From Planctomycetota bacterium (GTDB lineage: Bacteria; Planctomycetota; MHYJ01; JACQXL01; JACQZI01), in the NCBI GenBank assembly GCA_016207825.1, contig JACQZI010000018.1, forward strand, positions 18,698-82,697: a stretch of 64,000 bases of DNA. Reading direction: 5' to 3'. Positions within the stretch are counted from its first letter, which is position 1. Each line of letters starts with the position of its first letter. The notes below the pieces were generated by a model. The model saw nothing but the letters and a program-made list of their open reading frames with translations. It searched no databases and was not told where the DNA came from. Below, in pieces: positions 1 through 64,000 of the stretch. A program made the translations under genes and the position numbers.

Positions 1-2
1 GT

Positions 3-248
3 AATATCAAGATCAAAATAAAACCCCGCGGCGGTTTTGGAGCATATGAGAATATCGCCTCCGAATTATTTATCTTGGGAATTAATTCGGAAGGTTTATC
101 TAAGGAGCAATTATTGTTTTTATCCATAGATGGCAAGGCAAGGCAGGGGCTTAATGCTTATATTAACACCAGCGCATATAATCAAGAGTTGCTTGCTGGG
201 TTGACGGCAGGGCTTCGTGAATTATTCCAACCGGGAAAAGATGATTAG
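3..248 (+). CDS. C-terminal end of an unrecognised protein (partial)
   Basis: An open frame enters from the left edge and ends at TAG 246-248, giving an 81-residue C-terminal piece. It contains a glycine-rich stretch (GGFGAYENIASELF) followed by a mixed, mostly soluble segment ending in acidic residues. No motif identifies a family, and the start lies outside the window. It converges on apbE with only about 15 bases between the stop codons. Function unknown; that it is a real gene is likely because the frame stays open from the edge and stops just before a convergent gene. Confidence 0.5.
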   Translation, partial: NIKIKIKPRGGFGAYENIASELFILGINSEGLSKEQLLFLSIDGKARQGLNAYINTSAYNQELLAGLTAGLRELFQPGKDD

Positions 249-263
249 CCGCTTGCGTTTTTG

Positions 264-1277
264 CTAATTCTGTTTTAAGAATTTAGCGAATCCTTCGGTT
301 TGGAGAAAAGTTAATTTCTCTCCGTCGCTGGTTATGATAAAAACCTCCGCGTCTGGGATTGATTTTGCCAATTTCAATCCTTCTTCAGGCCCCAAAACGC
401 ATATCATGGTTGCCAGGGCGTCGGCGGCGGTTCCATCCGATGCGATAACCGTTACGCTCGCCAACTTTTCCTCTACCGGCCATCCGTTTCGTGGATCGAT
501 GATATGGGAATATTTCTTTCCCTGGACCGTGTAGAATCTCATATAATGCCCCGAAGTTGCGACAGCTTTATCAGTGATTCCTATATACTTCAGGTTTTCT
601 TCAGGTTTTAAAGGGTTTCTTATGCCTATCAGCCAATCAGCACCTTTTTCCGGGTTATTACCGAGCGCATATAAATCGCCTCCGGCGACAATTAGTCCGT
701 TGGAAACACCTTCGGATTTCAATACCTTGATAGCTTCTCCCACGATGTACCCTTTGGCAATTCCTCCGATATCAATGCTCATTCCCTGTTTGGAAAACCC
801 AACCTCAAGGGATTTGGGGTCGAGAATAATATTACCATAGCCGGTAAGATTTATCGTTGCTTTTAGTTCGTCTGATGATGGCAGGGCGTTTTTGTTTTCC
901 GCTTCGCGCCACAGTCTTAAAATCGGTTCAACCGTAATATCAAAAGCGCCGCGCGAAATATTCCCGAATCCAACAGATTTATTTATTATATCGAAAGTTA
1001 TCGGATTAACTTTGGATTTTTGGGGGGAGGATTGGTTCAAACGTGCAATATCGCTGTTGTTATTGTGTTTGTTTAAAAGCACTTCTAATTCTGATATTTT
1101 TTGGAAAGCCGCGTTCGTTACCTTAGCAGCTTTATTTTCATCCTCGGCAAACACCGTAATAGAAATTTGTGTGCTTAATAAAAGCCTGTCTTTTTGATAT
1201 TTAATCTTTTCAGCTTTTGAGCACCCGAAAGCAACTATTAAAAACAGACAGAAAAAAACAGAGTGTTTAGACAGCAT
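264..1277 (-). CDS. apbE: ApbE family FAD:protein FMN transferase, lipoprotein
   Basis: Predicted to attach FMN covalently to Thr/Ser of target flavoproteins (Rnf/Nqr-type subunits and other exported flavoproteins) on the outer face of the inner membrane. The 337-residue length is normal for the family. A lipoprotein signal ends at the lipobox AFGC (Cys19). Family motifs are present in order: IDIGGIAKGY (168-177), GGDLYALG (199-206), TSGHY (241-245), HIIDPRNG (258-265) and the metal site DGTAADALAT (281-290). No Rnf or Nqr genes are in the window, so its substrate is unknown. A promoter with -35 TTGACG (1333-1338), 17-nt spacer and -10 TATAAA (1310-1315) lies upstream on the minus strand. The leader is about 26 nt without a clear Shine-Dalgarno sequence. 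Confidence 0.93.
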   Translation of the reverse strand: MLSKHSVFFCLFLIVAFGCSKAEKIKYQKDRLLLSTQISITVFAEDENKAAKVTNAAFQKISELEVLLNKHNNNSDIARLNQSSPQKSKVNPITFDIINKSVGFGNISRGAFDITVEPILRLWREAENKNALPSSDELKATINLTGYGNIILDPKSLEVGFSKQGMSIDIGGIAKGYIVGEAIKVLKSEGVSNGLIVAGGDLYALGNNPEKGADWLIGIRNPLKPEENLKYIGITDKAVATSGHYMRFYTVQGKKYSHIIDPRNGWPVEEKLASVTVIASDGTAADALATMICVLGPEEGLKLAKSIPDAEVFIITSDGEKLTFLQTEGFAKFLKQN

Positions 1278-1309
1278 ATATAGTTATTATCGCGTTGGTA
1301 TTTGTTTGT

Positions 1310-1338
1310 TTTATAGCATAATTAAATTGATGCGTCAA
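1310..1338 (-). promoter_or_regulatory. sigma-70-type promoter of apbE
   Basis: On the minus strand TTGACG (1338-1333), a 17-nt spacer and TATAAA (1315-1310), upstream of the apbE ATG at 1277. Read directly; activity is inferred. Confidence 0.5.
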
Positions 1339-1430
1339 GACCTTTAATGTTTTTCAGGAGTTTTGATCTAGACTAAATGATAATGAAAATCTAAGATAAT
1401 GAGGCTAAGTATATTCCGATGAACAAAACA

Positions 1431-1459
1431 TTGACAGATAAGCCATGAAATGATAAATC
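1431..1459 (+). promoter_or_regulatory. candidate promoter of tRNA-Cys
   Basis: A perfect TTGACA (1431-1436) is followed after 17 nt by a weak -10 TAAATC (1454-1459); GATAAA at 1452 with a 15-nt spacer is an alternative. The tRNA starts at 1476, a sensible distance for a short leader. Confidence 0.4.
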
Positions 1460-1475
1460 AGATAGGCGTATTTAA

Positions 1476-1547
1476 GGCGGTGTAGCCAAGTGGTAAGGCG
1501 GAGGTCTGCAAAACCTCTATTCACCGGTTCGAATCCGGTCGCCGCCT
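1476..1547 (+). tRNA. tRNA-Cys (anticodon GCA)
   Basis: A 72-nt cloverleaf. The acceptor stem pairs GGCGGTG with CGCCGCC, with T1547 as discriminator. The anticodon stem GAGGT/ACCTC holds the 7-nt loop CTGCAAA with anticodon GCA at 1508-1510. The T arm shows the standard GGTTCGAATCC. CCA is not encoded (TTAC follows), so a CCA-adding enzyme is required. It is a single tRNA gene, not part of a cluster. Confidence 0.96.
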
Positions 1548-1589
1548 TACTTTTTAAATTCTAAACAGAAACAGTTAATTAGTTTTAAT

Positions 1590-2927
1590 CTATGCTTTAA
1601 TCGCTTCTGCTAACCGGTCGATATCGAATTTGGTATTGACCTCAGTCGCGCAGAAAAGAATCGAACCTTTAAGTTCCGGATAGAACCTGCCTAAATCTAG
1701 CCCTCCGATAATGCCTTGTTTTATAAGCTTCTTATTAAGTTCGGCCGGTTTTATCGGGCATTTCATGGCGAACTCGTTAAAGAAAGGGCCTTCAAAGACC
1801 GGTTTATATCCTTTTTCCGTGCCTATTTTTTCCGCGGCGTAATGGGCTTTATGGGCACAGAGAGTGGCTACGTCCTTGATTCCTTTTTTGCCGACGCTGG
1901 CCAGATATATTCCGGCGCGCAACGCCAGGAGCGCTTCGTTGGAGCAGATATTGGAAGTGGCTTTTTCCCTTCTTATGTGCTGCTCGCGGGTGGAAAGGGT
2001 CAGGACGAATCCGCGTTTGCCGTCGTGGTCTTTGGTTTCCCCGACCAGTCTGCCGGGCATCTTGCGGACGTATTTCATCTTGGCGGCGAAGATTCCCAAA
2101 AACGGCCCGCCGAAATACATTTCGTTTCCCAAAGACTGGCCTTCTCCGACGACGATATCCGCATCGTATTCGCCGGGGGCTTTGAGGATTCCCAAAGAAA
2201 TCGGTTTGACAATGGCGACAAGGAGTGCGTTGTTTTTATGGGCGAGTGCGGAAATTTCCTCGCATTCTTCGATGATGCCGAAGAAGTTCGGGCTCTGGAT
2301 TGCCACGCAGGAAGTATCCGGGGTAATTGCTTCTTCCAGGGCGGCTAAATCCGTCTGGCCGTTTTTGCCGTAGCCGACCTCGACGATTTGCGAATCAATA
2401 TCCTTGAGATAGGTTTTAAGGACTTCACGGTATTCAGGGTGAACGGTATTTGAGATAACCACCTTCTTTTTATTGGTGGAGGATAAAGACATCAGAATCG
2501 CTTCCGCCAGTCCGGTTGAGGCGTCGTAGACGGAAGCGTTTGCCACTTCCATTCCGGTCAGCTCGCAAATCATGGTCTGGTATTCGAAGAAGGCGGTTAG
2601 GTTTCCCTGGCTGGCTTCCGGCTGGTAAGGCGTATAAGAGGTGTAGAATTCGCTCCGGCCGGCCAGATGGTTGACAACCGCCGGGATAAAATGATTATAA
2701 CAGCCCGCGCCGAGGAAGGAGATATATTTATCCGCCCCAATGTTTTTATCCGCGAGGGTTTTCATATGGCGGGTGAGTTCAAGCTCGGACATTGCCGGAG
2801 GGAGATTGAGGAGTTTTTTCAGGCGCAAATCCGCCGGGATGGATTGGAACAAATCGCCGATTGATTTAACACCGATAGCCTGGAGCATTTCGTTGATTTC
2901 GTCCTGTGAATGCGGGATGTATGGCAT
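1590..2927 (-). CDS. gcvPA: Glycine dehydrogenase (decarboxylating) subunit 1, P-protein alpha
   Basis: One half of the split P-protein of the glycine cleavage system, which decarboxylates glycine with PLP and passes aminomethyl to GcvH lipoate. The 445-residue length and the characteristic N-terminus (MPYIPHSQDEINEML), GAGCYNHFIPAVV, TPYQPEASQGNL and ANASVYDASTG segments match the GcvPA class. The PLP-binding lysine is carried by the partner GcvPB, which is not here, nor are gcvT or gcvH, so the system is dispersed. I chose ATG 2927 over an upstream TTG at 2942 because AAAGAG lies 6 nt before it and the protein then begins like its relatives. A weak promoter (TTGACC with TATTTT at 17 nt) lies upstream. 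I saw no glycine riboswitch. Confidence 0.93.
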   Translation of the reverse strand: MPYIPHSQDEINEMLQAIGVKSIGDLFQSIPADLRLKKLLNLPPAMSELELTRHMKTLADKNIGADKYISFLGAGCYNHFIPAVVNHLAGRSEFYTSYTPYQPEASQGNLTAFFEYQTMICELTGMEVANASVYDASTGLAEAILMSLSSTNKKKVVISNTVHPEYREVLKTYLKDIDSQIVEVGYGKNGQTDLAALEEAITPDTSCVAIQSPNFFGIIEECEEISALAHKNNALLVAIVKPISLGILKAPGEYDADIVVGEGQSLGNEMYFGGPFLGIFAAKMKYVRKMPGRLVGETKDHDGKRGFVLTLSTREQHIRREKATSNICSNEALLALRAGIYLASVGKKGIKDVATLCAHKAHYAAEKIGTEKGYKPVFEGPFFNEFAMKCPIKPAELNKKLIKQGIIGGLDLGRFYPELKGSILFCATEVNTKFDIDRLAEAIKA

Positions 2928-2942
2928 AAGTTGCTCTTTCAA

Positions 2943-3507
2943 TTAATTATTATTATGTTATGCTATTAAAATAATACGAAAACGAGGCGGGGTCAAGGAA
3001 ATAATATTATAAGCTGATTAAGCCTAAATGATGCCATCCAAATCGCTTTTAATTTTTAGGCCGGGGAATATAAGCTTTCCGGGTACGGGGAATAAGCCTT
3101 TTGTGACCGGGATTACAAACTTTGCAGACGGGAATTAATCCCGGCAAAGGGGCGGGAATAAGCTCTTTAATAGATGGGTTTGCCTGATTTGGGAGAGGGA
3201 ATAATCTCCGCCCCCTACCAGATAGGTATAGGGATACCCCCCTACCCACCTCCCCTATACCCCCTACCCGACCCCTATCCGGATTACCCCGAACACGAAA
3301 AGGGAGCATATAGATTTTCTATCCGAAGGGAATAAAATAGCTTGAACGCCCCGAAGCCAGTATCACCACCCTCTCTACCCACCTACCCTATAACCCCCTC
3401 CTACCCCCTATCCGGACCGGTCAAAGTATTTGAATAGGGGGGTACGACGAGAGAGTATAAAAGTAGGTGTTAAGTTCAGAGTTTAATTCCGGAGATGCTC
3501 TCCCTCT
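2943..3507. repeat. Gene-free repeat island: about 22-bp degenerate units and 42-bp C-rich direct repeats
   Basis: No gene is credible in these 565 bases. From 3064 to about 3200 a GGGA/GGGAATAA core recurs at 3064, 3088, 3109, 3130, 3154, 3176 and 3197, spacings of 24, 21, 21, 24, 22 and 21 bp. Farther on, two imperfect 42-bp direct repeats (3242-3283 and 3375-3416) both begin CTACCCACCT and both end CTATCCGGA. The + strand of 3210-3430 is strongly C-rich, so the minus strand carries many G-runs. An 86-codon minus-strand frame at 3049-3309 is composed of these repeats and is not a gene. Comparable islands occur at 20664, 40551 and 59177. Confidence 0.7.
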
Positions 3508-4899
3508 TTATTTGTTCTCTTCGGGTGGCTTGGGTTGGTCATCTTTTGGCGGTTCGGGAGGTTTGGCTTTAAAATCTTCAGGCTTTTTCATCAGGTTTTC
3601 CGCATAGTGCTTGCTTAAAAGATATATCGTTTCCGAATCACTTTTCTTAACATAATATGCCTGGTCATCTTTCTTGTTACCGATTAGCAGGGTTTGCTTA
3701 GTGCCGTCTTTAAGGGCGCCAGTTATCTGGAACTGGGGGCTTACCAATCCGGTTGCAGACAGGTCGGTTTCCGCCGTGGCGACATTCGCCCTGAGATTGG
3801 AAAAGGTATTAATGATGAAGTTGACCGTATCGTTCTGGGCGGTAATCGGTTCACTCTGAACTGGCTCCAATAATATCCAATTGCCTGTTTCCGTTTTGCT
3901 GATAACCAGTTCAGTATCTAAATACTTTATGGTTAGTTCTGTTACATTTGCCGTTTCGAATTTGGCGAGTGTTTTATCTATAAAATCTTCTAATCTCTTT
4001 GCCAGTTTTTCGATAATCGCCTTACGCACGATGACGGAGAAGTTCGAGGATGATAGTTTGGCATAGTAATCTCCGGAAGGAGCGGGACTGCCGACCAGAA
4101 GCGTTTCAGCGGAATTATCTTTCTTCTGCACAATAACCATTCGTTGGGGCGGTTCCAGTCCGTAGGCGGCGAGCGCGGTGACAGGGGCAACAGATTCCAA
4201 TTCCAGGTTTGAAATGACCTGGGTTATTTCATTTGCCGCGTTTTTATCGCAGGGGAAAGTTTTGGGGGCGATAACCGACCAGTCGCCGCTTTCCGCCTGT
4301 TTCAGGGTGATGGCGCTGTTATCCGCATGAGATTTAAGGGTTATTTTGGCAATATCCTTTTGCTCGCATTTAACGAGGGAGAGTTCCAGCCATGTTTTGT
4401 CATCAACCGCAATCAACCTTGAGATGTTTTCATCTACGGTGAGGACTTCATCGGCGTTATGGGGCCTGATATACGTGCTCTGGTAATCCGTCCCGTTTTT
4501 GCCGATATAAATATCCGCGAGTGTATTATTGCTTTTATCTAATATTTTCAATAACTTTCCCTGTGCGGCGTCAACCTGGAAGAGGCTGTGCTTTTCCGGG
4601 TTCTTGGAGACGGCATCTGAGCGCTTGAGATTTTTAGTTTTATCAAGCAGTTCCTGCACCTTAGCTTCTTTGACGGGGTAATTGAAGGAGGAAGCCGCCA
4701 GCCATTTTCCTTCATTCCTTAACAGGGAAATTTGTTTGCCGCCCTGGGATAATTCAATCCGCATTGCCTCACCCGGCGCAAAGTTCGTAATCGCCTCGCC
4801 GGGTTCGCCTGATTTATAGGTTGATGGCCCTTTAAGCACCAGCGCTAAGATAATCAGGATGATGAGCACTATCAGCGGAACAATTATTTTCTTAAGCAT
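3508..4899 (-). CDS. DUF4340 domain membrane-anchored protein (cluster A)
   Basis: 463 residues with an N-terminal membrane anchor (IIVPLIVLIILIILALVL) and a long extracytoplasmic part made of repeated DUF4340-type beta units; the C-terminus is a Pro/Lys-rich tail. DUF4340 proteins regularly accompany GldG-like proteins and an ABC-2 exporter; their biochemical role is not established. It is last in the four-gene operon ATPase-permease-GldG-DUF4340. Its ATG is preceded by AGGAG. The 100-bp gap to the upstream gene holds an inverted repeat (AAAACACGGAA/TTTCCGTGTTTT, about 4924-4976) that could moderate expression. A paralogue with the same neighbours lies at 42235-44019. Confidence 0.8.
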   Translation of the reverse strand: MLKKIIVPLIVLIILIILALVLKGPSTYKSGEPGEAITNFAPGEAMRIELSQGGKQISLLRNEGKWLAASSFNYPVKEAKVQELLDKTKNLKRSDAVSKNPEKHSLFQVDAAQGKLLKILDKSNNTLADIYIGKNGTDYQSTYIRPHNADEVLTVDENISRLIAVDDKTWLELSLVKCEQKDIAKITLKSHADNSAITLKQAESGDWSVIAPKTFPCDKNAANEITQVISNLELESVAPVTALAAYGLEPPQRMVIVQKKDNSAETLLVGSPAPSGDYYAKLSSSNFSVIVRKAIIEKLAKRLEDFIDKTLAKFETANVTELTIKYLDTELVISKTETGNWILLEPVQSEPITAQNDTVNFIINTFSNLRANVATAETDLSATGLVSPQFQITGALKDGTKQTLLIGNKKDDQAYYVKKSDSETIYLLSKHYAENLMKKPEDFKAKPPEPPKDDQPKPPEENK

Positions 4900-4999
4900 A
4901 TTAGTTTGCTCCTATTTGACACAAAAACACGGAAGTCAACTCGAAAACACGAAACCTTTCCTTTCCGTGTTTTCAGGTTTAAAGTTTGATTATTTAGTG

Positions 5000-6619
5000 T
5001 TAAATAACTTCCTCAACTGCTTTTTTCTCCCGATGCCTCAAGAGTAGCCTGACAAGCCCGTAAAGGATAAAGAGGAACGGCACCAGACCGATATTCAAGA
5101 CTTTGCATAAAAGTTTTGTCGCCGGAGATGTTTCTTTTAATGGTTTTAATTCCGTATCTTTGGCCCGGATGCCGATTAAATCACCGCCCATGGTAGCCCA
5201 ATCAACGGCGTTCAATATGAACGGCAAATTGCCTTCCCGGCCGCCTGAGAGGAGTTGATTGGATATAAAATCAGAATCGCCTATTACCATGATAGTTGCC
5301 GGATTGGCGCATTCCTTTACAGTCTGCCGGTTTTTGTCGGCCTCCGCCGGGAGCGGCGTCTTGTCCGAAGCCGGCTTGGGGGCGGGAATTGGCTTATCCG
5401 AAAAGAAACTCTTGAATTTTCCGCGGATAATAGCGGCCAGAAGATACTGTTTTAAATCAGCCATATTAGGCCGGGGCAAGCGCTGTGCATCGATATTAAA
5501 GTTGTCTTTCTGTTCGGTAGACTTAGGAGTGGTTTTTAATAACTCTGTCACCTCCATATCCGGGATACGGTCTTTATTTATTTCAATCGAACTTATCCAT
5601 GGGAAAGCGACTGTTTCCAGCCGGCTGACAATCGGGTTGTTCGGTGCCATGTGGTCATGCACTACCTTGGGCCAGGGTGGGTAGTTGGTGGAAAACTGGA
5701 CATACTGGCTGCCGAAAGTGACGATGGAATTGGCACCCCAGTCCAGAACCAGGTTGTTATTCAGGCGGACGCCATAATTTTCCAGAAGGTCATTCAGCTT
5801 ATGGCTTTTGGGGAGCGCCATGAACACTTCCGTCGAAACGTTTACCGAATCAATCAGGAAGAAGACATTCTTTCCCTGCATCAGGAATTGGTCAATTTCA
5901 TATTTATCGCGGTCGGAAAGTTCGTTCGGCCCGGCAATGATTAAGGTTTCAACGTCATCCGGTATTTTCGTCCCGTCGGAGGTGTCAACCGTGGTGATTT
6001 CATAATTCTTTTCCAGAGATTGCTTGACCGTGCTGTAATCACTGCTGATAGTATGCTCTCCATGTCCGGTGAGGAAGCATAGTTTTTTGAGCTTGCCTTT
6101 CAGCACCTTAAGTATGGAACTCGTGAGGTCGTATTCAAGATTAGCGACGCTCGTAACGGCCGGCAGGATTTCCTTGCGGTCGGCGTAAAAGATGCCTATT
6201 CCCATGTAAATATTAACCAGCTCGCGTTTATCCTGTTCGATAATACTAGCCTGCAATTGGGGGATGCCCAGGCGCTGGACTTTTTGTTCTTCGTCCTTAT
6301 TTTCAGCCGGGTCAATCCATTCAACCTGCAGTTTACTGCCGGCATAAGCCTGGTATTCATTAAGAGTGTCCCTTATTTCCCCGGCGACCTGCTCCAGCTG
6401 GGTAGGCAGTTTTTTGGAGCAATAGACTTTTATTGAAACGATATCATCCAGCCGTTTCAAGACGTTACGGGTAGATGAAGTGACCGAATAGGACTTATTT
6501 TCCGTCAAATCCCAGCGCCAGAAATAATCCGCGGAGATGAAGTTGACAATCCCCATAATCCCCAGGATGATGACGAGGTTAATCAGGATACCGTAACGCC
6601 TTTTCTTATATCCTTGCAT
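5000..6619 (-). CDS. GldG-like auxiliary protein of an ABC transporter (cluster A)
   Basis: 539 residues. It has an N-terminal membrane segment (ILINLVIILGIMGIVNFISA), a large periplasmic domain of the GldG/ABC_transp_aux type with the typical DLTENKSYSVT start and FLTGHGEH segment, and a C-terminal membrane helix (LNIGLVPFLFILYGLVRLL). GldG partners GldA/GldF in Flavobacterium gliding and secretion; outside Bacteroidota the role is unknown. The start is 3 nt from the permease stop, so the genes are translationally coupled. No gliding genes besides the A/F/G set are present, so a gliding function should not be assumed. Confidence 0.85.
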   Translation of the reverse strand: MQGYKKRRYGILINLVIILGIMGIVNFISADYFWRWDLTENKSYSVTSSTRNVLKRLDDIVSIKVYCSKKLPTQLEQVAGEIRDTLNEYQAYAGSKLQVEWIDPAENKDEEQKVQRLGIPQLQASIIEQDKRELVNIYMGIGIFYADRKEILPAVTSVANLEYDLTSSILKVLKGKLKKLCFLTGHGEHTISSDYSTVKQSLEKNYEITTVDTSDGTKIPDDVETLIIAGPNELSDRDKYEIDQFLMQGKNVFFLIDSVNVSTEVFMALPKSHKLNDLLENYGVRLNNNLVLDWGANSIVTFGSQYVQFSTNYPPWPKVVHDHMAPNNPIVSRLETVAFPWISSIEINKDRIPDMEVTELLKTTPKSTEQKDNFNIDAQRLPRPNMADLKQYLLAAIIRGKFKSFFSDKPIPAPKPASDKTPLPAEADKNRQTVKECANPATIMVIGDSDFISNQLLSGGREGNLPFILNAVDWATMGGDLIGIRAKDTELKPLKETSPATKLLCKVLNIGLVPFLFILYGLVRLLLRHREKKAVEEVI

Positions 6620-6622
6620 AAA

Positions 6623-7324
6623 TTATTTCTGTGTTACGACTATAAAGTTATTTAAGAATAAGAAGAAAAATATCACCGAAAGATAATAAATCACATCGCG
6701 GGAATCTATCACGCCGCGCGCGATACTTTCAAAGTGTGTTGCCGGGCTCAGGAAATATAAAAGCGTGCCCAGAGAGCCGAATATCTGGGCGAGCCAACCG
6801 GCGATAAGCGAGACAGCCAGGATAAATATGGTTAGGAGGAAAGCGATAATCTGGTTTTCGGTCAGGCTTGAGATGCACGTCCCGACCGCGGCGTAAGAGG
6901 CACCCAATAGAGCCGCGCCGATATAACCGCCGATAATCGGGCCGAAATCCGGTTTGCCCAGTAATGCCAGAGTTATCGGCACGTTTATGGAAAGGACAAG
7001 CGTAAGCAGAATTAATAACACGCTTGCCAGGTATTTTCCGATGACTACCTCGTAATCCCTGACCGGCCAGGTTAGAAGAAGCTCTAGTGTTCCCTGCTTG
7101 CGTTCCTCCGCCCACAGGCGCATGGTAATCGCCGCCACGAAGAAGAGGAACACCCAGGGCATTATCCCGAAATAATAACGCATCTCGGCAATATTGTTTA
7201 AGAATAATGTATAGAAAAATAGCCCGTTGGTAAAAAGGAGATATACCACGATGAAGACATAGCCTATGGTCAGGTTAAAGAACGACCTGAATTCCTTGCG
7301 CGTAATAAGCAATATATTCCGCAT
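6623..7324 (-). CDS. ABC-2 type permease, GldF-like (cluster A)
   Basis: 233 residues with about six hydrophobic helices. The RLWAEERKQGTLELLLTWPV segment (after the second helix) is typical of GldF/NosY-type permeases. It sits between the ATPase (6-nt gap) and the GldG-like gene (3-nt gap). It is predicted to form the membrane channel with the ATPase at 7331. Substrate unknown. The protein at 45629-46366 is a clear paralogue, with the matching segment RLLAEEKKSGTLEMLMTAPV. Confidence 0.88.
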   Translation of the reverse strand: MRNILLITRKEFRSFFNLTIGYVFIVVYLLFTNGLFFYTLFLNNIAEMRYYFGIMPWVFLFFVAAITMRLWAEERKQGTLELLLTWPVRDYEVVIGKYLASVLLILLTLVLSINVPITLALLGKPDFGPIIGGYIGAALLGASYAAVGTCISSLTENQIIAFLLTIFILAVSLIAGWLAQIFGSLGTLLYFLSPATHFESIARGVIDSRDVIYYLSVIFFFLFLNNFIVVTQK

Positions 7325-7330
7325 AAAATA

Positions 7331-8272
7331 TTATTTATTATCCTGTTTAGTCAGCTTGATAAAGACATCTTCCAGGGTTGCTTCTTCCTTGTATAATTCG
7401 GCCAGGGTCCAGTTATTATCTTTTGCCAGGTGGAATATTTTCTCGTTGATATCAATATCTTCCGCGCACGTTATTTCGTATTTGCTCAGGTTGTCGCTTG
7501 ATTTCTGGATGGTTTTAATTCCGGTAATCTTATCCAGTGTTTTCAGCTTATTAATAATATCGCTTTCAGACCCGCGTATTTTGGCATAGACGACTGCGCC
7601 GCTGCGCGCCTTGCACTGGAGTTCCTCAATCGTGCCCGAACCGGCGATTTTGCCTTCGTTAATGATGATGACGCGGGTGCAGGTTGCCTCGACTTCCGCC
7701 AGGATATGCGTGCTGAAGATGACGGTCTTTTCTTTGCCGAGCTCCTTGATTAAATCGCGTATCTCGACAATCTGGATAGGGTCAAGCCCGGATGTTGGTT
7801 CATCCAGGATAAGGACTTCCGGGTCGTGTATCATTGCCTGGGCGAGCCCGACGCGCTGGCGGAATCCCTTGGAAAGCTTGCCGATATTCTGCTTGATTAC
7901 CTTTTCGAGTCCGCAGGTCTTGATAATCCGCTTTACCTTTTCCCGTTTATCTGTGGATGGTATATGGCGCATATCCGCGACGAAAGAGAGGAAATCGCTC
8001 ACCCTTAAATCATTATAAAGGGGATTATTTTCGGCCAGGTAGCCGATCTTCCGCCTGATTTCCAGCGGGTTTTCCATGATGTCAAATCCGCCCACGCTTG
8101 CCGTGCCTGCCGTGGGAGGGAGGTAGCAGGTGAGCATCTTCATGGTGGTGGATTTGCCTGCGGCATTGGGTCCTAGGAATCCGACAATCTCGCCTCTGTT
8201 GACCTCAAACGAGATATTATTAACCGCCGTTACGCCCGGATATTTCTTGGTAAGGTTTTTAACTTCTATCAT
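7331..8272 (-). CDS. ABC transporter ATPase, GldA-like (cluster A)
   Basis: 313 residues. Walker A GPNAAGKST (34-42), signature LSKGFRQR (133-140, the variant seen in GldA/CcmA-type exporters), Walker B LILDEPTSGLDP (154-165) and H-loop His189 are all present, followed by the C-terminal extension common to this class. It is the first gene of the operon 8272-3508 and is divergent from the sigma factor gene, with 142 AT-rich bases between. It powers the permease encoded next. Its paralogue at 46363 has the same arrangement. Confidence 0.92.
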   Translation of the reverse strand: MIEVKNLTKKYPGVTAVNNISFEVNRGEIVGFLGPNAAGKSTTMKMLTCYLPPTAGTASVGGFDIMENPLEIRRKIGYLAENNPLYNDLRVSDFLSFVADMRHIPSTDKREKVKRIIKTCGLEKVIKQNIGKLSKGFRQRVGLAQAMIHDPEVLILDEPTSGLDPIQIVEIRDLIKELGKEKTVIFSTHILAEVEATCTRVIIINEGKIAGSGTIEELQCKARSGAVVYAKIRGSESDIINKLKTLDKITGIKTIQKSSDNLSKYEITCAEDIDINEKIFHLAKDNNWTLAELYKEEATLEDVFIKLTKQDNK

Positions 8273-8414
8273 AATGTATTAAGGAAATCCGGAAAGTGGG
8301 TTTAATTATTAGATATAAAATATTTTTCTATATGAATTTGTCAAGAATTTTTATATTCCATCTAAAAAGATTTGATTTATGAGTTAATATATCCTAAAAT
8401 AAAATCCAGCGGTT

Positions 8415-9008
8415 ATGGAGAACCTTTCTGATATAGAATTGATTTCCCTGTGTAAAAGCGGTTCTGAGCGGGCGTTTGAAACCCTTTACGAGCGTTACCG
8501 CCAGACCGTGGTTAACTTTGCCTATCAGATATTGAAAGACAAGGATTTATCGCTGGACGCGCTCCAGGAAACCTTTGTCTATGTCTTTAAGAAAATGCCT
8601 GAATACCAGCCGGCTGCCAAACTATCCACTCTGCTTTTTACCGTTACCAGGAATATCTGCCTGAATATGCTGAGTAAAACCAAGTGCAACAAGAGCATAC
8701 CGAACGAAGAGATGAACGGTTTTATCAAAGTAAAAGAGCCGGTAAATTCGATTGAACTTGTGGAGAAAGAGGAGTTGAAGAAAACTGTCGCTGCCGAACT
8801 GGATAACTTACCGGATATTTACCGCGAGGTGATAATACTCAAAATACTTAAGGGGATGCAATATGATGAAATAAGCCAGGTGGTTGGTTGCCCAATCGGG
8901 ACGGTGAAATCGAGGCTTCATAACGCCCTGGAGTACCTGCGGAATAACCTGGCGAAAAAAGGGGAAGAAAAAGATTTAACTGAACCAAAAGGCGAGGTGT
9001 CGGCTTAA
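8415..9008 (+). CDS. ECF-type RNA polymerase sigma factor
   Basis: 197 residues. Region 2 (about 20-85: AFETLYERYRQTVVNFAYQI, then LDALQETFVYVFKK) and region 4 (about 125-180: LPDIYREVIILKILKGMQYD, then GTVKSRLHNALEYLR) are both clear, with no region 3, as expected for ECF sigmas. The next gene, 23 bases downstream, encodes a zinc anti-sigma factor, so this sigma is probably held inactive at the membrane. The start has no strong Shine-Dalgarno sequence. TTGTCA (8338-8343), 17 nt and TCTAAA (8361-8366) form a weak promoter candidate; autoregulation is possible but cannot be read here. Target genes are unknown. Confidence 0.9.
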   Translation: MENLSDIELISLCKSGSERAFETLYERYRQTVVNFAYQILKDKDLSLDALQETFVYVFKKMPEYQPAAKLSTLLFTVTRNICLNMLSKTKCNKSIPNEEMNGFIKVKEPVNSIELVEKEELKKTVAAELDNLPDIYREVIILKILKGMQYDEISQVVGCPIGTVKSRLHNALEYLRNNLAKKGEEKDLTEPKGEVSA

Positions 9009-9031
9009 TATATGGAAGGAAGCGTGTAAAC

Positions 9032-9697
9032 ATGGAATGTAAAGAGATTCTTAATGATATGCTGGTGGATTTTAACGAGAAGGCGTTGCCGGCTAAAACA
9101 GCCCAGATGATATCCGACCATTTAGCCGGTTGCAATAATTGCCGCCAAAGGTGCGAGCAGATAAAGAGCATACATTCGGCATTGAAGTTTTCGGCTGAAT
9201 TGACCAGGCATATAAATATCCCGGAAAAGATGGATAAACAAATAAGAGAGGCAATTCCGGAAATAATCAAGACGCACCGTATGGCAGCGCGCAGGCGGGT
9301 GATAACGGTTTTCGCCTCAGCCGCCGCGGCAATCCTGATTATATTTTCCGGCTGGCTGGTTTTTATGAATATGGAAAAATCCGAAGAGTCCAAGAGCCAG
9401 CCAACCGCGATGAGCCCAAGCCGTCCGGAGCCGACACCGCCTCATGAAACGACCCCGCAGGTTAACCCGCCGCCGATGGAAACAACTCCTGAGCCGCCTG
9501 TGGTTGTCATGGAAGAGCCGGTAAAAGGTGATATCAATAAAGACGGCGAATTGAATATCGTTGACAGCATGCTTATCTGCCAGTATATTCTAAAAGAGCG
9601 GGAAATAACGGATGCCGAATCCGCCGATATTAACGGCGACGGCAAGGTGGATATCGGCGACTCTTTATTAATTGCCAAGAAGTCGTCAGGAGAGTAA
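9032..9697 (+). CDS. Membrane anti-sigma factor (zinc-finger type) with C-terminal dockerin
   Basis: 221 residues in three parts. Residues 1-45 form a ZAS/zf-HC2 domain with Cys3 and H30-xxx-C34-xx-C37, expected to bind the ECF sigma in the cytoplasm. Residues about 89-112 form one membrane helix. A Pro/Thr/Glu-rich linker (about 115-165) leads to a type I dockerin at 166-220. The dockerin has two Ca-loop repeats, GDINKDGELNIVDS and ADINGDGKVDIGDS, with Asp/Asn ligands at D167/N169/D171/D178 and D199/N201/D203/D210. The dockerin is therefore placed outside the membrane. A cohesin-like lipoprotein is encoded 4 nt downstream, making it the obvious partner. Clostridial RsgI proteins also fuse anti-sigma modules to extracellular sensory modules, but with different domains. 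Confidence 0.85.
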   Translation: MECKEILNDMLVDFNEKALPAKTAQMISDHLAGCNNCRQRCEQIKSIHSALKFSAELTRHINIPEKMDKQIREAIPEIIKTHRMAARRRVITVFASAAAAILIIFSGWLVFMNMEKSEESKSQPTAMSPSRPEPTPPHETTPQVNPPPMETTPEPPVVVMEEPVKGDINKDGELNIVDSMLICQYILKEREITDAESADINGDGKVDIGDSLLIAKKSSGE

Positions 9698-9701
9698 TAA
9701 G

Positions 9702-10193
9702 ATGATAAGAATTATAAGTTTATTAATCGTTATTATTGTTATTTCGGGATGCATGGCATCATACAGTGCATCAGCAAAAACCCCGGCTGACATGATGCCG
9801 TACGCTACAATTGCCGGTGAAAATGCGGAGTTAAACGCGGATATCTGGATAGATTGCGGGGAGAATAAATTGGGGGCATATACCCTGGAAGTTATTTACA
9901 ACCCGATAATCGTAGAGGTGAGTGAAATAACAACCTCTGGAGAGAACGCGTTTCCCGGGATGCCCATGTCAAATCCATCTACCTTCAAAAGCGGGAAAAC
10001 CGTTATTATAGGGATGTATACAGGGCATGATGTTCCTGATGGCCGGTTAAAGATAGCCCATATAAAATTTGCGCCTGTTTCCAAAGGGACAAGCCCGCTT
10101 AAAGTGATGTTGCAAAGCATTTATGATACAGCGGGGAATCTGTTTGACGCCACAGCCATCGTTTCTCCGGACAGCCTGACCGTGACTAAATAG
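9702..10193 (+). CDS. Cohesin-like domain lipoprotein
   Basis: 163 residues. ATG 9702 is preceded by AGGAGAG. A signal sequence ends in the lipobox ISGC (Cys17). Residues about 35-160 have the shape of a cohesin module: AELNADIWIDCGENKLGAYT, then LEVIYNPIIVEVSEI, GRLKIAHIKFAPVSKGTSPL and a terminal strand. The family assignment is by pattern, not by search. As a lipidated single-cohesin protein it would display the module at the membrane surface, where it can meet the dockerin of the upstream anti-sigma factor. Tight spacing argues for co-transcription with the sigma and anti-sigma genes. An unrelated Ig-like beta-sandwich is the main alternative. Confidence 0.65.
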   Translation: MIRIISLLIVIIVISGCMASYSASAKTPADMMPYATIAGENAELNADIWIDCGENKLGAYTLEVIYNPIIVEVSEITTSGENAFPGMPMSNPSTFKSGKTVIIGMYTGHDVPDGRLKIAHIKFAPVSKGTSPLKVMLQSIYDTAGNLFDATAIVSPDSLTVTK

Positions 10194-10278
10194 AATTTTC
10201 GCTCCATTCTGATTTTTCCGTGAACCTTTTCGCCCCCTCCTTGCTTAATAGGTATAGTTAATAAAAAAGGAGGTGTTT

Positions 10279-11490
10279 ATGGGAAAGATAGTAAAACCTG
10301 TTGCGCTGATGTTAGTGGTAGTTTCTTTGCTGATGATTAGATGTGCATCTTATAGCAAAGAATGGTCTCCTTCTTGGACAGAAGAAGTTAAATATGAAAA
10401 AGACGCCCAACGTGCGCAAGTTTCTCAAATACCGCCTATAGGATCCTTTACCAGCGAGATAAATTTCAACGCGAATGAATCCGCTCCAAAGTCTAAACGG
10501 CAGGTGATTTACAGCTCATGTTTAAGGCTGGTGGTATTTCATCTCAGGGAAAGCTTGCAGAAGGTGCAGGATATTGCCGGTAAGTTTAACGGGTATATGC
10601 AGGAGATGACCGGGAACAGCATTCTTATCCGCGTTCCGCCGGATTCGTTTTACGATGCCATTGCGGAGATTGAGAAAATCGGTGAGGTCGTAACCAAAGA
10701 CATAAAAGGGCAGGATGTCACCGAAGAGATGCATGATTTGGGAGTAAGGATAAAAAACGCGGAGGATGTCCGGAACCGGCTGGCCGGGCTTTTGGAGAAA
10801 TGCGGCATGATGGAGGATGCGCTTAAGATAGAAAAAGAACTGGAACGGGTTACCGGGGAGATAGAAACGCTCAAAGGCAAATTGCAGTTTATCAGCCATA
10901 ATGTGGATCATTCGGCAATCAGGGTTGAATTTAATATCAAGAATCCTACTGTTATCCAGCAGATTTCTCTTCCGCTTCCGTTCCCGTGGCTGAATGAATT
11001 AGGGCTTGACCATATTCTTAATTACAGCCCGGAGACAAGGGGTAAGGGGAGCAGTTCCAAATTCAAGATGGAAAATCCAGAAGGATTTGTGCGGATGGAA
11101 TATCCCGGCTGGCAGCACGGCATCAGGTTGATTTCGGCTGACGGGATAAATATTTGTGTTTCGGTAAAGCCGAATCTCAAAGGAGGAGCGCTGGATTTCT
11201 GGAGGAAGTTAATCCTGCGTGCCCTAGTTGAAGGGAAGGCGTATTCGCCGATTAGTGAAGAGAAATTGAAGACAAAGAAAGGAGCCGAGGGTGTTATCCT
11301 GCAGTTCGGGACAGAGCAGGCATCCGGCAAGGCTTATCGTTATGACATTGCAATATTTGCCAAGGAAAGCAGTTTTCTCCTATTTATAAAAACAAGAAAA
11401 CTCTATTTAGTTGAAATATCCGGCCCGGAAGAAGTGGTTAAAAAAGAATACGATAAAATCAAGAACGCTTTAGCCAACAGCAAGTTTTAA
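10279..11490 (+). CDS. DUF4349 domain lipoprotein
   Basis: 403 residues from ATG 10279, chosen because AAGGAGGTG ends 4 nt before it; a GTG two codons earlier overlaps that ribosome site. A lipoprotein-like signal ends near MIRCAS (Cys). Residues about 75-220 match DUF4349: a beta-strand region, then RVPPDSFYDAIAEIEKIGEV, VTEEMHDLGVRIKNAE and a coiled-coil hairpin. The remaining C-terminal half is unrecognised. DUF4349 proteins are membrane-associated and often sit beside anti-sigma factors; their function is not established. It lies 85 bases after the cohesin gene with its own strong ribosome site and may belong to the same regulon. Confidence 0.8.
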   Translation: MGKIVKPVALMLVVVSLLMIRCASYSKEWSPSWTEEVKYEKDAQRAQVSQIPPIGSFTSEINFNANESAPKSKRQVIYSSCLRLVVFHLRESLQKVQDIAGKFNGYMQEMTGNSILIRVPPDSFYDAIAEIEKIGEVVTKDIKGQDVTEEMHDLGVRIKNAEDVRNRLAGLLEKCGMMEDALKIEKELERVTGEIETLKGKLQFISHNVDHSAIRVEFNIKNPTVIQQISLPLPFPWLNELGLDHILNYSPETRGKGSSSKFKMENPEGFVRMEYPGWQHGIRLISADGINICVSVKPNLKGGALDFWRKLILRALVEGKAYSPISEEKLKTKKGAEGVILQFGTEQASGKAYRYDIAIFAKESSFLLFIKTRKLYLVEISGPEEVVKKEYDKIKNALANSKF

Positions 11491-11498
11491 TAAAGTTG

Positions 11499-12236
11499 TC
11501 AGGGGCGCGGTACATCTTTAATACGCGAAAGTGCCGCGCTGAAGCTTTTATTAGCGCCTTTGATATATTGCTCGTCCGATATAATGGGCTTTTGCAATGC
11601 CGCGACTGTTTCCGGGGAAAGCTTGAGATTCTTGGCGATTTCCTCTCCTGCCTTAACGAGCAAATTGCGATATCCGTAAATAAACGGTTTCAGTATAAAG
11701 GGATGGTTGGCGAGCAGTGCGCCGCCCGGGCGGTATATCTCGGCGATAAGCTCGGATTGCATATTCCGCGCGATGCGCTTGAATAACAGGCTCAATACCT
11801 GGAAATGCACCGGCTCCGGAAATCCGGAATTTGATATCACCATGATTTTCGGGATTTTACTAAGCCTTGTCTTGTGGAAGCATTCCCCGCTTGCGTCTTT
11901 TTCAAAGCGGGCGTCAAGAATCGGAATCATCCGGTCCATGAAGTTCTTCATTATGCCGGTGACATTATCCACATAAAGCGGCGTGGCAAAACCTAATATA
12001 TCGGATGACGAGAATTTTGTCAGCAGTTCTGCCATATCGTCTGCCATGGCGCATTTTCCGGGAGTCTTTAACCAGCAGGTAAAACAGCCTTTGCAGGGCG
12101 CGATGGTTTTTTGGGAGAGGAAAATATTTTCCACCTCAGCGCCGGATTTTTGCATGCCTTCGGCCAAAGCCTGAACCATGAAATGGGTGTTGCCTTTTTC
12201 TCCGTGCGGGCTGCCGTTAAAGATGGTGATTTTCAT
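11499..12236 (-). CDS. Flavodoxin-fold NAD(P)H-dependent FMN oxidoreductase / iron-sulfur flavoprotein-like
   Basis: 245 residues. The N-terminus ITIFNGSPHGEKGNTHFM is the phosphate-binding loop of the flavodoxin-like FMN reductase family, followed by CKGCFTCWLKTPGKC, a cysteine cluster seen in iron-sulfur flavoproteins, and ATPLYVDNVTGIMKNFMDR. It probably transfers electrons in the cytoplasm; the partner is unknown. AAGGAG precedes the ATG. Promoter TTGACA (12296-12291), 17-nt spacer, TATAAC (12273-12268) on the minus strand. Confidence 0.85.
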   Translation of the reverse strand: MKITIFNGSPHGEKGNTHFMVQALAEGMQKSGAEVENIFLSQKTIAPCKGCFTCWLKTPGKCAMADDMAELLTKFSSSDILGFATPLYVDNVTGIMKNFMDRMIPILDARFEKDASGECFHKTRLSKIPKIMVISNSGFPEPVHFQVLSLLFKRIARNMQSELIAEIYRPGGALLANHPFILKPFIYGYRNLLVKAGEEIAKNLKLSPETVAALQKPIISDEQYIKGANKSFSAALSRIKDVPRP

Positions 12237-12267
12237 GATAATATTACTCCTTATAAATTAGGATATT

Positions 12268-12296
12268 GTTATAGCGTTGCTTTGACTAAATGTCAA
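12268..12296 (-). promoter_or_regulatory. sigma-70-type promoter of the flavodoxin-like gene
   Basis: Minus strand TTGACA (12296-12291), 17 nt, TATAAC (12273-12268). The leader is about 25-30 nt with AAGGAG before ATG 12236. Confidence 0.55.
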
Positions 12297-12333
12297 GAGT
12301 AAACATAGCGCCGTTTTGATGGATATTTTTTTA

Positions 12334-12362
12334 TTGATATTCTGAAATATAAATGTTTTAAT
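12334..12362 (+). promoter_or_regulatory. candidate promoter of the zinc-ribbon/activase genes
   Basis: TTGATA (12334-12339), 17 nt, TTTAAT (12357-12362) on the plus strand, about 30 nt before ATG 12395. Confidence 0.4.
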
Positions 12363-12394
12363 ATCGGTTTGCCAAAAGCCTGAAAAGCTTATAT

Positions 12395-12697
12395 ATGTTC
12401 AAGTTTATATGTGATTCGTGCGGGAAAGGGTTATTGCTGGATGAAGACGTCCGTTATGAGGTGACGATAGAGGTGAAATCCGCTTATGACCCGATGGAAC
12501 TGTCGCCGAGCGACTTGATGCGCGATTATCGCAAGGAAATAAGCGAGCTTTTGGAGAGGATGAAAGAACGCGACCCGCAAGAAATGGAGGACGAGGTTTA
12601 TAAGGTGTTTAAGTTTGATCTGTGCCTCCAATGCCAGAAGAAATTCCTGAAAAACCCGCTATTCAATAAAGTAGACAGCCCCGACGTTCGCCCCTAA
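12395..12697 (+). CDS. Small putative zinc-ribbon protein
   Basis: 100 residues. Two CxxC knuckles (CDSC near residue 6 and CLQC near residue 77) flank a charged helical middle, consistent with a zinc ribbon split by an insertion. It precedes the large dehydratase activase by 50 bases on the same strand and probably shares its promoter. No family recognised; a role with the activase is only suggested by position. Confidence 0.65.
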   Translation: MFKFICDSCGKGLLLDEDVRYEVTIEVKSAYDPMELSPSDLMRDYRKEISELLERMKERDPQEMEDEVYKVFKFDLCLQCQKKFLKNPLFNKVDSPDVRP

Positions 12698-12747
12698 AGG
12701 GAGGCTGCGCACTCGGGACTGCTGATTTATTATAGATAGTAGAATAT

Positions 12748-15700
12748 ATGAAGATAGGAATTGATATCGGTTCGGTCAGTGTTAAGCTGGTTGTTCTGGA
12801 TGATAAGAATGTTATCAAAAAACATGTTTATTGCCGGACGCATGGACAGCCAATAGAAATACTTCTTTTGCTTCTCAAGGATTTAGCCAAATCTTATCCT
12901 TCAGATGAATTTTCCGTTGCGGCAACCGGAAGCGGCGGAAAGCTTGTTTCCGAGGTTTGCGGCATCGGTTTTGTCAATGAGGTCACCGCCCACGCCGTCG
13001 GCACCGGGACGGATTATCCGAAAGTTAGATGCGTGATAGAAATCGGCGGCGAGGACGCCAAGCTGATTCATATCAGCGAAAAAGAAGAGCGGAAAAATAA
13101 CGAAGTTAAAGAACACGTCAGTGTAATAGATTTTGCCACCAATACGGTCTGTGCCGCCGGGACGGGTTCGTTCCTCGACCAGCAGGCATCGCGCCTGGGG
13201 ATAGCGATAGAAAACTTCGGCAGCGTGGTAATGAAATCGGTTAATCCTCCGCGCGTGGCGGGCCGGTGCAGCGTTTTTGCCAAGACGGATATGATACATC
13301 TCCAGCAGGTAGGCACCCCGGTTGAGGATATCGCGGCCGGCTTATGTTATGCCATGGCGCGCAACTTCAGGAGCAATGTCATCAAGGGAAGCCATCTGGA
13401 AAAGCCGGTGGCCTTTCAGGGCGGTGTGGCGGCAAACCAGGGAATGATCCGCGCCTTTAGGGATGTCCTGGAACTGGCGGAAAACGATTTGGTCATACCG
13501 GAAAACTTTGCGCTGCGCGGTGCGATTGGGGCAATATATGAAAGTTCACATGTTCAATCGCTCAAAAGCTCAACAGTCCGGAAATTGATAGATAAGCTCG
13601 AAGAATATGTTAAAGGACGCCGGATTGATCTTAAAACACTCGAACCTTTGGTCGGCGATAATTACCCGATAAATATTCAAACGCATCCGCTGAAAAGCGG
13701 GCAGAAAACGCAGGGGTATCTGGGGATTGATGTCGGCTCGATTTCCACCAATGTGGTGGTGATAGATAAGGATAATAATGTTTTAAGCCGTAGATATCTC
13801 ATGACCGCGGGCAGGCCGATTGAGGCGGTCAGGCAGGGATTGGCCGAGGTCGGTAAGGATGTCGGCGATTTCGTGGAAATCAAGGCGTGCGGCTCGACCG
13901 GCTCGGGCCGTTATATGACCGGCGCGTTTTTCGGCGCGGATGCCATCAAGAACGAAATCACCAGCCATGCCAAAGGCGCCGTGGCAATGGACCCGAAAGT
14001 GGATACGATTTTTGAAATCGGCGGGCAGGACGCGAAATATATCAGCATCTCTAACGGAGTTATCGTTGATTTCACCATGAACAAGGTCTGCGCCGCCGGG
14101 ACGGGGTCGTTCCTTGAAGAACAGGCGGAAAAGCTGGCTATTAAGCTCGACCAGGAATTCGGAGCTCGCGCCTTGAATTCCAAGGCACCGCTTGATTTAG
14201 GCGAACGCTGCACCGTCTTTATGGAATCGCAGCTTAATTATTATAAACAGCAGGGCATGGTCAAGGATGACCTCTTAGCGGGGCTGGCTTATTCGATTGC
14301 GACTAATTACTTGAACCGCGTGGTGGAAAAACACAAGATAGGTAATCATATTTTATTCCAGGGTGGCGTGGCGTTTAACCGTTCGGTTAAGGCGGCGTTT
14401 GAGAAAGTGGTCGGCAAGAAAATTATCGTTCCGCCTCATCATGATATCCTTGGCGCGGTAGGCGCTGCCATTATCGCGCGTGAAGAAACGGTTGGGAAAC
14501 AGACTGCCTTTAAGGGATTCGATTTATCCAAACGAACTTACCAATCGTCATCATTTGAATGCCAGGGATGCCCGAATAATTGCGAAATACGCCGGGTGGT
14601 CTTTGAAAAGGAAAAGCCGATGTTTTACGGCTCCCGTTGCGGCAAATTCGATGATACGGAAGTCAAAAAGGCGCGCCAAACCAATCCTCTGCCGCAGTTA
14701 TTCAAGGAAAGGGAAGAAAAACTAATCGGTAACTTGAAACCGGAAGCCAAAGGTTCCAAGCGCGTCGGCATCCCGAGAAGCGCGATGTTCTTCGACCTGG
14801 CACCGTTATGGATAAGCTTTTTCCAGGGGCTTGGTTTCGAAGTCGTGCTTTCCGACCCGACCAACCGGACGATTATCAAGAAGGGCGTGGAAAACGTCCT
14901 TGCCGAACCGTGTTTCCCGATTAAGACCGCGCACGGGCATATCCTCAACCTTCTTGATAAATCAATAGATTATCTCTTCCTGCCGGTCCAGGTGAATATG
15001 CCCAAACTCGCTCCGGATTTCGTGCGCTCTTATAACTGCCCGTATGTCCAGTCATTGCCTTACACAGCGGAAAGTTCCATCCCGTTTTTGGAATATAACG
15101 TGAAAATACTAAAGACGGTCTTTGAGATGGCCAGAGGAAAGAGATTTATCGTCAAGGCGTTTGAATCGCTGGCGCAAGAGGCAGGCATCAAAGACCGAAG
15201 GGTTATTAGCCGCGCAATCGAATCCGCTTTCAAGGCGCATGACGAATTCAACCGCTGGATGGTAAAACGCGGGCGCGAAGTCCTGAATAATCTAAAGCCG
15301 AATGAAAAGGCAATCGTCTTGGTCGGCCGCCCTTATAATACATCCGACCCCGGCCTGACCCTGGATTTGCCAGAGCGCCTGCGCGAGCAAGGGATTCTGG
15401 CGATACCGATAGATTTCCTTCCGATGGAGGAATTAGGCAGGGAAATCTCTGGCGATTATCCTTATATGTATTGGAAATCCGGCCAGCGGATGCTTACCGC
15501 CGGAAGGATGGTTGCCCGCGACAAGCGTTTGTTTGCCATTTACATCACCAATTTCGGCTGCGGGCCGGATTCATATATTACCAAGTTCTTCGAGCGCGAG
15601 ATGTCCTCCAAAGGCGGATCCGCCTCTGGCGGACACTGCAAGCCATTTATGGTACTGGAAATCGACGAGCATTCAAGCGATGTCGGCGTGATGACCCGTT

Positions 15701-16974
15701 GCGAGGCGTTCCTGGATACCATCCGCCATAGCGAATCGCTCGCCGAGACTAATCTTATCCAGATGCATTCATTCATACCGAGCCGTAAAAACGGCCGGAC
15801 GATTTATATCCCGTATATGGGCGACCACAGCCATACCTTTGCCGCGGCAATCCGGTCGCAGGGGATTCCGTCGGAATCGCTTCCGCTTTCCGATGAGAAG
15901 AGTCTTTCCTTCGGCAGGAAATTCACCACCGGCAAGGAATGTTTCCCGAGCATCATTACGACCGGCGATATCGTCAAGAAGGTTAATGAGAACGGTTTTA
16001 AGCGTGACAAGAGCGCTTTCTTCATGCCCGCGGCACAGGGACCCTGCCGTTTCGGGCAGTATAATAAGCTCCACCGCATGGTTCTGGACAGCCTTGAATA
16101 TGATGATATCCCGATAATGCTCTTTGACCAGATTGATTGTTACCATAAAGACGTGGCGGCGCTGGGCAAGAGCAGTTTTAAGCGGATGGCATGGCGCGGG
16201 TTTGTCATGATTGACCTCATGCAGAAAATGATGATGGGAATACGCCCGCATGAAGTTAACAAGGGCGAATCAGACTACGTCTATAAGGAATCGCTGGAGG
16301 AATTGACCGGCCGCATGGAAAAGAACAGCGATTTGGCATCTTTTGCCGCCCAAACAAGGCATCGCTTTGCCCAGGTAAAGACAGACCCGACTATTAAGAA
16401 ACCGAAAATCGGGGTGGTCGGCGAGATTTATGTCCGTAATAACCCCTTTGCCAATGATTTCATGGTCAGGAAGCTCGAGTCCCTGGGTGCGGAAGTTTCG
16501 CTCCCGCCGATGGAGGAATGGGTGGATTATTTGGATTATTGCCGCAAGGGAACTTATCTTACGAACAAAGACTATAAGCATTATCTGGCGCAAAGAATTG
16601 CCGAATTCGTCCAGGAATATGATGCCAACCGCCTGAGAAAAGGATTCAAGGGCGCCATCCGCGATTTCCCCCTGGAAGACTCGATGGAAAAGGTGATACA
16701 TTGCGGCGGTTGTTATATCAGTCCGGCAATTCTTGGCGAATCGATATTGTCAATGGGGCGCGCTGTGGAATACGCCAAGAAGGGGTTCCACGGGATTGTG
16801 AACGTGATTCCTTTCGGGTGCATGCCGGGTATTGTAGTGACGGCGATACTGAAGCAATTCCGGGATGACTATCCCGATATCCCGATAATCACTCTGACGG
16901 TGGACGGTGTAAAAGACCCGGGCGGCGAAATGCGCTTGGAAGCCTTTGTCCAGCAGTGCTGTGATAACATGTGA
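12748..16974 (+). CDS. 2-hydroxyacyl-CoA dehydratase activase-related protein, double BadF/BadG domain plus DUF2229
   Basis: 1408 residues. Two tandem ASKHA ATPase domains each carry the activase motifs. In domain 1 (1-270) they are IGIDIGSVSVKLV, NTVCAAGTG (Cys135) and AGRCSVF (Cys174). In domain 2 (323-580) they are LGIDVGSISTNVV, NKVCAAGTG (Cys448) and GERCTVF (Cys488). The Cys pairs would hold the bridging 4Fe-4S cluster. A CxxCxxxC region (605-612, plus Cys631) begins a DUF2229 module, and the C-terminal part resembles a HgdB-type dehydratase subunit. Such giants are widespread in anaerobes; the presumed role is ATP-driven low-potential electron transfer, substrate unknown. Residues 956-961 are encoded by a palindromic micro-repeat (15613-15633) that looks inserted between FFEREMSS and CKPFMVLEIDEH. 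Confidence 0.88.
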   Translation: MKIGIDIGSVSVKLVVLDDKNVIKKHVYCRTHGQPIEILLLLLKDLAKSYPSDEFSVAATGSGGKLVSEVCGIGFVNEVTAHAVGTGTDYPKVRCVIEIGGEDAKLIHISEKEERKNNEVKEHVSVIDFATNTVCAAGTGSFLDQQASRLGIAIENFGSVVMKSVNPPRVAGRCSVFAKTDMIHLQQVGTPVEDIAAGLCYAMARNFRSNVIKGSHLEKPVAFQGGVAANQGMIRAFRDVLELAENDLVIPENFALRGAIGAIYESSHVQSLKSSTVRKLIDKLEEYVKGRRIDLKTLEPLVGDNYPINIQTHPLKSGQKTQGYLGIDVGSISTNVVVIDKDNNVLSRRYLMTAGRPIEAVRQGLAEVGKDVGDFVEIKACGSTGSGRYMTGAFFGADAIKNEITSHAKGAVAMDPKVDTIFEIGGQDAKYISISNGVIVDFTMNKVCAAGTGSFLEEQAEKLAIKLDQEFGARALNSKAPLDLGERCTVFMESQLNYYKQQGMVKDDLLAGLAYSIATNYLNRVVEKHKIGNHILFQGGVAFNRSVKAAFEKVVGKKIIVPPHHDILGAVGAAIIAREETVGKQTAFKGFDLSKRTYQSSSFECQGCPNNCEIRRVVFEKEKPMFYGSRCGKFDDTEVKKARQTNPLPQLFKEREEKLIGNLKPEAKGSKRVGIPRSAMFFDLAPLWISFFQGLGFEVVLSDPTNRTIIKKGVENVLAEPCFPIKTAHGHILNLLDKSIDYLFLPVQVNMPKLAPDFVRSYNCPYVQSLPYTAESSIPFLEYNVKILKTVFEMARGKRFIVKAFESLAQEAGIKDRRVISRAIESAFKAHDEFNRWMVKRGREVLNNLKPNEKAIVLVGRPYNTSDPGLTLDLPERLREQGILAIPIDFLPMEELGREISGDYPYMYWKSGQRMLTAGRMVARDKRLFAIYITNFGCGPDSYITKFFEREMSSKGGSASGGHCKPFMVLEIDEHSSDVGVMTRCEAFLDTIRHSESLAETNLIQMHSFIPSRKNGRTIYIPYMGDHSHTFAAAIRSQGIPSESLPLSDEKSLSFGRKFTTGKECFPSIITTGDIVKKVNENGFKRDKSAFFMPAAQGPCRFGQYNKLHRMVLDSLEYDDIPIMLFDQIDCYHKDVAALGKSSFKRMAWRGFVMIDLMQKMMMGIRPHEVNKGESDYVYKESLEELTGRMEKNSDLASFAAQTRHRFAQVKTDPTIKKPKIGVVGEIYVRNNPFANDFMVRKLESLGAEVSLPPMEEWVDYLDYCRKGTYLTNKDYKHYLAQRIAEFVQEYDANRLRKGFKGAIRDFPLEDSMEKVIHCGGCYISPAILGESILSMGRAVEYAKKGFHGIVNVIPFGCMPGIVVTAILKQFRDDYPDIPIITLTVDGVKDPGGEMRLEAFVQQCCDNM
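15613..15633. repeat. Palindromic micro-repeat inside the activase gene
   Basis: GGCGGATCCGCC (15613-15624) is a perfect 12-nt palindrome and overlaps TCCGCC-TCT-GGCGGA (15619-15633), a hairpin with a 3-nt loop. The reverse complement of the latter differs from the intergenic hairpin at 38513-38527 at one position. It adds a Gly/Ser-rich stretch to the protein in frame. Confidence 0.65.
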
Positions 16975-16985
16975 GCGGAAAGATA

Positions 16986-17081
16986 ACCACAGAGACACAG
17001 AGTTCGCAGAGAAATCCCCTCTAAGAGGGAGATAAAGAGGCGTGTAAGAATTCTAACACGAATCGCACGAATGAGACGAAT
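16986..17081. repeat. Two dispersed stock phrases before the WG-repeat gene
   Basis: ACCACAGAGACACAGAG (16986-17002) and a CACGAAT-type tract (17055-17081) fill most of the gap after the activase. Related phrases occur at 22053-22073 (reverse complement), 23710-23747 and 23821-23847. The second tract supplies the start codon of the next gene (ATG 17071). Confidence 0.55.
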
Positions 17082-18201
17082 CATACTTTTCATATCCCTA
17101 TCTGTTTTGTGCCTCGTTGGATGTGAAGCATCTAATAAAGAAATCAGTGAGAACCAAATTACCCCATTAGCGGACACGGATGATGCGGTTTTGCTTCCTG
17201 TTAAACAACATGGTAAATATGGCTATATTGACCGGACAGGCAAAATAATAATTAAGCCGCAATTTGATAGCGCTTCTGATTTTTCTGAAGACTTGGCGCG
17301 AATAAAGGTTAACAAGAAAAGCGGTTATATTGACAAAACCGGTAAAGTTATTATTGAACCTCTGTTTGATTCGGCTGGTCCATTTCATGAAGGGTTGGCG
17401 CGGGTTGAAATAGCCAAAAAACACGGCTATATTGATAAGACCGGCAGGACAACAATTGATTTGCAATTTGACTACTGCGGTAATTTTTCAGAAGGGTTAG
17501 CCATGATAGGTTTTATTATTAACGAAAATAAGGATGTGCCTATATACGAGCGTCATTATAAATGTGGCTATATTGACAAGACAGGTAAAATTATAATGGA
17601 GCCTCAATTTGCTTGGGCTAATGATTTTTCTGATGGATTGGCAGTAGTAAGGATTGGGCCTGAATTCTTAAAGGGTAAATATGGTTATATTGATAAAACG
17701 GGAAAAATGGTCGTAGAGCCGCGAGACAGATCGGCCAAAGATTTCTCCGAGGGGTTAGCATGGGTATATAACGGCCTTAATGAAGGCGGGGGTTACATAG
17801 ATAATACAGGTAAAATAATCATTAAAAGCGATGCGGTTGTTTCCGGCCCTTTTTCCGAAGGATTAGCCTGGATTAGAATTTATGATAAGAAGGGTGCTAA
17901 GTGGGGATATATTGATAAAACCGGGAAAATAGTAATTGACCCTCAATTTGATTACGCTTATAGTCCAAACTCGGATTTTTCTGAAGGTTTAGCTTTGGTG
18001 TCTTTAAAAGGCAGGTGGTGTTATATTGATAAAACAGGCAAGGCAGTAATTAAGTTGGAATCTGATATTTCGGGATATCCTTTTTCTCAAGGGATTGCAC
18101 GGGTGGAAAAGCGAAGTTTTATAGAATCCTCGACCCAGCAGATGGGAAAAATCGGCTATATCGATAAGACCGGAAAGTATATCTGGGAACCGGCTAAATA
18201 A
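17071..18201 (+). CDS. WG (KWG) repeat lipoprotein
   Basis: 376 residues. The signal ends at lipobox LVGC (Cys18). The mature protein is built of eight or nine units of the type GYIDKTGKIII-PQFD-A--FSEGLA, the WG-containing repeat seen in many Bacteroidota, Leptospira and Planctomycetota proteins. A repetitive beta structure on the cell surface or periplasm is likely; ligand unknown. ATG 17071 lies inside a dispersed CACGAAT phrase and has no Shine-Dalgarno sequence, which suggests the start region was remodelled by the repeat. Confidence 0.88.
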   Translation: MRRIILFISLSVLCLVGCEASNKEISENQITPLADTDDAVLLPVKQHGKYGYIDRTGKIIIKPQFDSASDFSEDLARIKVNKKSGYIDKTGKVIIEPLFDSAGPFHEGLARVEIAKKHGYIDKTGRTTIDLQFDYCGNFSEGLAMIGFIINENKDVPIYERHYKCGYIDKTGKIIMEPQFAWANDFSDGLAVVRIGPEFLKGKYGYIDKTGKMVVEPRDRSAKDFSEGLAWVYNGLNEGGGYIDNTGKIIIKSDAVVSGPFSEGLAWIRIYDKKGAKWGYIDKTGKIVIDPQFDYAYSPNSDFSEGLALVSLKGRWCYIDKTGKAVIKLESDISGYPFSQGIARVEKRSFIESSTQQMGKIGYIDKTGKYIWEPAK

Positions 18202-18225
18202 ATTCCATAAAAGGGAAGCATCTTA

Positions 18226-18468
18226 ATGGCTTTATATGCATTATTGGGGCAGCTTGTCATAATAGGTTGCGCGGCGGCAACCGTGGTGTTTCTTCTTTTG
18301 GCTGAGTCGTCAATTATCTGGAAGATTGTTATTGCGCTTGTCTACTCTTTTTCCTGGAAAACAGAACTCTTTATTCAGACAAGATTCCCCATAGGTTTCC
18401 TTACCCAGATAGGGCTTAGTATTTATTATATTTTATATTATAAATGGTTCCGGGTGAGGGTTAAATAA
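18226..18468 (+). CDS. Small integral membrane protein of unknown function
   Basis: 80 residues with three hydrophobic stretches (about 5-27, 30-46 and 56-72) and a basic C-terminus. It starts 24 bases after the WG-repeat gene, with GGGAAG upstream. No family recognised; coding status is supported by the coherent membrane pattern and operon-like spacing. Confidence 0.5.
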   Translation: MALYALLGQLVIIGCAAATVVFLLLAESSIIWKIVIALVYSFSWKTELFIQTRFPIGFLTQIGLSIYYILYYKWFRVRVK

Positions 18469-18473
18469 ATGAC

Positions 18474-18507
18474 TCCTCGGAGAAATACGAAAAACTCTCC
18501 GAAGAGG
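18474..18507 (+). other. Hairpin between the small membrane protein and SDR genes
   Basis: CTCCTCGGAGA and TCTCCGAAGAG pair with one mismatch around an 11-nt loop. No T-run follows, so it is a possible mRNA processing or attenuating structure rather than a clear terminator. Confidence 0.35.
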
Positions 18508-18528
18508 CAATTAAATATAAATCAATAG

Positions 18529-19245
18529 ATGAAAAAGGCAATTATTATCGGCGCGACCTCCGGCATCGGGAGGGAATTGGCTAAAATCCTATCCCAAAAT
18601 GATTATGTCGTTGGTATCGCCGGCCGGCGGGAGGAATTGCTCTGCGAACTCCAAAAAGAAATCACCGCCAAGACCTACGCCAAACGCATTGATGTTGCCC
18701 AAGCGTCAACCGCCATGAACTCCTTAAAAGAACTGATTAATGACATGGGCGGAATGGATTTGCTGGTTATCAGCGCCGGGACCGGCTATATAAATCCGGA
18801 AGTTGATTGGGAGAAGGAAAAGGAAACTATCGATGTGAATGTTTCCGGCTTTGCGGCGATGGCAAATGTCGGCATCCGGCACTTTTGCCAAGAGGGTTCC
18901 GGGCATCTTGTCGGGATATCCTCGATTGCCGCCCTTAGGGGGAGCGGAGAAGCCCCGTCATATAACGCGTCAAAGGCGTTTATCTCAAACTATCTTGAGG
19001 GGATAAGGAAAAAAACGGCCAAGTTAAAACTGCCGATTACCGTGACGGATATCCAGCCGGGTTTTGTTGATACGGCAATGGCAAAAGGGGAAGGCTTGTT
19101 TTGGGTGGCGACTCCGGCAAAAGCCGCCTCTCAAATATTCCGGGCCATCAAGCGCAAAAGGAAACATGCCTATATCACAAAACGCTGGCGGATTATAGCC
19201 TGGATGCTTAAGATTATGCCGGATTGGATATACAATAGATTATAA
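18529..19245 (+). CDS. Short-chain dehydrogenase/reductase (SDR)
   Basis: 238 residues. The cofactor motif GATSGIGRE (8-16) and the catalytic ISSIAALRGSGEAPSYNASK (Ser, Tyr-xxx-Lys) are complete, as is the NAG-type SAGTGY segment. The last 40 residues are basic with a hydrophobic helix, as in membrane-associated SDRs acting on lipids. Substrate unknown. There is no strong ribosome site; the gene follows a hairpin. Confidence 0.88.
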   Translation: MKKAIIIGATSGIGRELAKILSQNDYVVGIAGRREELLCELQKEITAKTYAKRIDVAQASTAMNSLKELINDMGGMDLLVISAGTGYINPEVDWEKEKETIDVNVSGFAAMANVGIRHFCQEGSGHLVGISSIAALRGSGEAPSYNASKAFISNYLEGIRKKTAKLKLPITVTDIQPGFVDTAMAKGEGLFWVATPAKAASQIFRAIKRKRKHAYITKRWRIIAWMLKIMPDWIYNRL

Positions 19246-19291
19246 AGTAGATGGAAGCGGTGTGTTTCGGCGGTGAATAATCAGAACCAAT

Positions 19292-19326
19292 AAAAAAAGG
19301 GGCGACCCGATTTCTCGAATCGCCCC
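19292..19326 (-). terminator. Rho-independent terminator of the 19349-20143 gene
   Basis: On the minus strand GGGGCGA (19326-19320) pairs with TCGCCCC (19305-19299), with an inner TCGAGAAATCGG fold, followed directly by a run of seven T. It lies 22 bases beyond the stop codon of the minus-strand gene. The clearest intrinsic terminator in the window. Confidence 0.85.
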
Positions 19327-19348
19327 AATTTCGACCACATCTGGCATA

Positions 19349-20143
19349 TCAGACTTGACTGACTTGAACCTCAAGCCACAAATCATCCTTGTCCATGACG
19401 TAATCTATGCGGGATGCCCCGCCGGTCGTGAAGGAATCCAACCCTAACGCCGGGTCAATGAACCCTTGGACGAGTTCATTGGTCAGGTTGTTCTGGGCAG
19501 TGATTACCGCAGGCGAAAAGTTCGCCCGGATAATCGCCGCTCCAGCCTGAATCAGCCGCTGGGTAAGAGCTGCCTTCAAAGCCGCCCTCTTTTTGGTCTT
19601 GGTTACCAGGAACGGTCCGCCTTCAAGCACCTTGTCGGCATTCCGTAACTTACCCACGACCAACTGGTCGCCTACCAGCCAGCAAGAAGCAATCGGTGCC
19701 GGCCCGAGTTCCTCAATCTTGATTCCGGTAAACGGCAATGACCGTTTAGCCGTACCCCGAGAGAATTCCTCGCGTGCCAGGTCAACCAATTCCTTATACC
19801 GCTTGGCAGAAACACCATCCACCGTGGCGAAGACCCAATCCAGGGCTTCCTTATAATCAATATAAGAATCCCTGACATTAGCTCCCTGCTTGTTGATGAT
19901 ATCGCCTGAATCCAAGCCGGCCTCACTGGTAAAGCTGGGATTAACGAAAGGCGCAAACTTATCCGTAGAAGGCTTTGCCAGTTTGGACTGGTAAGTTTCT
20001 TCGTTCGGAATCATAGTTTGCCTTTTCTCGTTAATGCGTTCGGCGTTGAGTTTCAAGCCTTCCGCCCATTGCGCGATGACGCGCGCCGGAGCGCTGGCCC
20101 GAAAGTCCACCGCCAACCTTACGTGACTTCTGATTATACTCAT
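19349..20143 (-). CDS. Protein of unknown function
   Basis: 264 residues from ATG 20143, which has a perfect AGGAGG 8 nt upstream; a TTG three codons earlier is less likely. The protein is soluble, alpha/beta in character, without signal or membrane segment, and contains repeated Ala/Lys-rich helices (KKRAALKAALTQRLIQAGAA). No family recognised. The strong ribosome site and strong terminator show a well-expressed single-gene unit. A palindrome at 20165-20209 lies in its leader. Confidence 0.7.
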   Translation of the reverse strand: MSIIRSHVRLAVDFRASAPARVIAQWAEGLKLNAERINEKRQTMIPNEETYQSKLAKPSTDKFAPFVNPSFTSEAGLDSGDIINKQGANVRDSYIDYKEALDWVFATVDGVSAKRYKELVDLAREEFSRGTAKRSLPFTGIKIEELGPAPIASCWLVGDQLVVGKLRNADKVLEGGPFLVTKTKKRAALKAALTQRLIQAGAAIIRANFSPAVITAQNNLTNELVQGFIDPALGLDSFTTGGASRIDYVMDKDDLWLEVQVSQV

Positions 20144-20164
20144 TTTTCTCACCTCCTTTCCATG

Positions 20165-20209
20165 CCCTGAACCTGAGTCCCGATTACTATCGGGATGAAT
20201 GGTTCAGGG
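20165..20209. repeat. Nested palindrome upstream of 20143
   Basis: CCCTGAACC (20165-20173) pairs with GGTTCAGGG (20201-20209), and inside it TCCCGAT (20178-20184) pairs with ATCGGGA (20189-20195). The inner motif resembles palindromic phrases at 38528-38545 and 38770-38790. It may act on the mRNA leader of the minus gene or be a mobile palindromic repeat. Confidence 0.6.
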
Positions 20210-20360
20210 TGAGCTGACCGTTTGATTTATTTGCTCCGGATAGGCACGGTCTTAACCTTTCCGGAGTAACCATCTGCCGGAATGCCTTCCCCTCACTTGC
20301 TTGGCCAGAGTAAGTATGGGGGCGCTTCGACAATCCTGATGAGCAGGTGGATTTTTACTA

Positions 20361-20389
20361 TTGACTTATTCCGTTGTTTTTGTTATCCT
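20361..20389 (+). promoter_or_regulatory. sigma-70-type promoter without an obvious large gene
   Basis: TTGACT (20361-20366), exactly 17 nt, TATCCT (20384-20389). The predicted start of transcription (about 20396) coincides with an ATG. Confidence 0.45.
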
Positions 20390-20395
20390 TTGCTT

Positions 20396-20491
20396 ATGAT
20401 GTTTTTGTCTTCCCCCGGCACCATCTACTTACCAAGTGGGGACAGAAAAGGCCGGTTTTTAGCTGAAATCGTAAAAAACTTGGTTTTATAA
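20396..20491 (+). CDS. Candidate leaderless small protein (31 aa)
   Basis: Two successive ATGs at 20396 and 20399 lie 7 nt after the -10 box of the promoter at 20361, the same geometry as several known genes of this window. The frame encodes 31 residues (MMFLSSPGTIYLPSG followed by a basic segment and KNLVL). It is followed by two further short GTG frames, each led by AAGGAG at 5-nt spacing (GTG 20516 to 20602, and GTG 20566 to 20676). No homologue is known to me; this could equally be a transcribed non-coding leader. Confidence 0.25.
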   Translation: MMFLSSPGTIYLPSGDRKGRFLAEIVKNLVL

Positions 20492-20663
20492 CTTTCTGAT
20501 AAATAAGGAGTTATAGTGGAATATCAAGATTTTTATTTTTTATTTGGTACCGCTAAGGAGAACCAGTGCCAAAAAAGACTGATTTTCGTTATAACTTATT
20601 GATTTATATAGGAAAGGGACGAAAATTGGGGGTACCGCCCCCACCCCCACCCTTATCAAAGGC

Positions 20664-20883
20664 TGGGTATGTATAAACCAGGCGCTGGCTGTATATAAAT
20701 CAGGGCTTGGCTATATGTAAATCAGGCGTTGGGCATATATAAATCAGACCCTGAGTATATATAAGTCAGGGTTTGGGTATGTATAAATCAGGATTTGGAT
20801 ATATATATACCAAGTTTTGGGTATATGTAAATCAGGACTTGGGTCTATATAAATCAGGGTTCGCGTATATATAAATCAGGGTT
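20664..20883 (+). repeat. Tandem array of ten 22-bp degenerate repeats
   Basis: Ten units of exactly 22 bp run without spacers from 20664 to 20883. The consensus is TGGGTATATATAAATCAGGG plus two variable bases; the AT-rich core TATATAAATCAGG is best kept. Because 22 is not a multiple of 3, the array does not code. It is close to two helical turns, so each unit would present the same face of DNA. It lies 39 bp before the echoed gene start at 20923. It might be a protein-binding array (iteron-like), a promoter-like AT tract array, or a recombination product. Confidence 0.85.
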
Positions 20884-20922
20884 TGGACTGAAGGATGTAA
20901 CCAAAATAAGGAGGCGAAAATT

Positions 20923-20988
20923 ATGAAAGGGCAAAGATGGAATATCAGGATAGGCACACGGACGACACCTTGCCCCGTTAGAGATTAA
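20923..20988 (+). pseudogene. Echoed 5' end of the sigma-like gene, interrupted by a GIY-YIG element
   Basis: The frame starts after AAGGAGG and encodes a peptide whose GQRW-IRIGTRTTP core matches the start of the gene at 21271. After ACGACACC (ending 20969) the frame runs into the element and stops at 20986. Beyond the element, from 21238, the sequence resumes GAGAAAACAATC, the continuation seen in the intact gene at 21316. Even repaired, the copy would stop after about 25 codons, so it was a fragment or leader peptide before the insertion. Confidence 0.65.
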
Positions 20989-21237
20989 GTTTATGTATTA
21001 AGAAGTATTAAAGATGGGAAATGGTATACCGGTTATACTGAAGATTTACGGAAACGCTTCAAAGAGCATAATGATAACAGAGTTATTACAACAAAAGGTA
21101 GAGGTCATTTTGAATTAATCTATTATGAGGGATGCCTAAACAAGTATGATGCTTTGGTTCGAGAGAAGTACTTAAAAACAGGGATGGGAAACGCTATCTC
21201 AAAAACCGCTTGAAGCGTTTCCTATCTCTAACGGGGC
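20970..21237 (+). mobile_element. GIY-YIG mobile element with 14-bp terminal inverted repeats
   Basis: GCCCCGTTAGAGAT (20972-20985) and ATCTCTAACGGGGC (21224-21237) are perfect inverted repeats. They enclose one decayed GIY-YIG nuclease frame and nothing else, about 268 bp in all. The paralogous start at 21271 gives the empty site ACGACACC/GAGAAAAC, so both junctions can be fixed; no target duplication is evident. The structure suggests a minimal homing-type element. I believe similar CCCCGTTAGA-flanked GIY-YIG frames occur in other candidate-phylum genomes, but that needs a search. Confidence 0.65.
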
Positions 21238-21243
21238 GAGAAA
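20989..21243 (+). pseudogene. GIY-YIG endonuclease family protein, decayed
   Basis: Translation from 20989 gives VYVLRSIKDGKWYTGYTEDL, then RKRFKEHN, a KGRGHFELIYYEG segment and ALVREKYLKTGMG, the full small GIY-YIG fold of about 80 residues. The start is lost: TAA (20986-20988) stands where the initial Met-Tyr-Tyr would be. Near 21187-21192 one A is missing, so the frame ends early instead of reading KRYLKNRLKRFLSLTG in the next frame. The gene is therefore dead, while its terminal repeats are intact. Confidence 0.75.
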
Positions 21244-21270
21244 ACAATCGGCCCCGGAAAGGAGATAGCG

Positions 21271-21987
21271 ATGGGTCAGCGTTGGCAGATTAGAATAGGG
21301 ACACGGACGACACCGAGAAAACAATCCGCCATCAAAGCGGCGCGCGAAGGCCGGATGCTCACGAGGCACTGGGATTACGTCAAGCCGATTTATATCGCCT
21401 CGCTTTACCGTCCTTTACAGGATATTTTGCCGAGGGCGATTCCTTCCAATGACCTTGCGCAATTTGCCGAGGAATGTATTGAGGACGCGTTTGTTAGAAT
21501 CAAGGAATACGAGGAAGGCAGGTATAAATTCCGCACCTTTCTGGTACAGAAAGTGGTTTTCCCCCGGCTGGCGGAATTCATCAGAGGCCGCAAGAACCGG
21601 CATGATAAACTGCCGGATGAAAATGAGCTATACTCTTTAGCACGGATGAATGATTTTAGCGGCGACTTCCGTTATCACGCCCTAAAGCAATTCGTGGATG
21701 AAGCTTTGCGGGAACTCAAGAAAGACAACGAAGTGCAATATGAAGTGGTTGTCAGGAAGATTTACCGGGATATGCAGCAAGGCGAGATATACAAGGAACT
21801 AAAGGACCAATACACCTTGAGTTTAAACTCGGCTGATGCTGTCAAGAAGGCGAATCAGCGCGGATTGGAGAAACTCAAACATTACTTGCGTGAGATTTAT
21901 AAACGTGGTAAATATGTGGATAAGGAACGGCCGTTACAGAAATGGTTTTTGGCGAGATTGAGGGCGGAGACGACTGCTAAAAAGTAG
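21271..21987 (+). CDS. Divergent sigma-70-like protein
   Basis: 238 residues led by AAAGGAG. The middle (about 45-115) resembles sigma region 2, with a helical ECIEDAFVRIKEYEEGRYKF and RTFLVQKVVFPRLAEFIRGR. The segment at about 150-215 (VVRKIYRDMQQGEIYKELK, then a helix) resembles region 4. The basic N-terminal 25 residues (GQRWQIRIGTRTTPRKQSA) are an added module. The assignment is by pattern; other helix-turn-helix functions are possible. It precedes a diguanylate cyclase and a Ser/Thr kinase on the same strand, a grouping that suggests a signalling unit. Confidence 0.55.
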   Translation: MGQRWQIRIGTRTTPRKQSAIKAAREGRMLTRHWDYVKPIYIASLYRPLQDILPRAIPSNDLAQFAEECIEDAFVRIKEYEEGRYKFRTFLVQKVVFPRLAEFIRGRKNRHDKLPDENELYSLARMNDFSGDFRYHALKQFVDEALRELKKDNEVQYEVVVRKIYRDMQQGEIYKELKDQYTLSLNSADAVKKANQRGLEKLKHYLREIYKRGKYVDKERPLQKWFLARLRAETTAKK

Positions 21988-22052
21988 AGAAGAGTAGGCA
22001 GTAGCCATGAGAAGGAAGGATAAATTATGAGAAAGTTATCGTTAGCTTGTTT

Positions 22053-22148
22053 ACTTTGCGCCTTTGCGGTGAATATTAGCTTATGTTAGAAATATCCGGC
22101 CCCAGATGTGCGCCGGGGCAGGCGCATCCGGAAAGAAATAGAATCTGA
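22053..22148 (+). repeat. Dispersed phrase and echoed 5' end of the kinase gene with an inserted palindrome
   Basis: 22053-22073 is the reverse complement of the ACCGCAAAGGCGCAAAG-type phrase. From ATG 22083, ATGTTAGAAATA and then CGCATCCGGAAA (22123-22134) match the start of the kinase gene at 23089. Between the two matching blocks sits a palindrome (GTGCGCC/GGCGCA around 22108-22127). The small frame ends at 22148. This is either a remnant of a second kinase gene or a duplicated leader. Confidence 0.5.
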
Positions 22149-22159
22149 AAGGGAATTTA

Positions 22160-23008
22160 ATGGGCTCAAAAGAATATAGCGGCAAACCATATAAGTTGTT
22201 CTGGATAATATTGGGGACGGCTTTGATTCCGTCTCTCTGGGTAATCGATTACCTTGCGGGCCCTGATATTGCAATGTTGATATTTTACCTGGTTCCTATC
22301 TTCATATTCACTTGGTTTGTCGGATGGTGGAGCGGTATGTTGATTTCTTTCCTGAGCGCGGTATTATGGCTGACCGTTGATATGATTACCAGCCCGGCTT
22401 ATGTCAGCTTTGAACATGATTATTTGGACACGGCCATACAATTAGCCTTCTTTTTTATCACCGTTTCGGTTTTAACCATCCTGAGAGTAACCATCGAACG
22501 GGAGAAAAAGTTAGCCCGGATTGACCCTTTGACCGGTATTGCTAATGGAAGATATTTTTTAGAGCAAGTTCAAATTGAATTGTATAAGGCCAATCGGTAT
22601 CACTATCCCATCAGCCTGGCATACCTTGATGTGGATAATTTTAAAGATGTTAATGATACTTTCGGGCATAGTGTCGGGAATACCACTTTGCGGATAGTGG
22701 CGGAGACGATGAAACAGAACGTCAGGCTAAGCGACACTGTTGCCCGGTTGGGCGGCGATGAATTTGCCATCCTCCTGCCGCAGACCGATAGCCACCAGGC
22801 AATGCTTGCAATAGATAAGCTGCAAAAGGTCCTTTTAGGGGAAATGCAGAAAAACCGGTGGCTTGTGACATTCAGCATCGGCTTGATTAGCTGTCCCACT
22901 CCGCCGTTTTCGGTCGATGCGATGCTAAAAAAGGCGGATGAATTGATGTATTCCGTAAAGAACAGCGGCAAGAATATGATAAAGCAAGAGACCTTTACGG
23001 ATAAGTAA
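22160..23008 (+). CDS. Membrane diguanylate cyclase (GGDEF)
   Basis: 282 residues. Four hydrophobic helices (about 13-110) form an unassigned membrane sensor. The GGDEF domain follows, with LTGIANGRYFLEQ, LDVDNFKDVNDTFGHSVGN and an intact GGDEF at 198-202. An RxxD inhibitory site (R189-D192) lies five residues before it, so c-di-GMP product feedback is expected. It should make c-di-GMP, which in a cell with type IV pili may control attachment. It lies between an echoed kinase start (22083) and the kinase itself (23089). Confidence 0.92.
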   Translation: MGSKEYSGKPYKLFWIILGTALIPSLWVIDYLAGPDIAMLIFYLVPIFIFTWFVGWWSGMLISFLSAVLWLTVDMITSPAYVSFEHDYLDTAIQLAFFFITVSVLTILRVTIEREKKLARIDPLTGIANGRYFLEQVQIELYKANRYHYPISLAYLDVDNFKDVNDTFGHSVGNTTLRIVAETMKQNVRLSDTVARLGGDEFAILLPQTDSHQAMLAIDKLQKVLLGEMQKNRWLVTFSIGLISCPTPPFSVDAMLKKADELMYSVKNSGKNMIKQETFTDK

Positions 23009-23088
23009 ATTATTTTATTCCGTGTCCCAGGGGGTTTAACTTTAATCTGTGAAATCTGTCCCTAAAAGGAGGCCGCAGGCTCTGCCTT

Positions 23089-24633
23089 ATGTTAGAAATA
23101 CCCGACCGCATCCGGAAAAAGATTAAAGGCTACAGCAAGCCCCAAAAGGTCTTCCGCACCAATTCGGAGCATATTCTCTGCTGGAAAACTACCAGGTTGG
23201 AAGATAAAAACCAGGCAGTGATTAAACTCTTTGATTGGGAAGTAACCGAGCAAATCAAGGCGGAGTATAAGGCAATCGTTGCCATTAAGAAGATAACCCA
23301 TAAGAATCTTGTTAGGGTTTATGATATTAAAGAGGATGAAGAACTCGGACTTTATTATGTTATGGAGTATTGGGGTGAAGATTTAAGGGAATCCTTTAAA
23401 TATCTTCCACGTCAGGAACAGACAATTGACATCATTAAACAAGTATTAGAAGGATTATCTGAATTACACAAAAAGGTCGGCCCGCATCGTGATATCAAGC
23501 CGGAGAATATATTTATTAAAGACGGGCAGGTTAAGATTGGTGATTATGGATTGGTTAAGTCCAAACGGTTTGTGACGGAACTGACCACTGTTGCCGGCAC
23601 GCACGGCTATATGGCACCGGAAGTGCTGGCGGGTAAACCCTATGATGAACGGTGTGATATATATTCTACAGGGATAGTTCTATTGGAGTTATTGACCGGA
23701 CAAAGAGATAACACGAATCTCACGAATAGAGACAAATTAACACGAATAATATTAAAAGCAGTAGATAAAAATCCTGGTAAACGATACCAAACAGCAGAAG
23801 AATTTATTGGGGTACTTTCTCACCACAAAGACGCAAAGGACACAGAGATAATTCCAGCCATTAATAAAAGAAAGCGGAAACACAAACGAAATGAACCCAT
23901 TGTTTTAGGGTTAGCAAGAGGCGGGGAAGATTTACCTGTCAAGGAACAACCTGAAGATATTTTGGTTAAAACGCTTCTAAGCAGGTTTGAAGAATTACAA
24001 ACTGGTTCGGAAACAAATAAGATTTTAGAAGTGGGAAATGAATTGCTTTCCAGGTTTGCGTCAATGCAAGGACTAAAATATCAAGAGGTTTATATAAGGA
24101 ATATCACTCTTGTTTTGGCTAAAATTAACTATGAAATAGGCAATTTTAAGAAAGCTGAACAATTATATCAAAAATGCTATGCTTTGGATGTAAAACTATT
24201 CGGAGAATACACTGGGCCGTCAATATTTGATTTATGCTGGCTTGGAAATAGTTATCTAAAGCAGAAACGCTGGGAATTAGCCATACAGAATTACCTACTT
24301 GCCCAGCAAAGCGTTGAGAAGCATGATGATTCAAAGGAGGAGAAAAATAGTTTAGCGATTATATTAAACAATCTGGCAACAACGTATTATTTATGGGGAA
24401 AGAAAGATATTGCACAACGGTTATACCAAAAGACTCAAGAACAACTGCGCGAAAATCAACCTGATGACACTATTGCGGTAATTTTATATAACCTTGCTTT
24501 GACCTATTCAGCGATGGGGAATGAGTCAGCCGCCGAGCCGTTATATAAACAGGCGCTGGAGATTGCCGCCAAAACCATGAAGCCGGATGACGAGAGATTG
24601 GCGATAATCCGGGGCGCGGCAAGTAAGGGTTGA
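23089..24633 (+). CDS. Ser/Thr protein kinase with C-terminal TPR region
   Basis: 514 residues, no membrane segment. The kinase core (about 20-250) has the ATP-site Lys46 (AVIKLF), HRDIKPEN (133-140), GDYGLVK in place of DFG (152-154) and MAPE (175-178). The glycine-rich loop is not recognisable (FRTNSEHILCWKTT). Residues about 340-505 form TPR repeats ending AAEPLYKQALEIA. Two low-complexity segments, residues 207-220 and 245-253, are encoded by dispersed phrases (CACGAAT type at 23710-23747 and ACCACAAAGACGCAAAGGA type at 23821-23847) and look like in-frame insertions. Substrates are unknown; the neighbouring sigma-like protein and cyclase are candidates. Confidence 0.85.
   Translation: MLEIPDRIRKKIKGYSKPQKVFRTNSEHILCWKTTRLEDKNQAVIKLFDWEVTEQIKAEYKAIVAIKKITHKNLVRVYDIKEDEELGLYYVMEYWGEDLRESFKYLPRQEQTIDIIKQVLEGLSELHKKVGPHRDIKPENIFIKDGQVKIGDYGLVKSKRFVTELTTVAGTHGYMAPEVLAGKPYDERCDIYSTGIVLLELLTGQRDNTNLTNRDKLTRIILKAVDKNPGKRYQTAEEFIGVLSHHKDAKDTEIIPAINKRKRKHKRNEPIVLGLARGGEDLPVKEQPEDILVKTLLSRFEELQTGSETNKILEVGNELLSRFASMQGLKYQEVYIRNITLVLAKINYEIGNFKKAEQLYQKCYALDVKLFGEYTGPSIFDLCWLGNSYLKQKRWELAIQNYLLAQQSVEKHDDSKEEKNSLAIILNNLATTYYLWGKKDIAQRLYQKTQEQLRENQPDDTIAVILYNLALTYSAMGNESAAEPLYKQALEIAAKTMKPDDERLAIIRGAASKG
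23710..23847 (+). repeat. Two dispersed phrases inside the kinase coding sequence
   Basis: 23710-23747 consists of three CACGAAT phrases and matches the intergenic tract at 17055-17081. 23821-23847 begins CACCACAAAGACGCAAAGGA and matches 16986-17002 and, reversed, 22053-22073. Both keep the reading frame. Confidence 0.6.
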
Positions 24634-24639
24634 TTATAT

Positions 24640-24668
24640 TTGCTTTTCGGGCAGGATGAACGTATATT
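24640..24668 (+). promoter_or_regulatory. promoter of the lnt-mreBCD gene run
   Basis: TTGCTT (24640-24645), 17 nt, TATATT (24663-24668). The predicted transcript starts about 9 nt before ATG 24684. Confidence 0.45.
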
Positions 24669-24683
24669 AAGCCTCTTATAACA

Positions 24684-26243
24684 ATGAAAAAACACCTGTT
24701 GCTTCCGTTTCTGGCTTCGCTCCTTTTATGCCTGAGCTTCCATCCGGCTAACCAGGGCTGGATTATCTGGCTCGCGTTAATTCCGCTGGTTTTTTATATC
24801 CGCCTTGAAACGAATTACAAGCGCCTGGTTTTCATCTCCTGGGCGTCCGGATTCCTCTTCTTTTTCACCGGTTTATGGTGGCTGCGCTATGTCACCTTCG
24901 CAGGGCTCGTAATTTTGGGCGTCATCCTGGGATTATATTTCGTGGTCTTCGCTGTGGCTTCCAAGATAATCCAGAAGAAATTAGGCGACAGCGCATATTA
25001 TTTAACCATCCCGTTTTGGTGGGTGTTTCTGGAGTTTGCTCGTGCATACGTCCTGACCGGTTTCCCCTGGCTTTTCCTGGGGCATACCCAGTATAACTGG
25101 CTGATATTCATACAGATATGCGATATCACCGGGGTCTATGGGATATCGTTTCTTATCGCCTCGGTCAATTCGTTCCTGACCTTTGTCTTGGTGCGCGCGA
25201 TAGAGCGCAAAGCGCCCAAGCAGGAGACAAAAACACTCACCGCGGTTTGGGCATCGGTTATTGCCGTGCTGATTCTGTCATCGCTTATATACGGGTCTTT
25301 GCGCATGAAATCAATCGAGGTGGAAACCGGCCCTAAAATCAGCTTAGTACAGGGCAATATTCCGCAAAGCCTGAAAATCGCGCCTGACAGCGCGGAGAGG
25401 ATTTATAATAAACATATAGAGCTTACCAAAAAGGCAAAGGCGGAAAACCCTGATTTGATTGTCTGGGCAGAGACGATGTATCCGGGTTTGGTTACGGAGT
25501 CGGCAGGGGAGCTGGACAACCTGAAAACGCTTGCCAAGGAGTTCCAGTCTGAGATGCTTATCGGTGCCGTGGCGGACAGGAGCAAATTGTCAGAGAGGTT
25601 TGAGCTTTATAACAGCGCCTATTATCTCTCAGCAACAGGCGAGATATTAGGGAGTTACGATAAAATACATCTTGTGCCGGTGAGTGAATTGCTACCTTTC
25701 CGCACTATTATGCCGTGGCTGGAGGATTTGGCATTATATTTTTCAGGTTTGGAGCAACTGCCGATGCTCAATCCCGGCACAAAGTTAGAGCCTTTTGTAT
25801 TGAATGGTTCCCGATTCGGCGTTTTGATTTGCTACGAGAGCGTCTTTCCGGAACTCAGCCGCCAGGTTACCAGAAAAGGCGCGCGGTTTATAATGAACCT
25901 CTCCAATGACGGCTGGTTTTGGGACAGCGCCGAGTTGGAGCAAATCCTGGCTATTTCCGCATTCCGGGCGGTGGAAAACCGAATCGGTTTCGTCCGCGCC
26001 ACCAATACCGGCATATCCGCCTTTATCTCGCCCATCGGCAGGATGGATATTTTTACCGACGAAAAAGGCAAGGCAAAGGAGATAGAAGGGGTCTTTACGC
26101 GCAATGTTGAAGTTGCCAATATCGGGACAGTTTACAGCCGCTGGGGTGACTGGTTTCCGGCCCTTTGTGCCGTAGTTTTTGCGCTAATTATCTCATCTAA
26201 AATTGTGGAAATTAACTTGACAAGGAAACCGATAATTAGTTAG
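24684..26243 (+). CDS. lnt: Apolipoprotein N-acyltransferase
   Basis: 519 residues, normal for Lnt. N-terminal membrane helices (about 1-205) are followed by a nitrilase-fold domain with the catalytic triad Glu263 (WAETMYPG), Lys327 (YDKIHLVP) and Cys383 (CYESVFPE), then a final membrane helix near 490-510. It adds the third acyl chain to lipoproteins at the inner membrane, fitting the many lipobox proteins in the window. It opens a same-strand run that continues with two coiled-coil proteins, a small membrane protein and mreBCD. The start has a very short leader and no ribosome site. Confidence 0.95.
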   Translation: MKKHLLLPFLASLLLCLSFHPANQGWIIWLALIPLVFYIRLETNYKRLVFISWASGFLFFFTGLWWLRYVTFAGLVILGVILGLYFVVFAVASKIIQKKLGDSAYYLTIPFWWVFLEFARAYVLTGFPWLFLGHTQYNWLIFIQICDITGVYGISFLIASVNSFLTFVLVRAIERKAPKQETKTLTAVWASVIAVLILSSLIYGSLRMKSIEVETGPKISLVQGNIPQSLKIAPDSAERIYNKHIELTKKAKAENPDLIVWAETMYPGLVTESAGELDNLKTLAKEFQSEMLIGAVADRSKLSERFELYNSAYYLSATGEILGSYDKIHLVPVSELLPFRTIMPWLEDLALYFSGLEQLPMLNPGTKLEPFVLNGSRFGVLICYESVFPELSRQVTRKGARFIMNLSNDGWFWDSAELEQILAISAFRAVENRIGFVRATNTGISAFISPIGRMDIFTDEKGKAKEIEGVFTRNVEVANIGTVYSRWGDWFPALCAVVFALIISSKIVEINLTRKPIIS

Positions 26244-26270
26244 TTATCGTATAAATCTAGCGCCTTTTAT

Positions 26271-27122
26271 ATGAATATTTTCACTAAATTGGTCATAATT
26301 CTTATCCTCGTCATGAGCCTCGTTTATACGGGTTTTGCCACCATCATATTCAATACCAAGGAAAACTACAAGGTGATGCTCCATAAAAAAGACGAGGCGA
26401 CCAAGAAGATTTCCGAAGTGGATAACGCGGAAATCACCCGTCAGAAAGAGGAATTCGCCAAGCTGGAAAGCGAAACCAAGGCGCTGGAAACCGAGAAAAA
26501 GAATAAAACGGCCGAGTTGACCAGCAGCGCGGACAAGCTGACCCAGGAAAAGAACAGCCTGGGCGATATCCAGAAAAACATCACGGAGCTGACCGCGGAG
26601 AACGAACGCATGGCGCGTGATATCGAATACGAAAGAAGGCGCAACGAGGAGCTCCACCGCGATATCGAAACCTCACGGAAGCGCTTCCAGGAGACGGAAA
26701 ACGATTTGAATATCGCGGAGGCAAGATTGATAAATGACCGGGACGACCTGGCCAGGACAAAGAAAGAGCTGGCCGCCCTGGACGAACAGTATATAGAGCT
26801 TTCCAGGAAATATGACCAGGCCAAATCCACACTTGAGGCATACCAGCGGAACAAGGACCTGAAACCGCCGGTCACGCCTTATAAAGATATCCGCGGGAAG
26901 GTTTTAGCGGTGAGCCAGAACACAAACGTGGTGATAATCAGCGCCGGGGAAACAGCGGGGGCGAAAGTAGGCATGGAATTCACCGTTTCGCGCGATAACA
27001 AATTCATAGCGAAAATCAAAGTCGATAAGGTAGAGGAGAATTTTTCCACCGCAACGCCTGTCGAGAAATTATCAACGGATCTTATAAGAGAACAGGACGA
27101 CGTGACCACGAGTCCTTTTTAA
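26271..27122 (+). CDS. Membrane-anchored coiled-coil protein, copy 1
   Basis: 283 residues. An N-terminal membrane helix (about 5-27) is followed by a long coiled coil (about 35-195, rich in Glu/Lys heptads) and a compact C-terminal beta domain. That domain runs from IRGKVLAVSQNTNVVIISAG through FTVSRDNKFIAKIKVDKVE to VTTSPF. The next gene is a paralogue of the same length with the same ending. The topology (anchor, coil, small head outside) resembles MreC-type scaffolds but the sequence does not. Position before mreBCD suggests a role in envelope growth. The start follows lnt by 27 bases. Confidence 0.75.
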   Translation: MNIFTKLVIILILVMSLVYTGFATIIFNTKENYKVMLHKKDEATKKISEVDNAEITRQKEEFAKLESETKALETEKKNKTAELTSSADKLTQEKNSLGDIQKNITELTAENERMARDIEYERRRNEELHRDIETSRKRFQETENDLNIAEARLINDRDDLARTKKELAALDEQYIELSRKYDQAKSTLEAYQRNKDLKPPVTPYKDIRGKVLAVSQNTNVVIISAGETAGAKVGMEFTVSRDNKFIAKIKVDKVEENFSTATPVEKLSTDLIREQDDVTTSPF

Positions 27123-27125
27123 GAT

Positions 27126-27977
27126 ATGAGCCTTTTGACAAAACTGTTAGTTATCCTGGCTGTCCTTTTGAGCATAATATATTTCAGCCTTGCCGGCTCG
27201 CTTTTTACTTACCGCTTGTATTACAAGACCGAATACCAGAAAAGCGCCAAGAAATATGATGAGACGGTGGACCAGGGAATCGCCGAAATCACCAAATGGA
27301 AAGGCGATATCGACAGCAAGATGATTCACAATAGCCTCTTGCGTTCGGATATCGCCAGCATAAACATTTCCATCAAGGAAAGGAAAGACCAGTATGACGT
27401 GGTCCAGAAGCTGATAACCGATCTTGCCAAGCGTATCGAAGAGTTGACCGCGAATAACGGGAAATTAAAGGACGAACACAAAAAATTGACGACATCTAAC
27501 GATGAAATACAAACCCAGGTTACGGCGTTCAGGGACAGGCAGAAGCAGCTGGAAAAAGAGAGGAATGACCGCCAGGACGAAATGCAAAAAGTTTCCGATG
27601 AGCTTGCCAAGGATAAGAGAAACCTGGCATCTTTGAACGACGGCTACCTTGAGCTTTCCAAGAAACTTCGTTTCGTGGAACAAAGCCTGGAGTATTATAA
27701 GAAGCTGCTTACCGAACCGATTGGGCCGGCTAAAATCATCAAGGGAAAAGTGCTGGCGGTAAGCGAAACCCATAAAATCGTGATAATCAACGTCGGGACG
27801 GCTATAGAAAAGGAAATAAGCGTCGGTAACGAATTTACGGTTTACCGGGGAGATAAATATATCAGTAAAATAAGGGTGGATAAGGTGGAGAAGGAATACT
27901 CCAGTGCGGTTATTATGCCCGGCACGGAAAAAGAATCCATCAAGGTCGGGGATGATATCACCACCAGCCCTTATTAA
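27126..27977 (+). CDS. Membrane-anchored coiled-coil protein, copy 2
   Basis: 283 residues, three bases after copy 1. It has the same plan: membrane helix (about 6-27), coiled coil (about 35-200) and C-terminal domain (IKGKVLAVSETHKIVIINVG, then NEFTVYRGDKYISKIRVDKV and DITTSPY). The C-terminal domains of the two proteins are clearly homologous while the coils have diverged, consistent with an old tandem duplication and a heteromeric pair. No published family name is known to me. Confidence 0.75.
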   Translation: MSLLTKLLVILAVLLSIIYFSLAGSLFTYRLYYKTEYQKSAKKYDETVDQGIAEITKWKGDIDSKMIHNSLLRSDIASINISIKERKDQYDVVQKLITDLAKRIEELTANNGKLKDEHKKLTTSNDEIQTQVTAFRDRQKQLEKERNDRQDEMQKVSDELAKDKRNLASLNDGYLELSKKLRFVEQSLEYYKKLLTEPIGPAKIIKGKVLAVSETHKIVIINVGTAIEKEISVGNEFTVYRGDKYISKIRVDKVEKEYSSAVIMPGTEKESIKVGDDITTSPY

Positions 27978-27989
27978 AGGAGATTTTTA

Positions 27990-28352
27990 ATGGCTAAGCC
28001 CAGCGATGAGCCGGAATTTGTTGAAGGGGAAGGCCTGGAAGGCGAAGGAGAGCCGGAACAACAGCCGCTTCCGCAGATGGAACCGCTGTTGCTCAAGCCC
28101 CGCAATAATATTTATACTCTGCTGCTGTTGATTTCGATATTATTTATACTCGTTTCGATTTACCTGGTGGGTTGGGAACTGCGCAACTTTTACGATGCGA
28201 CGTTCGGAATACTTTCCCCTACGCAGCCGGTTGAAATGACTTCAGAGTCAAGTGAGCCCAAGCCCACTCCGGAAACTCCTGAAAATCCCGAAACACCTGT
28301 AGCGCCTGAATCACCCGGAACACCTGAAAATCCAACCTCAACTGGTGAATAA
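27990..28352 (+). CDS. Small single-pass membrane protein with acidic N-terminus and Pro/Glu tail
   Basis: 120 residues. An acidic N-terminal cytoplasmic part (1-38), one membrane helix (about 40-62: YTLLLLISILFILVSIYLVG), then a Pro/Glu/Thr-rich tail of about 40 residues. AAAGGAG precedes the ATG. It sits between the coiled-coil pair and mreB and is probably part of the same envelope module. Function unknown. Confidence 0.65.
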   Translation: MAKPSDEPEFVEGEGLEGEGEPEQQPLPQMEPLLLKPRNNIYTLLLLISILFILVSIYLVGWELRNFYDATFGILSPTQPVEMTSESSEPKPTPETPENPETPVAPESPGTPENPTSTGE

Positions 28353-28399
28353 TCGTTGGTTTGACGATAAATAGATATTAGGAAAAGGAGGCTTGATAA

Positions 28400-29464
28400 A
28401 TGGGTAATTTTATTGATGATATCTTAGGCATGTTTTCCAGTGATATCGGGATTGATTTGGGCACTTGCAATACCCTGGTCTGTGTCAAAGGGGAAGGCGT
28501 TATCCTTTCCGAGCCGTCAGTCGTTGCGGTGAAAAGGGGAACGAACAAGGTTTTATTGAACGGTCAGGCGGTGGGTAACGTTGCCAAGGAAATGTTAGGG
28601 AAAACCCCGGGCGGAATCGTTGCCGTGCGCCCGTTAAGGAACGGTGTCATTTCGGATTTTGATCTGGCCGAAGCTCTTATCCGTTACTTCATACAAAAAG
28701 TCAAGCAGCATAAAGGCTGGAAGCTTGTAAAGCCCAGGGTGGCAATATCCATTCCTTCGGGCATTTCAACCGTGGAAAAACGCGCCGTCATAAACTCCGC
28801 CGAACGCGCCGGTGCGCGGAAAATTTACCTCGTGGTCGAGCCGATTGCGGCTGCCATCGGTATCGGATTACCCATCCAGGAGCCGGTTGCCAGCATGATT
28901 GTGGATATCGGCGGCGGAACGACCGAGGTGGCCGTTCTTTCTTTAGGCGGTATCGTTGCTTCAAAAAGCATTCCGATTGCCGGAGACGAATTAGACGAGG
29001 CAATCGCCCAGCATATGAAAACCACGTATAATCTGTTAATCGGTGAGCAGATGGCCGAAAGGGTCAAAGTGGCTATCGGTTCGGCATGGCCTTTGGAAAA
29101 AGAAATGACCATGGAAGTAGGCGGACGCGACCTGGTGGCTGCCCGCCCCCGTAAGATTATCGTGAATTCAGAAGAAATAAGGGAATCCCTTAAACGCCCG
29201 ATAGATACGATTATCCAGGCGATTAAAGAAACCCTTGAGAAAACCCCGCCCGAATTATCGGCGGATTTGATTAACCAGGGTATCACGCTGGTTGGCGGCG
29301 GCTCTCTTTTAAGGGGCATGGATAAGGCGATTGCCAAGGAAGTGCAGATTCCCGTCAGGGTTGATGAAGACCCATTAACCGCAGTCGCTAAGGGTACGGG
29401 GATTGTCCTGGAAAATCTTGACCAGATTCAGGAAAGCCTGGAAAGCGGAGAAGATTTACTCTAA
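28400..29464 (+). CDS. mreB: Rod shape-determining actin homologue MreB
   Basis: 354 residues. It shows the actin-fold signature elements of MreB: DIGIDLGTCNTLVCVKG (phosphate 1), a PSGISTVEKRA helix region, MIVDIGGGTTEVAVLSLGGI (phosphate 2) and LVGGGSLLRGMD (adenosine). AAAAGGAGG precedes the ATG. It polymerises on the inner membrane and directs lateral wall synthesis, with MreC and MreD encoded immediately after. RodA and the class B PBP usually linked to it are not in the window. Confidence 0.96.
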   Translation: MGNFIDDILGMFSSDIGIDLGTCNTLVCVKGEGVILSEPSVVAVKRGTNKVLLNGQAVGNVAKEMLGKTPGGIVAVRPLRNGVISDFDLAEALIRYFIQKVKQHKGWKLVKPRVAISIPSGISTVEKRAVINSAERAGARKIYLVVEPIAAAIGIGLPIQEPVASMIVDIGGGTTEVAVLSLGGIVASKSIPIAGDELDEAIAQHMKTTYNLLIGEQMAERVKVAIGSAWPLEKEMTMEVGGRDLVAARPRKIIVNSEEIRESLKRPIDTIIQAIKETLEKTPPELSADLINQGITLVGGGSLLRGMDKAIAKEVQIPVRVDEDPLTAVAKGTGIVLENLDQIQESLESGEDLL

Positions 29465-29479
29465 ATCTGCTCATGAGCG

Positions 29480-30391
29480 ATGCTTGGTTATAATAAACCG
29501 TTCCCTCTGGCTTTTCTCCTGTTTGCTTTTGTTGTTTTCCTCATCCCCGCTAAGGCAGACGGTCCTGTCAAATCAATGATTATCACGCCTTTTACCCCAT
29601 TTGCAAGGATTTTGCCTGCCCAAAAGGCTTCGCCGGTCATTAATAAAAAAGATGGCGCTGATACGAAGAAAGAAACTGCTTCCGAGCGCCTCGCAAAGCT
29701 GGAAAAAGAAATAGAATCCCTTAAGGCTGAGAATATAATCCTGGCGAATGACAACCGGGAATTGAAAAGTAAATTGAGCAGTATCTCGAGTTTTATCGAG
29801 GTCGCGTCTTCCTCCAGGAAAATAAACGAGGCGTACGAACTTATTTCGGCTGACGTTATTTTAGCCGATGATTCCTCCAGCTGGAGAAAGGGAATTACGA
29901 TTAACCGCGGGAGCAATAGCAAGATTGAGGTCGGGTTGCCCGTGGTTTACGGTAAATACCTGGTCGGCCGGGTGGTGGAATGCGGCCCTTTTAACAGCCG
30001 GGTGCAGCTTTTGACGGACCCTGTCTTTAGGATAAAAGCCTTTGCAGCGGCTTCCCAAAAAGTGCCTTCCGAGAAGAAAGAAAAGAAAGACATACCCGAA
30101 ACAATTCAGGCCGTACCGGAAAAAACAGCCAAACCAACCGCCTCGGGCAACGGCGTCCTGGAGGGCAAATCCACGTCCGAATGCATCCTTAAGTATATAT
30201 CCAGGAGCATACCGGTTGAGGAAGGCTGGATAGTTTTTTCTGCCCAGGATATTTCGGAAACTTACCCGAAGGGCTTGCTTATCGGCGAGGTCGTTGCGGC
30301 GAAGCAGGAAAGCTATTTTTCGTTGTTGACGGTAAAGCCGTTTCTGGATTTTAACAGCCTGGAGAATGTTATAATCATTAAGAAGAAATAA
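29480..30391 (+). CDS. mreC: Rod shape-determining protein MreC
   Basis: 303 residues. An N-terminal hydrophobic helix (about 9-24), a coiled coil (about 63-103: LEKEIESLKAENIILANDNR) and the MreC beta domain (about 120-300, with RGSNSKIEVGLPVVYGKYLV and VQLLTDPVFRIKAF). Between the two halves of the beta domain there is a Lys/Glu/Pro-rich insertion of about 35 residues (194-228), unusual for the family. It starts 15 bases after mreB. Confidence 0.88.
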   Translation: MLGYNKPFPLAFLLFAFVVFLIPAKADGPVKSMIITPFTPFARILPAQKASPVINKKDGADTKKETASERLAKLEKEIESLKAENIILANDNRELKSKLSSISSFIEVASSSRKINEAYELISADVILADDSSSWRKGITINRGSNSKIEVGLPVVYGKYLVGRVVECGPFNSRVQLLTDPVFRIKAFAAASQKVPSEKKEKKDIPETIQAVPEKTAKPTASGNGVLEGKSTSECILKYISRSIPVEEGWIVFSAQDISETYPKGLLIGEVVAAKQESYFSLLTVKPFLDFNSLENVIIIKKK

Positions 30392-30392
30392 G

Positions 30393-30908
30393 ATGCGGAT
30401 TAATTCTTTGTTTATTATCGTTGCTTCCGTTTTGACTTTATTCTTACAGTTGACGCTGTTGCGGTTCGCGGAAATCGCGAGCATTAAGCCGGAGCTCTTG
30501 TTTATATGGGTCATAATGAGCTCTTTCTATCTTCCTTTGCGCTCGGCAGTTTTTACGAATTGGCTTATCGGTATTATGGCGGATGCGACCTCTAATTCAA
30601 GTTTGGGGACGATGGGTTTTTTATACCTGCTGGTCGGTTTGGCAATATCCTTGTTAAGGGAAATGTTTTTCCGGGAAGATATTGCCGCCAGGGTCGGCAT
30701 CACCTTCATTTCCGTTTATTTTTGCCATTTCCTTTACGGGGCAGGGATGTGTTTTGCCAGGGGGTCGCTTGATTTTTGGTTTATAATAATAAAGCCTTTT
30801 GGCATTGCTGTTTACACGACAATAGCCGGGATAGCTTTTTTCTTTGTCTTGGCCATTATCGAACGTGTCGTCCAGGTGAAGCGTTTAAGGGATGAACTTA
30901 AGCCTTGA
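30393..30908 (+). CDS. mreD: Rod shape-determining protein MreD
   Basis: 171 residues with about five membrane helices and the pattern of MreD. It starts immediately after the mreC stop codon and completes the mreBCD set. It converges on the histidine kinase gene with 3 bases between the stops; no terminator hairpin is visible there. Confidence 0.82.
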   Translation: MRINSLFIIVASVLTLFLQLTLLRFAEIASIKPELLFIWVIMSSFYLPLRSAVFTNWLIGIMADATSNSSLGTMGFLYLLVGLAISLLREMFFREDIAARVGITFISVYFCHFLYGAGMCFARGSLDFWFIIIKPFGIAVYTTIAGIAFFFVLAIIERVVQVKRLRDELKP

Positions 30909-30911
30909 AAG

Positions 30912-32579
30912 TCATTTTTTGGGGCAGGGCAGCCTTATAGTGAATTTCGTCCCTTTCCCGACAGCCGTCTCAAACGAAATCCTTCCTTTATGGAGCTGGA
31001 TAATCTTACCGGCAATGGCTAAGCCCATCCCGACACCTTTGGGTTTGGTGGTGAAAAACGGGTCGTAAATTTTATCCCGGTAAGAAGGTTCTATCCCCTT
31101 GCCGAAATCGATAACTTCAATAATGATTTCTTCGGCGTTCTTGAATTCGTTGTATTCAGTGTATGCTTTTAGAATTACTTTGTCCGTATCCGCCTCAAGC
31201 GCATTAAGCCCCAGGTTAATCAATACTTGCTTTAACTGCTCGGAATCAGCGGAGCAAAATATTTTCCCTTTGATTTCTTTTTGGATTTTTACGGGTTTGG
31301 CGGTTTCCTTGTGTTCAAGAAGGATGGCAACCTCGTCCACGATTTGCCCGATATTGCAGTACTGGAAACAAACCGGCCTTTCCCTGGCGAAATCTATGAA
31401 TTCGGTGATTATTTGGTTGAGGCGCTTTGTTTCTTTAATGATAATATCCATCAGCTTTTTCTCGTCCGGGGAAAGCTTGTCGAGAATGCCCAATTCCTGG
31501 GCGGCGCTTCTTATGGATGCCAGCGGATTTCTTATTTCATGCGCGATTGACGTGCTCATTTCGCTCAAACTTTGCCACCGCTCTGCCTGCTTGGTTATTT
31601 CCGCGGTTTTTCTGGCGAGCGTGACATCGTTAAACAATACGATGGTTCCCCTCGTTTTTTCCTGGGAGTCTTTTAACGAAGTCGTGCCGAATTCTATGAA
31701 GTAATCGTTTTTATCATCCTTGATGGTTATTTCGCCTGAAGAAATCTGGGAATCGAGCAAGGCATCGTGCAACTGTTTGTAGTTTGGATGATCGAAAATA
31801 TCTTTTACTTCCGCCCCTTCTGTGAAGATATCTTTAGGCAGCCGCAGGAGTTTGCGGGCTTGAAGGTTGTAAAAAGCGATTTTACCCTGCAGGTTGATTA
31901 CCATGAGCCCGGTTGACATTCCCTGAAGGATTTCTTCGTTAAGGATTCTTTCGTGGCTGAGCTCGATCGTCAGCCGGCCGGACAGGAACGCCACAAGATG
32001 CAATGCCAGCGCAAAGAAGAAAAGGTACGGCAGGGCGAAACTCAAATTGCCGCTTACGTCTTTGATATATTCATTGGGAAGAAATGGCAGCGGGCGGTTA
32101 TAATGGACGCCGAGGAAATAAATTATGGTTATTCCGGAAAGGAATATCGAAGCCAGCGAAGCGAAAATAAAGCTGCTCCGCGCGGAAATTAACAGGGCTC
32201 CTGACACGATGGAGGCAAAATAGAGGTAAATAAAAATGCTTCCTCCTATCCCGCCGGTGAAATATATAAGCAGTGTTTCTATCAATATATCGAGGGTTAT
32301 TTGAAACATCGCTTGTTTCCTGAGTGAAATCCATGTCCACCTGATAGCAATGAGATACAGGATGTTGATAAAACAGGCGAATATCAGGATGGTGTAAGCA
32401 GAGATGAGATGCGGGGGAAAAGATTTAAATGTCTTTTGCTGGTATAAGATGATTGCGATAAGCGCCAGGATGGCAATCATCAGCCGGATGAACAGGAACC
32501 ATTTCAGCCGGCTTTGCAGGCCGGCTGTTTCATAGGAAGAGATTTTTTTAGTATTCGTTTCAGGCGAAGTAGTTTCCAT
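30912..32579 (-). CDS. Membrane sensor histidine kinase, PilS-like
   Basis: 555 residues. About six membrane helices (28-205), a PAS domain (about 215-320), a HisKA domain with phospho-acceptor His347 (SIAHEIRNPLASIRSA), and HATPase_c with N box NLGLNALEA, G1 DFGKGIEP, F box DPFFTTK and G2 GVGMGLAI. The architecture and position directly after pilB-pilC match PilS, which controls pilin transcription with PilR; no PilR is in the window, so the gene symbol is withheld. The start is 7 nt after the pilC stop. Confidence 0.88.
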   Translation of the reverse strand: METTSPETNTKKISSYETAGLQSRLKWFLFIRLMIAILALIAIILYQQKTFKSFPPHLISAYTILIFACFINILYLIAIRWTWISLRKQAMFQITLDILIETLLIYFTGGIGGSIFIYLYFASIVSGALLISARSSFIFASLASIFLSGITIIYFLGVHYNRPLPFLPNEYIKDVSGNLSFALPYLFFFALALHLVAFLSGRLTIELSHERILNEEILQGMSTGLMVINLQGKIAFYNLQARKLLRLPKDIFTEGAEVKDIFDHPNYKQLHDALLDSQISSGEITIKDDKNDYFIEFGTTSLKDSQEKTRGTIVLFNDVTLARKTAEITKQAERWQSLSEMSTSIAHEIRNPLASIRSAAQELGILDKLSPDEKKLMDIIIKETKRLNQIITEFIDFARERPVCFQYCNIGQIVDEVAILLEHKETAKPVKIQKEIKGKIFCSADSEQLKQVLINLGLNALEADTDKVILKAYTEYNEFKNAEEIIIEVIDFGKGIEPSYRDKIYDPFFTTKPKGVGMGLAIAGKIIQLHKGRISFETAVGKGTKFTIRLPCPKK

Positions 32580-32586
32580 TAATAAA

Positions 32587-33813
32587 TTACTTCTTACCCA
32601 TTACCGCCGACTGGATCTTGAAGATCGGCATAAACACCGCCAGGACGATTCCGCCTACCACGGCGCCCATCACGCCGATCAATAACGGTTCGATCATGGA
32701 TGTCAGCGATTCAACCGCGGCAGAAACCTGCTGGTCGTAGAAATCGGAAATCTTTTCCAGAAGCGCTTCCAGTGCGCCAGATTTTTCGCCTATTCCGATC
32801 ATCCTTGTGACCATCGGCGGGAATATTTTATTTTGAGATAGGGGTGCGCTTAGGGTTTCCCCTTTACGCACGCTTTCCTTTGCGTCGTTAACCGTGTCTT
32901 CGATCAATATGTTTCCCGATGTGCTTGCCACTATTTCCAAGGCGCCTAAAATAGGAACGCCGCTTTTTATGAGCGTGGCAAAAGTCCGGCAGAAACGGGA
33001 TACCGCTACTTTGGTAAACAAATCCCCGAAAACCGGGGCATTCAGTGATAGCCAGTCCATTACGCGCGCGCCCTTTTTAGTTTTCTTGAATGCGCCGAAT
33101 GCAAAAATCAAACCGACTATTGCGCCGATCCAGATATACCAATAGTTTTGCATGGCATCGCTTGTTCCCATGAGTATTTTAGTGGGTAGCGGCAGTTCGA
33201 TGCCCATACTGGTGAAAATCGATTTGAATTTCGGAACGATGAAAATCATCAGTCCGCCCACGATAAGGAATATCATTGCAAGCGAAATGACCGGGTAAGT
33301 CATGGCGGATTTGATTTCTCGTCTCAAAGCCTGTGTGCTTTCCTGGTATTCGGCCAGGCGCACCAGGATTGCATCCAATTGGCCGCCGGCTTCGCCGGCC
33401 CTGATCATGCTGACATAAATACGGGCGAATACCTTGGGATAGGCTTCCAGTGATTCGGAAAAATCTGCGCCTCCTCTTACTTTCTCGACCACGCCTCCCA
33501 GCGTTAATTTAAAACTTTCATTATCGGTTTGCTCCTGCAGGATTTCCAGCGATTCCAGAAGGGGAATGCCCGCTCCGATCATCGTTGATAACTGCCGTGT
33601 AAACACCATCAGGTCGTCCGCTTTAATTGACGAACCGGCTTTGGGCCTAAACAAGGCAAAACCTCCCTTTTTGTCGGAAGCCGCTTTGACCGTCAGCACC
33701 GTTAATCCCTGTTTTTTTAGTTCGATAGTTGCTTCGGTAGGATTGATTGCAGAAATGGTTCCTTTCTTGGGTTTTCCGTCAGCGCCTCTTACGGTGTACA
33801 AATATTTAGGCAT
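32587..33813 (-). CDS. pilC: Type IV pilus / type II secretion inner-membrane platform protein PilC (GspF family)
   Basis: 408 residues, the normal length. Two GspF repeats: the first at about 70-190 with FTRQLSTMIGAGIPLLESL, the second at about 270-395 with FCRTFATLIKSGVPILGALE. Three membrane helices are present. The N-terminal 50 residues form the usual YTVRGADGKPKKGTI domain. It forms the platform on which the PilB ATPase turns to assemble pilin. The start codon follows AGGAGG and lies 25 bases after pilB. Confidence 0.93.
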   Translation of the reverse strand: MPKYLYTVRGADGKPKKGTISAINPTEATIELKKQGLTVLTVKAASDKKGGFALFRPKAGSSIKADDLMVFTRQLSTMIGAGIPLLESLEILQEQTDNESFKLTLGGVVEKVRGGADFSESLEAYPKVFARIYVSMIRAGEAGGQLDAILVRLAEYQESTQALRREIKSAMTYPVISLAMIFLIVGGLMIFIVPKFKSIFTSMGIELPLPTKILMGTSDAMQNYWYIWIGAIVGLIFAFGAFKKTKKGARVMDWLSLNAPVFGDLFTKVAVSRFCRTFATLIKSGVPILGALEIVASTSGNILIEDTVNDAKESVRKGETLSAPLSQNKIFPPMVTRMIGIGEKSGALEALLEKISDFYDQQVSAAVESLTSMIEPLLIGVMGAVVGGIVLAVFMPIFKIQSAVMGKK

Positions 33814-33838
33814 TATTCAACCTCCTGTATAAATAGAT

Positions 33839-35539
33839 TTAAGTATTGCTTAAAACTTCTTCAAGGGATGTTAATCCTTTGATTACATTTACGATACCGG
33901 CTCTTCTTAATGTGTTCATTCCTTTGCTGACGCCGTATTCGCGCATTTCTATGACGGAACTACCTTTGATAATCATTTTTCTTACTTCGTCATCGACCTC
34001 AAATACTTCATAAAGGGAAACCCTCCCTTTATAACCGCCGTGGCAGCGCGGGCATCCGACCGGCTTAAAAAGTTTTACTGTTTCAGATTCTTGGGGAGTA
34101 AAACCGACCGCGACCATCCGTTCCGGCGGTAGTTTCATCGGTTCTTTGCAGTGGGTGCATAGCCGTCTTGTCAGCCGTTGATTGGTTACCAGTAAAACTG
34201 CGGAAGCAACCATAAAAGGGTCAATGCCCATATCCGTCAAACGGCTTATTGTAGAAACCGCATCATTCGTATGAAGCGTTGAAAAGACCAGGTGCCCGGT
34301 GATTGCGGCTTTTACCGCAATATCGGCTGTTTCCAGGTCGCGCATTTCCCCGATCATGATAATATCCGGGTCCTGTCTTAAAAGCGCCCTCAAAGCGGCA
34401 CCAAATGTCATTCCCTGTTTCGGGTTGACCGGTACCTGGATGACGCCGGGCAGCTGGTATTCCACAGGGTCTTCCACCGTGCTGATATTATCATTGGGTG
34501 AAAAAATCTCTTTTAATGAGCAATATAAAGTTGTTGTTTTGCCGGCACCGGTCGGGCCGGTTACCAGAACCATTCCGTATGATGAATTGATTGCCCGGTG
34601 GAAAGCATCCAGGTCGCGCGATTCAAACCCTAAATCTTTTAAGCTTAAGGTCAAAGATGATGAATCCAGCAAGCGCATTACCACTCTTTCGCCATGAACG
34701 GTGGGGGTGGTGCTGACCCGGAAATCAATCCTTCTTCCCGAATACTTTATTTGGAATTTTCCGTCCTGGGGGATACGCCTTTCGGAAATATCCAGCCCGC
34801 ACATTATTTTTATCCTGGAGGCGATGGCGTTGCCTAAGCGTTTCGGCGGGAAAAATATTTCGTTCAGGATGCCATCCTGGCGGAAACGCACGCGTATTTT
34901 TTTCTCGTAAGGTTCGATGTGGATATCGCTTGAGCCCTCTTTTAAAGCCCGCATTAATATCATATTAACCAGTTTTATGACGGGTGATTCGCCTGCCTCG
35001 GAGGTTATCTGGAAAAGGTCTAATTCTTCATCCTCTGAGTCTTCCTTTAATTCCATCTCAGGACCGCCTACATCCTGCAAGAGTTCTTCCAGCTTGTGGT
35101 CTTCCGGGTTGTAGAATCTTTTTATGGATCTTTGCAGGTTGCGTTCCAGCGCCAGTACCAGCCTTAATTCACAATTGGTTATCATGCGTATGTCATCCAG
35201 CTTGAAAATGTCAAACGGGTTTGATACGACAATCGTCAGGATATTCCCGATTTTGGATATAGGCAGGGCGGAAAAAGATTTTGCTTTTTCCTCGGGGAAA
35301 TCCTTCAAGGCTTTTTCATCGGGATGTATTTTCTCTATGGATATCGGAGGAATCCTTACGTCTTCGGCCAGTGCGCTTAATATCACGTCTTCGTTAAGAA
35401 TATTCCGTTCAATCAGCACGTCCACGAAACCCAGCGACTCTTTTTTTGTTACTTCTATCGCCTCGTTAATCTTTTCCTTGCTCAGCAGTCCTTTTTTCAG
35501 GATGATGCTGTTTACCCTTTTGTCGACGGCTGTTATCAT
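33839..35539 (-). CDS. pilB: Type IV pilus assembly ATPase PilB (GspE family)
   Basis: 566 residues. N-terminal MshEN domain (about 1-150), Walker A GPTGAGKTTT, Asp box, Walker B MIGEMRDLETADIAV, His box STLHTNDA, and a tetracysteine zinc site (CTHC and CPRC). It drives pilin polymerisation from the cytoplasmic face of the inner membrane. The promoter is a perfect TTGACA-17-TATAAT, with the -10 box only 8 nt before the ATG, so the mRNA should be leaderless or nearly so. No pilT or pilin is in the window. Confidence 0.94.
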   Translation of the reverse strand: MITAVDKRVNSIILKKGLLSKEKINEAIEVTKKESLGFVDVLIERNILNEDVILSALAEDVRIPPISIEKIHPDEKALKDFPEEKAKSFSALPISKIGNILTIVVSNPFDIFKLDDIRMITNCELRLVLALERNLQRSIKRFYNPEDHKLEELLQDVGGPEMELKEDSEDEELDLFQITSEAGESPVIKLVNMILMRALKEGSSDIHIEPYEKKIRVRFRQDGILNEIFFPPKRLGNAIASRIKIMCGLDISERRIPQDGKFQIKYSGRRIDFRVSTTPTVHGERVVMRLLDSSSLTLSLKDLGFESRDLDAFHRAINSSYGMVLVTGPTGAGKTTTLYCSLKEIFSPNDNISTVEDPVEYQLPGVIQVPVNPKQGMTFGAALRALLRQDPDIIMIGEMRDLETADIAVKAAITGHLVFSTLHTNDAVSTISRLTDMGIDPFMVASAVLLVTNQRLTRRLCTHCKEPMKLPPERMVAVGFTPQESETVKLFKPVGCPRCHGGYKGRVSLYEVFEVDDEVRKMIIKGSSVIEMREYGVSKGMNTLRRAGIVNVIKGLTSLEEVLSNT

Positions 35540-35547
35540 AAAGGCGT

Positions 35548-35576
35548 ATTATATTTTTTTATCCGGTCGTTGTCAA
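35548..35576 (-). promoter_or_regulatory. perfect consensus sigma-70 promoter of pilB-pilC
   Basis: Minus strand TTGACA (35576-35571), 17 nt, TATAAT (35553-35548). The predicted +1 is at about 35541, two bases before ATG 35539. Confidence 0.8.
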
Positions 35577-35614
35577 TATCTCTTGTCCGCAATTTTAAGG
35601 AGAAAAACGATAAG

Positions 35615-36913
35615 TTAATTTTCATCTGTCCCGGTTTTCGAAGGGATATCCGGTATGCGTTCGATATCCGCGCCGAGCGAGATTAGTTTTTCTTCTATCT
35701 TTTCATAACCGCGGTCAATATGATAAATACGCTGGATTTCGGTCGTGTTATCGGCGACCAGTCCGGCCATAACCAGGGCGGCGCTGGCGCGCAAATCTGA
35801 TGCCATTACCGGGGCGCCGTGCAAGGCTTTTACCCCGTGTATAATCGCGTAATTGCCTTCTTTCCTGATATTCGCGCCAAGGCGGTTTAATTCGGCGATA
35901 TGCATGAACCTGTCCGGGTAGATTTTTTCGGTAATCACGCTGATGCCTTCGGCCAGGCATAAAAGAGTCATTATCTGCGCCTGCAGGTCGGTTGCGAATC
36001 CCGGATAGGGCAGGGTGGTAATATCTGATGGCGTTATCTTTTTAGTATGTTTGACCGTGCATTCTGTTTGGGAGTTTTTCTCCACAGTAATGCCCATTTC
36101 TTTCAGCTTGTCGAGCATGGCGGAAAGGTGGTCAACCCGGCAGTTCCGGATCGTTATTTCGCCTGAAGTTATCGCCCCTGTCAGGATAAACGTCCCCGCT
36201 TCAATCCTGTCCGGGATAACCGTATGCTCGGCGCCTTTCAACGATTTGACGCCTTTGATGACCAGGCGGTGCGTTCCGATGCCTTCTATTTTAGCGCCTG
36301 TTTTGACGAGGAAGCTTGCCAGGTCCTGGACTTCGGGTTCGGATGCCGCGTTTTCTATGACGGTGGTTCCTTCGGCGAGCGTTGCCGCCATCAGGACATT
36401 TGCCGTGCCGGTGACGGTCGAGCCGAAAGCTCCGCCCAAATATATTTCCGCGCCTTTTAATCTTTTGGTTTTGCTGATGAGATATCCGTGTTCATAATTG
36501 ATATCGGCGCCCATCATCCTTAAGCCTTTTTCGTGGAGGTCAATCGGCCGCACTCCGATGACGCATCCGCCGGGCATGGAAACCTTGGCATAGCCGCGCT
36601 TGGCGATAAGCGGTCCCAGGACGCAGATGGAAGCGCGCATGGTCTTGACCAGCTCGTAACGCGCGGTTGATTGTTTTTCGGAGATAACCTCCGTGATAAT
36701 ATCGCCATTGGCTTTTCGCTCGGATTTTACGCCGAGCTCTTTCATTATGTCAAGGAGCGTGTCCACATCGCGTAGGCGAGGCACACCTTTTATGGTGTTT
36801 TTGCCTTCCGTCAAAATAGTCGAAGCGATGATAGGTAGTGCCGCGTTCTTTGAGCCGCTGACAGTGACCTTTCCCTTTAAAGGCCTGCCGCCCTTAATAA
36901 CAAATTTATCCAT
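35615..36913 (-). CDS. murA: UDP-N-acetylglucosamine 1-carboxyvinyltransferase
   Basis: 432 residues. First committed step of peptidoglycan synthesis, transferring enolpyruvate from PEP to UDP-GlcNAc in the cytoplasm. Lys22 (SGSKNAALP) and the catalytic Cys117 (MPGGCVIGVRPIDLH) are present, so fosfomycin sensitivity would be expected. The C-terminus is slightly extended and acidic. AGGAGG lies about 14 nt before the ATG. A wall enzyme next to pilB and kdtA shows an envelope-themed region. Confidence 0.96.
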   Translation of the reverse strand: MDKFVIKGGRPLKGKVTVSGSKNAALPIIASTILTEGKNTIKGVPRLRDVDTLLDIMKELGVKSERKANGDIITEVISEKQSTARYELVKTMRASICVLGPLIAKRGYAKVSMPGGCVIGVRPIDLHEKGLRMMGADINYEHGYLISKTKRLKGAEIYLGGAFGSTVTGTANVLMAATLAEGTTVIENAASEPEVQDLASFLVKTGAKIEGIGTHRLVIKGVKSLKGAEHTVIPDRIEAGTFILTGAITSGEITIRNCRVDHLSAMLDKLKEMGITVEKNSQTECTVKHTKKITPSDITTLPYPGFATDLQAQIMTLLCLAEGISVITEKIYPDRFMHIAELNRLGANIRKEGNYAIIHGVKALHGAPVMASDLRASAALVMAGLVADNTTEIQRIYHIDRGYEKIEEKLISLGADIERIPDIPSKTGTDEN

Positions 36914-36968
36914 AGATTAATTTATCCTCCTATAGTAATGATAGTTAGTCCCTATTCTTTTTTCCTTC

Positions 36969-37153
36969 TGTCATGCCTGCCCCTCTCCCCACGCCGGGGC
37001 GGGGTTCGGGGACACCCGATAATAGGGAGTCCCAGAATGGGGCAGAAGCAGGCATCCAGTTCGCATCTGGATTCCCGTTTTCACCCCATGTCCCCGCTTT
37101 GCGGGACATGGACTCCCTTTTGGTCCCCGTAGCGAAGCGGAGCGGGAATGACA
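36969..37153. repeat. 185-bp composite palindromic repeat between murA and kdtA
   Basis: The block starts TGTCAT (36969-36974) and ends ATGACA (37148-37153). Inside are TTCGGGGACACCCGAT and ATAGGGAGTCCCA (about 37013-37035), also found at 55112-55144. Also inside are the palindrome TGTCCCCGCTTTGCGGGACA (37089-37108) and GCGAAGCGGAGCGGGA (37132-37147), whose first 14 bases recur inside kdtA at 37789-37802. It carries no credible gene. It looks like a non-autonomous dispersed repeat. Confidence 0.6.
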
Positions 37154-37176
37154 TAGCAGAAGCCTAAATACGTTAG

Positions 37177-38454
37177 CTATATAAACCTTTTTATTATTGC
37201 CAGGTTTTTTTCGGTGGCGCCTTGCTGCGAAGCGATTACGTCAATTCCCTTTTTGCCTGTTTCTTTGAGCCGGGTTAAATCAGACAGCAATTCTTTCAGT
37301 TTATGGAGCAGTTCTTCCTTATCCTTAACCATAAACCCGGCGCCTGCCTTAACTAATAAATCGGCACTTTCCCGGAAATTATACACAAAAGAACCGAAAA
37401 TCACCGGTTTTCCCAAAGCCGCCGGTTCGAGCATATTCTGCCCGCCACGGTCTATCAGGCTTCCGCCGACAAAAACTATCGATGCGAGCGAATAAATCAT
37501 GCTTAATTCGCCCATGGTATCCAGAAAGATAACATAGTTGTTAGATGTTAGTTGTTCGTTGTTAGAGGGTTTGCTGCGCTTCAGGCAGGCGAATCCCTTT
37601 GACTTAATCAGGCTTTCCACCTCGCAGAATCTTTCGGGATGGCGGGGAGCGAGTATTAATTTCAGATTGCTGATTGTAGCTTTTAGATTAGAGTAAATAT
37701 CCAGGAGAATTTCCTCTTCCGGTGCGCTTGTGCTACCGGCTATCAGCACAATATCTTTGTCCCTAATCCCCATCTCATCTTGGAGTTTGCGAAGCGGAGC
37801 GGAGTCCCGCTCTGCGGGAGGATTTTTAATCATATCGTATTTCATATTCCCCGTTACGGTGATTCTTTCTTTGGGAACGTTCAGTTGGGCATATCGTTGG
37901 GCGTATGTCTCGTCCTGGACGCCGAAATGGCTGAGCATAGCAAGTGACGGCTTGAATATCAATCCGGATTTGCTGTAACGATTAAATGATTTTTCGGTAA
38001 TTCGGGCATTTAAAAGCAATACCGGGATTTTCATGCCGGATGCCGCCCTGATGAAATTAGGCCAGATTTCCTGCTCTAATAGTATTATAAGTCTTGGGTT
38101 AATCCGCCTTAGGGCTCTTTTAACCACCCATGATAAATCTATAGGGAAGAATATGCACAGGGAGTTGGGATACTTCTTCCTGATAAGCGACTGGGCAGTT
38201 GGGGTAAGGGAAGAAAGCACAATAGCGTAATCAGGATAATCCGTAAGCAATTTCTCGATAAGGAGCTCGACTGATTTAAGCTCGCCTACAGATGCGCCAT
38301 GCAACCAGATTGATGGTTTATCTATTTTCGGGATAAAGCCGAATCTCTGCCATAATCCCATCCGTGCTGAAGGCGTGGTAATAAACTTTACCAGGTAATA
38401 CGGCAGGACGATGATAATGGCGAGGATATAGATAATATTAATAATGAATGACAT
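37177..38454 (-). CDS. waaA: 3-deoxy-D-manno-octulosonic acid transferase
   Basis: 425 residues, the same length class as E. coli KdtA/WaaA, which adds Kdo to lipid IVA at the inner membrane. It has an N-terminal membrane anchor (about 3-22), the catalytic-base region WLHGASVGELKSVE and the nucleotide-sugar region DTMGELSMIYSLASIVFVGG. Three variable loops are encoded by dispersed phrases: 37786-37822, 37661-37692 and 37533-37568 (residues about 296-307, PSNNEQLTSNNY). The promoter TTGCCA-17-TAGAAT places +1 at the ATG, implying a leaderless mRNA. Confidence 0.93.
   Translation of the reverse strand: MSFIINIIYILAIIIVLPYYLVKFITTPSARMGLWQRFGFIPKIDKPSIWLHGASVGELKSVELLIEKLLTDYPDYAIVLSSLTPTAQSLIRKKYPNSLCIFFPIDLSWVVKRALRRINPRLIILLEQEIWPNFIRAASGMKIPVLLLNARITEKSFNRYSKSGLIFKPSLAMLSHFGVQDETYAQRYAQLNVPKERITVTGNMKYDMIKNPPAERDSAPLRKLQDEMGIRDKDIVLIAGSTSAPEEEILLDIYSNLKATISNLKLILAPRHPERFCEVESLIKSKGFACLKRSKPSNNEQLTSNNYVIFLDTMGELSMIYSLASIVFVGGSLIDRGGQNMLEPAALGKPVIFGSFVYNFRESADLLVKAGAGFMVKDKEELLHKLKELLSDLTRLKETGKKGIDVIASQQGATEKNLAIIKRFI
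37533..37822. repeat. Three dispersed phrases inside the kdtA coding sequence
   Basis: On the + strand, 37533-37568 is a GTTGTTAGATGTTAGTTG tract. 37661-37692 is a CAGATTGCTGATTGTAGC tract. 37786-37822 contains GCGAAGCGGAGCGGA and a GTCCCGC/GCGGGA hairpin, and shares 14 bases with the intergenic repeat at 37132-37145. All keep the reading frame and fall in regions expected to be surface loops. Confidence 0.55.
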
Positions 38455-38461
38455 GGCGCCT

Positions 38462-38490
38462 ATTCTAAATTACTTCCCTTAGTTTGGCAA
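38462..38490 (-). promoter_or_regulatory. promoter of kdtA, leaderless geometry
   Basis: Minus strand TTGCCA (38490-38485), 17 nt, TAGAAT (38467-38462), then 7 nt to ATG 38454. Confidence 0.6.
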
Positions 38491-38651
38491 GAAAATCGCT
38501 TCGATATAACTTTCCGCCGGAGGCGGATTTTCCGATAGCTTCGGGATGAAAAGGTGGTTAGGTCTATAGCCCTGTACCACAAGTAAAACCATAACCGCAG
38601 ATTAACGCTGATTATGCGGATTAATATCCTTCCAGTGAGGGCGATTTCTAC

Positions 38652-38681
38652 TTGACAATAAGACTGAGAAGCGAGTATACT
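38652..38681 (+). promoter_or_regulatory. orphan sigma-70 promoter reading into palindromic repeats
   Basis: TTGACA (38652-38657), 18 nt, TATACT (38676-38681). Downstream to 38844 there is only repeat sequence and the convergent end of the delta-60 gene; a tiny frame ATG-GCA-AAG-GGA-AAT-TAG begins near 38699. Confidence 0.45.
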
Positions 38682-38844
38682 ACGGTAAATTATCAGAATG
38701 GCAAAGGGAAATTAGTATTGCATAGCGGAGCGCGGAGCCGCAGCGAAGTCCCGAATGAAACTTCGGGGAAGTCCCGACTGTCGTCGGGGTGTCCCCGGAT
38801 TTTCCCCGGATTTCAGCAACTCACTTGGTTCGAAGTGGCACTAA

Positions 38845-40155
38845 TTATTTATACCTGATTAGGATATAACGGCTAAGGCCGGCTTGGTAGTGGCGTCCGC
38901 CGACGATAATCTTGCCGTCTGCCTGGATTTTTACATCATTGGCATACGTATAAGAGCCTGTTGTCGGCACAATGATGATGCCATCAACTCCGAATCCGGT
39001 ATCAATCGTCCCATTAGTATTATAGCGCGCTAGAATGATTCCGTTACCAATATAACCTGCCACTACTATCTTGCCGTTAGCCTGCAGGCTCATTCCGTAA
39101 TACCCTATCTCCTTATAGGTGGCAATGGTTTGGGTAACCACGCCATTGGTGCCGAAGGAACTATCAAGCGCGCCATTGGCATCATAACGCAGGATAAAAC
39201 CGAAATAATCATTATTCAGATTGGATGTATATCCGCAAAGAAGAATCTTGCCATCGCTTTGTAACGCGATATCATAGGCTCTCTCATCATTATTGGCTCC
39301 GGCTGCGGTGGTAATTGCTCCGTTTATGCCGCAGGTTGTGTCCAGTGTGCCGGTCACGGTATAACGCGCCAAGGCAGTAACATAACTGGTATCATTATAT
39401 CCGGCCAGCAGAAGCTTCCCGTCCGGCTGGAGTTCAAGAGCCAAGCCGACACTGCTGCCGGCGCCTATTAAGCTGGTGATTACCCCGCCCGTGCCGAAAG
39501 TCCCGTCAAGCACGCCGGCATCCGTGTAACGCGCCAGGGCGAAGGCAAAATTTGCATAGCCGCCAGCAACAATCTTCCCGTCCGGCTGGATTTTCAGGTC
39601 ATTGAATACGCTGCTGCCTATGTCAAGAGTTGTGGTGATAATACCATTTGTGCCGAAGGTCGCGTCCAGAGCGCCGGAGGCGGTGTAACGCGCAAGAGCA
39701 GATTTACTAAAACCGGATGAGGCGTATCCGGCGGCGACAATCTTGCCATCCGCCTGAATCTCGATTCTTGAGATTTGGTCGTTTGATGCCCCTACGGTAT
39801 TGGTTACGGCTCCGTTCGTGCCGAAGGCGTTATCCAAAATACCGGCAGTAGTATAGCGCGCTACGGCGAAATCTTCATTTGAGCTGACAGACGAAAACCC
39901 GGCACCTAAAATCTTGCCGTCTGCTTGAATCGCTAATCCGTTAATATAGCAGGAATCGCCTATAACCGAGGTAACGATTCCGGCTGTGCCGAAATCGGTA
40001 TCGGTAATGCCGGTTGCTTCATAAATGCCGCTGGAACCGGTGCTTACGGATTTATCTTTGCTGTCGCTGTTGAAGCAGGTGCCGCCGTAGCTGATGATGC
40101 CGATGGATAATAAGGTGATTATAATAACCGTTTTGCCGACTAGGATTTTTTTCAT
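38845..40155 (-). CDS. Secreted delta-60 repeat protein
   Basis: 436 residues from ATG 40155. The signal peptide is KKILVGKTVIIITLLSIGI. The mature protein is a series of delta-60 repeats, each with ALARYTASGALDATFGTNG followed by QPDGKIVAGG (about seven copies), a beta-propeller-like family of unknown function. I reject the longer open frame to 40404: AGGAGCG sits 3 nt before ATG 40155, and a promoter TTGACA-17-TATATT (40217-40189) lies inside the would-be extension. Upstream of the -35 box are two 20-bp direct repeats (40231-40270) that look like operators. Confidence 0.85.
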   Translation of the reverse strand: MKKILVGKTVIIITLLSIGIISYGGTCFNSDSKDKSVSTGSSGIYEATGITDTDFGTAGIVTSVIGDSCYINGLAIQADGKILGAGFSSVSSNEDFAVARYTTAGILDNAFGTNGAVTNTVGASNDQISRIEIQADGKIVAAGYASSGFSKSALARYTASGALDATFGTNGIITTTLDIGSSVFNDLKIQPDGKIVAGGYANFAFALARYTDAGVLDGTFGTGGVITSLIGAGSSVGLALELQPDGKLLLAGYNDTSYVTALARYTVTGTLDTTCGINGAITTAAGANNDERAYDIALQSDGKILLCGYTSNLNNDYFGFILRYDANGALDSSFGTNGVVTQTIATYKEIGYYGMSLQANGKIVVAGYIGNGIILARYNTNGTIDTGFGVDGIIIVPTTGSYTYANDVKIQADGKIIVGGRHYQAGLSRYILIRYK

Positions 40156-40188
40156 AGTCGCTCCTCTTTTCTTTTTTAATACGCGACT

Positions 40189-40217
40189 AATATAGATTCC
40201 GGGCTCATCCCTGTCAA
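40189..40217 (-). promoter_or_regulatory. strong promoter of the delta-60 repeat gene
   Basis: Minus strand TTGACA (40217-40212), 17 nt, TATATT (40194-40189). The leader is about 27 nt with an AGGAG ribosome site. Confidence 0.7.
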
Positions 40218-40230
40218 GATAATTATTCCT

Positions 40231-40270
40231 GGTAGTGTGGTGCACTCTTTGGTAGTGTGGGACACTCTTC
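40231..40270 (-). promoter_or_regulatory. Two 20-bp direct repeats upstream of the delta-60 promoter (operator-like)
   Basis: On the + strand the units begin GGTAGTGTGG at 40231 and 40251 and agree at 17 of 20 positions. The second contains the inverted repeat AGTGT-GGG-ACACT, the first a weaker version. They lie 13 bp upstream of the -35 box, in phase with the helix, a typical activator position. Confidence 0.5.
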
Positions 40271-40550
40271 CCAACCACAACAAAATCAATCTGATACAGG
40301 CGATTTTCCCTGCTGTATTTGATAAAGGATATCTGCCCCGCTATTTTATCTATTATCCCCAGCCTTTGGCCGGTAAATCCTGAACTTAAGCCCAAAAACT
40401 CCATTTTATTCGTTCCTAATAACTCAATATATCGCGTTTGGCCGATTAAAACATGCCACCCTATATCTATAATACTAAGGACTTATACCCTAATTTCCAT
40501 AAGAGCATTTTTGATTTTCGGCAGGTGGTAGGGGGGTATGGTAGGGTCCA

Positions 40551-40773
40551 ATACCCCCTTTGTAACAATCTAATACCCTAAAGCAAACATCCTAATGGGT
40601 TAAACAGAGTAAATCCAATGGGGGGTAGGGTAGGGGGTAACGGCCTAAAAGGCTGGGAATAATACCCCAAAATAAACATTCTAATCCCCTAAAGCAAACA
40701 GGCTACTACCCTAAAGCAAATATCCTAACGGTCTTGGCATGCCGAAACCAACAGGGGGTAGGGTAGGGGGTAA
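40551..40773. repeat. Composite repeat island: 22-bp units in two runs of three, with a G-rich 20-mer
   Basis: Two runs of three exact 22-bp units (40551-40616 and 40662-40727) share the core ATACCCTAAAGCAAACATCC with variation. Each run is followed by the identical 20-mer GGGGGTAGGGTAGGGGGTAA (40621-40640 and 40754-40773), which has three G-runs with TA spacers. The whole is thus a duplicated block of three 22-mers plus a G-tract. It does not code. Confidence 0.75.
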
Positions 40774-41015
40774 TACCCTGAAAGATTAGAAATAAGGGGT
40801 GCGGAAAAATAAAACAGTAAGCTGTTGATAAGTTAACTATATATGTATTAACACACCCTCCCCACCATAACTACGCCACACAACCGCATATCCCATCCCT
40901 TGCATATTCATATACTACATCCACGCCTTACCCTATACTATCCGCTGTAGGGACGGATAGTATAGATTATACACGCCAATATCTTATTCTCAAAATTGTC
41001 CTTATGCCCCCTAAA

Positions 41016-42125
41016 TTAAACCGTCATTTCTTCGATTGCTTTAGGAAGAGAAGAGGTGAGTATTTCACAACCGTGTTCGGTGACCAGTACCATATCTTCT
41101 ATCCTGATTCCGCCTTTGCCGGGCAGATAAATCCCCGGTTCAATGGTGAATACCATTCCGGGCTGGAGAAGGTAAGGTTTTGGCTTCATCGACGCGGGCA
41201 TGGAATAACGCCTGATGCGCGGGAGTTCGTGGACTAATCTACCGACGCCGTGCCCTAACCCGTGCCCGAAGTTTTTACCGTAGCCTTTTGATTCGATAAA
41301 TTTACGGGCGGCCCTGTCAAGCTCTACCGAATCAATCCCCGGTTTTACCAGGTTAATCGCGCGTTGCTGCGCTTCGCGGACAATCTCATAAATATTCCTC
41401 CAGAAAGGCGACGGTTTCCCCAAGAAGACCACACGGCTGGTATCCGAATTATATTGGTTGACGCAGGAGCCCCAGTCAAAGAGCACAAACCCGCCTTTTT
41501 TCAGTTTATTATCGCCGGCAGTGGCGTGTGGGAGCGAGGCGCGGCTGTCCGCGGCGATAATTGATTCAAAAGCCGGATGGAGCGAACCGCGCTTTCTCAT
41601 CCGGTATTCCAGTTCTGCGGCAACCGCCTGTTCGGTCATGCCGGGTTTTAACAGGCGCTTGACTTCCTTAAAAGATTCATGCGAGCATTTTACCGATTCG
41701 CGGATGCATTCGATTTCTTCCGGCGTTTTAACCGCCGCAATATTTACGATTACGCCCTGGGTGGATTTAAGCCTGGTATAAGCTGGCAGTTGCTTTAATA
41801 TATATTTAACACCTGCATATGACAAGGCGTCTGATTCAAAACCGAGTTTCTTGATGCGGTATTTTTTCACCAGTTCGATAACCTTATCAACCAGTCCTTT
41901 TTTATGCTCGATAATCCTAAAAGCGCTGACTTCATTCTGCGCCTGTTCGGTATAACGGGAATCGGTTATCAGGAACGCCTGCTTAGGTGTTACCAAAAGG
42001 TAAGTATCATCCCCGCTAAAGCCGGAGATATATTGGACATTAGGGGTTTTTGTTACTAGAAAGGCATCTGCTTTTTGTTTCGTTAGTTCAAGCCGCAGTC
42101 TTTGAAGGGGTGTTATTGTATTCAT
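41016..42125 (-). CDS. Xaa-Pro aminopeptidase (M24 family)
   Basis: 369 residues from ATG 42125. The longer open frame to 42197 adds 24 residues unlike the family, though neither start has a good ribosome site. Creatinase N-terminal domain (about 1-130), then the pita-bread catalytic domain with the metal ligands Asp (VLFDWGSCVNQYNSDTSR holds both), His (GHGLGHGVG), Glu (TIEPGIYLPG) and Glu (RIEDMV). It removes N-terminal residues before proline in cytoplasmic peptides. It is the last gene after ABC cluster B; cluster A lacks it. Confidence 0.93.
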   Translation of the reverse strand: MNTITPLQRLRLELTKQKADAFLVTKTPNVQYISGFSGDDTYLLVTPKQAFLITDSRYTEQAQNEVSAFRIIEHKKGLVDKVIELVKKYRIKKLGFESDALSYAGVKYILKQLPAYTRLKSTQGVIVNIAAVKTPEEIECIRESVKCSHESFKEVKRLLKPGMTEQAVAAELEYRMRKRGSLHPAFESIIAADSRASLPHATAGDNKLKKGGFVLFDWGSCVNQYNSDTSRVVFLGKPSPFWRNIYEIVREAQQRAINLVKPGIDSVELDRAARKFIESKGYGKNFGHGLGHGVGRLVHELPRIRRYSMPASMKPKPYLLQPGMVFTIEPGIYLPGKGGIRIEDMVLVTEHGCEILTSSLPKAIEEMTV

Positions 42126-42234
42126 AAGTTTATAAGGCGCAAGATGGGTGAAGAAGGCATTAGAGGGCACAGACGACAAGAAGGCAAAATAAGTCATAGT
42201 GCCGTCATAGTCTTCTTATCCTTTCTTAAGCCGT

Positions 42235-44019
42235 CTATTCCTTCTTTTTAATAACATCTTTATCTATTGTTGAAACTGTGTTGGAACCCAGTATAAAGAC
42301 GATATTTTTACCTTCTATCATTGCGTAAAAATCGCCTTTATCGGTTTTTTTGCCTATTAAGACGGTTGTTTTAGCCGGGCTTTCATCTTTATTATATTCT
42401 ATTTCCACGCGGCAGGTGGGGTAATCAAGGCCATATGCGGAGAGATCGGAAGGATTGTTTGCCACAAATTCCTTTGCTCCCAAGTAGCATATTTCGCTTA
42501 GGATATTGTATAATTGGGTGGTATCTTCTATCGGCTGTTTATCGTCGGCGAGAATATTCCAAACGCCTTCCTTTTCCTGCTCGCAGACTATTTGTTTATC
42601 TTCTTTTACGATGGTGCAGCGGGTGATTTTATTGCGCGGGATTTCGAGGAGCCCTTTCTTATGGAGGTACAAAGCGCCTTTATCAACAATATCGAATAAT
42701 TCTTTGCCCGCCGATACCACGCGTGTTTCGTTTGATTTCTTGAGATAGACATATTTTTCATCCATTGACGGCGATATCCCGATTGTCAGTGCGGGTTGGT
42801 TATCTAAAAATGCAACGGTTATTTCCAACAGCGGCGAACTAAGCCCGTAGGCGCCAAAATCGGAGACATTATCGGCGATAAAATCGAATGCCTCGGTCTC
42901 GTTAATCTTTTGGACCAATTGGCTGGGGCCGTTCCATTCCAGCGGAATATCGGATGGCTTGGTTAATTTCCATTCGGCTCCGGTTTTTTCCAGGAGCACG
43001 AGTGTTTCACCGGATTTCTTGGTTTCAATCGATTTGACATTCTCAAAAGCGATATTGAAGAGTTTTCTTTCACGGAATTCTTTAAAAGGTATGTTTAAAT
43101 TAGACAGGCTTGCGGCGTCAACCAATATAATCGGGTTTACGCCTCGCTTGGTTGCATATATTTTCTTGGTATCGGAAATAGGAATTGTTCCCCAGATAAT
43201 AGTTTCGGAAACGTTTGCTCCTGAAACGGTTATTTCCAGCACCGGTTTATCCAGCCCGTATTGGGCATAATGTTTTCCTGCGTCCTCCTGGGTGTCGCTT
43301 TGCTCCGCGACCACTGATTCGGCTTTTAGGTTTTCCAGTTCGGATAATAAAAATCTTATTTTTTCAGGGGAAGCATTTTCGTTGACCGGATAGGTTGTAA
43401 GCCATTCGTCCAGTTCTTTACGCTTAAATTCCATCGAATCCGCTGGCAGGGTGATTTTTATCTGTTCAATCTTTGCCGGCTCAATTGAAATCACCTTTTT
43501 ATCCCTAAGGTCAAACAGGCTTTTGCTGATTGCCTGCCAGAATGATGGCTTGATGATATAAATATTGTTATCACCTTCTTTCATGGCATAAACGCCCTGA
43601 TTCATTGGGGCATCCTTGCCTATTCTTAAATGATATGTCTGGTTCTTTTTATCGGTTACCGCCAGGTTAATACGCGGGATATCCAACCCGTATTCAGAAA
43701 GATTGCCGGCAACCGGAATTCCTTTTTCCTTGGAAAGGGAGCTTATTTCATAAGTAAGGTTTTCTATCTCTACCTTGTCCGCCGGTGTTTTAATTGGAGA
43801 CGTGATTCTCCAATTGTTTTCCTTATTAAACTCGCAAACAATTTGTTGATTATCCTTATTTATCTCTACTTTTACGATATCTTTTTGTTCCAGGGGAAGC
43901 ATTTGTTTGGCGAGCTTATCCCATTCTTTAACCGGAGGAACGGTATAGTGAAGGATAATGATGGCTCCTCCGATAACCACGGCAATGGCCAGCATAATAA
44001 GCGTAGAGCGGAATCTCAT
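42235..44019 (-). CDS. DUF4340 domain membrane-anchored protein (cluster B)
   Basis: 594 residues, longer than its cluster A paralogue (463) by about one more DUF4340 unit. An N-terminal anchor (STLIMLAIAVVIGGAIIILH) is followed by repeated segments such as YGLDIPRINLAVTDKKNQTY, YGLDKPVLEITVSG, YGLSSPLLEITVAF and YGLDYPTCRVEIEY, four copies of a YGL-P core. It is exported and faces the periplasm. The start lies 5 nt after the GldG-like gene. Partner of the ABC transporter, role unknown. Confidence 0.82.
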   Translation of the reverse strand: MRFRSTLIMLAIAVVIGGAIIILHYTVPPVKEWDKLAKQMLPLEQKDIVKVEINKDNQQIVCEFNKENNWRITSPIKTPADKVEIENLTYEISSLSKEKGIPVAGNLSEYGLDIPRINLAVTDKKNQTYHLRIGKDAPMNQGVYAMKEGDNNIYIIKPSFWQAISKSLFDLRDKKVISIEPAKIEQIKITLPADSMEFKRKELDEWLTTYPVNENASPEKIRFLLSELENLKAESVVAEQSDTQEDAGKHYAQYGLDKPVLEITVSGANVSETIIWGTIPISDTKKIYATKRGVNPIILVDAASLSNLNIPFKEFRERKLFNIAFENVKSIETKKSGETLVLLEKTGAEWKLTKPSDIPLEWNGPSQLVQKINETEAFDFIADNVSDFGAYGLSSPLLEITVAFLDNQPALTIGISPSMDEKYVYLKKSNETRVVSAGKELFDIVDKGALYLHKKGLLEIPRNKITRCTIVKEDKQIVCEQEKEGVWNILADDKQPIEDTTQLYNILSEICYLGAKEFVANNPSDLSAYGLDYPTCRVEIEYNKDESPAKTTVLIGKKTDKGDFYAMIEGKNIVFILGSNTVSTIDKDVIKKKE

Positions 44020-44024
44020 GGCAG

Positions 44025-45638
44025 TTATTTCCTCCTCATTATCCAGACAATAATGCCGAGAAGCAATCCTATAGACGGGATAAATACCAGGCTTATCAGT
44101 GTTAATTTTAATGGCCGGTTGTCTTTGCTTAAATCAATGCTGGTATCTTCGGGCTTTTTAGGTTCAATCGTGATGAATTGTTCCTGCCGGGCGAGCCAGC
44201 GTATGGAATTTATGACAAAGTCATTCGGGCCGAGGTAATAAGGTGATTCAGGATGAAGGTATCTGTTTTTTATCATTTCGGACGCTCCGATAACCACCAA
44301 CCGTGTTTCCGGCAACTGTTCCGTCGAACTTGCCGTTGTTCCGCTAACCGGTTTGCTTATGGCAAAAGCCAGGGTTAACGGTCCTTTTTTCTCATTTTCA
44401 TCCAGTCTTGCTTTGCCTGTGTCCAAAACTCCGGCGATATCCGTTTCTCCCCATGAATCTTTCGACGAATGCGCGATTTCAGTTGTTTGTATATCCTGAG
44501 ATGTTTCTTTATCTTTTTCCATGGAGCGGCAGAAAACAAGAGGCGTGGGTAATCCTTTGGCTTTCAAATCCTTGGTAATCGGATGAAACGCTATCCCGTA
44601 ATCGGTGACCTGCGGGGCGGTGTAATCTTTCATCAATCCCATAACGCTGTTGCATTGCTGGTCAATCACGACGACATCTTCCAGAATTATACCCCATTCT
44701 TTGAGGAGTCCTTCGAGTTTTATATTCATGCCGGCGCTGATGAGTATCAGCACTTTTCCGCCTTTCTTAAGATATTCCCTTATCTGGTTGGTTTCATCGG
44801 GCAGGAAAGGTTCGGAAGGGCCTGCGATGATTAAAATATCCGCATCCTTCGGGGTGTTTTTACTCGTATGGAGATTAATCGCCTGCGTATCCATGTTTTC
44901 CCCCTTAAGGGTTTTATCAAGATAGAGCAGGTCTTTCGATAATTCCGGTTCGTTGTGCCCTTCGGTAAAATACACCTTAATCTTTTTTGCCTGGATGACG
45001 CTCAAGATAGCGCTGCTGAAGGCTTCTTCCCCCCGGAAAACATCTATCCCTGTTTCCTGCGGTTGCATATAAGGGTTGCTGTAATCATATTTAGGCGTAT
45101 AAGTATCGCGCATGTTTACAACCTTGCTTTTACCTTCATAAACAAATACGATGTCGTTTTCCTGGAGGACTGATTCGACTTTAAGCTCTTCGGTAAGGTA
45201 TTTTAATTTGGCTTCGGTAAGAGCCGGTTCCTTATAGATTTCTATTTCTTCCACAATTATATTGCGCGAATTCATCTTGTATTCTTCCAGCAGGTCTTTC
45301 AGCCGCGGGACTACCGCGTGGTTATAAACAAACAGTGCATAAATCTGGACCGGTTTGGTTAGTTGTGTAAGGACATTCTTGCTTTTTTCGGAAAGCTTAT
45401 AAGTCTGCCTGAAGGTGCAATCCAGCCTGTAATAATAGCGGGTGGAAAGGTAATTTAAGCCTGCGAATATTGCAAGGCCGATTAGCACCATTAAAATCAC
45501 ATTAAAGGCGATAAGGCTCCTGCGGGCGGAGTTCCATCCGGGCGAAGCCGGGGCCGGCGCCAAACCACCGCTGGTTTCTGTTACAACCGCCGGTTTTGAG
45601 GCATCAACCGGTTTTTGATTATCCTGGTTTATTTCCAT
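44025..45638 (-). CDS. GldG-like auxiliary protein of an ABC transporter (cluster B)
   Basis: 537 residues. A cytoplasmic Pro/Ala-rich leader of about 40 residues precedes the first membrane helix (IAFNVILMVLIGLAIFAGLNYL). The GldG periplasmic domain follows, with TYKLSEKSKNVLTQLTKPVQ, FTEGHNEPELSKD and LIIAGPSEPF. A C-terminal helix (LTLISLVFIPSIGLLLGIIVW) ends the protein. It overlaps the permease gene by 10 nt. Homologous to the 5000-6619 protein, but the leader is unique to this copy. Confidence 0.85.
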   Translation of the reverse strand: MEINQDNQKPVDASKPAVVTETSGGLAPAPASPGWNSARRSLIAFNVILMVLIGLAIFAGLNYLSTRYYYRLDCTFRQTYKLSEKSKNVLTQLTKPVQIYALFVYNHAVVPRLKDLLEEYKMNSRNIIVEEIEIYKEPALTEAKLKYLTEELKVESVLQENDIVFVYEGKSKVVNMRDTYTPKYDYSNPYMQPQETGIDVFRGEEAFSSAILSVIQAKKIKVYFTEGHNEPELSKDLLYLDKTLKGENMDTQAINLHTSKNTPKDADILIIAGPSEPFLPDETNQIREYLKKGGKVLILISAGMNIKLEGLLKEWGIILEDVVVIDQQCNSVMGLMKDYTAPQVTDYGIAFHPITKDLKAKGLPTPLVFCRSMEKDKETSQDIQTTEIAHSSKDSWGETDIAGVLDTGKARLDENEKKGPLTLAFAISKPVSGTTASSTEQLPETRLVVIGASEMIKNRYLHPESPYYLGPNDFVINSIRWLARQEQFITIEPKKPEDTSIDLSKDNRPLKLTLISLVFIPSIGLLLGIIVWIMRRK

Positions 45639-46366
45639 CGTTTTGACTCCACGATTCTTACGCTTAGGAATAAGAATAAGCCGATAAGCGATAAATAATA
45701 TACCACATCCCGGGAATCTATCAGGCCTTTTCGGAAGGCGTCCAAATGCTCGAAAAATCCGAGATAAGTCATAACGTTTCCGAGAAGTTTTATGAATTCA
45801 GGCGAAGTCGATTTAGTGAGGCTCATGCTGATCCACCCGAAAATCCACCCGATAATCAGGATTACAAAAGTGATTATTGCGGCAACAATCTGGTTTGAGG
45901 TAAAAGAGGAAACAAACAGTCCGATTGCCACAAACGAGGCTCCCATGAGAAGCAGCCCCAGATAGCCGGTTATCAAAGAACCGAGATCCGGGTTTCCCCA
46001 CATCATCAGCATCACCACGTAAATAAAAGTCGGGATGACCAGGAAAAGGAAAAAGATAAATCCTCCGAAGAATTTGGCAAGGACTATTTCACTTTCTGTA
46101 ACCGGCGCGGTCATCAGCATCTCGAGCGTGCCGCTCTTTTTTTCCTCTGCCAGAAGCCTCATGGTTATCATGGGCATGATAATGAGCGTGATAAAACTCA
46201 TGGTGTCAAGCACCCCGCGCATTGCTTCCGTATTCGGCGCTTCTTTTATTATCTGGTAAAAGAAAACGCCGGTAAAGAAAAGGAAACCGGTCATAATGAC
46301 ATAAGCCAGCGGCGTATAAAAATACGACAGGCATTCGCGTTTCGTCAGGTTTATTATGTTTTTCAT
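45629..46366 (-). CDS. ABC-2 type permease, GldF-like (cluster B)
   Basis: 245 residues, about six membrane helices, with RLLAEEKKSGTLEMLMTAPV after helix two. It overlaps the ATPase stop by four bases (ATGA) and the next gene by 10, so the operon is tightly coupled. Paralogue of 6623-7324. Confidence 0.88.
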   Translation of the reverse strand: MKNIINLTKRECLSYFYTPLAYVIMTGFLFFTGVFFYQIIKEAPNTEAMRGVLDTMSFITLIIMPMITMRLLAEEKKSGTLEMLMTAPVTESEIVLAKFFGGFIFFLFLVIPTFIYVVMLMMWGNPDLGSLITGYLGLLLMGASFVAIGLFVSSFTSNQIVAAIITFVILIIGWIFGWISMSLTKSTSPEFIKLLGNVMTYLGFFEHLDAFRKGLIDSRDVVYYLSLIGLFLFLSVRIVESKRWK

Positions 46367-47292
46367 GCTGTTTCTTCTGCCGTTACCTTTACAAAAATAT
46401 CCTCCAGAGTGGCTTTTTCCTTATGCAATTCCCTTAATGCCCAGTTATGTTCCGATATTTTACGGGAAACGAGTTCCCGGATATCTTCCTTGGCGATAAC
46501 GGTGAAAGTGCTGATATTATCGGCGCCGGAGGTTCCGCTTACTGCTATTACCTGGGGAATTTCCTCAAGCGCTTTCTGGACGTCTATTCCCAGCGCTTTC
46601 ACCTCCAGTTTTATAATGATTTCTCCGCTTCCTTTCACCATGTGTTCCATGGTGTCCTGCGCGACGATTTTACCGTGGTTGATGATAATGACGCGGTTAC
46701 AGATGATTTCTACTTCCGGCAATATGTGCGTGGAAAGTATGACCGTGCGGTCGCGGCCCAGTTCTTTTATCAATTCCCTGATTTGTCTTATCTGGTTCGG
46801 GTCAAGCCCTATGGTCGGCTCGTCCAAGATAAGGATTTTTGGGTTATGGACGATAGCTTCGGCCAGCCCGACCCTCTGGCGGTATCCTTTGGAAAGGTAT
46901 CCGATGATTTTTCTTTGCACGTCCTTCAGGCCGCAGCGGTTTATTATTTCATCAAGTCGTTTTGTGCGTTCTTTGCCTGGTACGCCTTTGAGCCTTGCGC
47001 GGAAATCAAGGTATTCATTTACCCTCAAGTCATTATATAAAGGCACGTTTTCCGGCAGGTAGCCGAGCATGCGGCGGACATTCAGGGAATCCATGACCGT
47101 ATCATTGCCTTCGATGGTGATTTTGCCGGTTGAAGGCGGCAGGTAAGTGGTAATCATCCGCATGGTGGTGGTTTTGCCGGCGGCATTGGGTCCCAGGAAA
47201 CCGATAATCTCCCCGACATCCACATCAAAGGAGATGTTATCAACCGCCGTTATACCGGAAAATCTTTTGGTTACGCCTTCTACCTTAATCAT
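46363..47292 (-). CDS. ABC transporter ATPase, GldA-like (cluster B)
   Basis: 309 residues. Walker A GPNAAGKTT (34-42), signature LSKGYRQR (133-140), Walker B LILDEPTIGLDP (154-165) and the H-loop STHI are in the same places as in the cluster A ATPase. First gene of the operon ATPase-permease-GldG-DUF4340-peptidase. Its promoter is TTGACA-16-TAAAAT (47364-47337). Confidence 0.92.
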   Translation of the reverse strand: MIKVEGVTKRFSGITAVDNISFDVDVGEIIGFLGPNAAGKTTTMRMITTYLPPSTGKITIEGNDTVMDSLNVRRMLGYLPENVPLYNDLRVNEYLDFRARLKGVPGKERTKRLDEIINRCGLKDVQRKIIGYLSKGYRQRVGLAEAIVHNPKILILDEPTIGLDPNQIRQIRELIKELGRDRTVILSTHILPEVEIICNRVIIINHGKIVAQDTMEHMVKGSGEIIIKLEVKALGIDVQKALEEIPQVIAVSGTSGADNISTFTVIAKEDIRELVSRKISEHNWALRELHKEKATLEDIFVKVTAEETA

Positions 47293-47336
47293 AATTTATA
47301 AGCCAAGGAAAGTTTTAATGATTATCCGAGTTGCTT

Positions 47337-47364
47337 ATTTTATATAAATGTAAGCGGCTGTCAA
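47337..47364 (-). promoter_or_regulatory. promoter of ABC cluster B
   Basis: Minus strand TTGACA (47364-47359), 16 nt, TAAAAT (47342-47337), about 45 nt before ATG 47292. Confidence 0.5.
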
Positions 47365-47393
47365 TAAATTTATCAGTTTATGCTAGTGTCTTG

Positions 47394-48323
47394 TTATTCT
47401 TGGTGATGTGTTCGCCTGGAACGGATTTCCTTCTTTAACAGCATTATATTATCATAAGTCGCTGATCTCTGTTGTTCCGGTATTATCCTGAATATTTCCA
47501 ATGCCTTTTCCAGGTGGACCGAAGCTTCTTCGCGCATGGCTTCCGCTTTATCGGGATCGGATTCCTTATAACTTTGCCTGACCAAATCCGAAGCTTTAAC
47601 ATAAAGGTTTACCGCTTCATCCTTAAGTTTTTCCTCGTTAAGCACGACGATTTGGTTGCATTTAGTGCAAGTCAGGTAATCTTTTCCTTTTGCTTCTTTC
47701 CTGTCCACCTCAAACTTTTCGTTGCAATGGGTGCATTTTATTATTATTACATCCTTTGAAACGCCGTCCGAGCGGAACATCAGCATGAAAATCACGGCGA
47801 TAATTATTATGATGGAAGAGATGCTCATGATTATATTTAATTTGGAGGAAAAGAATCCCGTATTCTTCGGCCTTTCTTCATCGTTATTCGTTTTCTGATT
47901 ATTCTTTGATTTCTGTGTCCGTGTTGAACCGTTGTTCTTTGTTGTATTTTGCAGCTTGATTTGTGTCGAAGGCTTGGCGGGGTTTGCTTGTTTGGGGGCG
48001 GTTGCAGAGGGATTCGTTTTTACGGCTGATGCTTGTTTGTTTATAGCAGCAGGATTATTAACTTTTACCGCTGGTTTTGGAATCGCCGGTGGGATAGGTG
48101 GTTTTGGCTGGGTGTTTTTCATTGTACCGAGGTTTTGTCCCGCAGGCGTTTTATTAGGGGCGGTAGTAGTTTGTCCCGCAAGCGGTCTGGGTGCCGGTTT
48201 TGGAATATTCTGCCCGGCGGCCGGTGCCGGCGGTTTGGGCATTGCCGTATGCTGGTTAGGAGCGGGGCTATTTACCGGAAGCTTATTGATTCCGTTATTC
48301 TGCTTGGGGATATTCTGGTTCAT
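47394..48323 (-). CDS. Single-pass membrane protein with Pro/Ala/Asn-rich N-terminus and zinc ribbon
   Basis: 309 residues. The first 160 are low-complexity (Pro, Ala, Asn, Lys, Gln), probably disordered and cytoplasmic. A membrane helix at about 170-187 (LNIIMSISSIIIIIAVIFML) is followed by a four-Cys ribbon CTHC...CTKC (about 199-223) and a helical tail. The start is 15 bases after ftsY on the same strand. No family is recognised; the position after the SRP receptor gene is suggestive only. Confidence 0.65.
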   Translation of the reverse strand: MNQNIPKQNNGINKLPVNSPAPNQHTAMPKPPAPAAGQNIPKPAPRPLAGQTTTAPNKTPAGQNLGTMKNTQPKPPIPPAIPKPAVKVNNPAAINKQASAVKTNPSATAPKQANPAKPSTQIKLQNTTKNNGSTRTQKSKNNQKTNNDEERPKNTGFFSSKLNIIMSISSIIIIIAVIFMLMFRSDGVSKDVIIIKCTHCNEKFEVDRKEAKGKDYLTCTKCNQIVVLNEEKLKDEAVNLYVKASDLVRQSYKESDPDKAEAMREEASVHLEKALEIFRIIPEQQRSATYDNIMLLKKEIRSRRTHHQE

Positions 48324-48338
48324 ATTTTAATCTCCCGT

Positions 48339-49019
48339 TTACAACAAGGCGTCTATAAATCGGTCAGCATCAAACGGCTCGATATCTTCCGGTTTTTCTC
48401 CAATGCCGATAAATTTGACCGGGATATTCAACTGGTTCTTTATAGCTATTATAATACCACCTTTTGCCGTTCCGTCAAGTTTTGCTAAGAAAATCCCTGT
48501 GACATTAATCGCTTCATTAAACAATTTTGCCTGGACGATTGCGTTTTGCCCGGTGGTCGCATCAAGGACCAGGAGCGTTTCATGGGGCGCACCCGGTATT
48601 TTCTTCGCCACGACGTTTCTTATCTTGGTTAATTCTTTCATCAGATTGGCTTTGGTATGGAGTCGCCCGGCCGTATCAATAATGAGATAATCCGCTTTAC
48701 GAGCTAAGGCCGCATCCACCGCGTCAAAAACTACGGCGGCCGGGTCTGAACCTGATTGATGCCGGATTAACTCGGCTCCTACTCTGTTTGCCCAGATGCC
48801 CAGCTGTTCAATCGCCGCTGCCCTGAACGTGTCACTGGCCGCTAGGATGACTTTTTTATTCTCGGCTCCCAGCAAATACGCCAGTTTGGCAATGGAGGTT
48901 GTCTTGCCTGTCCCGTTTACGCCTCCGACCATAATGACCGTCGGCGGGTTAGCACTGGCCGCAAGTTTAGTATCACCTCCTTTAAGGGTTGCTTTCAACT
49001 CGGCCTTGAGGTGTTCCAT
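48339..49019 (-). CDS. ftsY: Signal recognition particle receptor FtsY, N domain largely missing
   Basis: The open frame encodes 226 residues: a last N-domain helix (MEHLKAELKATLKGG) and a complete G domain. The G domain has GGVNGTGKTTSIAKLAYLL (G1), DTFRAAAIEQL, DTAGRLHTKANLM (G3) and AKLDGTAKGG (G4). FtsY normally starts about 80 residues earlier. The original start appears to be ATG 49101, where MFKTVLEKLKSGLSKTRPGK is read in another frame and stops at 49027. Dropping one base from the T5 run at 49040-49044 joins the two into one 245-residue frame, but this would still lack the N1-N3 helices. A deletion of roughly 200 bases explains both features. FtsY is normally essential, so an assembly error, strain defect or second copy must be considered. 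Confidence 0.85.
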   Translation of the reverse strand: MEHLKAELKATLKGGDTKLAASANPPTVIMVGGVNGTGKTTSIAKLAYLLGAENKKVILAASDTFRAAAIEQLGIWANRVGAELIRHQSGSDPAAVVFDAVDAALARKADYLIIDTAGRLHTKANLMKELTKIRNVVAKKIPGAPHETLLVLDATTGQNAIVQAKLFNEAINVTGIFLAKLDGTAKGGIIIAIKNQLNIPVKFIGIGEKPEDIEPFDADRFIDALL

Positions 49020-49026
49020 TACCTTA

Positions 49027-49101
49027 TCAGCGTCCGTAATTTTTCCCTGGCCTGGTTTTGCTCAAACCAGATTTCAGTTTTTCCAGAACCGTTTTAAACA
49101 T
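49027..49101 (-). pseudogene. ftsY: Displaced N-terminus of ftsY
   Basis: ATG 49101 lies 2 nt after the nusB stop, an arrangement of translational coupling. It encodes MFKTVLEKLKSGLSKTRPGK, the conserved amphipathic start of FtsY, then stops at 49027-49029. The rest of FtsY continues in the -1 related frame from about 49045. Confidence 0.7.
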
Positions 49102-49103
49102 AA

Positions 49104-49493
49104 TTATTCCCTGGATTGGAAAATCTTATCCAAAACCCCGTTAATAAAAGCCCCGGATGATTCTGAGCCGTATTTCTTGGCAAGGTCCACTGCTTCGTTG
49201 ATGGAAACAACCGGTGGAATATCAGACCTGAACACAATTTCGTATGCACCCAGCCGCAGGATTATACGGTCAATAACCGCCAGGCGGTTGATTTCCCAGT
49301 TATCCAGCTTTTTTTGAATTGTTTCGTCAAGCTCGGCTTGTTTTTCCTTGACGCCGTCGACCAGCTCCTGCGCGAATGTTTCAATGTCTTTTGTCGTATT
49401 TTCGGCATCCGGTATGTTTAACTCATCGTTTTTGAATTCGATTTGATATAATTTCTGAAGAGCTCTTTCCCTGGCTATCGAACGGTTGCGCAT
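49104..49493 (-). CDS. nusB: Transcription antitermination factor NusB
   Basis: 129 residues from ATG 49493, the usual length. Helical protein with RSIARERALQKLYQIEF at the start, and VIDRIILRLGAYEIVFR plus VVSINEAVDLAKKYGSESSG toward the end, the classic NusB blocks. It binds boxA RNA with NusE in rRNA antitermination. A longer frame (to 49523) would begin upstream of the promoter. The promoter TTGACA-17-TATATT ends 9 nt before ATG 49493, so the mRNA is predicted to be leaderless, in keeping with the lack of a ribosome site. Confidence 0.93.
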   Translation of the reverse strand: MRNRSIARERALQKLYQIEFKNDELNIPDAENTTKDIETFAQELVDGVKEKQAELDETIQKKLDNWEINRLAVIDRIILRLGAYEIVFRSDIPPVVSINEAVDLAKKYGSESSGAFINGVLDKIFQSRE

Positions 49494-49501
49494 AGAGCAA
49501 T

Positions 49502-49530
49502 AATATATAGTTACAAAGGGCAACTGTCAA
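49502..49530 (-). promoter_or_regulatory. promoter of nusB-ftsY, leaderless geometry
   Basis: Minus strand TTGACA (49530-49525), 17 nt, TATATT (49507-49502); predicted +1 at about 49495, ATG at 49493. Its -35 box faces that of the divergent M16 promoter 18 bp away. Confidence 0.7.
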
Positions 49531-49548
49531 AAGAAAAGTTGATTTTGC

Positions 49549-49577
49549 TTGACAGTTAACGGACATAAAAAGAGAAT
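49549..49577 (+). promoter_or_regulatory. promoter of the M16 peptidase pair
   Basis: TTGACA (49549-49554), 17 nt, GAGAAT (49572-49577), about 30 nt before ATG 49609 with AGGAG in the leader. AACTGTCAA and TTGACAGTT around the two -35 boxes form an inverted repeat. Confidence 0.5.
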
Positions 49578-49608
49578 AGCGGCAACTTTTATTAGGAGAA
49601 ATAAGATT

Positions 49609-51153
49609 ATGAGAAAACTTTTAATGTTGGTTGCCTTGCTTTCCTTTTTACTCGTTATCCAGAGTGTTTCATCAGGCGGTGAATCCAGCCGGGTTCGTCT
49701 TGATATTAAAGAGCACATATTGAAGAATGGGATGAAGGTGATTATCATGGAACGGCATACCTCGCCCACCGTTGCGGTTAATATTGTCTTCAAAGTAGGC
49801 TCGGTCAACGAGCGCCCCGGGATTACCGGACTTTCGCATATCGTGGAACACATGCTTTCCAAGGGCACCAAGCGTATCGGAACAAGAAATTACCAGATGG
49901 AAAAACCGCTCTTGGACGAGATAGATAAGATTTACGCGCGTTTGAATCTGCTGGTGAAAGAACGCGCTCGTTTGCCTCTGGATAAACCGGCACCCCAGGA
50001 CGATGAAATAAAAGGATTGGAGAAAAGACTGGTTGAATTAAAAGAGAAAGCCCAGGCCTACCGTATTCCTGATGAAATATCCATGCTTTACAAGAGGCAC
50101 GGTGCGCAGGGCTTGAATGCCTCGACCAGCAATGAAATCACTTGGTATTATTGCGAGTTGCCATCGAACAAGCTGGAACTGTGGGCATGGCTTGAATCGG
50201 ACCGTTTTAGCAACCCGGTCTGGCGCGATTTCGAGGAAGAAAAATCAGTTATCCTGGAAGAACGCCGCTGGAGGAACGAATCCAATCCGGGCGGCACACT
50301 TTATGAAAACTTTAATGCTCTTTGCTACCAGGCGCATCCCTTGAACTGGCCGGTCATTGGCTGGCGTTCTGATATCGAGGCGGTTACCAAGGAAGAGCTT
50401 AACGAATATTTCCACCAGTATTATGCCCCGAACAATGCGGCGGCCATAATTGTCGGCGATGTCGACGAAAAACAGGTCATGGAATTGATGCGTAAGTATT
50501 TTGATCCCATCCCTCCTTCCCCCAAGCCTGTCCCGGAAGTCGTCACGCGCGAGCCCGAACAATTGGGGGAAAGGCGCGTTATCCTGGAACTTGACGCTGA
50601 GCCGATGCTGGATATCGGCTATCATACGACCACCCTCGGCACCCTTGACGATTATGCTTTAGACATAGTCAGCATGCTGCTTTTCGGCGGGCGGACCAGC
50701 CGTATGTATAAAAAACTCGTCCTGGAAAAGAAACTCTGCACCTCGGTGGGCGGCTATAACGACGCCGGCAAATATCCGGGACGTTTCATAATTTACGCCC
50801 AGCCGCGCTACCCTCATACCCCACAGGAAGTGGAGCAGGCAATATATGAGGAACTGGAAAAATTCAAGAACGAGAAGATTGCCGATGAAGAAATGACCCT
50901 GATGAAAAAAAGAATGGAGGTTGGATTCTTGATGGGATTGGATTCCAATTTGGACATGGCAGAAACCCTCGGTCATTATGAAGGGCTGGCATCATGGCGT
51001 TATATTTTGGATGTGAACGTCCAGCGCGATAAAGTAACCCAACAGGATATCAAAAATGTAATGGAAAAATATTTTATCCCGAAAAACAGGAATGTTGCTA
51101 TCTTAATGAGCAAACAAACGGGTGATAAGCCCGCTGAAAAAGAAAACGAATAA
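49609..51153 (+). CDS. M16 family zinc peptidase, catalytic partner
   Basis: 514 residues from ATG 49609. The longer frame to 49549 starts inside the promoter. Signal peptide (MRKLLMLVALLSFLLVIQSV). The inverted zinc motif His77-xx-Glu80-His81 (SHIVEHM) is intact, with the distal acidic helix EEEKSVILEERRW. A helical insertion of about 60 residues (95-150) separates HMLSKGT from the usual LNASTSNEITWYY. It is exported to the periplasm and forms a pair with the next gene, 12 bases downstream. Substrates unknown. Confidence 0.9.
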   Translation: MRKLLMLVALLSFLLVIQSVSSGGESSRVRLDIKEHILKNGMKVIIMERHTSPTVAVNIVFKVGSVNERPGITGLSHIVEHMLSKGTKRIGTRNYQMEKPLLDEIDKIYARLNLLVKERARLPLDKPAPQDDEIKGLEKRLVELKEKAQAYRIPDEISMLYKRHGAQGLNASTSNEITWYYCELPSNKLELWAWLESDRFSNPVWRDFEEEKSVILEERRWRNESNPGGTLYENFNALCYQAHPLNWPVIGWRSDIEAVTKEELNEYFHQYYAPNNAAAIIVGDVDEKQVMELMRKYFDPIPPSPKPVPEVVTREPEQLGERRVILELDAEPMLDIGYHTTTLGTLDDYALDIVSMLLFGGRTSRMYKKLVLEKKLCTSVGGYNDAGKYPGRFIIYAQPRYPHTPQEVEQAIYEELEKFKNEKIADEEMTLMKKRMEVGFLMGLDSNLDMAETLGHYEGLASWRYILDVNVQRDKVTQQDIKNVMEKYFIPKNRNVAILMSKQTGDKPAEKENE

Positions 51154-51165
51154 CAGGAGTGTTTT

Positions 51166-52635
51166 ATGAGAAAGAAATTATATTTCCTGGGTTCTCTTTT
51201 GCTTGTCTCGGTCCTTTTGGTGATTCAATGTTCAGCGTCCAAGCCGGCCGTCGCACAAAGCGAGACGCCTGACCCTGACCAACGAATCGGTAATCCGGAT
51301 AAAATAAAGTTTCCTCCCATCAAAATAGTCATCCCAAAACCGGGCAGGGTGGAACTGGATAACGGGATAGTACTTTATACCTTGGAAAACCATGAATTGC
51401 CTTTGACTGAAATAACTGTTCGTATCAAAACCGGTTCGCTATGCGAACCGCAGGATAAACTTGGCTTGGCTAGCCTGACTGCCGTTATGATGCGCAACGG
51501 CGGTATCGGCAAGCTTTCTCCCATGCAGGTTGATGAAAAGCTTGAAACAATGTGCGCCACGCTTAATGCCAGTTCCGAATACGAGGAGATTAATTTTACC
51601 CTGACAATGCTGAAAGATGATTTAGATGAAGGATTGAAACTTCTTTCAGATCTTTTGACTGCACCGCAGTTCGATGAAGAAAGGCTTAAATTCGAAAAAG
51701 CCCAGCTTGCCGAGTCTTTCAGGCGAGAAAACGATAAATCCGATGATATCGGTTACCGTAAAATCATTAAGATTATTTATCCGGAGCATCCTTACGGGAA
51801 TGTCCCGGCCGGCACAGCCGAAACCGTGGAATCTATTTCTCGGGGAGATATCGTTGGGTTCTATAATAGATATGTAAAACCGAACAATATCTTCGTGGCT
51901 GTCGGCGGTGATTTTAATGCTTCGGAAATCTTAAAGATGGTCCATGATAAATTGGGTAAATGGGAAAAGCAGGCGATTGATTTGCCTAAGCTTCCGTTGC
52001 TCGAATTAAAATACCAGAAATCTATTAATCTTGTCCCGAAGGAAGTAAACCAGACATCCATAATAATCGGGCATCTCGGCATAAAAAGAACCTCGCCGGA
52101 TTTTTTCCCCCTTATCGTGATGAATGCCATCCTGGGCGGTGCTTCCTCTTCGCGTCTGGAACATAGCGTCCGCGAGGAAAAAGGGCTGGCTTACGGCATC
52201 TGGAGTTATTTCATCATGCGCCGCGACCTGGGTGTTTTCCTCATCCAGACGGATACGAAAAATGAATCGGTCTCTGAAGTTACCGGGATTATCCTTGATG
52301 AGGTGGAAAAAATGCGCAATGAACCGGTGAAAGACGAGGAGCTTATACAGACAAAGGATTCTATTCTTAACGGCTTCGTTTTCCGCTTTGATAAAACCAG
52401 CCGGATTCTTGACCAGTATATCTATATCGAATACATGGGCATTTCTAAAGACTACCTGGAAACCTACCGTGATAATATTATGAAAGTGACCAAGGAGGAT
52501 ATCCAGAGGGTCGCCAGACAATATCTTCATCCTGAAGACTTTACATTTATGTATGTCGGCAACCGGGCGGATATCGAAAAACAGATCCAAGAATTTGGGG
52601 CAGTAAACATAATTAACCTGGAAGAGAAAAAATAA
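51166..52635 (+). CDS. M16 family peptidase-like lipoprotein, non-catalytic partner
   Basis: 489 residues with a lipobox-like VIQCSAS. M16 fold throughout, but the position of HxxEH reads LASLTAVMM, so it cannot bind zinc. The C-terminal half keeps the substrate-clamp pattern LGGASSSRLEHSVREEKGLA with the downstream Tyr. Active/inactive M16 pairs acting as heterodimers are established for mitochondrial MPP and bacterial homologues; this fits. Preceded by AGGAG. Confidence 0.88.
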   Translation: MRKKLYFLGSLLLVSVLLVIQCSASKPAVAQSETPDPDQRIGNPDKIKFPPIKIVIPKPGRVELDNGIVLYTLENHELPLTEITVRIKTGSLCEPQDKLGLASLTAVMMRNGGIGKLSPMQVDEKLETMCATLNASSEYEEINFTLTMLKDDLDEGLKLLSDLLTAPQFDEERLKFEKAQLAESFRRENDKSDDIGYRKIIKIIYPEHPYGNVPAGTAETVESISRGDIVGFYNRYVKPNNIFVAVGGDFNASEILKMVHDKLGKWEKQAIDLPKLPLLELKYQKSINLVPKEVNQTSIIIGHLGIKRTSPDFFPLIVMNAILGGASSSRLEHSVREEKGLAYGIWSYFIMRRDLGVFLIQTDTKNESVSEVTGIILDEVEKMRNEPVKDEELIQTKDSILNGFVFRFDKTSRILDQYIYIEYMGISKDYLETYRDNIMKVTKEDIQRVARQYLHPEDFTFMYVGNRADIEKQIQEFGAVNIINLEEKK

Positions 52636-52722
52636 ACTGCTTGCGCATGGAATAATTCCGTTGCTTTATTTGTTTATACATTATTAGGAAATATTCCGGG
52701 TTTTCTTTAAAAGGAGATCTCT

Positions 52723-53877
52723 ATGATGAAAATGCCTTCTAAGGTTTTGAGATGCGGTTTATTGCTGGTGCTCCTGGCTGCCACGGCCACTTTCGGCAAA
52801 GATGAAAAGAAAATAGATATCTGGCAACATGTCGATAAGCAAAAGGTTGAGAATGCGATTAAGAGCGGGCTGGCTTATTTGCTTGATTCTATCGAAAAAG
52901 GAAATCAGCTTTCGCCTTCCCTGGTTCCGCCTGGTGTTGACGGTTTATCCGCTGAGGAATTCGTTCTTTATACCTTGGTCAAGGGAGGTGTGGATAAAGA
53001 AGATCCCAACTTTAAGAAACTTCTGGAAAAAGTGCTTTCCAAGAAACTGGAGCGCACTTACCTCGTTTCTGTTTTGGCGATGGCGCTTGATGAAATAGAT
53101 AGGGTCGCTTACCAGGAAAAAATAGCCAACTGCGCCCAGTTCCTGATAGATAACCAGTGCAAAAACGGCCAATGGGATTACGGTAAGCCGACCGACCCGC
53201 TTGATTCTAAAGTCTTTGTTACCCCGTCAAAGCCCAAGGACGGTAAAGATAGCGGGACTGTTTCGGTGAAAAAGGTCCAGCTTGCCCGGCGCCGCGGCAA
53301 AGAAGGCCCGGCCACCGGCGATAATTCCAATACACAATATGCCTGCCTGGCGCTGCGTTCTTGTATGCAGGCAAGCATCGTCATTCCGCCCGAAGTTTTC
53401 CAGCTTACTGCGCAATTCCTGGAGAAAAAACAGCAGGCAGACGGCGGATGGGGATATGATTCCCCTCATGGTAACCAGATTTCTCCGGCTTATGGGAGTA
53501 TGAGCGTGGGTGCTTTGGGGAGCCTGATTATCTGCAAATTCTACCTGACAAAGAGAATTCCTGACCGCGATAATTCCGTGCTTAAAGGGTTTGACTGGGT
53601 CATCAAGAATTTTACGGTTACCGAAAACCCGAAATTCAAGCAGGGATTCTGGCATTATTATTACCTTTATGCCATGGAACGTTTGGGTGCATTTCTGGAA
53701 ACAGAGGAATTCGGTTCCAATTTGTGGTATCCGGTCGGTGCCAAGTTCCTCTTGGAAAAACAGGAAGCAAGCGGCAGTTGGAATCAGGGCAGGATTGATG
53801 ACACCTGTTTTGCCATCCTTTTCTTAAGAAGGGCGACTAAACCGCTCCGTGCAAAAGTCACCGGTGACAAGGAATAA
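52723..53877 (+). CDS. Exported prenyltransferase/squalene-cyclase repeat protein 1
   Basis: 384 residues. Signal peptide (LRCGLLLVLLAATATFG). Alpha/alpha-barrel repeats with the QW-like motifs NCAQFLIDNQCKNGQWDYG, TAQFLEKKQQADGGWGYDSP and GAKFLLEKQEASGSWNQG, plus DTCFAILFLRRAT at the end. No DxDD or catalytic acid cluster for cyclase chemistry is evident, so this is a repeat-fold protein, common in Planctomycetota, of unknown role. AAAGGAG precedes the ATG. Its stop abuts that of the acyl-CoA dehydrogenase gene with no gap. Confidence 0.85.
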   Translation: MMKMPSKVLRCGLLLVLLAATATFGKDEKKIDIWQHVDKQKVENAIKSGLAYLLDSIEKGNQLSPSLVPPGVDGLSAEEFVLYTLVKGGVDKEDPNFKKLLEKVLSKKLERTYLVSVLAMALDEIDRVAYQEKIANCAQFLIDNQCKNGQWDYGKPTDPLDSKVFVTPSKPKDGKDSGTVSVKKVQLARRRGKEGPATGDNSNTQYACLALRSCMQASIVIPPEVFQLTAQFLEKKQQADGGWGYDSPHGNQISPAYGSMSVGALGSLIICKFYLTKRIPDRDNSVLKGFDWVIKNFTVTENPKFKQGFWHYYYLYAMERLGAFLETEEFGSNLWYPVGAKFLLEKQEASGSWNQGRIDDTCFAILFLRRATKPLRAKVTGDKE

Positions 53878-55029
53878 TTATTTCCGCTGTCCTAGCACAA
53901 ACGAGGAAATAATCATCTTCTGGATATTCGACGTCCCTTCCACAATCTGGAAACTCTTGGCGTCTCTCAGGCGGCGTTCCACCGGGTATTCTGATGAGAA
54001 TCCGTAAGATCCGAATATTTTAACCGCTTCGTTGGTTGCCTTGACGGCGGTCTCGGCGGCGAAATACTTTGCCGTGGAAACTTCCAGTGTATTCTTGATG
54101 CCTTTGTCTTTGAGGTAAGCGGCGCGATAAACCAGCATCCGGGCAGCTTGTGTTTCCACGAACATCTCGGCCAACTGGCTCTGGATCATTTCGTATTCGG
54201 CTATTTTCTTGCCGAACTGTTCGCGTTCGTTGGCGTATTTGACTGCGGCGTCCAGCGCTCCCTGGGCTACCCCGACCGCACGGCAGGCACAACTCAAGCG
54301 GGTGTTATCCAGCATGCCCATGCATATCTTGAATCCGTCTCCGGTTTTTCCCAAAAGCGCGCTCTTGGGTATTTTGGCGTCTTCAAAAATCACCTCGCCG
54401 GTCGGCGCGCAATGCAACCCTAGTTTTGTTTCTATGGCGCGTGTGGTGACTCCCTTGGTGTTTTTCAGTTCCACCGCGAAGGCGGACATGCCTTTGTGCT
54501 TCTGCGTAGGGTCTGTATAAGCGTAAACGATTCCAATATCAGCTACCTGTGCGTTGGAAATCCAGGTTTTGGCACCATTCAAAAGCCAGTGGTCGCCTTT
54601 ATCCACGGCCAGCGATTTCATCGAGGCGACATCAGAGCCGGAATTGGGTTCGGTAATGGCAAAGCATCCCATGAATTCCCCCGTTACCAGCTTGGGTATA
54701 TATTTTTTCTTATGCTCCTCCGTGCCCCAGGCAAGCAAAACCTGCCCTGGCCCGATGGTCTGCATATTGAAAGGCAACCCATAAGAAGCGCTCACCCGGG
54801 CGATTTCCTCGTTCATGATGACCGTTGCGAGCATCCCGACGCCTGTCCCGCCGTATTGTTCGGGGATGACCCCGCCGAAAAATCCAAGCTCGCCCATCTG
54901 CCTGACTATTTCCGGGCGGAATTTATGCTCGGCTTCGTCTTTTTCCACAATCGGGGCGATTTCTTTTTCCGCGAAATCGCGGGCTACCTTTTTCATTTCC
55001 AGTAATTCTTCGGTCATTTCAAAATCCAT
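53878..55029 (-). CDS. Acyl-CoA dehydrogenase 1
   Basis: 383 residues from ATG 55029, with GGGGAGG upstream; the frame could extend seven codons. FAD-dependent alpha,beta-oxidation of an acyl-CoA. Motifs CFAITEPNSGSDVASMKSLA, WISNAQVADIGIVYAYT and the C-terminal RDAKSFQIVEGTSNIQK, whose Glu is the catalytic base. Chain-length preference cannot be read. No ETF or ETF dehydrogenase genes are present. The second dehydrogenase lies upstream on the same strand; a repeat (55060-55145) separates them. Confidence 0.93.
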   Translation of the reverse strand: MDFEMTEELLEMKKVARDFAEKEIAPIVEKDEAEHKFRPEIVRQMGELGFFGGVIPEQYGGTGVGMLATVIMNEEIARVSASYGLPFNMQTIGPGQVLLAWGTEEHKKKYIPKLVTGEFMGCFAITEPNSGSDVASMKSLAVDKGDHWLLNGAKTWISNAQVADIGIVYAYTDPTQKHKGMSAFAVELKNTKGVTTRAIETKLGLHCAPTGEVIFEDAKIPKSALLGKTGDGFKICMGMLDNTRLSCACRAVGVAQGALDAAVKYANEREQFGKKIAEYEMIQSQLAEMFVETQAARMLVYRAAYLKDKGIKNTLEVSTAKYFAAETAVKATNEAVKIFGSYGFSSEYPVERRLRDAKSFQIVEGTSNIQKMIISSFVLGQRK

Positions 55030-55045
55030 ATTTATTCCTCCCCTT

Positions 55046-55145
55046 ATCACGAAAACACGAAATTATTTCGAGCCTTCATTTCTTTTCGGGCTTTCGCCCC
55101 GCTCCACTCCGTTTCGGGGACACCCGATTGATAGGGAGTCCCATA
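55046..55145. repeat. Dispersed repeat between the two acyl-CoA dehydrogenase genes
   Basis: It contains a CACGAAAACACGAAA phrase (also near 4941-4955), a TTTCGGGCTTTCGCCCCG hairpin, and the TTCGGGGACACCCGAT plus ATAGGGAGTCCCATA pair shared with 37013-37035. Confidence 0.6.
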
Positions 55146-55162
55146 CCGAAGGTGTGGGGTGT

Positions 55163-56308
55163 TTATAACTTTCCTATTATGTTTCTGGCAATCACAATCC
55201 TCTGGACTTCGGAAGTGCCTTCTCCGATTTCAGTTAGTTTGGCATCCCGGTAATACCGTTCCACCTGGTATTCATTCATATAACCATAACCGCCCATAAT
55301 CTGGATGGCGCTCTTGGTGGCGCGCATGGCGGTTTCAGATGCAAAGAGTTTTGCCATGGCGGATTCCTTGCCGAATGGTTTGCCTTCCTCCATAAGATGC
55401 GCTGCGTGGTAAATCAAGTGGCGCGAGGCTTCTATCTCGGTTGCCATATCGGCTATCATCATCTGGATTGCCTGGAAGGAGCCTATGGGTTTGCCGAACT
55501 GCTGGCGTTCCCTGACGTAAGGAAGGGCTTTATCCAGCGCTCCCTGGGCGATTCCCAATGCCAAAGCGCCGATGCTGATCCTGCCCCCATCCAAAGTTTT
55601 CATCAGGTTTTTAAAGCCGTCGCCTTCCTTACCCAGCAAGTTTTCCTCCGGCACGAAGCAGTCCTCAAAAATAAGTTCACATGTATCAGAGCCGCGCAGG
55701 CCCAGTTTATCCTCTTTCTTACCGCTTTTAAATCCCTTAAAACTGCTTTCTATGATAAAAGTGCTCAATCCATAAGAGCCTTTTGCATTCATATCGGTTT
55801 TGGCGAGTACTACAAAGCTTTTTCCCACGCTGGCATTGGTGATGAATATTTTGGAGCCGTTAATGATGTAGCCGCCTTTGGTTTTTTTGGCGGTGGTCCG
55901 TGTCGCGCCGGCATCAGAACCGGCTTCCGGCTCGGTCAGCCCCATTCCGCCCAGGTATTTGCCGCTTGCCAGGGGAGTAAGGTATTTATTTTTCTGCTCT
56001 TCCGTGCCGAAGGCGTAAATGGGGAAAGAGCCCAGCGATGTATGGGCAGCTAAAGTAATGGAGGTTGAGCCACAGACGCGCGCCAGTTCCTCAACCGCGA
56101 GGATGTAGCTAAGCTCTCCTGCCTCCGCGCCGCCGTATTCTATGGGCCAGGGGATGCCCAGGAGATTAAGCTGGGCCATCTTTTTTATGGTCTCGTGCGG
56201 GAATTCGCTTGATTTATCAATCTTCCTCGCAATCGGTTCTACTTCTTTAAGCGCGAACTCGCGGACCGTTTCCCGGATTAGTTTTTGTTCTTCAGTCAGT
56301 TCTATCAT
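55163..56308 (-). CDS. Acyl-CoA dehydrogenase 2
   Basis: 381 residues, starting at a clean MIELTEEQKLIRETVREFA. Motifs MGLTEPEAGSDAGATRTTA, FITNASVGKSFVVLAKTD, and YRDAKLTEIGEGTSEVQR with the catalytic Glu. It is closer to short-chain/general acyl-CoA dehydrogenases and is clearly a paralogue of dehydrogenase 1. First gene of the pair; its promoter TTGAAT-18-TATACT gives a leader of only about 8 nt. Confidence 0.93.
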   Translation of the reverse strand: MIELTEEQKLIRETVREFALKEVEPIARKIDKSSEFPHETIKKMAQLNLLGIPWPIEYGGAEAGELSYILAVEELARVCGSTSITLAAHTSLGSFPIYAFGTEEQKNKYLTPLASGKYLGGMGLTEPEAGSDAGATRTTAKKTKGGYIINGSKIFITNASVGKSFVVLAKTDMNAKGSYGLSTFIIESSFKGFKSGKKEDKLGLRGSDTCELIFEDCFVPEENLLGKEGDGFKNLMKTLDGGRISIGALALGIAQGALDKALPYVRERQQFGKPIGSFQAIQMMIADMATEIEASRHLIYHAAHLMEEGKPFGKESAMAKLFASETAMRATKSAIQIMGGYGYMNEYQVERYYRDAKLTEIGEGTSEVQRIVIARNIIGKL

Positions 56309-56322
56309 AAACAGGAATGCGT

Positions 56323-56352
56323 AGTATACATATAATAATATAAACTATTCAA
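56323..56352 (-). promoter_or_regulatory. promoter of the acyl-CoA dehydrogenase pair
   Basis: Minus strand TTGAAT (56352-56347), 18 nt, TATACT (56328-56323); ATG at 56308. Confidence 0.5.
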
Positions 56353-56430
56353 GAAAATCCGGGTTTTCGTTAAAAACAGTCCGCCGGCTTTTATAAAGAA
56401 AGTAACGGCTGTATGGTTGCTTTGCCTGTT

Positions 56431-57624
56431 TTATTCTTTCTTCGTTTCCGGTTCGTCGCCTGTAAAGTTGGCCTTAAGGGTGGGAGTGGCGAGTTTTAGG
56501 AAAAGAATGGCGAAGCAGGTGTCCGCGATGACCGTGCTGTGGACATCGTCGCCCGGCGCGTTCCAGCTGCCGTCTTTTGCGCTCTGGTTTTCTACGAGGT
56601 ATTTGGCGCCCTCCAGATACCAGTCGCGGTTGCCGAGCTGTTTTACTCCGAGTACCGCACCGACGCGCTCCACCCCGTAAATGTAATAATATTGCCAGGC
56701 TTGTTCTCCACCCCAGCCTTTCATGATGGAGTTTGCCGCCCCGGGGTTGCCGTCGAACTTGAGTTGGCTTCCCAGCCAGTTTAAACCCCTGTTTATGCAT
56801 TGATCCTGGGTGATATCCTTTTTAAGGTAAAACTTGGCGATAGCCGAGCCGCAGACTGCGGCGCAGGTCATGCTTCCGTAAGATGAGGTGTCCGGTGCTC
56901 CCTCAACGCTGTATCCCCATCCGCCGTCGCCCATCTGGTTTTTTTCAAACCAGTCTGCAGCTGCCTGCCAGGTCTCGTCCGGTATATCCACACCGGCGCG
57001 GGCGGACGAGCGCAACCCCAGAAGTGCGAATTGGGTATTGGAATTATCACCGCTTAGCTGGGTTTTCTTCTGGTCGGTTTTACGGGTTACTTTTATCTTA
57101 AAAAATGGTTTCTCTTTTTCCTTCTTGGCGTTTTTGGTTTCGCCTTCACCGGTGATGATTGCTTCAAGCGTTTTGGCAGATTCCTTGGTCACAACCGGCA
57201 GGTTTGAGCCTTCTTTATAAAGGCAATTGTAATTCCACTGGCCGTTCTGCGCCTGCGAATCCACCAGCGCCTGGGCGCATTCGGCAAGCCGGTATTGATG
57301 TTTGTAGCGGTCGGCCATTTCTAGGACCATTGCCGTCACCGCGGTGTTATAGACTTGTTGAAGCTTGCCCTTGCTTACATCAGCGATTCCCGCGGCAAGG
57401 TTTCCGTTCTTTTTAGGGTCGACGCCGGCGTGGAGCATTGTCAAGACGACCAGTTCTTTTTCGCGCCCTTTCATTCCCTTTGAGGTCAGGTATTTTATGC
57501 CTTTATCTATTGCCGCGTTTATTTTCTTCTGGGTTTCTTCGTCAGCCGAATAAACGCTGGTAAAAGGCAGCCAGCAAAGAAGAGCCAAAAAAGCAAAGGC
57601 GAGTATCAATTTGGTGTGTTTCAT
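56431..57624 (-). CDS. Exported prenyltransferase/squalene-cyclase repeat protein 2
   Basis: 397 residues. Signal peptide (LILAFAFLALLCWLPFTSVYSA). Repeats ECAQALVDSQAQNGQWNYN, AADWFEKNQMGDGGWGYSVE and YLVENQSAKDGSWNAPG, and DTCFAILFLKLATPTLKANF at the end, parallel to the protein at 52723. Shared oddities such as GDNSNTQFALLGLRS show close paralogy. Together the two genes flank the acyl-CoA dehydrogenase pair. Promoter TTGACA-16-TATTAT (57692-57665); GAAAGGAA precedes the ATG. Confidence 0.85.
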   Translation of the reverse strand: MKHTKLILAFAFLALLCWLPFTSVYSADEETQKKINAAIDKGIKYLTSKGMKGREKELVVLTMLHAGVDPKKNGNLAAGIADVSKGKLQQVYNTAVTAMVLEMADRYKHQYRLAECAQALVDSQAQNGQWNYNCLYKEGSNLPVVTKESAKTLEAIITGEGETKNAKKEKEKPFFKIKVTRKTDQKKTQLSGDNSNTQFALLGLRSSARAGVDIPDETWQAAADWFEKNQMGDGGWGYSVEGAPDTSSYGSMTCAAVCGSAIAKFYLKKDITQDQCINRGLNWLGSQLKFDGNPGAANSIMKGWGGEQAWQYYYIYGVERVGAVLGVKQLGNRDWYLEGAKYLVENQSAKDGSWNAPGDDVHSTVIADTCFAILFLKLATPTLKANFTGDEPETKKE

Positions 57625-57664
57625 GGAATGGTTCCTTTCAAATAAAATTATGAATTATATATTA

Positions 57665-57692
57665 ATAATACCCATTTTACTGCGGCTGTCAA
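57665..57692 (-). promoter_or_regulatory. promoter of prenyltransferase-repeat gene 2
   Basis: Minus strand TTGACA (57692-57687), 16 nt, TATTAT (57670-57665). Confidence 0.5.
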
Positions 57693-57758
57693 GCTTTTTC
57701 CGTTAACCTCTGATAATTCCACTCGGCTTGTTAAAGTCAAACAGCGGGATTAAATGGA

Positions 57759-59024
57759 TTAAGCGGAAAGTCCGGCATCTGATTTGCAGGCAACCGTTCC
57801 CTCTTCAGATTTACGGAAGAAAATATAAAAGAATATTGCGGAAAGCGAATATAAACCGACCGCAATATAAAACGAAAGGATATAATTGCCCTTTAAAACC
57901 GTTCCGAAGACCCATGCGGATATCGCCCAGGACAGGCTCCAGGTGATGCTAAGAAACGCGTTTAACATTCCCTGTTCCTCTTTCCTGCACATCTCAATCA
58001 GCAGGGTGTTTGAAATAGGGCTCCCCATATTCATCAGGACCGATCGCATGATAAAAGCCGCCACTGCCAGCCGGATATCTGTGGTCAACGCCAGGACGAG
58101 TATAAAGGGAATGGAAACACATTGTGTTAAAACTATGGTATTGACCTTGCCCAGCTTTTCCGATAAGACCGGTGCAATCAAGACACCCGCCGCCATGGTG
58201 ACGGATTGGAGCGCCATGTAAAATCCGATGGCGCCGTCCGAAGAATTGAAAATATCCCTGAAGTAAAGGTTGATGAACTGGACAATCATCCCCGCGCCGA
58301 TTCCGACGAGTCCCGAAGGTATGCTCGCCTTGGCGAAAAATTTCCAGTTCCATCCGGCAAAGCCGGAAAGCTTTATTTTTCTGTCCGGTTCGCCCGGCTC
58401 GTGTTTGGCAGGCCTGATAAAAAAGAGCGGTATCGTCCCTGCCAGCCCGGCAAGCATGCCGCCCATGATGATATAGCGGTAACCGGCAAGCGACTCGACT
58501 CCAAAACTGTTAAGCATATCCTTGATTGTCCCGCCGATGACGTTCCCGAAAACGCCTCCGGATATCATGATGATAAAAGTAAGGCTGAAAATATAAGTCC
58601 GTTCCGTTGTCCCGGAATTGGACATGATGAACGGCCCGTAAACCACCCTGATAAAGGTTTCGCAGGCGAATGCCGCGAAAATCATGGGCAAAAAGAGCGC
58701 CATATTCAAAGTGGCCATTGCCGCGACAAAGAAAACGATTGCGCTAATTTGAGCGATGATTAAAATCCGTTTTTGGCTGTAGCGTCCGGCAAGGTATCCG
58801 GCCGGGAGTGCCGCAAGGACCGCGGCGATTAAGGTCAATGCCTGGATATTCCCGATTGCCTTGTTGTCGAATCCGGCGGTTTTGAGGTAGAGGTTAAAGA
58901 AAAGGAAGTAGAAGGAAATGCCGACTCCGGAAATCAATTGGGAGATGAGTAACAGCCGGATATTCCGGTTAAAGAGCCTTATCCGGTTCCAGTAGGCGGC
59001 CAGGAAGCCGAAAACGTGTTTCAT
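57759..59024 (-). CDS. Major facilitator superfamily transporter
   Basis: 421 residues, about twelve membrane helices with a central cytoplasmic loop (FIRPAKHEPGEPDRKIKL). The loop after helix 2 (PAGYLAGRYSQKRILI) is the MFS A-motif region. Substrate unknown; the pattern is that of drug/metabolite exporters. Predicted leaderless: promoter TTGCGT-17-TATATT with 6 nt between the -10 box and ATG 59024. Confidence 0.87.
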   Translation of the reverse strand: MKHVFGFLAAYWNRIRLFNRNIRLLLISQLISGVGISFYFLFFNLYLKTAGFDNKAIGNIQALTLIAAVLAALPAGYLAGRYSQKRILIIAQISAIVFFVAAMATLNMALFLPMIFAAFACETFIRVVYGPFIMSNSGTTERTYIFSLTFIIMISGGVFGNVIGGTIKDMLNSFGVESLAGYRYIIMGGMLAGLAGTIPLFFIRPAKHEPGEPDRKIKLSGFAGWNWKFFAKASIPSGLVGIGAGMIVQFINLYFRDIFNSSDGAIGFYMALQSVTMAAGVLIAPVLSEKLGKVNTIVLTQCVSIPFILVLALTTDIRLAVAAFIMRSVLMNMGSPISNTLLIEMCRKEEQGMLNAFLSITWSLSWAISAWVFGTVLKGNYILSFYIAVGLYSLSAIFFYIFFRKSEEGTVACKSDAGLSA

Positions 59025-59030
59025 TAAGCA

Positions 59031-59059
59031 AATATAACTCTAATCCAGCCGTAACGCAA
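59031..59059 (-). promoter_or_regulatory. promoter of the MFS gene, leaderless geometry
   Basis: Minus strand TTGCGT (59059-59054), 17 nt, TATATT (59036-59031), 6 nt to ATG 59024. Confidence 0.5.
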
Positions 59060-59176
59060 GCAAAATTAATTCTTATCCGAAGGGAGAAAAGCGGGAGAAA
59101 CAAACCCTAATGATGGGGAGTCCCTGTCACATACTAACTATTATCGTATTGTTTGCAGAGAAGGTTTAGTGTACAT

Positions 59177-59242
59177 ATGAGGGTATAGCGCATAGGCTAT
59201 AAAGGTGCAGGCCATAGTATATGAAGGTCGAGTACGCAGGTC
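59177..59242. repeat. Three degenerate 22-bp units
   Basis: Units at 59177, 59199 and 59221 share AT-A-GGT--AG and begin ATGAGGG, ATAAAGG and ATGAAGG; a shortened unit precedes them. The period is exactly 22 bp as in the arrays at 20664 and 40551. The region 59025-59277 otherwise holds no gene. Confidence 0.5.
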
Positions 59243-59277
59243 CCTATATTGTACAATTCATTTTTGGCCGCCCTCTT

Positions 59278-60033
59278 TCATTGTTTTTTATCACCCAGGA
59301 GTTTTTCCATGACGTCGCGGGCGTCCTGGTTTGAGGGGTCAAGTTCAAGGGCTTTCTCGAAATCAGCCCTGGATTTTTCGTAATCACCTTTGGCGTAATA
59401 AATCAGCCCTCTCTGGATATAAGGAATCGGGTCGTTGGGTTTTATCTCTATGGCTTTCCCGTAATCGGCAATCGCTTCTTCATGTTTTCCTTCCAGATAA
59501 TGCACCATCCCGCGTGCCACGTAGGCGGGGATGAATCCCGTCTTAATATCAATAGCCTTGGTGAAATCCTTGATTGCGCTTTCGTATTTCTTCAGCGCCT
59601 GGCAGGCAAGCCCGCGCGCCAAAAGAACCTCCGTATTCCTCGGATTCAAGGCAAGCGCCGAGGTGTAATCCATTACCGCTTTTTCCATATCTCCCTTGTT
59701 CTTGTAAGAATTGCCCCTTCCTATATAGGCATCCGCATTTTCCTTTTCCAGTTTTATGACCACGCTGAAATCCATGATGGCTTTGTCGAAATTTTCCATA
59801 TTGAAATAAACTTTCGCCCTTTCGAAATAGGCGGCGGCGAAATAGGGGCTTAAGGAGACGGCTTTGTTGAATTCTTCGATTGCCTGGTAATCCCTGCTTT
59901 CCGCGGCGTATTGAATGCCCAGTTTTAAGTGGGGGGAGGCATCCATGTTTTTGAGTGTCTTGTCGGAAGTGCAGCCGGATATGAGCACTGCTAAAACCAG
60001 GATTAGTAATATTCCGGAAGCTGAATCCTTCAT
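59278..60033 (-). CDS. TPR lipoprotein 1
   Basis: 251 residues from ATG 60033, chosen because the signal peptide then starts properly and ends at lipobox LISGC. The frame is open to a GTG at 60096 that overlaps the previous stop, which would add 21 residues before the signal. About six TPR units (for example AAYFERAKVYFNMENFDKAI and PYIQRGLIYYAKGDYEKSRA). Scaffold for protein interactions in the periplasm; partners unknown. It forms a two-gene unit with TPR lipoprotein 2. Confidence 0.85.
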   Translation of the reverse strand: MKDSASGILLILVLAVLISGCTSDKTLKNMDASPHLKLGIQYAAESRDYQAIEEFNKAVSLSPYFAAAYFERAKVYFNMENFDKAIMDFSVVIKLEKENADAYIGRGNSYKNKGDMEKAVMDYTSALALNPRNTEVLLARGLACQALKKYESAIKDFTKAIDIKTGFIPAYVARGMVHYLEGKHEEAIADYGKAIEIKPNDPIPYIQRGLIYYAKGDYEKSRADFEKALELDPSNQDARDVMEKLLGDKKQ

Positions 60034-60092
60034 CTTGCCCGCGCACCAGGTGCGGTGCAGGGCTTCGCTCCAAGAAACGATTTTTTCCGGCT

Positions 60093-60851
60093 TCACTGAA
60101 GTTCTTTTATTTTCTGGATTTTCTTTTTGAGTTCCAGTGCCTGCGGGTCTTTCGGGTTTATCTTAAGTGCTTTATTTACCTCGGCAAGGGCTTTATCGAA
60201 TTCCGCCTTGTAGGTATAGGAATATCCTTTACCCACGTAAGCGTTGATATTATTCGGGTCGAGTGCCGTGACCTTGTCGAGGTCTTTGATGACATCGTCG
60301 TATTTGCGCAGGGAATTATTCAGCGCCGCGCGGGAAGTGTATGCCTCCAGGTATTTCGGGTCGATTTTGATTGCCATATCCAGGTCCTTGAAAGTTTCCG
60401 CGTATTTACTCTGCGTCATATAGACGACCGAGCGGTTGAAATATGCCTCTGCTTCTTTCGGGTTGATTTCTATCGCCTTGTTGAAATCGGCCATTGCATC
60501 ATCCGGCTTTTGCAGGGCGAGGTAAGAAAGCCCTCGTTTGACGTAGGCGATGGACACCTTCGGGTCGAGCTTGATGGTGTAGGTGAAATCAGCGGCGGCT
60601 TTATCGAATTTGCCGGTATTGCCGTAAACCCTGCCGCGTTGGAAATACGCCTGCGGGCAGTAGGGGTCAAGCTCGATTGCTTTATTGAATTCGGCCAGCG
60701 CCGGTTCAAATTGGCCTTTGTCGTGGAAGGTCATGCCGCGGTCAAGATGCGATGCCACCTGTTTGAGCGTTTGCGGGTCGGACTCCTTTTTCCCGCAGCC
60801 GGCAAGCAAAAACATGACCGGCAGTGAGATAGCTATAATAAATTTCATCAT
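60093..60851 (-). CDS. TPR lipoprotein 2
   Basis: 252 residues from ATG 60851 (a second ATG follows at once). Lipobox LLAGC. About six TPRs (for example AYFQRGRVYGNTGKFDKAAA and AYFNRSVVYMTQSKYAETFK). Upstream gene of the pair. The open frame to 60890 is rejected because the promoter TTGACA-17-TATCCT lies inside it and places +1 at the ATG, which again suggests a leaderless message. Homologous in plan to TPR lipoprotein 1, probably by tandem duplication. Confidence 0.87.
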   Translation of the reverse strand: MMKFIIAISLPVMFLLAGCGKKESDPQTLKQVASHLDRGMTFHDKGQFEPALAEFNKAIELDPYCPQAYFQRGRVYGNTGKFDKAAADFTYTIKLDPKVSIAYVKRGLSYLALQKPDDAMADFNKAIEINPKEAEAYFNRSVVYMTQSKYAETFKDLDMAIKIDPKYLEAYTSRAALNNSLRKYDDVIKDLDKVTALDPNNINAYVGKGYSYTYKAEFDKALAEVNKALKINPKDPQALELKKKIQKIKELQ

Positions 60852-60857
60852 GCCTAA

Positions 60858-60886
60858 AGGATAATTCCAAGGGCGCTTTGTGTCAA
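60858..60886 (-). promoter_or_regulatory. promoter of the TPR lipoprotein pair, leaderless geometry
   Basis: Minus strand TTGACA (60886-60881), 17 nt, TATCCT (60863-60858), 6 nt to ATG 60851. Confidence 0.6.
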
Positions 60887-60923
60887 GCATTTAATTGATT
60901 TCCTTAATGGCTATAGATTTTAC

Positions 60924-60951
60924 TTGACCGGGTAAAGAGCGGCATGATAAT
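60924..60951 (+). promoter_or_regulatory. promoter of the YihY-family gene
   Basis: TTGACC (60924-60929), 16 nt, GATAAT (60946-60951); +1 at about 60958. Confidence 0.5.
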
Positions 60952-60987
60952 ATCCTGCAATAATTGGTTTGTGCGAGGGGCAAAAGA

Positions 60988-61830
60988 GTGTTATCCAAAA
61001 TAATGTTCTTTTTCGGGTTTCTTAAAGAAGTTTACAAGACCATGCGGGACAGCAACCTCTCGGCATTGGCCGCTTCAATCGCCTATTTCATGGTGTTATG
61101 CCTCATCCCGTTTTTACTGGTGGCGTTATCCATCCTGGGCTTTATACTGGGAGGGATTGATACGGCATTCAGCGCCCGGATTATAAGCTTCGTCCGCATT
61201 AACCAGCCGATGCTGGTGGATTACGTCAAGCAGTGCATAGAATTCGCCACGGTAAACAGGGACCTTTTGGGCATTATAGGACTCGCGGCGCTTTTGTGGA
61301 CTTCCAAGGGCGTGGTCTTTGCGCTGGAATACGGGTTGGACTGTATGCTGGGGCTTGCCCCATTCGGCAAATCGTATTTACGGAAACTCCTGGATAGCGT
61401 CATCATGCTTTTTATCGTCATCGGGCTTTTCGCTTTTTCCATGGGATTGATGGTCCTAGCCAATTACGCCACGGCGCTGGCGAGCTCGACCGATTTTTCC
61501 ATGGTTTTATGGGAAGCGCTGGGCGGGTTTTTATCCTACGTCTTTGCGCTGGTTATTTCGGCGATACTTTATTATTTCATCTACCGGATATTGCCGGCCG
61601 GGAAGCTTTCGGCGAAAGCGGCGCTCCTGGGGGCTCTCATCGGTGCGAGTATCTGGCAGGTCATTAACGGGTTCATGGGGTGGTACCTGGCAAAACAGGT
61701 CCTGCATTACCAGTTTATTTACGGCTCTTTCGCCACTTTTATCTACATCATATTATGGACATATTTCTTCGCCATGAGCATATTGATAGGCGGGGCGGTT
61801 ATCAAAGTGGCGCGGGATAAGGGATTATAA
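60988..61830 (+). CDS. YihY/BrkB family membrane protein
   Basis: 280 residues from GTG 60988, preferred because GAGGGG lies 7 nt before it; a TTG at 60964 is possible. About six membrane helices. Family blocks ALAASIAYFMVLCLIPFLLV, WTSKGVVFALEYGLDCMLG, YRILPAGKLSAKAALLGALI and FIYGSFATFIYIILWTYFFA are all present. The former annotation as ribonuclease BN is obsolete for this family; function unsettled, probably envelope-related transport. Confidence 0.9.
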   Translation: MLSKIMFFFGFLKEVYKTMRDSNLSALAASIAYFMVLCLIPFLLVALSILGFILGGIDTAFSARIISFVRINQPMLVDYVKQCIEFATVNRDLLGIIGLAALLWTSKGVVFALEYGLDCMLGLAPFGKSYLRKLLDSVIMLFIVIGLFAFSMGLMVLANYATALASSTDFSMVLWEALGGFLSYVFALVISAILYYFIYRILPAGKLSAKAALLGALIGASIWQVINGFMGWYLAKQVLHYQFIYGSFATFIYIILWTYFFAMSILIGGAVIKVARDKGL

Positions 61831-61853
61831 CGCATCACAAAACCTGTTTTTTC

Positions 61854-61881
61854 TTGTATTATATCCGATTTTCGCTATATT
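61854..61881 (+). promoter_or_regulatory. promoter of the TPR-cyclophilin gene
   Basis: TTGTAT (61854-61859), 16 nt, TATATT (61876-61881). The +1 at about 61888 falls after the upstream ATG (61884) and favours ATG 61893. Confidence 0.45.
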
Positions 61882-61892
61882 AGATGCTCATT

Positions 61893-62990
61893 ATGCCGTA
61901 TAATGAAATAGAAGAAAAACCGGATGGGCTGAAAGAGACTTACAAGAAGATTCAGCCTTACCAGAATATCATCTTTTTTGTCTTGTTAATCATTTTCCTG
62001 GTTGTGCTTTTGGTGGTCTGGCGCAATTACCGCATAAACAAGATGAACGATGCCGCCTGGAGCGAAATCGGGAAAGTGCCGTTTACTTCGGCCAATTTAA
62101 AGGTTTTGATAGACCGTTACAAGCTGACCGAAATCGTCCCGCTCCTGGAATTCCGGCTGGGCAACGCCCTGGCGCAGGAAGGCAACTACAAAGAGGCTTC
62201 GGACATTTACAAGTCTTTCATCAATAAATATCCCGAGCATCCGTTTGTCCAAAAGGCGAAAGAAAACCTGGCAGAAGCGGAAAAGAATATGTTATGGACG
62301 GGAGATGCGGGGCGGCTGACTGAGGAGAAAAAGAAACTGTTGGTTAAAAGGGATATGCCGCACTTGACTATCCAGACGGCCAAAGGCAATTTTGAGGTGG
62401 AGCTTTTTGAGGATGATGCGCCCAATACTGTGGCGAACTTTATCGCGCTGGTCCAGGAAAATTTCTATAACCAGGTGCCTTTCTTTGAACTGAGGGGAGA
62501 CCTTGGCATATGCATCGGAGCCAAAGTCGTTACCCAAACCTTTACCGTGCCTTTTGAGAAGAATACCTTGAAGCACGAGGCTGGGTCGCTCGGCATGCTG
62601 CGCGCGGTTGACCCGGAAGCGAAAGAAGGCGTGCCTGAAAGGGAAAAATACACGGATTCAGCCACCACGAGATTTTATATTTGCCTCAATCCCAATGCCG
62701 ATTCAGACGGCAAATACACGGTTTTTGGAAGAGTCTTGAAAGGCATGGAAGTGGTGAACCAGTTAAGCCCGGGGGTACAGATTACCGGCATCACGATAAA
62801 CCACAAACGCAGCCACGCTTACGAACCGAAGCGTATAACGAGAGACCCTGCAGAGATACCAACTCCCGCCCCGCCGATCCCGCCAACACCGCCGGTTCCG
62901 CCGATACCTCCGCCTGAGATACAGGTTCCGCCGGTGCCTCCTGCGGAAACGCCTGTTACGCCGACTCCGCCGGTTGAAGAGAATAAGTAA
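61893..62990 (+). CDS. Membrane-anchored cyclophilin-type peptidyl-prolyl isomerase with TPR
   Basis: 365 residues from ATG 61893. Membrane helix at about 25-45 (IIFFVLLIIFLVVLLVVW), a TPR-like region (about 80-130, LGNALAQEGNYKEASDIYKS), a cyclophilin domain (about 150-300) and a Pro-rich tail. The domain keeps FEVELFEDDAPNTVANFIAL and the FGRVLKGMEVV end. The catalytic core is altered: the usual FHRV appears as FFELRGDLGICIGAK, lacking the Arg, so isomerase activity may be weak or lost. The tail (about 310-365) is Pro-rich with PPIPPTPPVPP-like repeats. Probably a periplasmic chaperone or scaffold. Confidence 0.85.
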   Translation: MPYNEIEEKPDGLKETYKKIQPYQNIIFFVLLIIFLVVLLVVWRNYRINKMNDAAWSEIGKVPFTSANLKVLIDRYKLTEIVPLLEFRLGNALAQEGNYKEASDIYKSFINKYPEHPFVQKAKENLAEAEKNMLWTGDAGRLTEEKKKLLVKRDMPHLTIQTAKGNFEVELFEDDAPNTVANFIALVQENFYNQVPFFELRGDLGICIGAKVVTQTFTVPFEKNTLKHEAGSLGMLRAVDPEAKEGVPEREKYTDSATTRFYICLNPNADSDGKYTVFGRVLKGMEVVNQLSPGVQITGITINHKRSHAYEPKRITRDPAEIPTPAPPIPPTPPVPPIPPPEIQVPPVPPAETPVTPTPPVEENK

Positions 62991-63060
62991 AACCCCGCTC
63001 CGAAGTAATCTCTTCGTATAGGCAGGCAAAAATAATTTCTTCCATTGGCCAATATTTTAG

Positions 63061-63089
63061 TTGACAAGCATAGGCTAAACTTATACAAT
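63061..63089 (+). promoter_or_regulatory. consensus sigma-70 promoter reading into a hairpin region
   Basis: TTGACA (63061-63066), 17 nt, TACAAT (63084-63089). Predicted +1 at about 63096, 19 nt before the hairpin at 63115. Confidence 0.65.
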
Positions 63090-63114
63090 CCGGCTAAGTT
63101 AAAAGACAAAGTAC

Positions 63115-63211
63115 TTTCACCCGCTATATTATTGGTGTCCGGTATGTGGGCTCTGCCCTTTGGGGCGGGGTTCCACGACGCTGGTCATACTGGACACTTT
63201 AGCGGGTGAAA
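63115..63211 (+). ncRNA. Candidate structured RNA or palindromic repeat (nested hairpin)
   Basis: TTTCACCCGCTA (63115-63126) pairs perfectly with TAGCGGGTGAAA (63200-63211). Inside, GTGTCCGGTATG (63135-63146) pairs with CATACTGGACAC (63186-63197) with one G-T. The two stems are joined by an asymmetric internal loop (8 and 2 nt); the 39-nt apical region is G/C-rich. With the promoter just upstream it may be a small RNA or the leader of the response regulator gene. A non-autonomous palindromic element is the main alternative. Confidence 0.4.
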
Positions 63212-63380
63212 AGTAGAAATCCAGCAAGTGGTTCCTTGCCCTTTTTTTATTGGGCATAGGAAAAGCAAATGTTGCTTTTATATCTTAAACGCTTAGGTGA
63301 AAGGAGGCAGCGAAAAATAGAAAATAGATTGATATGATACGACAACCACTGAAATAGTTTTCCGTTTTATCGCAGGAAAA

Positions 63381-63791
63381 ATGATACCTAAAATAATGGT
63401 GGTAGACGATGACCAGGCAATCGGTAACCTCTTGACGAGATTCCTGCGCAAAAAGAATTATGAGGCAATCAGTTTTACTAACCCTAAAGAGGCGTTAGAA
63501 CATCTTAAAACCAATCCGGTTAACCTGATGCTGATAGATTTGAACATGACGGCCGCCGTTGGCGAGCCTCGCCCTAATGGGCGGGAAATAAGCGGAATAG
63601 AATTAATTAAATCATCTAAGGAATTAAAGCCGGATTTATCAGTTCTGGTTATGACCGGAATGCCTGATTCAGAAACATTTGAGTTCTTAAAGAAATACGG
63701 GATTTCAGATTACTTAGAAAAACCCATTCACCTAAGCGATTTGGAAAAAAGCATTGCCGTGTCGCTGAAAATAAATATTGGCAATAAATGA
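63381..63791 (+). CDS. Single-domain response regulator (CheY-like)
   Basis: 136 residues, a receiver domain without output. Acidic pocket Asp9-Asp11, phospho-acceptor Asp53 (MLIDLNM), Thr92 (MTGMP) and Lys114 (LEKPI) are all present. Between Asp53 and the next helix (SGIELI) there is an extra segment of about 13 residues (58-70, AAVGEPRPNGRE) encoded by nested palindromes at 63561-63582. Partner kinase unknown. The ribosome site is weak (CAGGAAAA). Confidence 0.88.
   Translation: MIPKIMVVDDDQAIGNLLTRFLRKKNYEAISFTNPKEALEHLKTNPVNLMLIDLNMTAAVGEPRPNGREISGIELIKSSKELKPDLSVLVMTGMPDSETFEFLKKYGISDYLEKPIHLSDLEKSIAVSLKINIGNK
63561..63582. repeat. Palindromic insertion inside the response regulator gene
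   Basis: GGCGAG-C-CTCGCC (63561-63573) is a perfect palindrome, overlapping GCCC-TAAT-GGGC (63571-63582). It codes for the extra loop next to the phosphorylation site. Confidence 0.5.
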
Positions 63792-63799
63792 AATTGCCC

Positions 63800-63828
63800 T
63801 TGACAAAGAGATTAATAAAAGTTATAGT
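63800..63828 (+). promoter_or_regulatory. promoter of the final, partial gene
   Basis: TTGACA (63800-63805), 17 nt, TATAGT (63823-63828); then AAGGAGG 6 nt before ATG 63856. Confidence 0.7.
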
Positions 63829-63855
63829 ATCAAACAATAAATAAGGAGGATTTAT

Positions 63856-64000
63856 ATGGGTAAAAAACACCGCGCCGTTAACATAGGAGCTTTCGGCATC
63901 GCCTTATTAATATGTATAGCCACCGTAAATCTCGCCTTTGCAGACCCAACCATCACCACAAATTCCCCCTTGCCTGATGCCTTGCTTAATACTGCATATA
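63856..64000 (+). CDS. Secreted protein, N-terminal part (partial)
   Basis: 48 residues to the window edge. A signal peptide (basic KKHRAVN, then FGIALLICIATVNLAFA with cleavage after AFA) is followed by DPTITTNSPLPDALLNTAY. That start is typical of secreted proteins with putative Ig-like (He_PIG/cadherin-like) domains in Planctomycetota; the family call is tentative because the rest is missing. It has a strong promoter and a perfect ribosome site. Confidence 0.75.
   Translation, partial: MGKKHRAVNIGAFGIALLICIATVNLAFADPTITTNSPLPDALLNTAY

Follow-up and report, generated by a model that had tools for sequence, protein, structure and literature searches.

A putative anti-sigma factor carrying a dockerin is encoded beside a predicted cohesin-fold lipoprotein in Planctomycetota

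In Planctomycetota, a membrane protein that probably holds back an ECF sigma factor carries on its outside a dockerin, the plug used by cellulose-degrading bacteria to build enzyme complexes, and the next gene almost always encodes a predicted matching cohesin socket, suggesting an undescribed way of sensing the cell envelope. The operon was studied in a window of 64,000 nucleotides from a Planctomycetota bacterium (GCA_016207825.1, contig JACQZI010000018.1, positions 18,698 to 82,697). A sequence-only reading of this window had described an ECF sigma factor gene, followed by a ZAS anti-sigma factor with one membrane helix and a C-terminal two-loop dockerin, a lipoprotein with a cohesin-like module and a DUF4349 lipoprotein. 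This observation was confirmed, and the four ORFs were located as described (Table 1). A correction concerns the DUF4349 protein, in which the cysteine is preceded by Arg at position -1 (LMIRC); it has an N-terminal hydrophobic segment but is not a canonical lipoprotein. The occurrence of the dockerin, the cohesin-like protein and the DUF4349 protein in consecutive genes exceeds chance, as each is the only match of its kind (PF00404, the profile of the cohesin-like family and DUF4349, respectively) in this 2.9-Mb genome.

Table 1. Positions of the operon features within the window and the support for each assignment
Position (strand)	Feature	Length	Support
8415..9008 (+)	ECF sigma factor	197 aa	Pfam Sigma70_r2 9e-12, Sigma70_r4_2 9.5e-14; 52% identical to the sigma gene in the same place in locus L047
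9032..9697 (+)	Anti-sigma factor: cytoplasmic zinc anti-sigma domain, one transmembrane segment (aa 93-111), Pro-rich linker, C-terminal dockerin	221 aa	Starts 23 nt after the sigma gene; Cys3 and H30LAGCNNC
9524..9679 (+)	Dockerin domain (aa 165-216), loops DINKDGELNIVD (aa 167-178) and DINGDGKVDIGD (aa 199-210)		PF00404 (Dockerin_1) E=9.8e-11, 42.1 bits against a cut-off of 22.9; phmmer match to a cellulosomal dockerin, 1daq
9702..10193 (+)	Lipoprotein with predicted cohesin fold (lipobox ISG-C17, cohesin domain about aa 41-163)	163 aa	Starts 4 nt after the anti-sigma stop; AlphaFold model pLDDT 85.4; best structural matches all cohesins
10279..11490 (+)	DUF4349 protein, probable accessory part	403 aa	Starts 85 nt after the cohesin stop; PF14257 5.1e-30; no terminator-like site between it and the cohesin gene

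The assignment of the second gene product as a class I anti-sigma factor (ASDI, zinc type) rests on signature, topology and gene order. The Hx3Cx2C signature is intact and the gene lies beside an ECF sigma gene, whereas the Pfam model zf-HC2 stayed under its cut-off (E=0.0077, 16.7 bits against 22.2) and matched 3 of 15 members of the family alignment at E up to 0.01. The model zf-HC2 is short and insensitive and is not itself the definition of the family. Binding and inhibition of the sigma factor were not assayed and are inferred from the family. The dockerin fulfils one criterion of a type I dockerin, a duplicated 12-residue calcium loop with following helix above the curated cut-off, and both loops are canonical; the calcium dependence of its folding and binding was not measured. 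In one clade (loci L050, L052-L054 and L057), the first calcium loop is lost, so that binding there must rest on the second half.

The cohesin-like lipoprotein alone gave nothing usable in searches with Pfam, NCBIfam and phmmer, and its assignment required the predicted fold and the relatives. The sequence-only reading had named a structure prediction without a cohesin fold as grounds for its refutation. The AlphaFold model instead showed nine strands with a pLDDT over 90 for the domain, and the listed PDB matches obtained with Foldseek and VIA-align 2 were all cohesins, with Z 12.1 to 6kgc and an rmsd of 2.5 over 118 residues. The cohesins of Archaeoglobus fulgidus and Clostridium perfringens ranked high in the fold search (2xdh, 2vo8, 2jh2). 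At the sequence level, the window protein did not match the Pfam cohesin profile, but 5 of 15 members of its alignment matched PF00963 directly (best 2.8e-5), which leaves membership by sequence undecided. The reading of the lipoprotein as something other than a cohesin was rejected on the basis of these structural matches.

A lack of conserved linkage between the two modules in relatives had likewise been named beforehand as a refuting outcome, but the linkage proved to be conserved across Planctomycetota. The 14 relatives found from the cohesin-like protein alone all have a dockerin sequence directly upstream. A profile search over 392 Planctomycetota genomes gave 30 strong matches (E up to 7.4e-21), and a dockerin sequence lies directly upstream in all 30. 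In a scan with organism names, a dockerin sequence lies directly upstream in 61 of 67 loci, with a sigma gene adjacent in 52 and a VIT-VWA gene in 59. A scan with a mixed alignment found no conserved stretch, so the scan with organism names used only the second subtype of the family and does not list window-type relatives; a further alignment that included signal peptides looked misaligned and was discarded. The weak profile matches L110, L114, L115, L117 and L118 lack a separate membrane-dockerin gene upstream and look like other secreted proteins, some with cohesin and dockerin in one long chain, and were not counted. A scan of viral contigs found no relative. Chance adjacency was rejected on the basis of the profile search and the scan with organism names.

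The relatives also showed variation in the operon. The usual fourth gene encodes a von Willebrand (VIT-VWA or YfbK-like) protein and not a DUF4349 protein, although DUF4349 recurs near the pair at four other loci (L095, L112, L122 and L143). The window protein and its closer relatives keep the Hx3Cx2C motif, whereas most members of the second subtype have lost the ZAS zinc motif. Where the motif is lost, the N-terminal domains still share a P-x-x-x-D-x-x-I stretch with the zinc type (hhalign 88%, shuffled controls 0.0 to 0.1), and 56 of 57 have a membrane segment. Zinc-free anti-sigma domains are known (PMC7406223). In locus L099, dockerin and cohesin are naturally fused in one ORF without an inner signal peptide, and locus L116 encodes, in the same kind of operon, a fusion of membrane protein and cohesin in which no dockerin is found. 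Locus L058 contains the pair without an anti-sigma domain, so the pair may have a role apart from sigma control.

To assess whether the two domains may dock, the pair of a relative, locus L091, was modelled in one chain tethered by an in-frame read-through of a single stop codon. The model reached a pTM of 0.77, near the maximum for a docked pair, whereas free domains would give about 0.53 by our estimate. The prediction was judged by pTM only, without coordinates and without a mismatched-pair control, AlphaFold was trained on cohesin-dockerin complexes, and no binding data exist; the question whether the lipoprotein binds a dockerin is left undecided by this model. Tree correlation between dockerin and cohesin was only slightly stronger than that of each with sigma (partial r 0.32 against about 0.2) and was only weakly informative.

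With moderate confidence, we interpret the operon as a transmembrane sigma-factor switch in which the anti-sigma factor is held on its periplasmic side by a dedicated dockerin-cohesin clasp. In this view, the cytoplasmic domain binds and silences the ECF sigma factor, the single helix crosses the inner membrane and the C-terminal dockerin binds the cohesin lipoprotein made from the next gene. By analogy with RseA/RseB of E. coli, the lipoprotein would be an envelope-side co-regulator that, when docked, keeps the anti-sigma factor from being degraded. Undocking by an envelope signal (lost lipoprotein, a competing ligand, a calcium change, or action of the VWA or DUF4349 protein of the operon) would allow proteolysis by an RseP-like protease and free the sigma factor. 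The domains, the predicted cohesin fold, the exclusivity of the pair in this genome, the phylum-wide linkage, the natural fusions and the confident modelled docking in a relative were obtained by computation, whereas binding in the cell, the sign of regulation, the protease step and the signal are inferences without any binding or regulation experiment. The interpretation offered by the sequence-only reading, that the cohesin lipoprotein acts as ligand or tether of the anti-sigma factor and that loss or modification of the pair releases the sigma factor, was partly supported: fold, linkage and the predicted docking of a relative's pair agree with it, the usual fourth gene is a VWA protein and not DUF4349, most members of the second subtype have lost the ZAS zinc motif, and physical binding, calcium dependence and the release of sigma were not examined. 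The sign of regulation could equally be the opposite. Its statement that it knew of no described system of this kind agrees with our literature search, as no paper found in the library searched describes this arrangement.

Other explanations appear less likely. The pair may bind with the opposite sign, the cohesin lipoprotein being an activating ligand that, when accumulated or mislocalised in the periplasm, docks onto the dockerin and exposes the anti-sigma factor to proteolysis. Anatomy and linkage are equally compatible with this possibility, and a cohesin gene inside an operon driven by its own sigma factor, which was not examined, would suit an amplifying ligand. There are no direct data either way, but the permanent joining of the cohesin to the membrane protein in L099 and L116 fits a standing component better than an occasional ligand, and we consider this reading unlikely. 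It is similarly doubtful that the pair is mainly structural, joining the inner-membrane protein to an outer-membrane or periplasmic lipoprotein and to the VWA protein as an adhesion or envelope-bridging complex whose expression happens to be driven by the neighbouring sigma factor. The membrane dockerin without any anti-sigma domain beside a cohesin-like gene in L058, the loss of the zinc motif in most members of the second subtype and the frequent VIT-VWA neighbours speak for such a complex, whereas the motif retained in the window protein and its closer relatives, the adjacent sigma genes and the relatedness of the N-terminal domains after loss of the motif speak against it.

Very unlikely is a dockerin that is merely a calcium-stabilised appendage without a partner, or with some other cohesin as partner, the adjacency being historical. 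Dockerins and cohesins outside cellulosomes often have no known partner, and the first loop is degenerate in one clade. However, no other cohesin was found in the genome by PF00963 or by the family profile, and the adjacency held across a phylum, the natural fusion and the modelled docking also argue against this reading. A cellulosome, with a scaffoldin of several cohesins and many dockerin enzymes, or a remnant thereof, was rejected, as the genome contains exactly one dockerin and no PF00963 match.

Dockerin-cohesin pairs are among the tightest protein pairs known and are studied almost only as glue for enzyme complexes. It is somewhat more likely than not that the operons represent a phylum-wide class of sigma-factor systems in Planctomycetota in which dockerin-cohesin binding is the signalling contact that holds or releases an anti-sigma factor across the envelope, with a VWA or DUF4349 protein as sensor or effector. 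Such a conserved operon would give the interaction a second biological role, provide a testable mechanism for ECF sigma control in Planctomycetota and offer a function for orphan membrane dockerins and small secreted cohesins in this phylum. With only one dockerin and one cohesin candidate in the genome of the window, the partner question is unusually clean to test.

Among known systems, RpoE-RseA-RseB, the sigma-E envelope stress system of E. coli, likewise comprises an ECF sigma factor, a single-pass anti-sigma factor and a periplasmic protein that binds the periplasmic part of the anti-sigma factor, RseB binding shielding RseA from DegS (PMC3944529). Here, the periplasmic contact is predicted to be a dockerin bound by a cohesin, and the partner is a lipoprotein of predicted cohesin fold and not of RseB fold; it may work like RseB but is not a member of that system. 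A 603-aa M50 protein with a long insert is present in the genome, which is weak support for an intramembrane protease step because such proteases are nearly universal. The SigI-RsgI biomass-sensing systems of Acetivibrio (Clostridium) thermocellum share a membrane anti-sigma factor with an extracellular module and a link to cellulosome-type modules. The outer modules of RsgI bind substrate (CBM3, CBM42, CBM35, PA14-like, GH; PMC3413522), and none listed there is a dockerin. Sigma-I is not an ECF sigma factor, whereas the sigma factor of the window matches ECF-type models.

Non-cellulosomal cohesins and dockerins of A. fulgidus and C. perfringens and the proposed planctomycete 'planctosome' share the cohesin fold and the calcium-loop dockerin. 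Those of C. perfringens belong to secreted glycosidases and the planctosome to a proposed peptidase complex (PMC6461901); to our knowledge, no sigma or anti-sigma factor is involved there. ECF sigma factors with class I anti-sigma domains share the Hx3Cx2C zinc signature, one transmembrane helix and a gene next to the ECF sigma gene, according to the criteria of a survey whose text does not mention dockerin (PMC7406223). The divergent ABC transporter upstream of the operon in the window is absent beside the locus designated G006 and was left aside.

Four same-strand genes make up the region of interest: an ECF sigma factor, a 221-aa protein with a C-terminal dockerin, 4 nt further on a 163-aa lipoprotein, and after another 85 nt a DUF4349 protein. 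The gene order noticed in the sequence-only reading was thus found in place. The 221-aa protein contains Cys3 and the motif H30xxxCxxC, one membrane segment (aa 93-111) and a Pro-rich linker ahead of the dockerin, which scored 42.1 bits (cut-off 22.9) and has two canonical 12-residue loops. The lipoprotein by itself matched no family. The DUF4349 protein had also been described as a lipoprotein, but it carries an Arg before its Cys (LMIRC), so this assignment is not established. The DUF4349 domain has no known function, but such genes recur near the dockerin-cohesin pair at the loci L095, L112, L122 and L143 of distant genomes, and the domain may be a further part of the system. It is single-copy in the window's genome.

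Coordinates of the operon, of its neighbours and of variant loci in related genomes
Location	Position	Strand	Feature
Window	5000-8272	-	ABC transporter ATPase, ABC-2 permease and GldG-like auxiliary protein (ABC_transp_aux 1.1e-62), divergent from the sigma gene
Window	8415-11490		Sigma factor, dockerin protein, lipoprotein and DUF4349 genes
Window	10279-11490		DUF4349 gene
Window	12748-16974	+	1408-aa protein with two BcrA/BadF ATPase stretches and DUF2229, a CoA-enzyme activase type
L099	3265-4059	+	Membrane-dockerin protein and cohesin in one open frame, 265 aa
L116	3924-4871	-	Membrane protein fused to a cohesin-like domain
L058	4210-4998	+	98-aa membrane-anchored dockerin-like protein without anti-sigma domain, directly before a cohesin-like lipoprotein

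By its predicted fold, the lipoprotein is a cohesin. An AlphaFold model based on 15 aligned sequences gave a pLDDT of 85.4, with the domain above 90. The 50 matches listed by Foldseek and the 50 listed by VIA-align 2 were cohesins or cohesin-containing chains, the best with a Z of 12.1 and an rmsd of 2.5 over 118 residues at 18% identity (6kgc). Non-cellulosomal cohesins of Archaeoglobus fulgidus and Clostridium perfringens ranked high. Five of the 15 members hit PF00963 directly, the best at 2.8e-5. A structure prediction without a cohesin fold had been named in advance as an outcome that would refute the proposal, and the predicted structure did not bear this out.

To assess whether the pair is more than chance, the window's genome (2.89 Mb, 97.6% complete) was searched for further copies of either module. 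This dockerin was the only PF00404 match, PF00963 had no match, and the profile of the lipoprotein family matched this one protein only. The genomes G006, G002, G012, G054, G030 and G060 likewise have a single PF00404 match, which is the one in this operon. Conservation of the linkage among relatives, a further point on which the sequence-only reading had made its proposal depend, was examined in three ways. A search started from the lipoprotein alone gave matches in 15 genomes including its own, and the DNA around the 14 others showed a dockerin sequence directly upstream in each, although in some the dockerin is half degenerate and in the loci L050 and L059 the contig end cuts the protein. 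With the family profile over 392 genomes of the phylum, all 30 matches with E up to 7.4e-21 have this upstream dockerin, in the locus L102 only as half a dockerin (E 2e-3). A scan with organism names, using the second subtype of the operon described below, gave 67 loci. Of these, 61 have the dockerin directly upstream, 52 a sigma gene and 59 a VIT-VWA gene. Nearly all were titled as planctomycetes; a few were titled Verrucomicrobia, Myxococcota, Deltaproteobacteria or Acidobacteria, metagenome labels which were not checked. Of the six loci without the upstream dockerin, L133, L145 and L165 end too close on that side, whereas L123, L174 and L182 lack a detectable one. Only two of the 67 loci, L167 and L169, had any other dockerin-like ORF, both weak.

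The operons fall into two subtypes. Window-type operons keep the zinc anti-sigma signature and a lipobox cohesin. Where a VWA gene follows in these, it is YfbK-like (loci L047, L048 and, by a short match, L091), and one clade has a kinase gene instead. In the clade of L050, L052, L053, L054 and L057 only the second dockerin loop is kept, and these operons are followed by a Ser/Thr kinase gene with a cyclic-nucleotide-binding-like part, the kinase being assigned by reading the sequence. The second subtype has mostly lost the zinc motif (3 of 61 keep it), but retains the membrane segment (56 of 57) and a stretch related to the zinc subtype (hhalign probability 88%, shuffled controls 0.0 to 0.1), and is followed by a VIT-VWA gene. 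Zinc-free anti-sigma domains are common in ECF systems (PMC7406223). In L048, L049, L051 and L091 the anti-sigma relatives have a long stalk, coiled-coil-like by eye, between membrane and dockerin, as if spanning the periplasm. In L058 no sigma gene was found in the stretch examined.

Binding between dockerin and cohesin is hinted at by three observations. Natural fusions occur: the single ORF of L099 has no signal peptide between the membrane-dockerin protein and the cohesin, which argues against an assembly artefact, and the fusion in L116, a weak family match (E 8.8e-5) in which no dockerin was found, lies in an operon with the same flanking sigma and VIT-VWA genes. A model of the L091 dockerin and cohesin, tethered by reading one TAG as Gly, gave a pTM of 0.77 over 233 residues. 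The ordered fraction is about 0.78, so the two domains are placed confidently relative to each other, and we estimate a pTM of about 0.53 for independent domains. The modelled pair is that of a relative and not of the window, a mismatched control was not included, and the assessment was made without coordinates. Finally, the distance correlation between dockerin and cohesin was stronger than that with sigma after partialling (0.32 against 0.21 and 0.20). The difference is modest, and such correlations are confounded by species history.

The most likely mechanism is inferred from anatomy and precedent and was not itself shown by the analysis. In this view, the cytoplasmic anti-sigma domain holds sigma, the periplasmic dockerin is held by the cohesin lipoprotein, and undocking would expose the protein to regulated proteolysis, as when RseB leaves RseA (PMC3944529). 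The sign of regulation, the signal and the roles of the VWA and DUF4349 proteins are unknown. An M50 protease with a long insert is present in the genome, but such proteases are nearly universal. The second calcium loop is the part of the dockerin kept most often, so we expect the interface there.

Full-text searches found RsgI systems with substrate-binding outer modules and a proposed planctomycete 'planctosome' of cohesin-dockerin proteins for peptide degradation (PMC6461901), but no dockerin in an anti-sigma factor; as they covered open-licence literature and few subscription papers, priority is not proven. We regard the combination of sigma factor, anti-sigma factor and periplasmic co-regulator as already known, and the contact as new.

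The ABC transporter genes that diverge from the sigma gene were not found beside the relative in G006.
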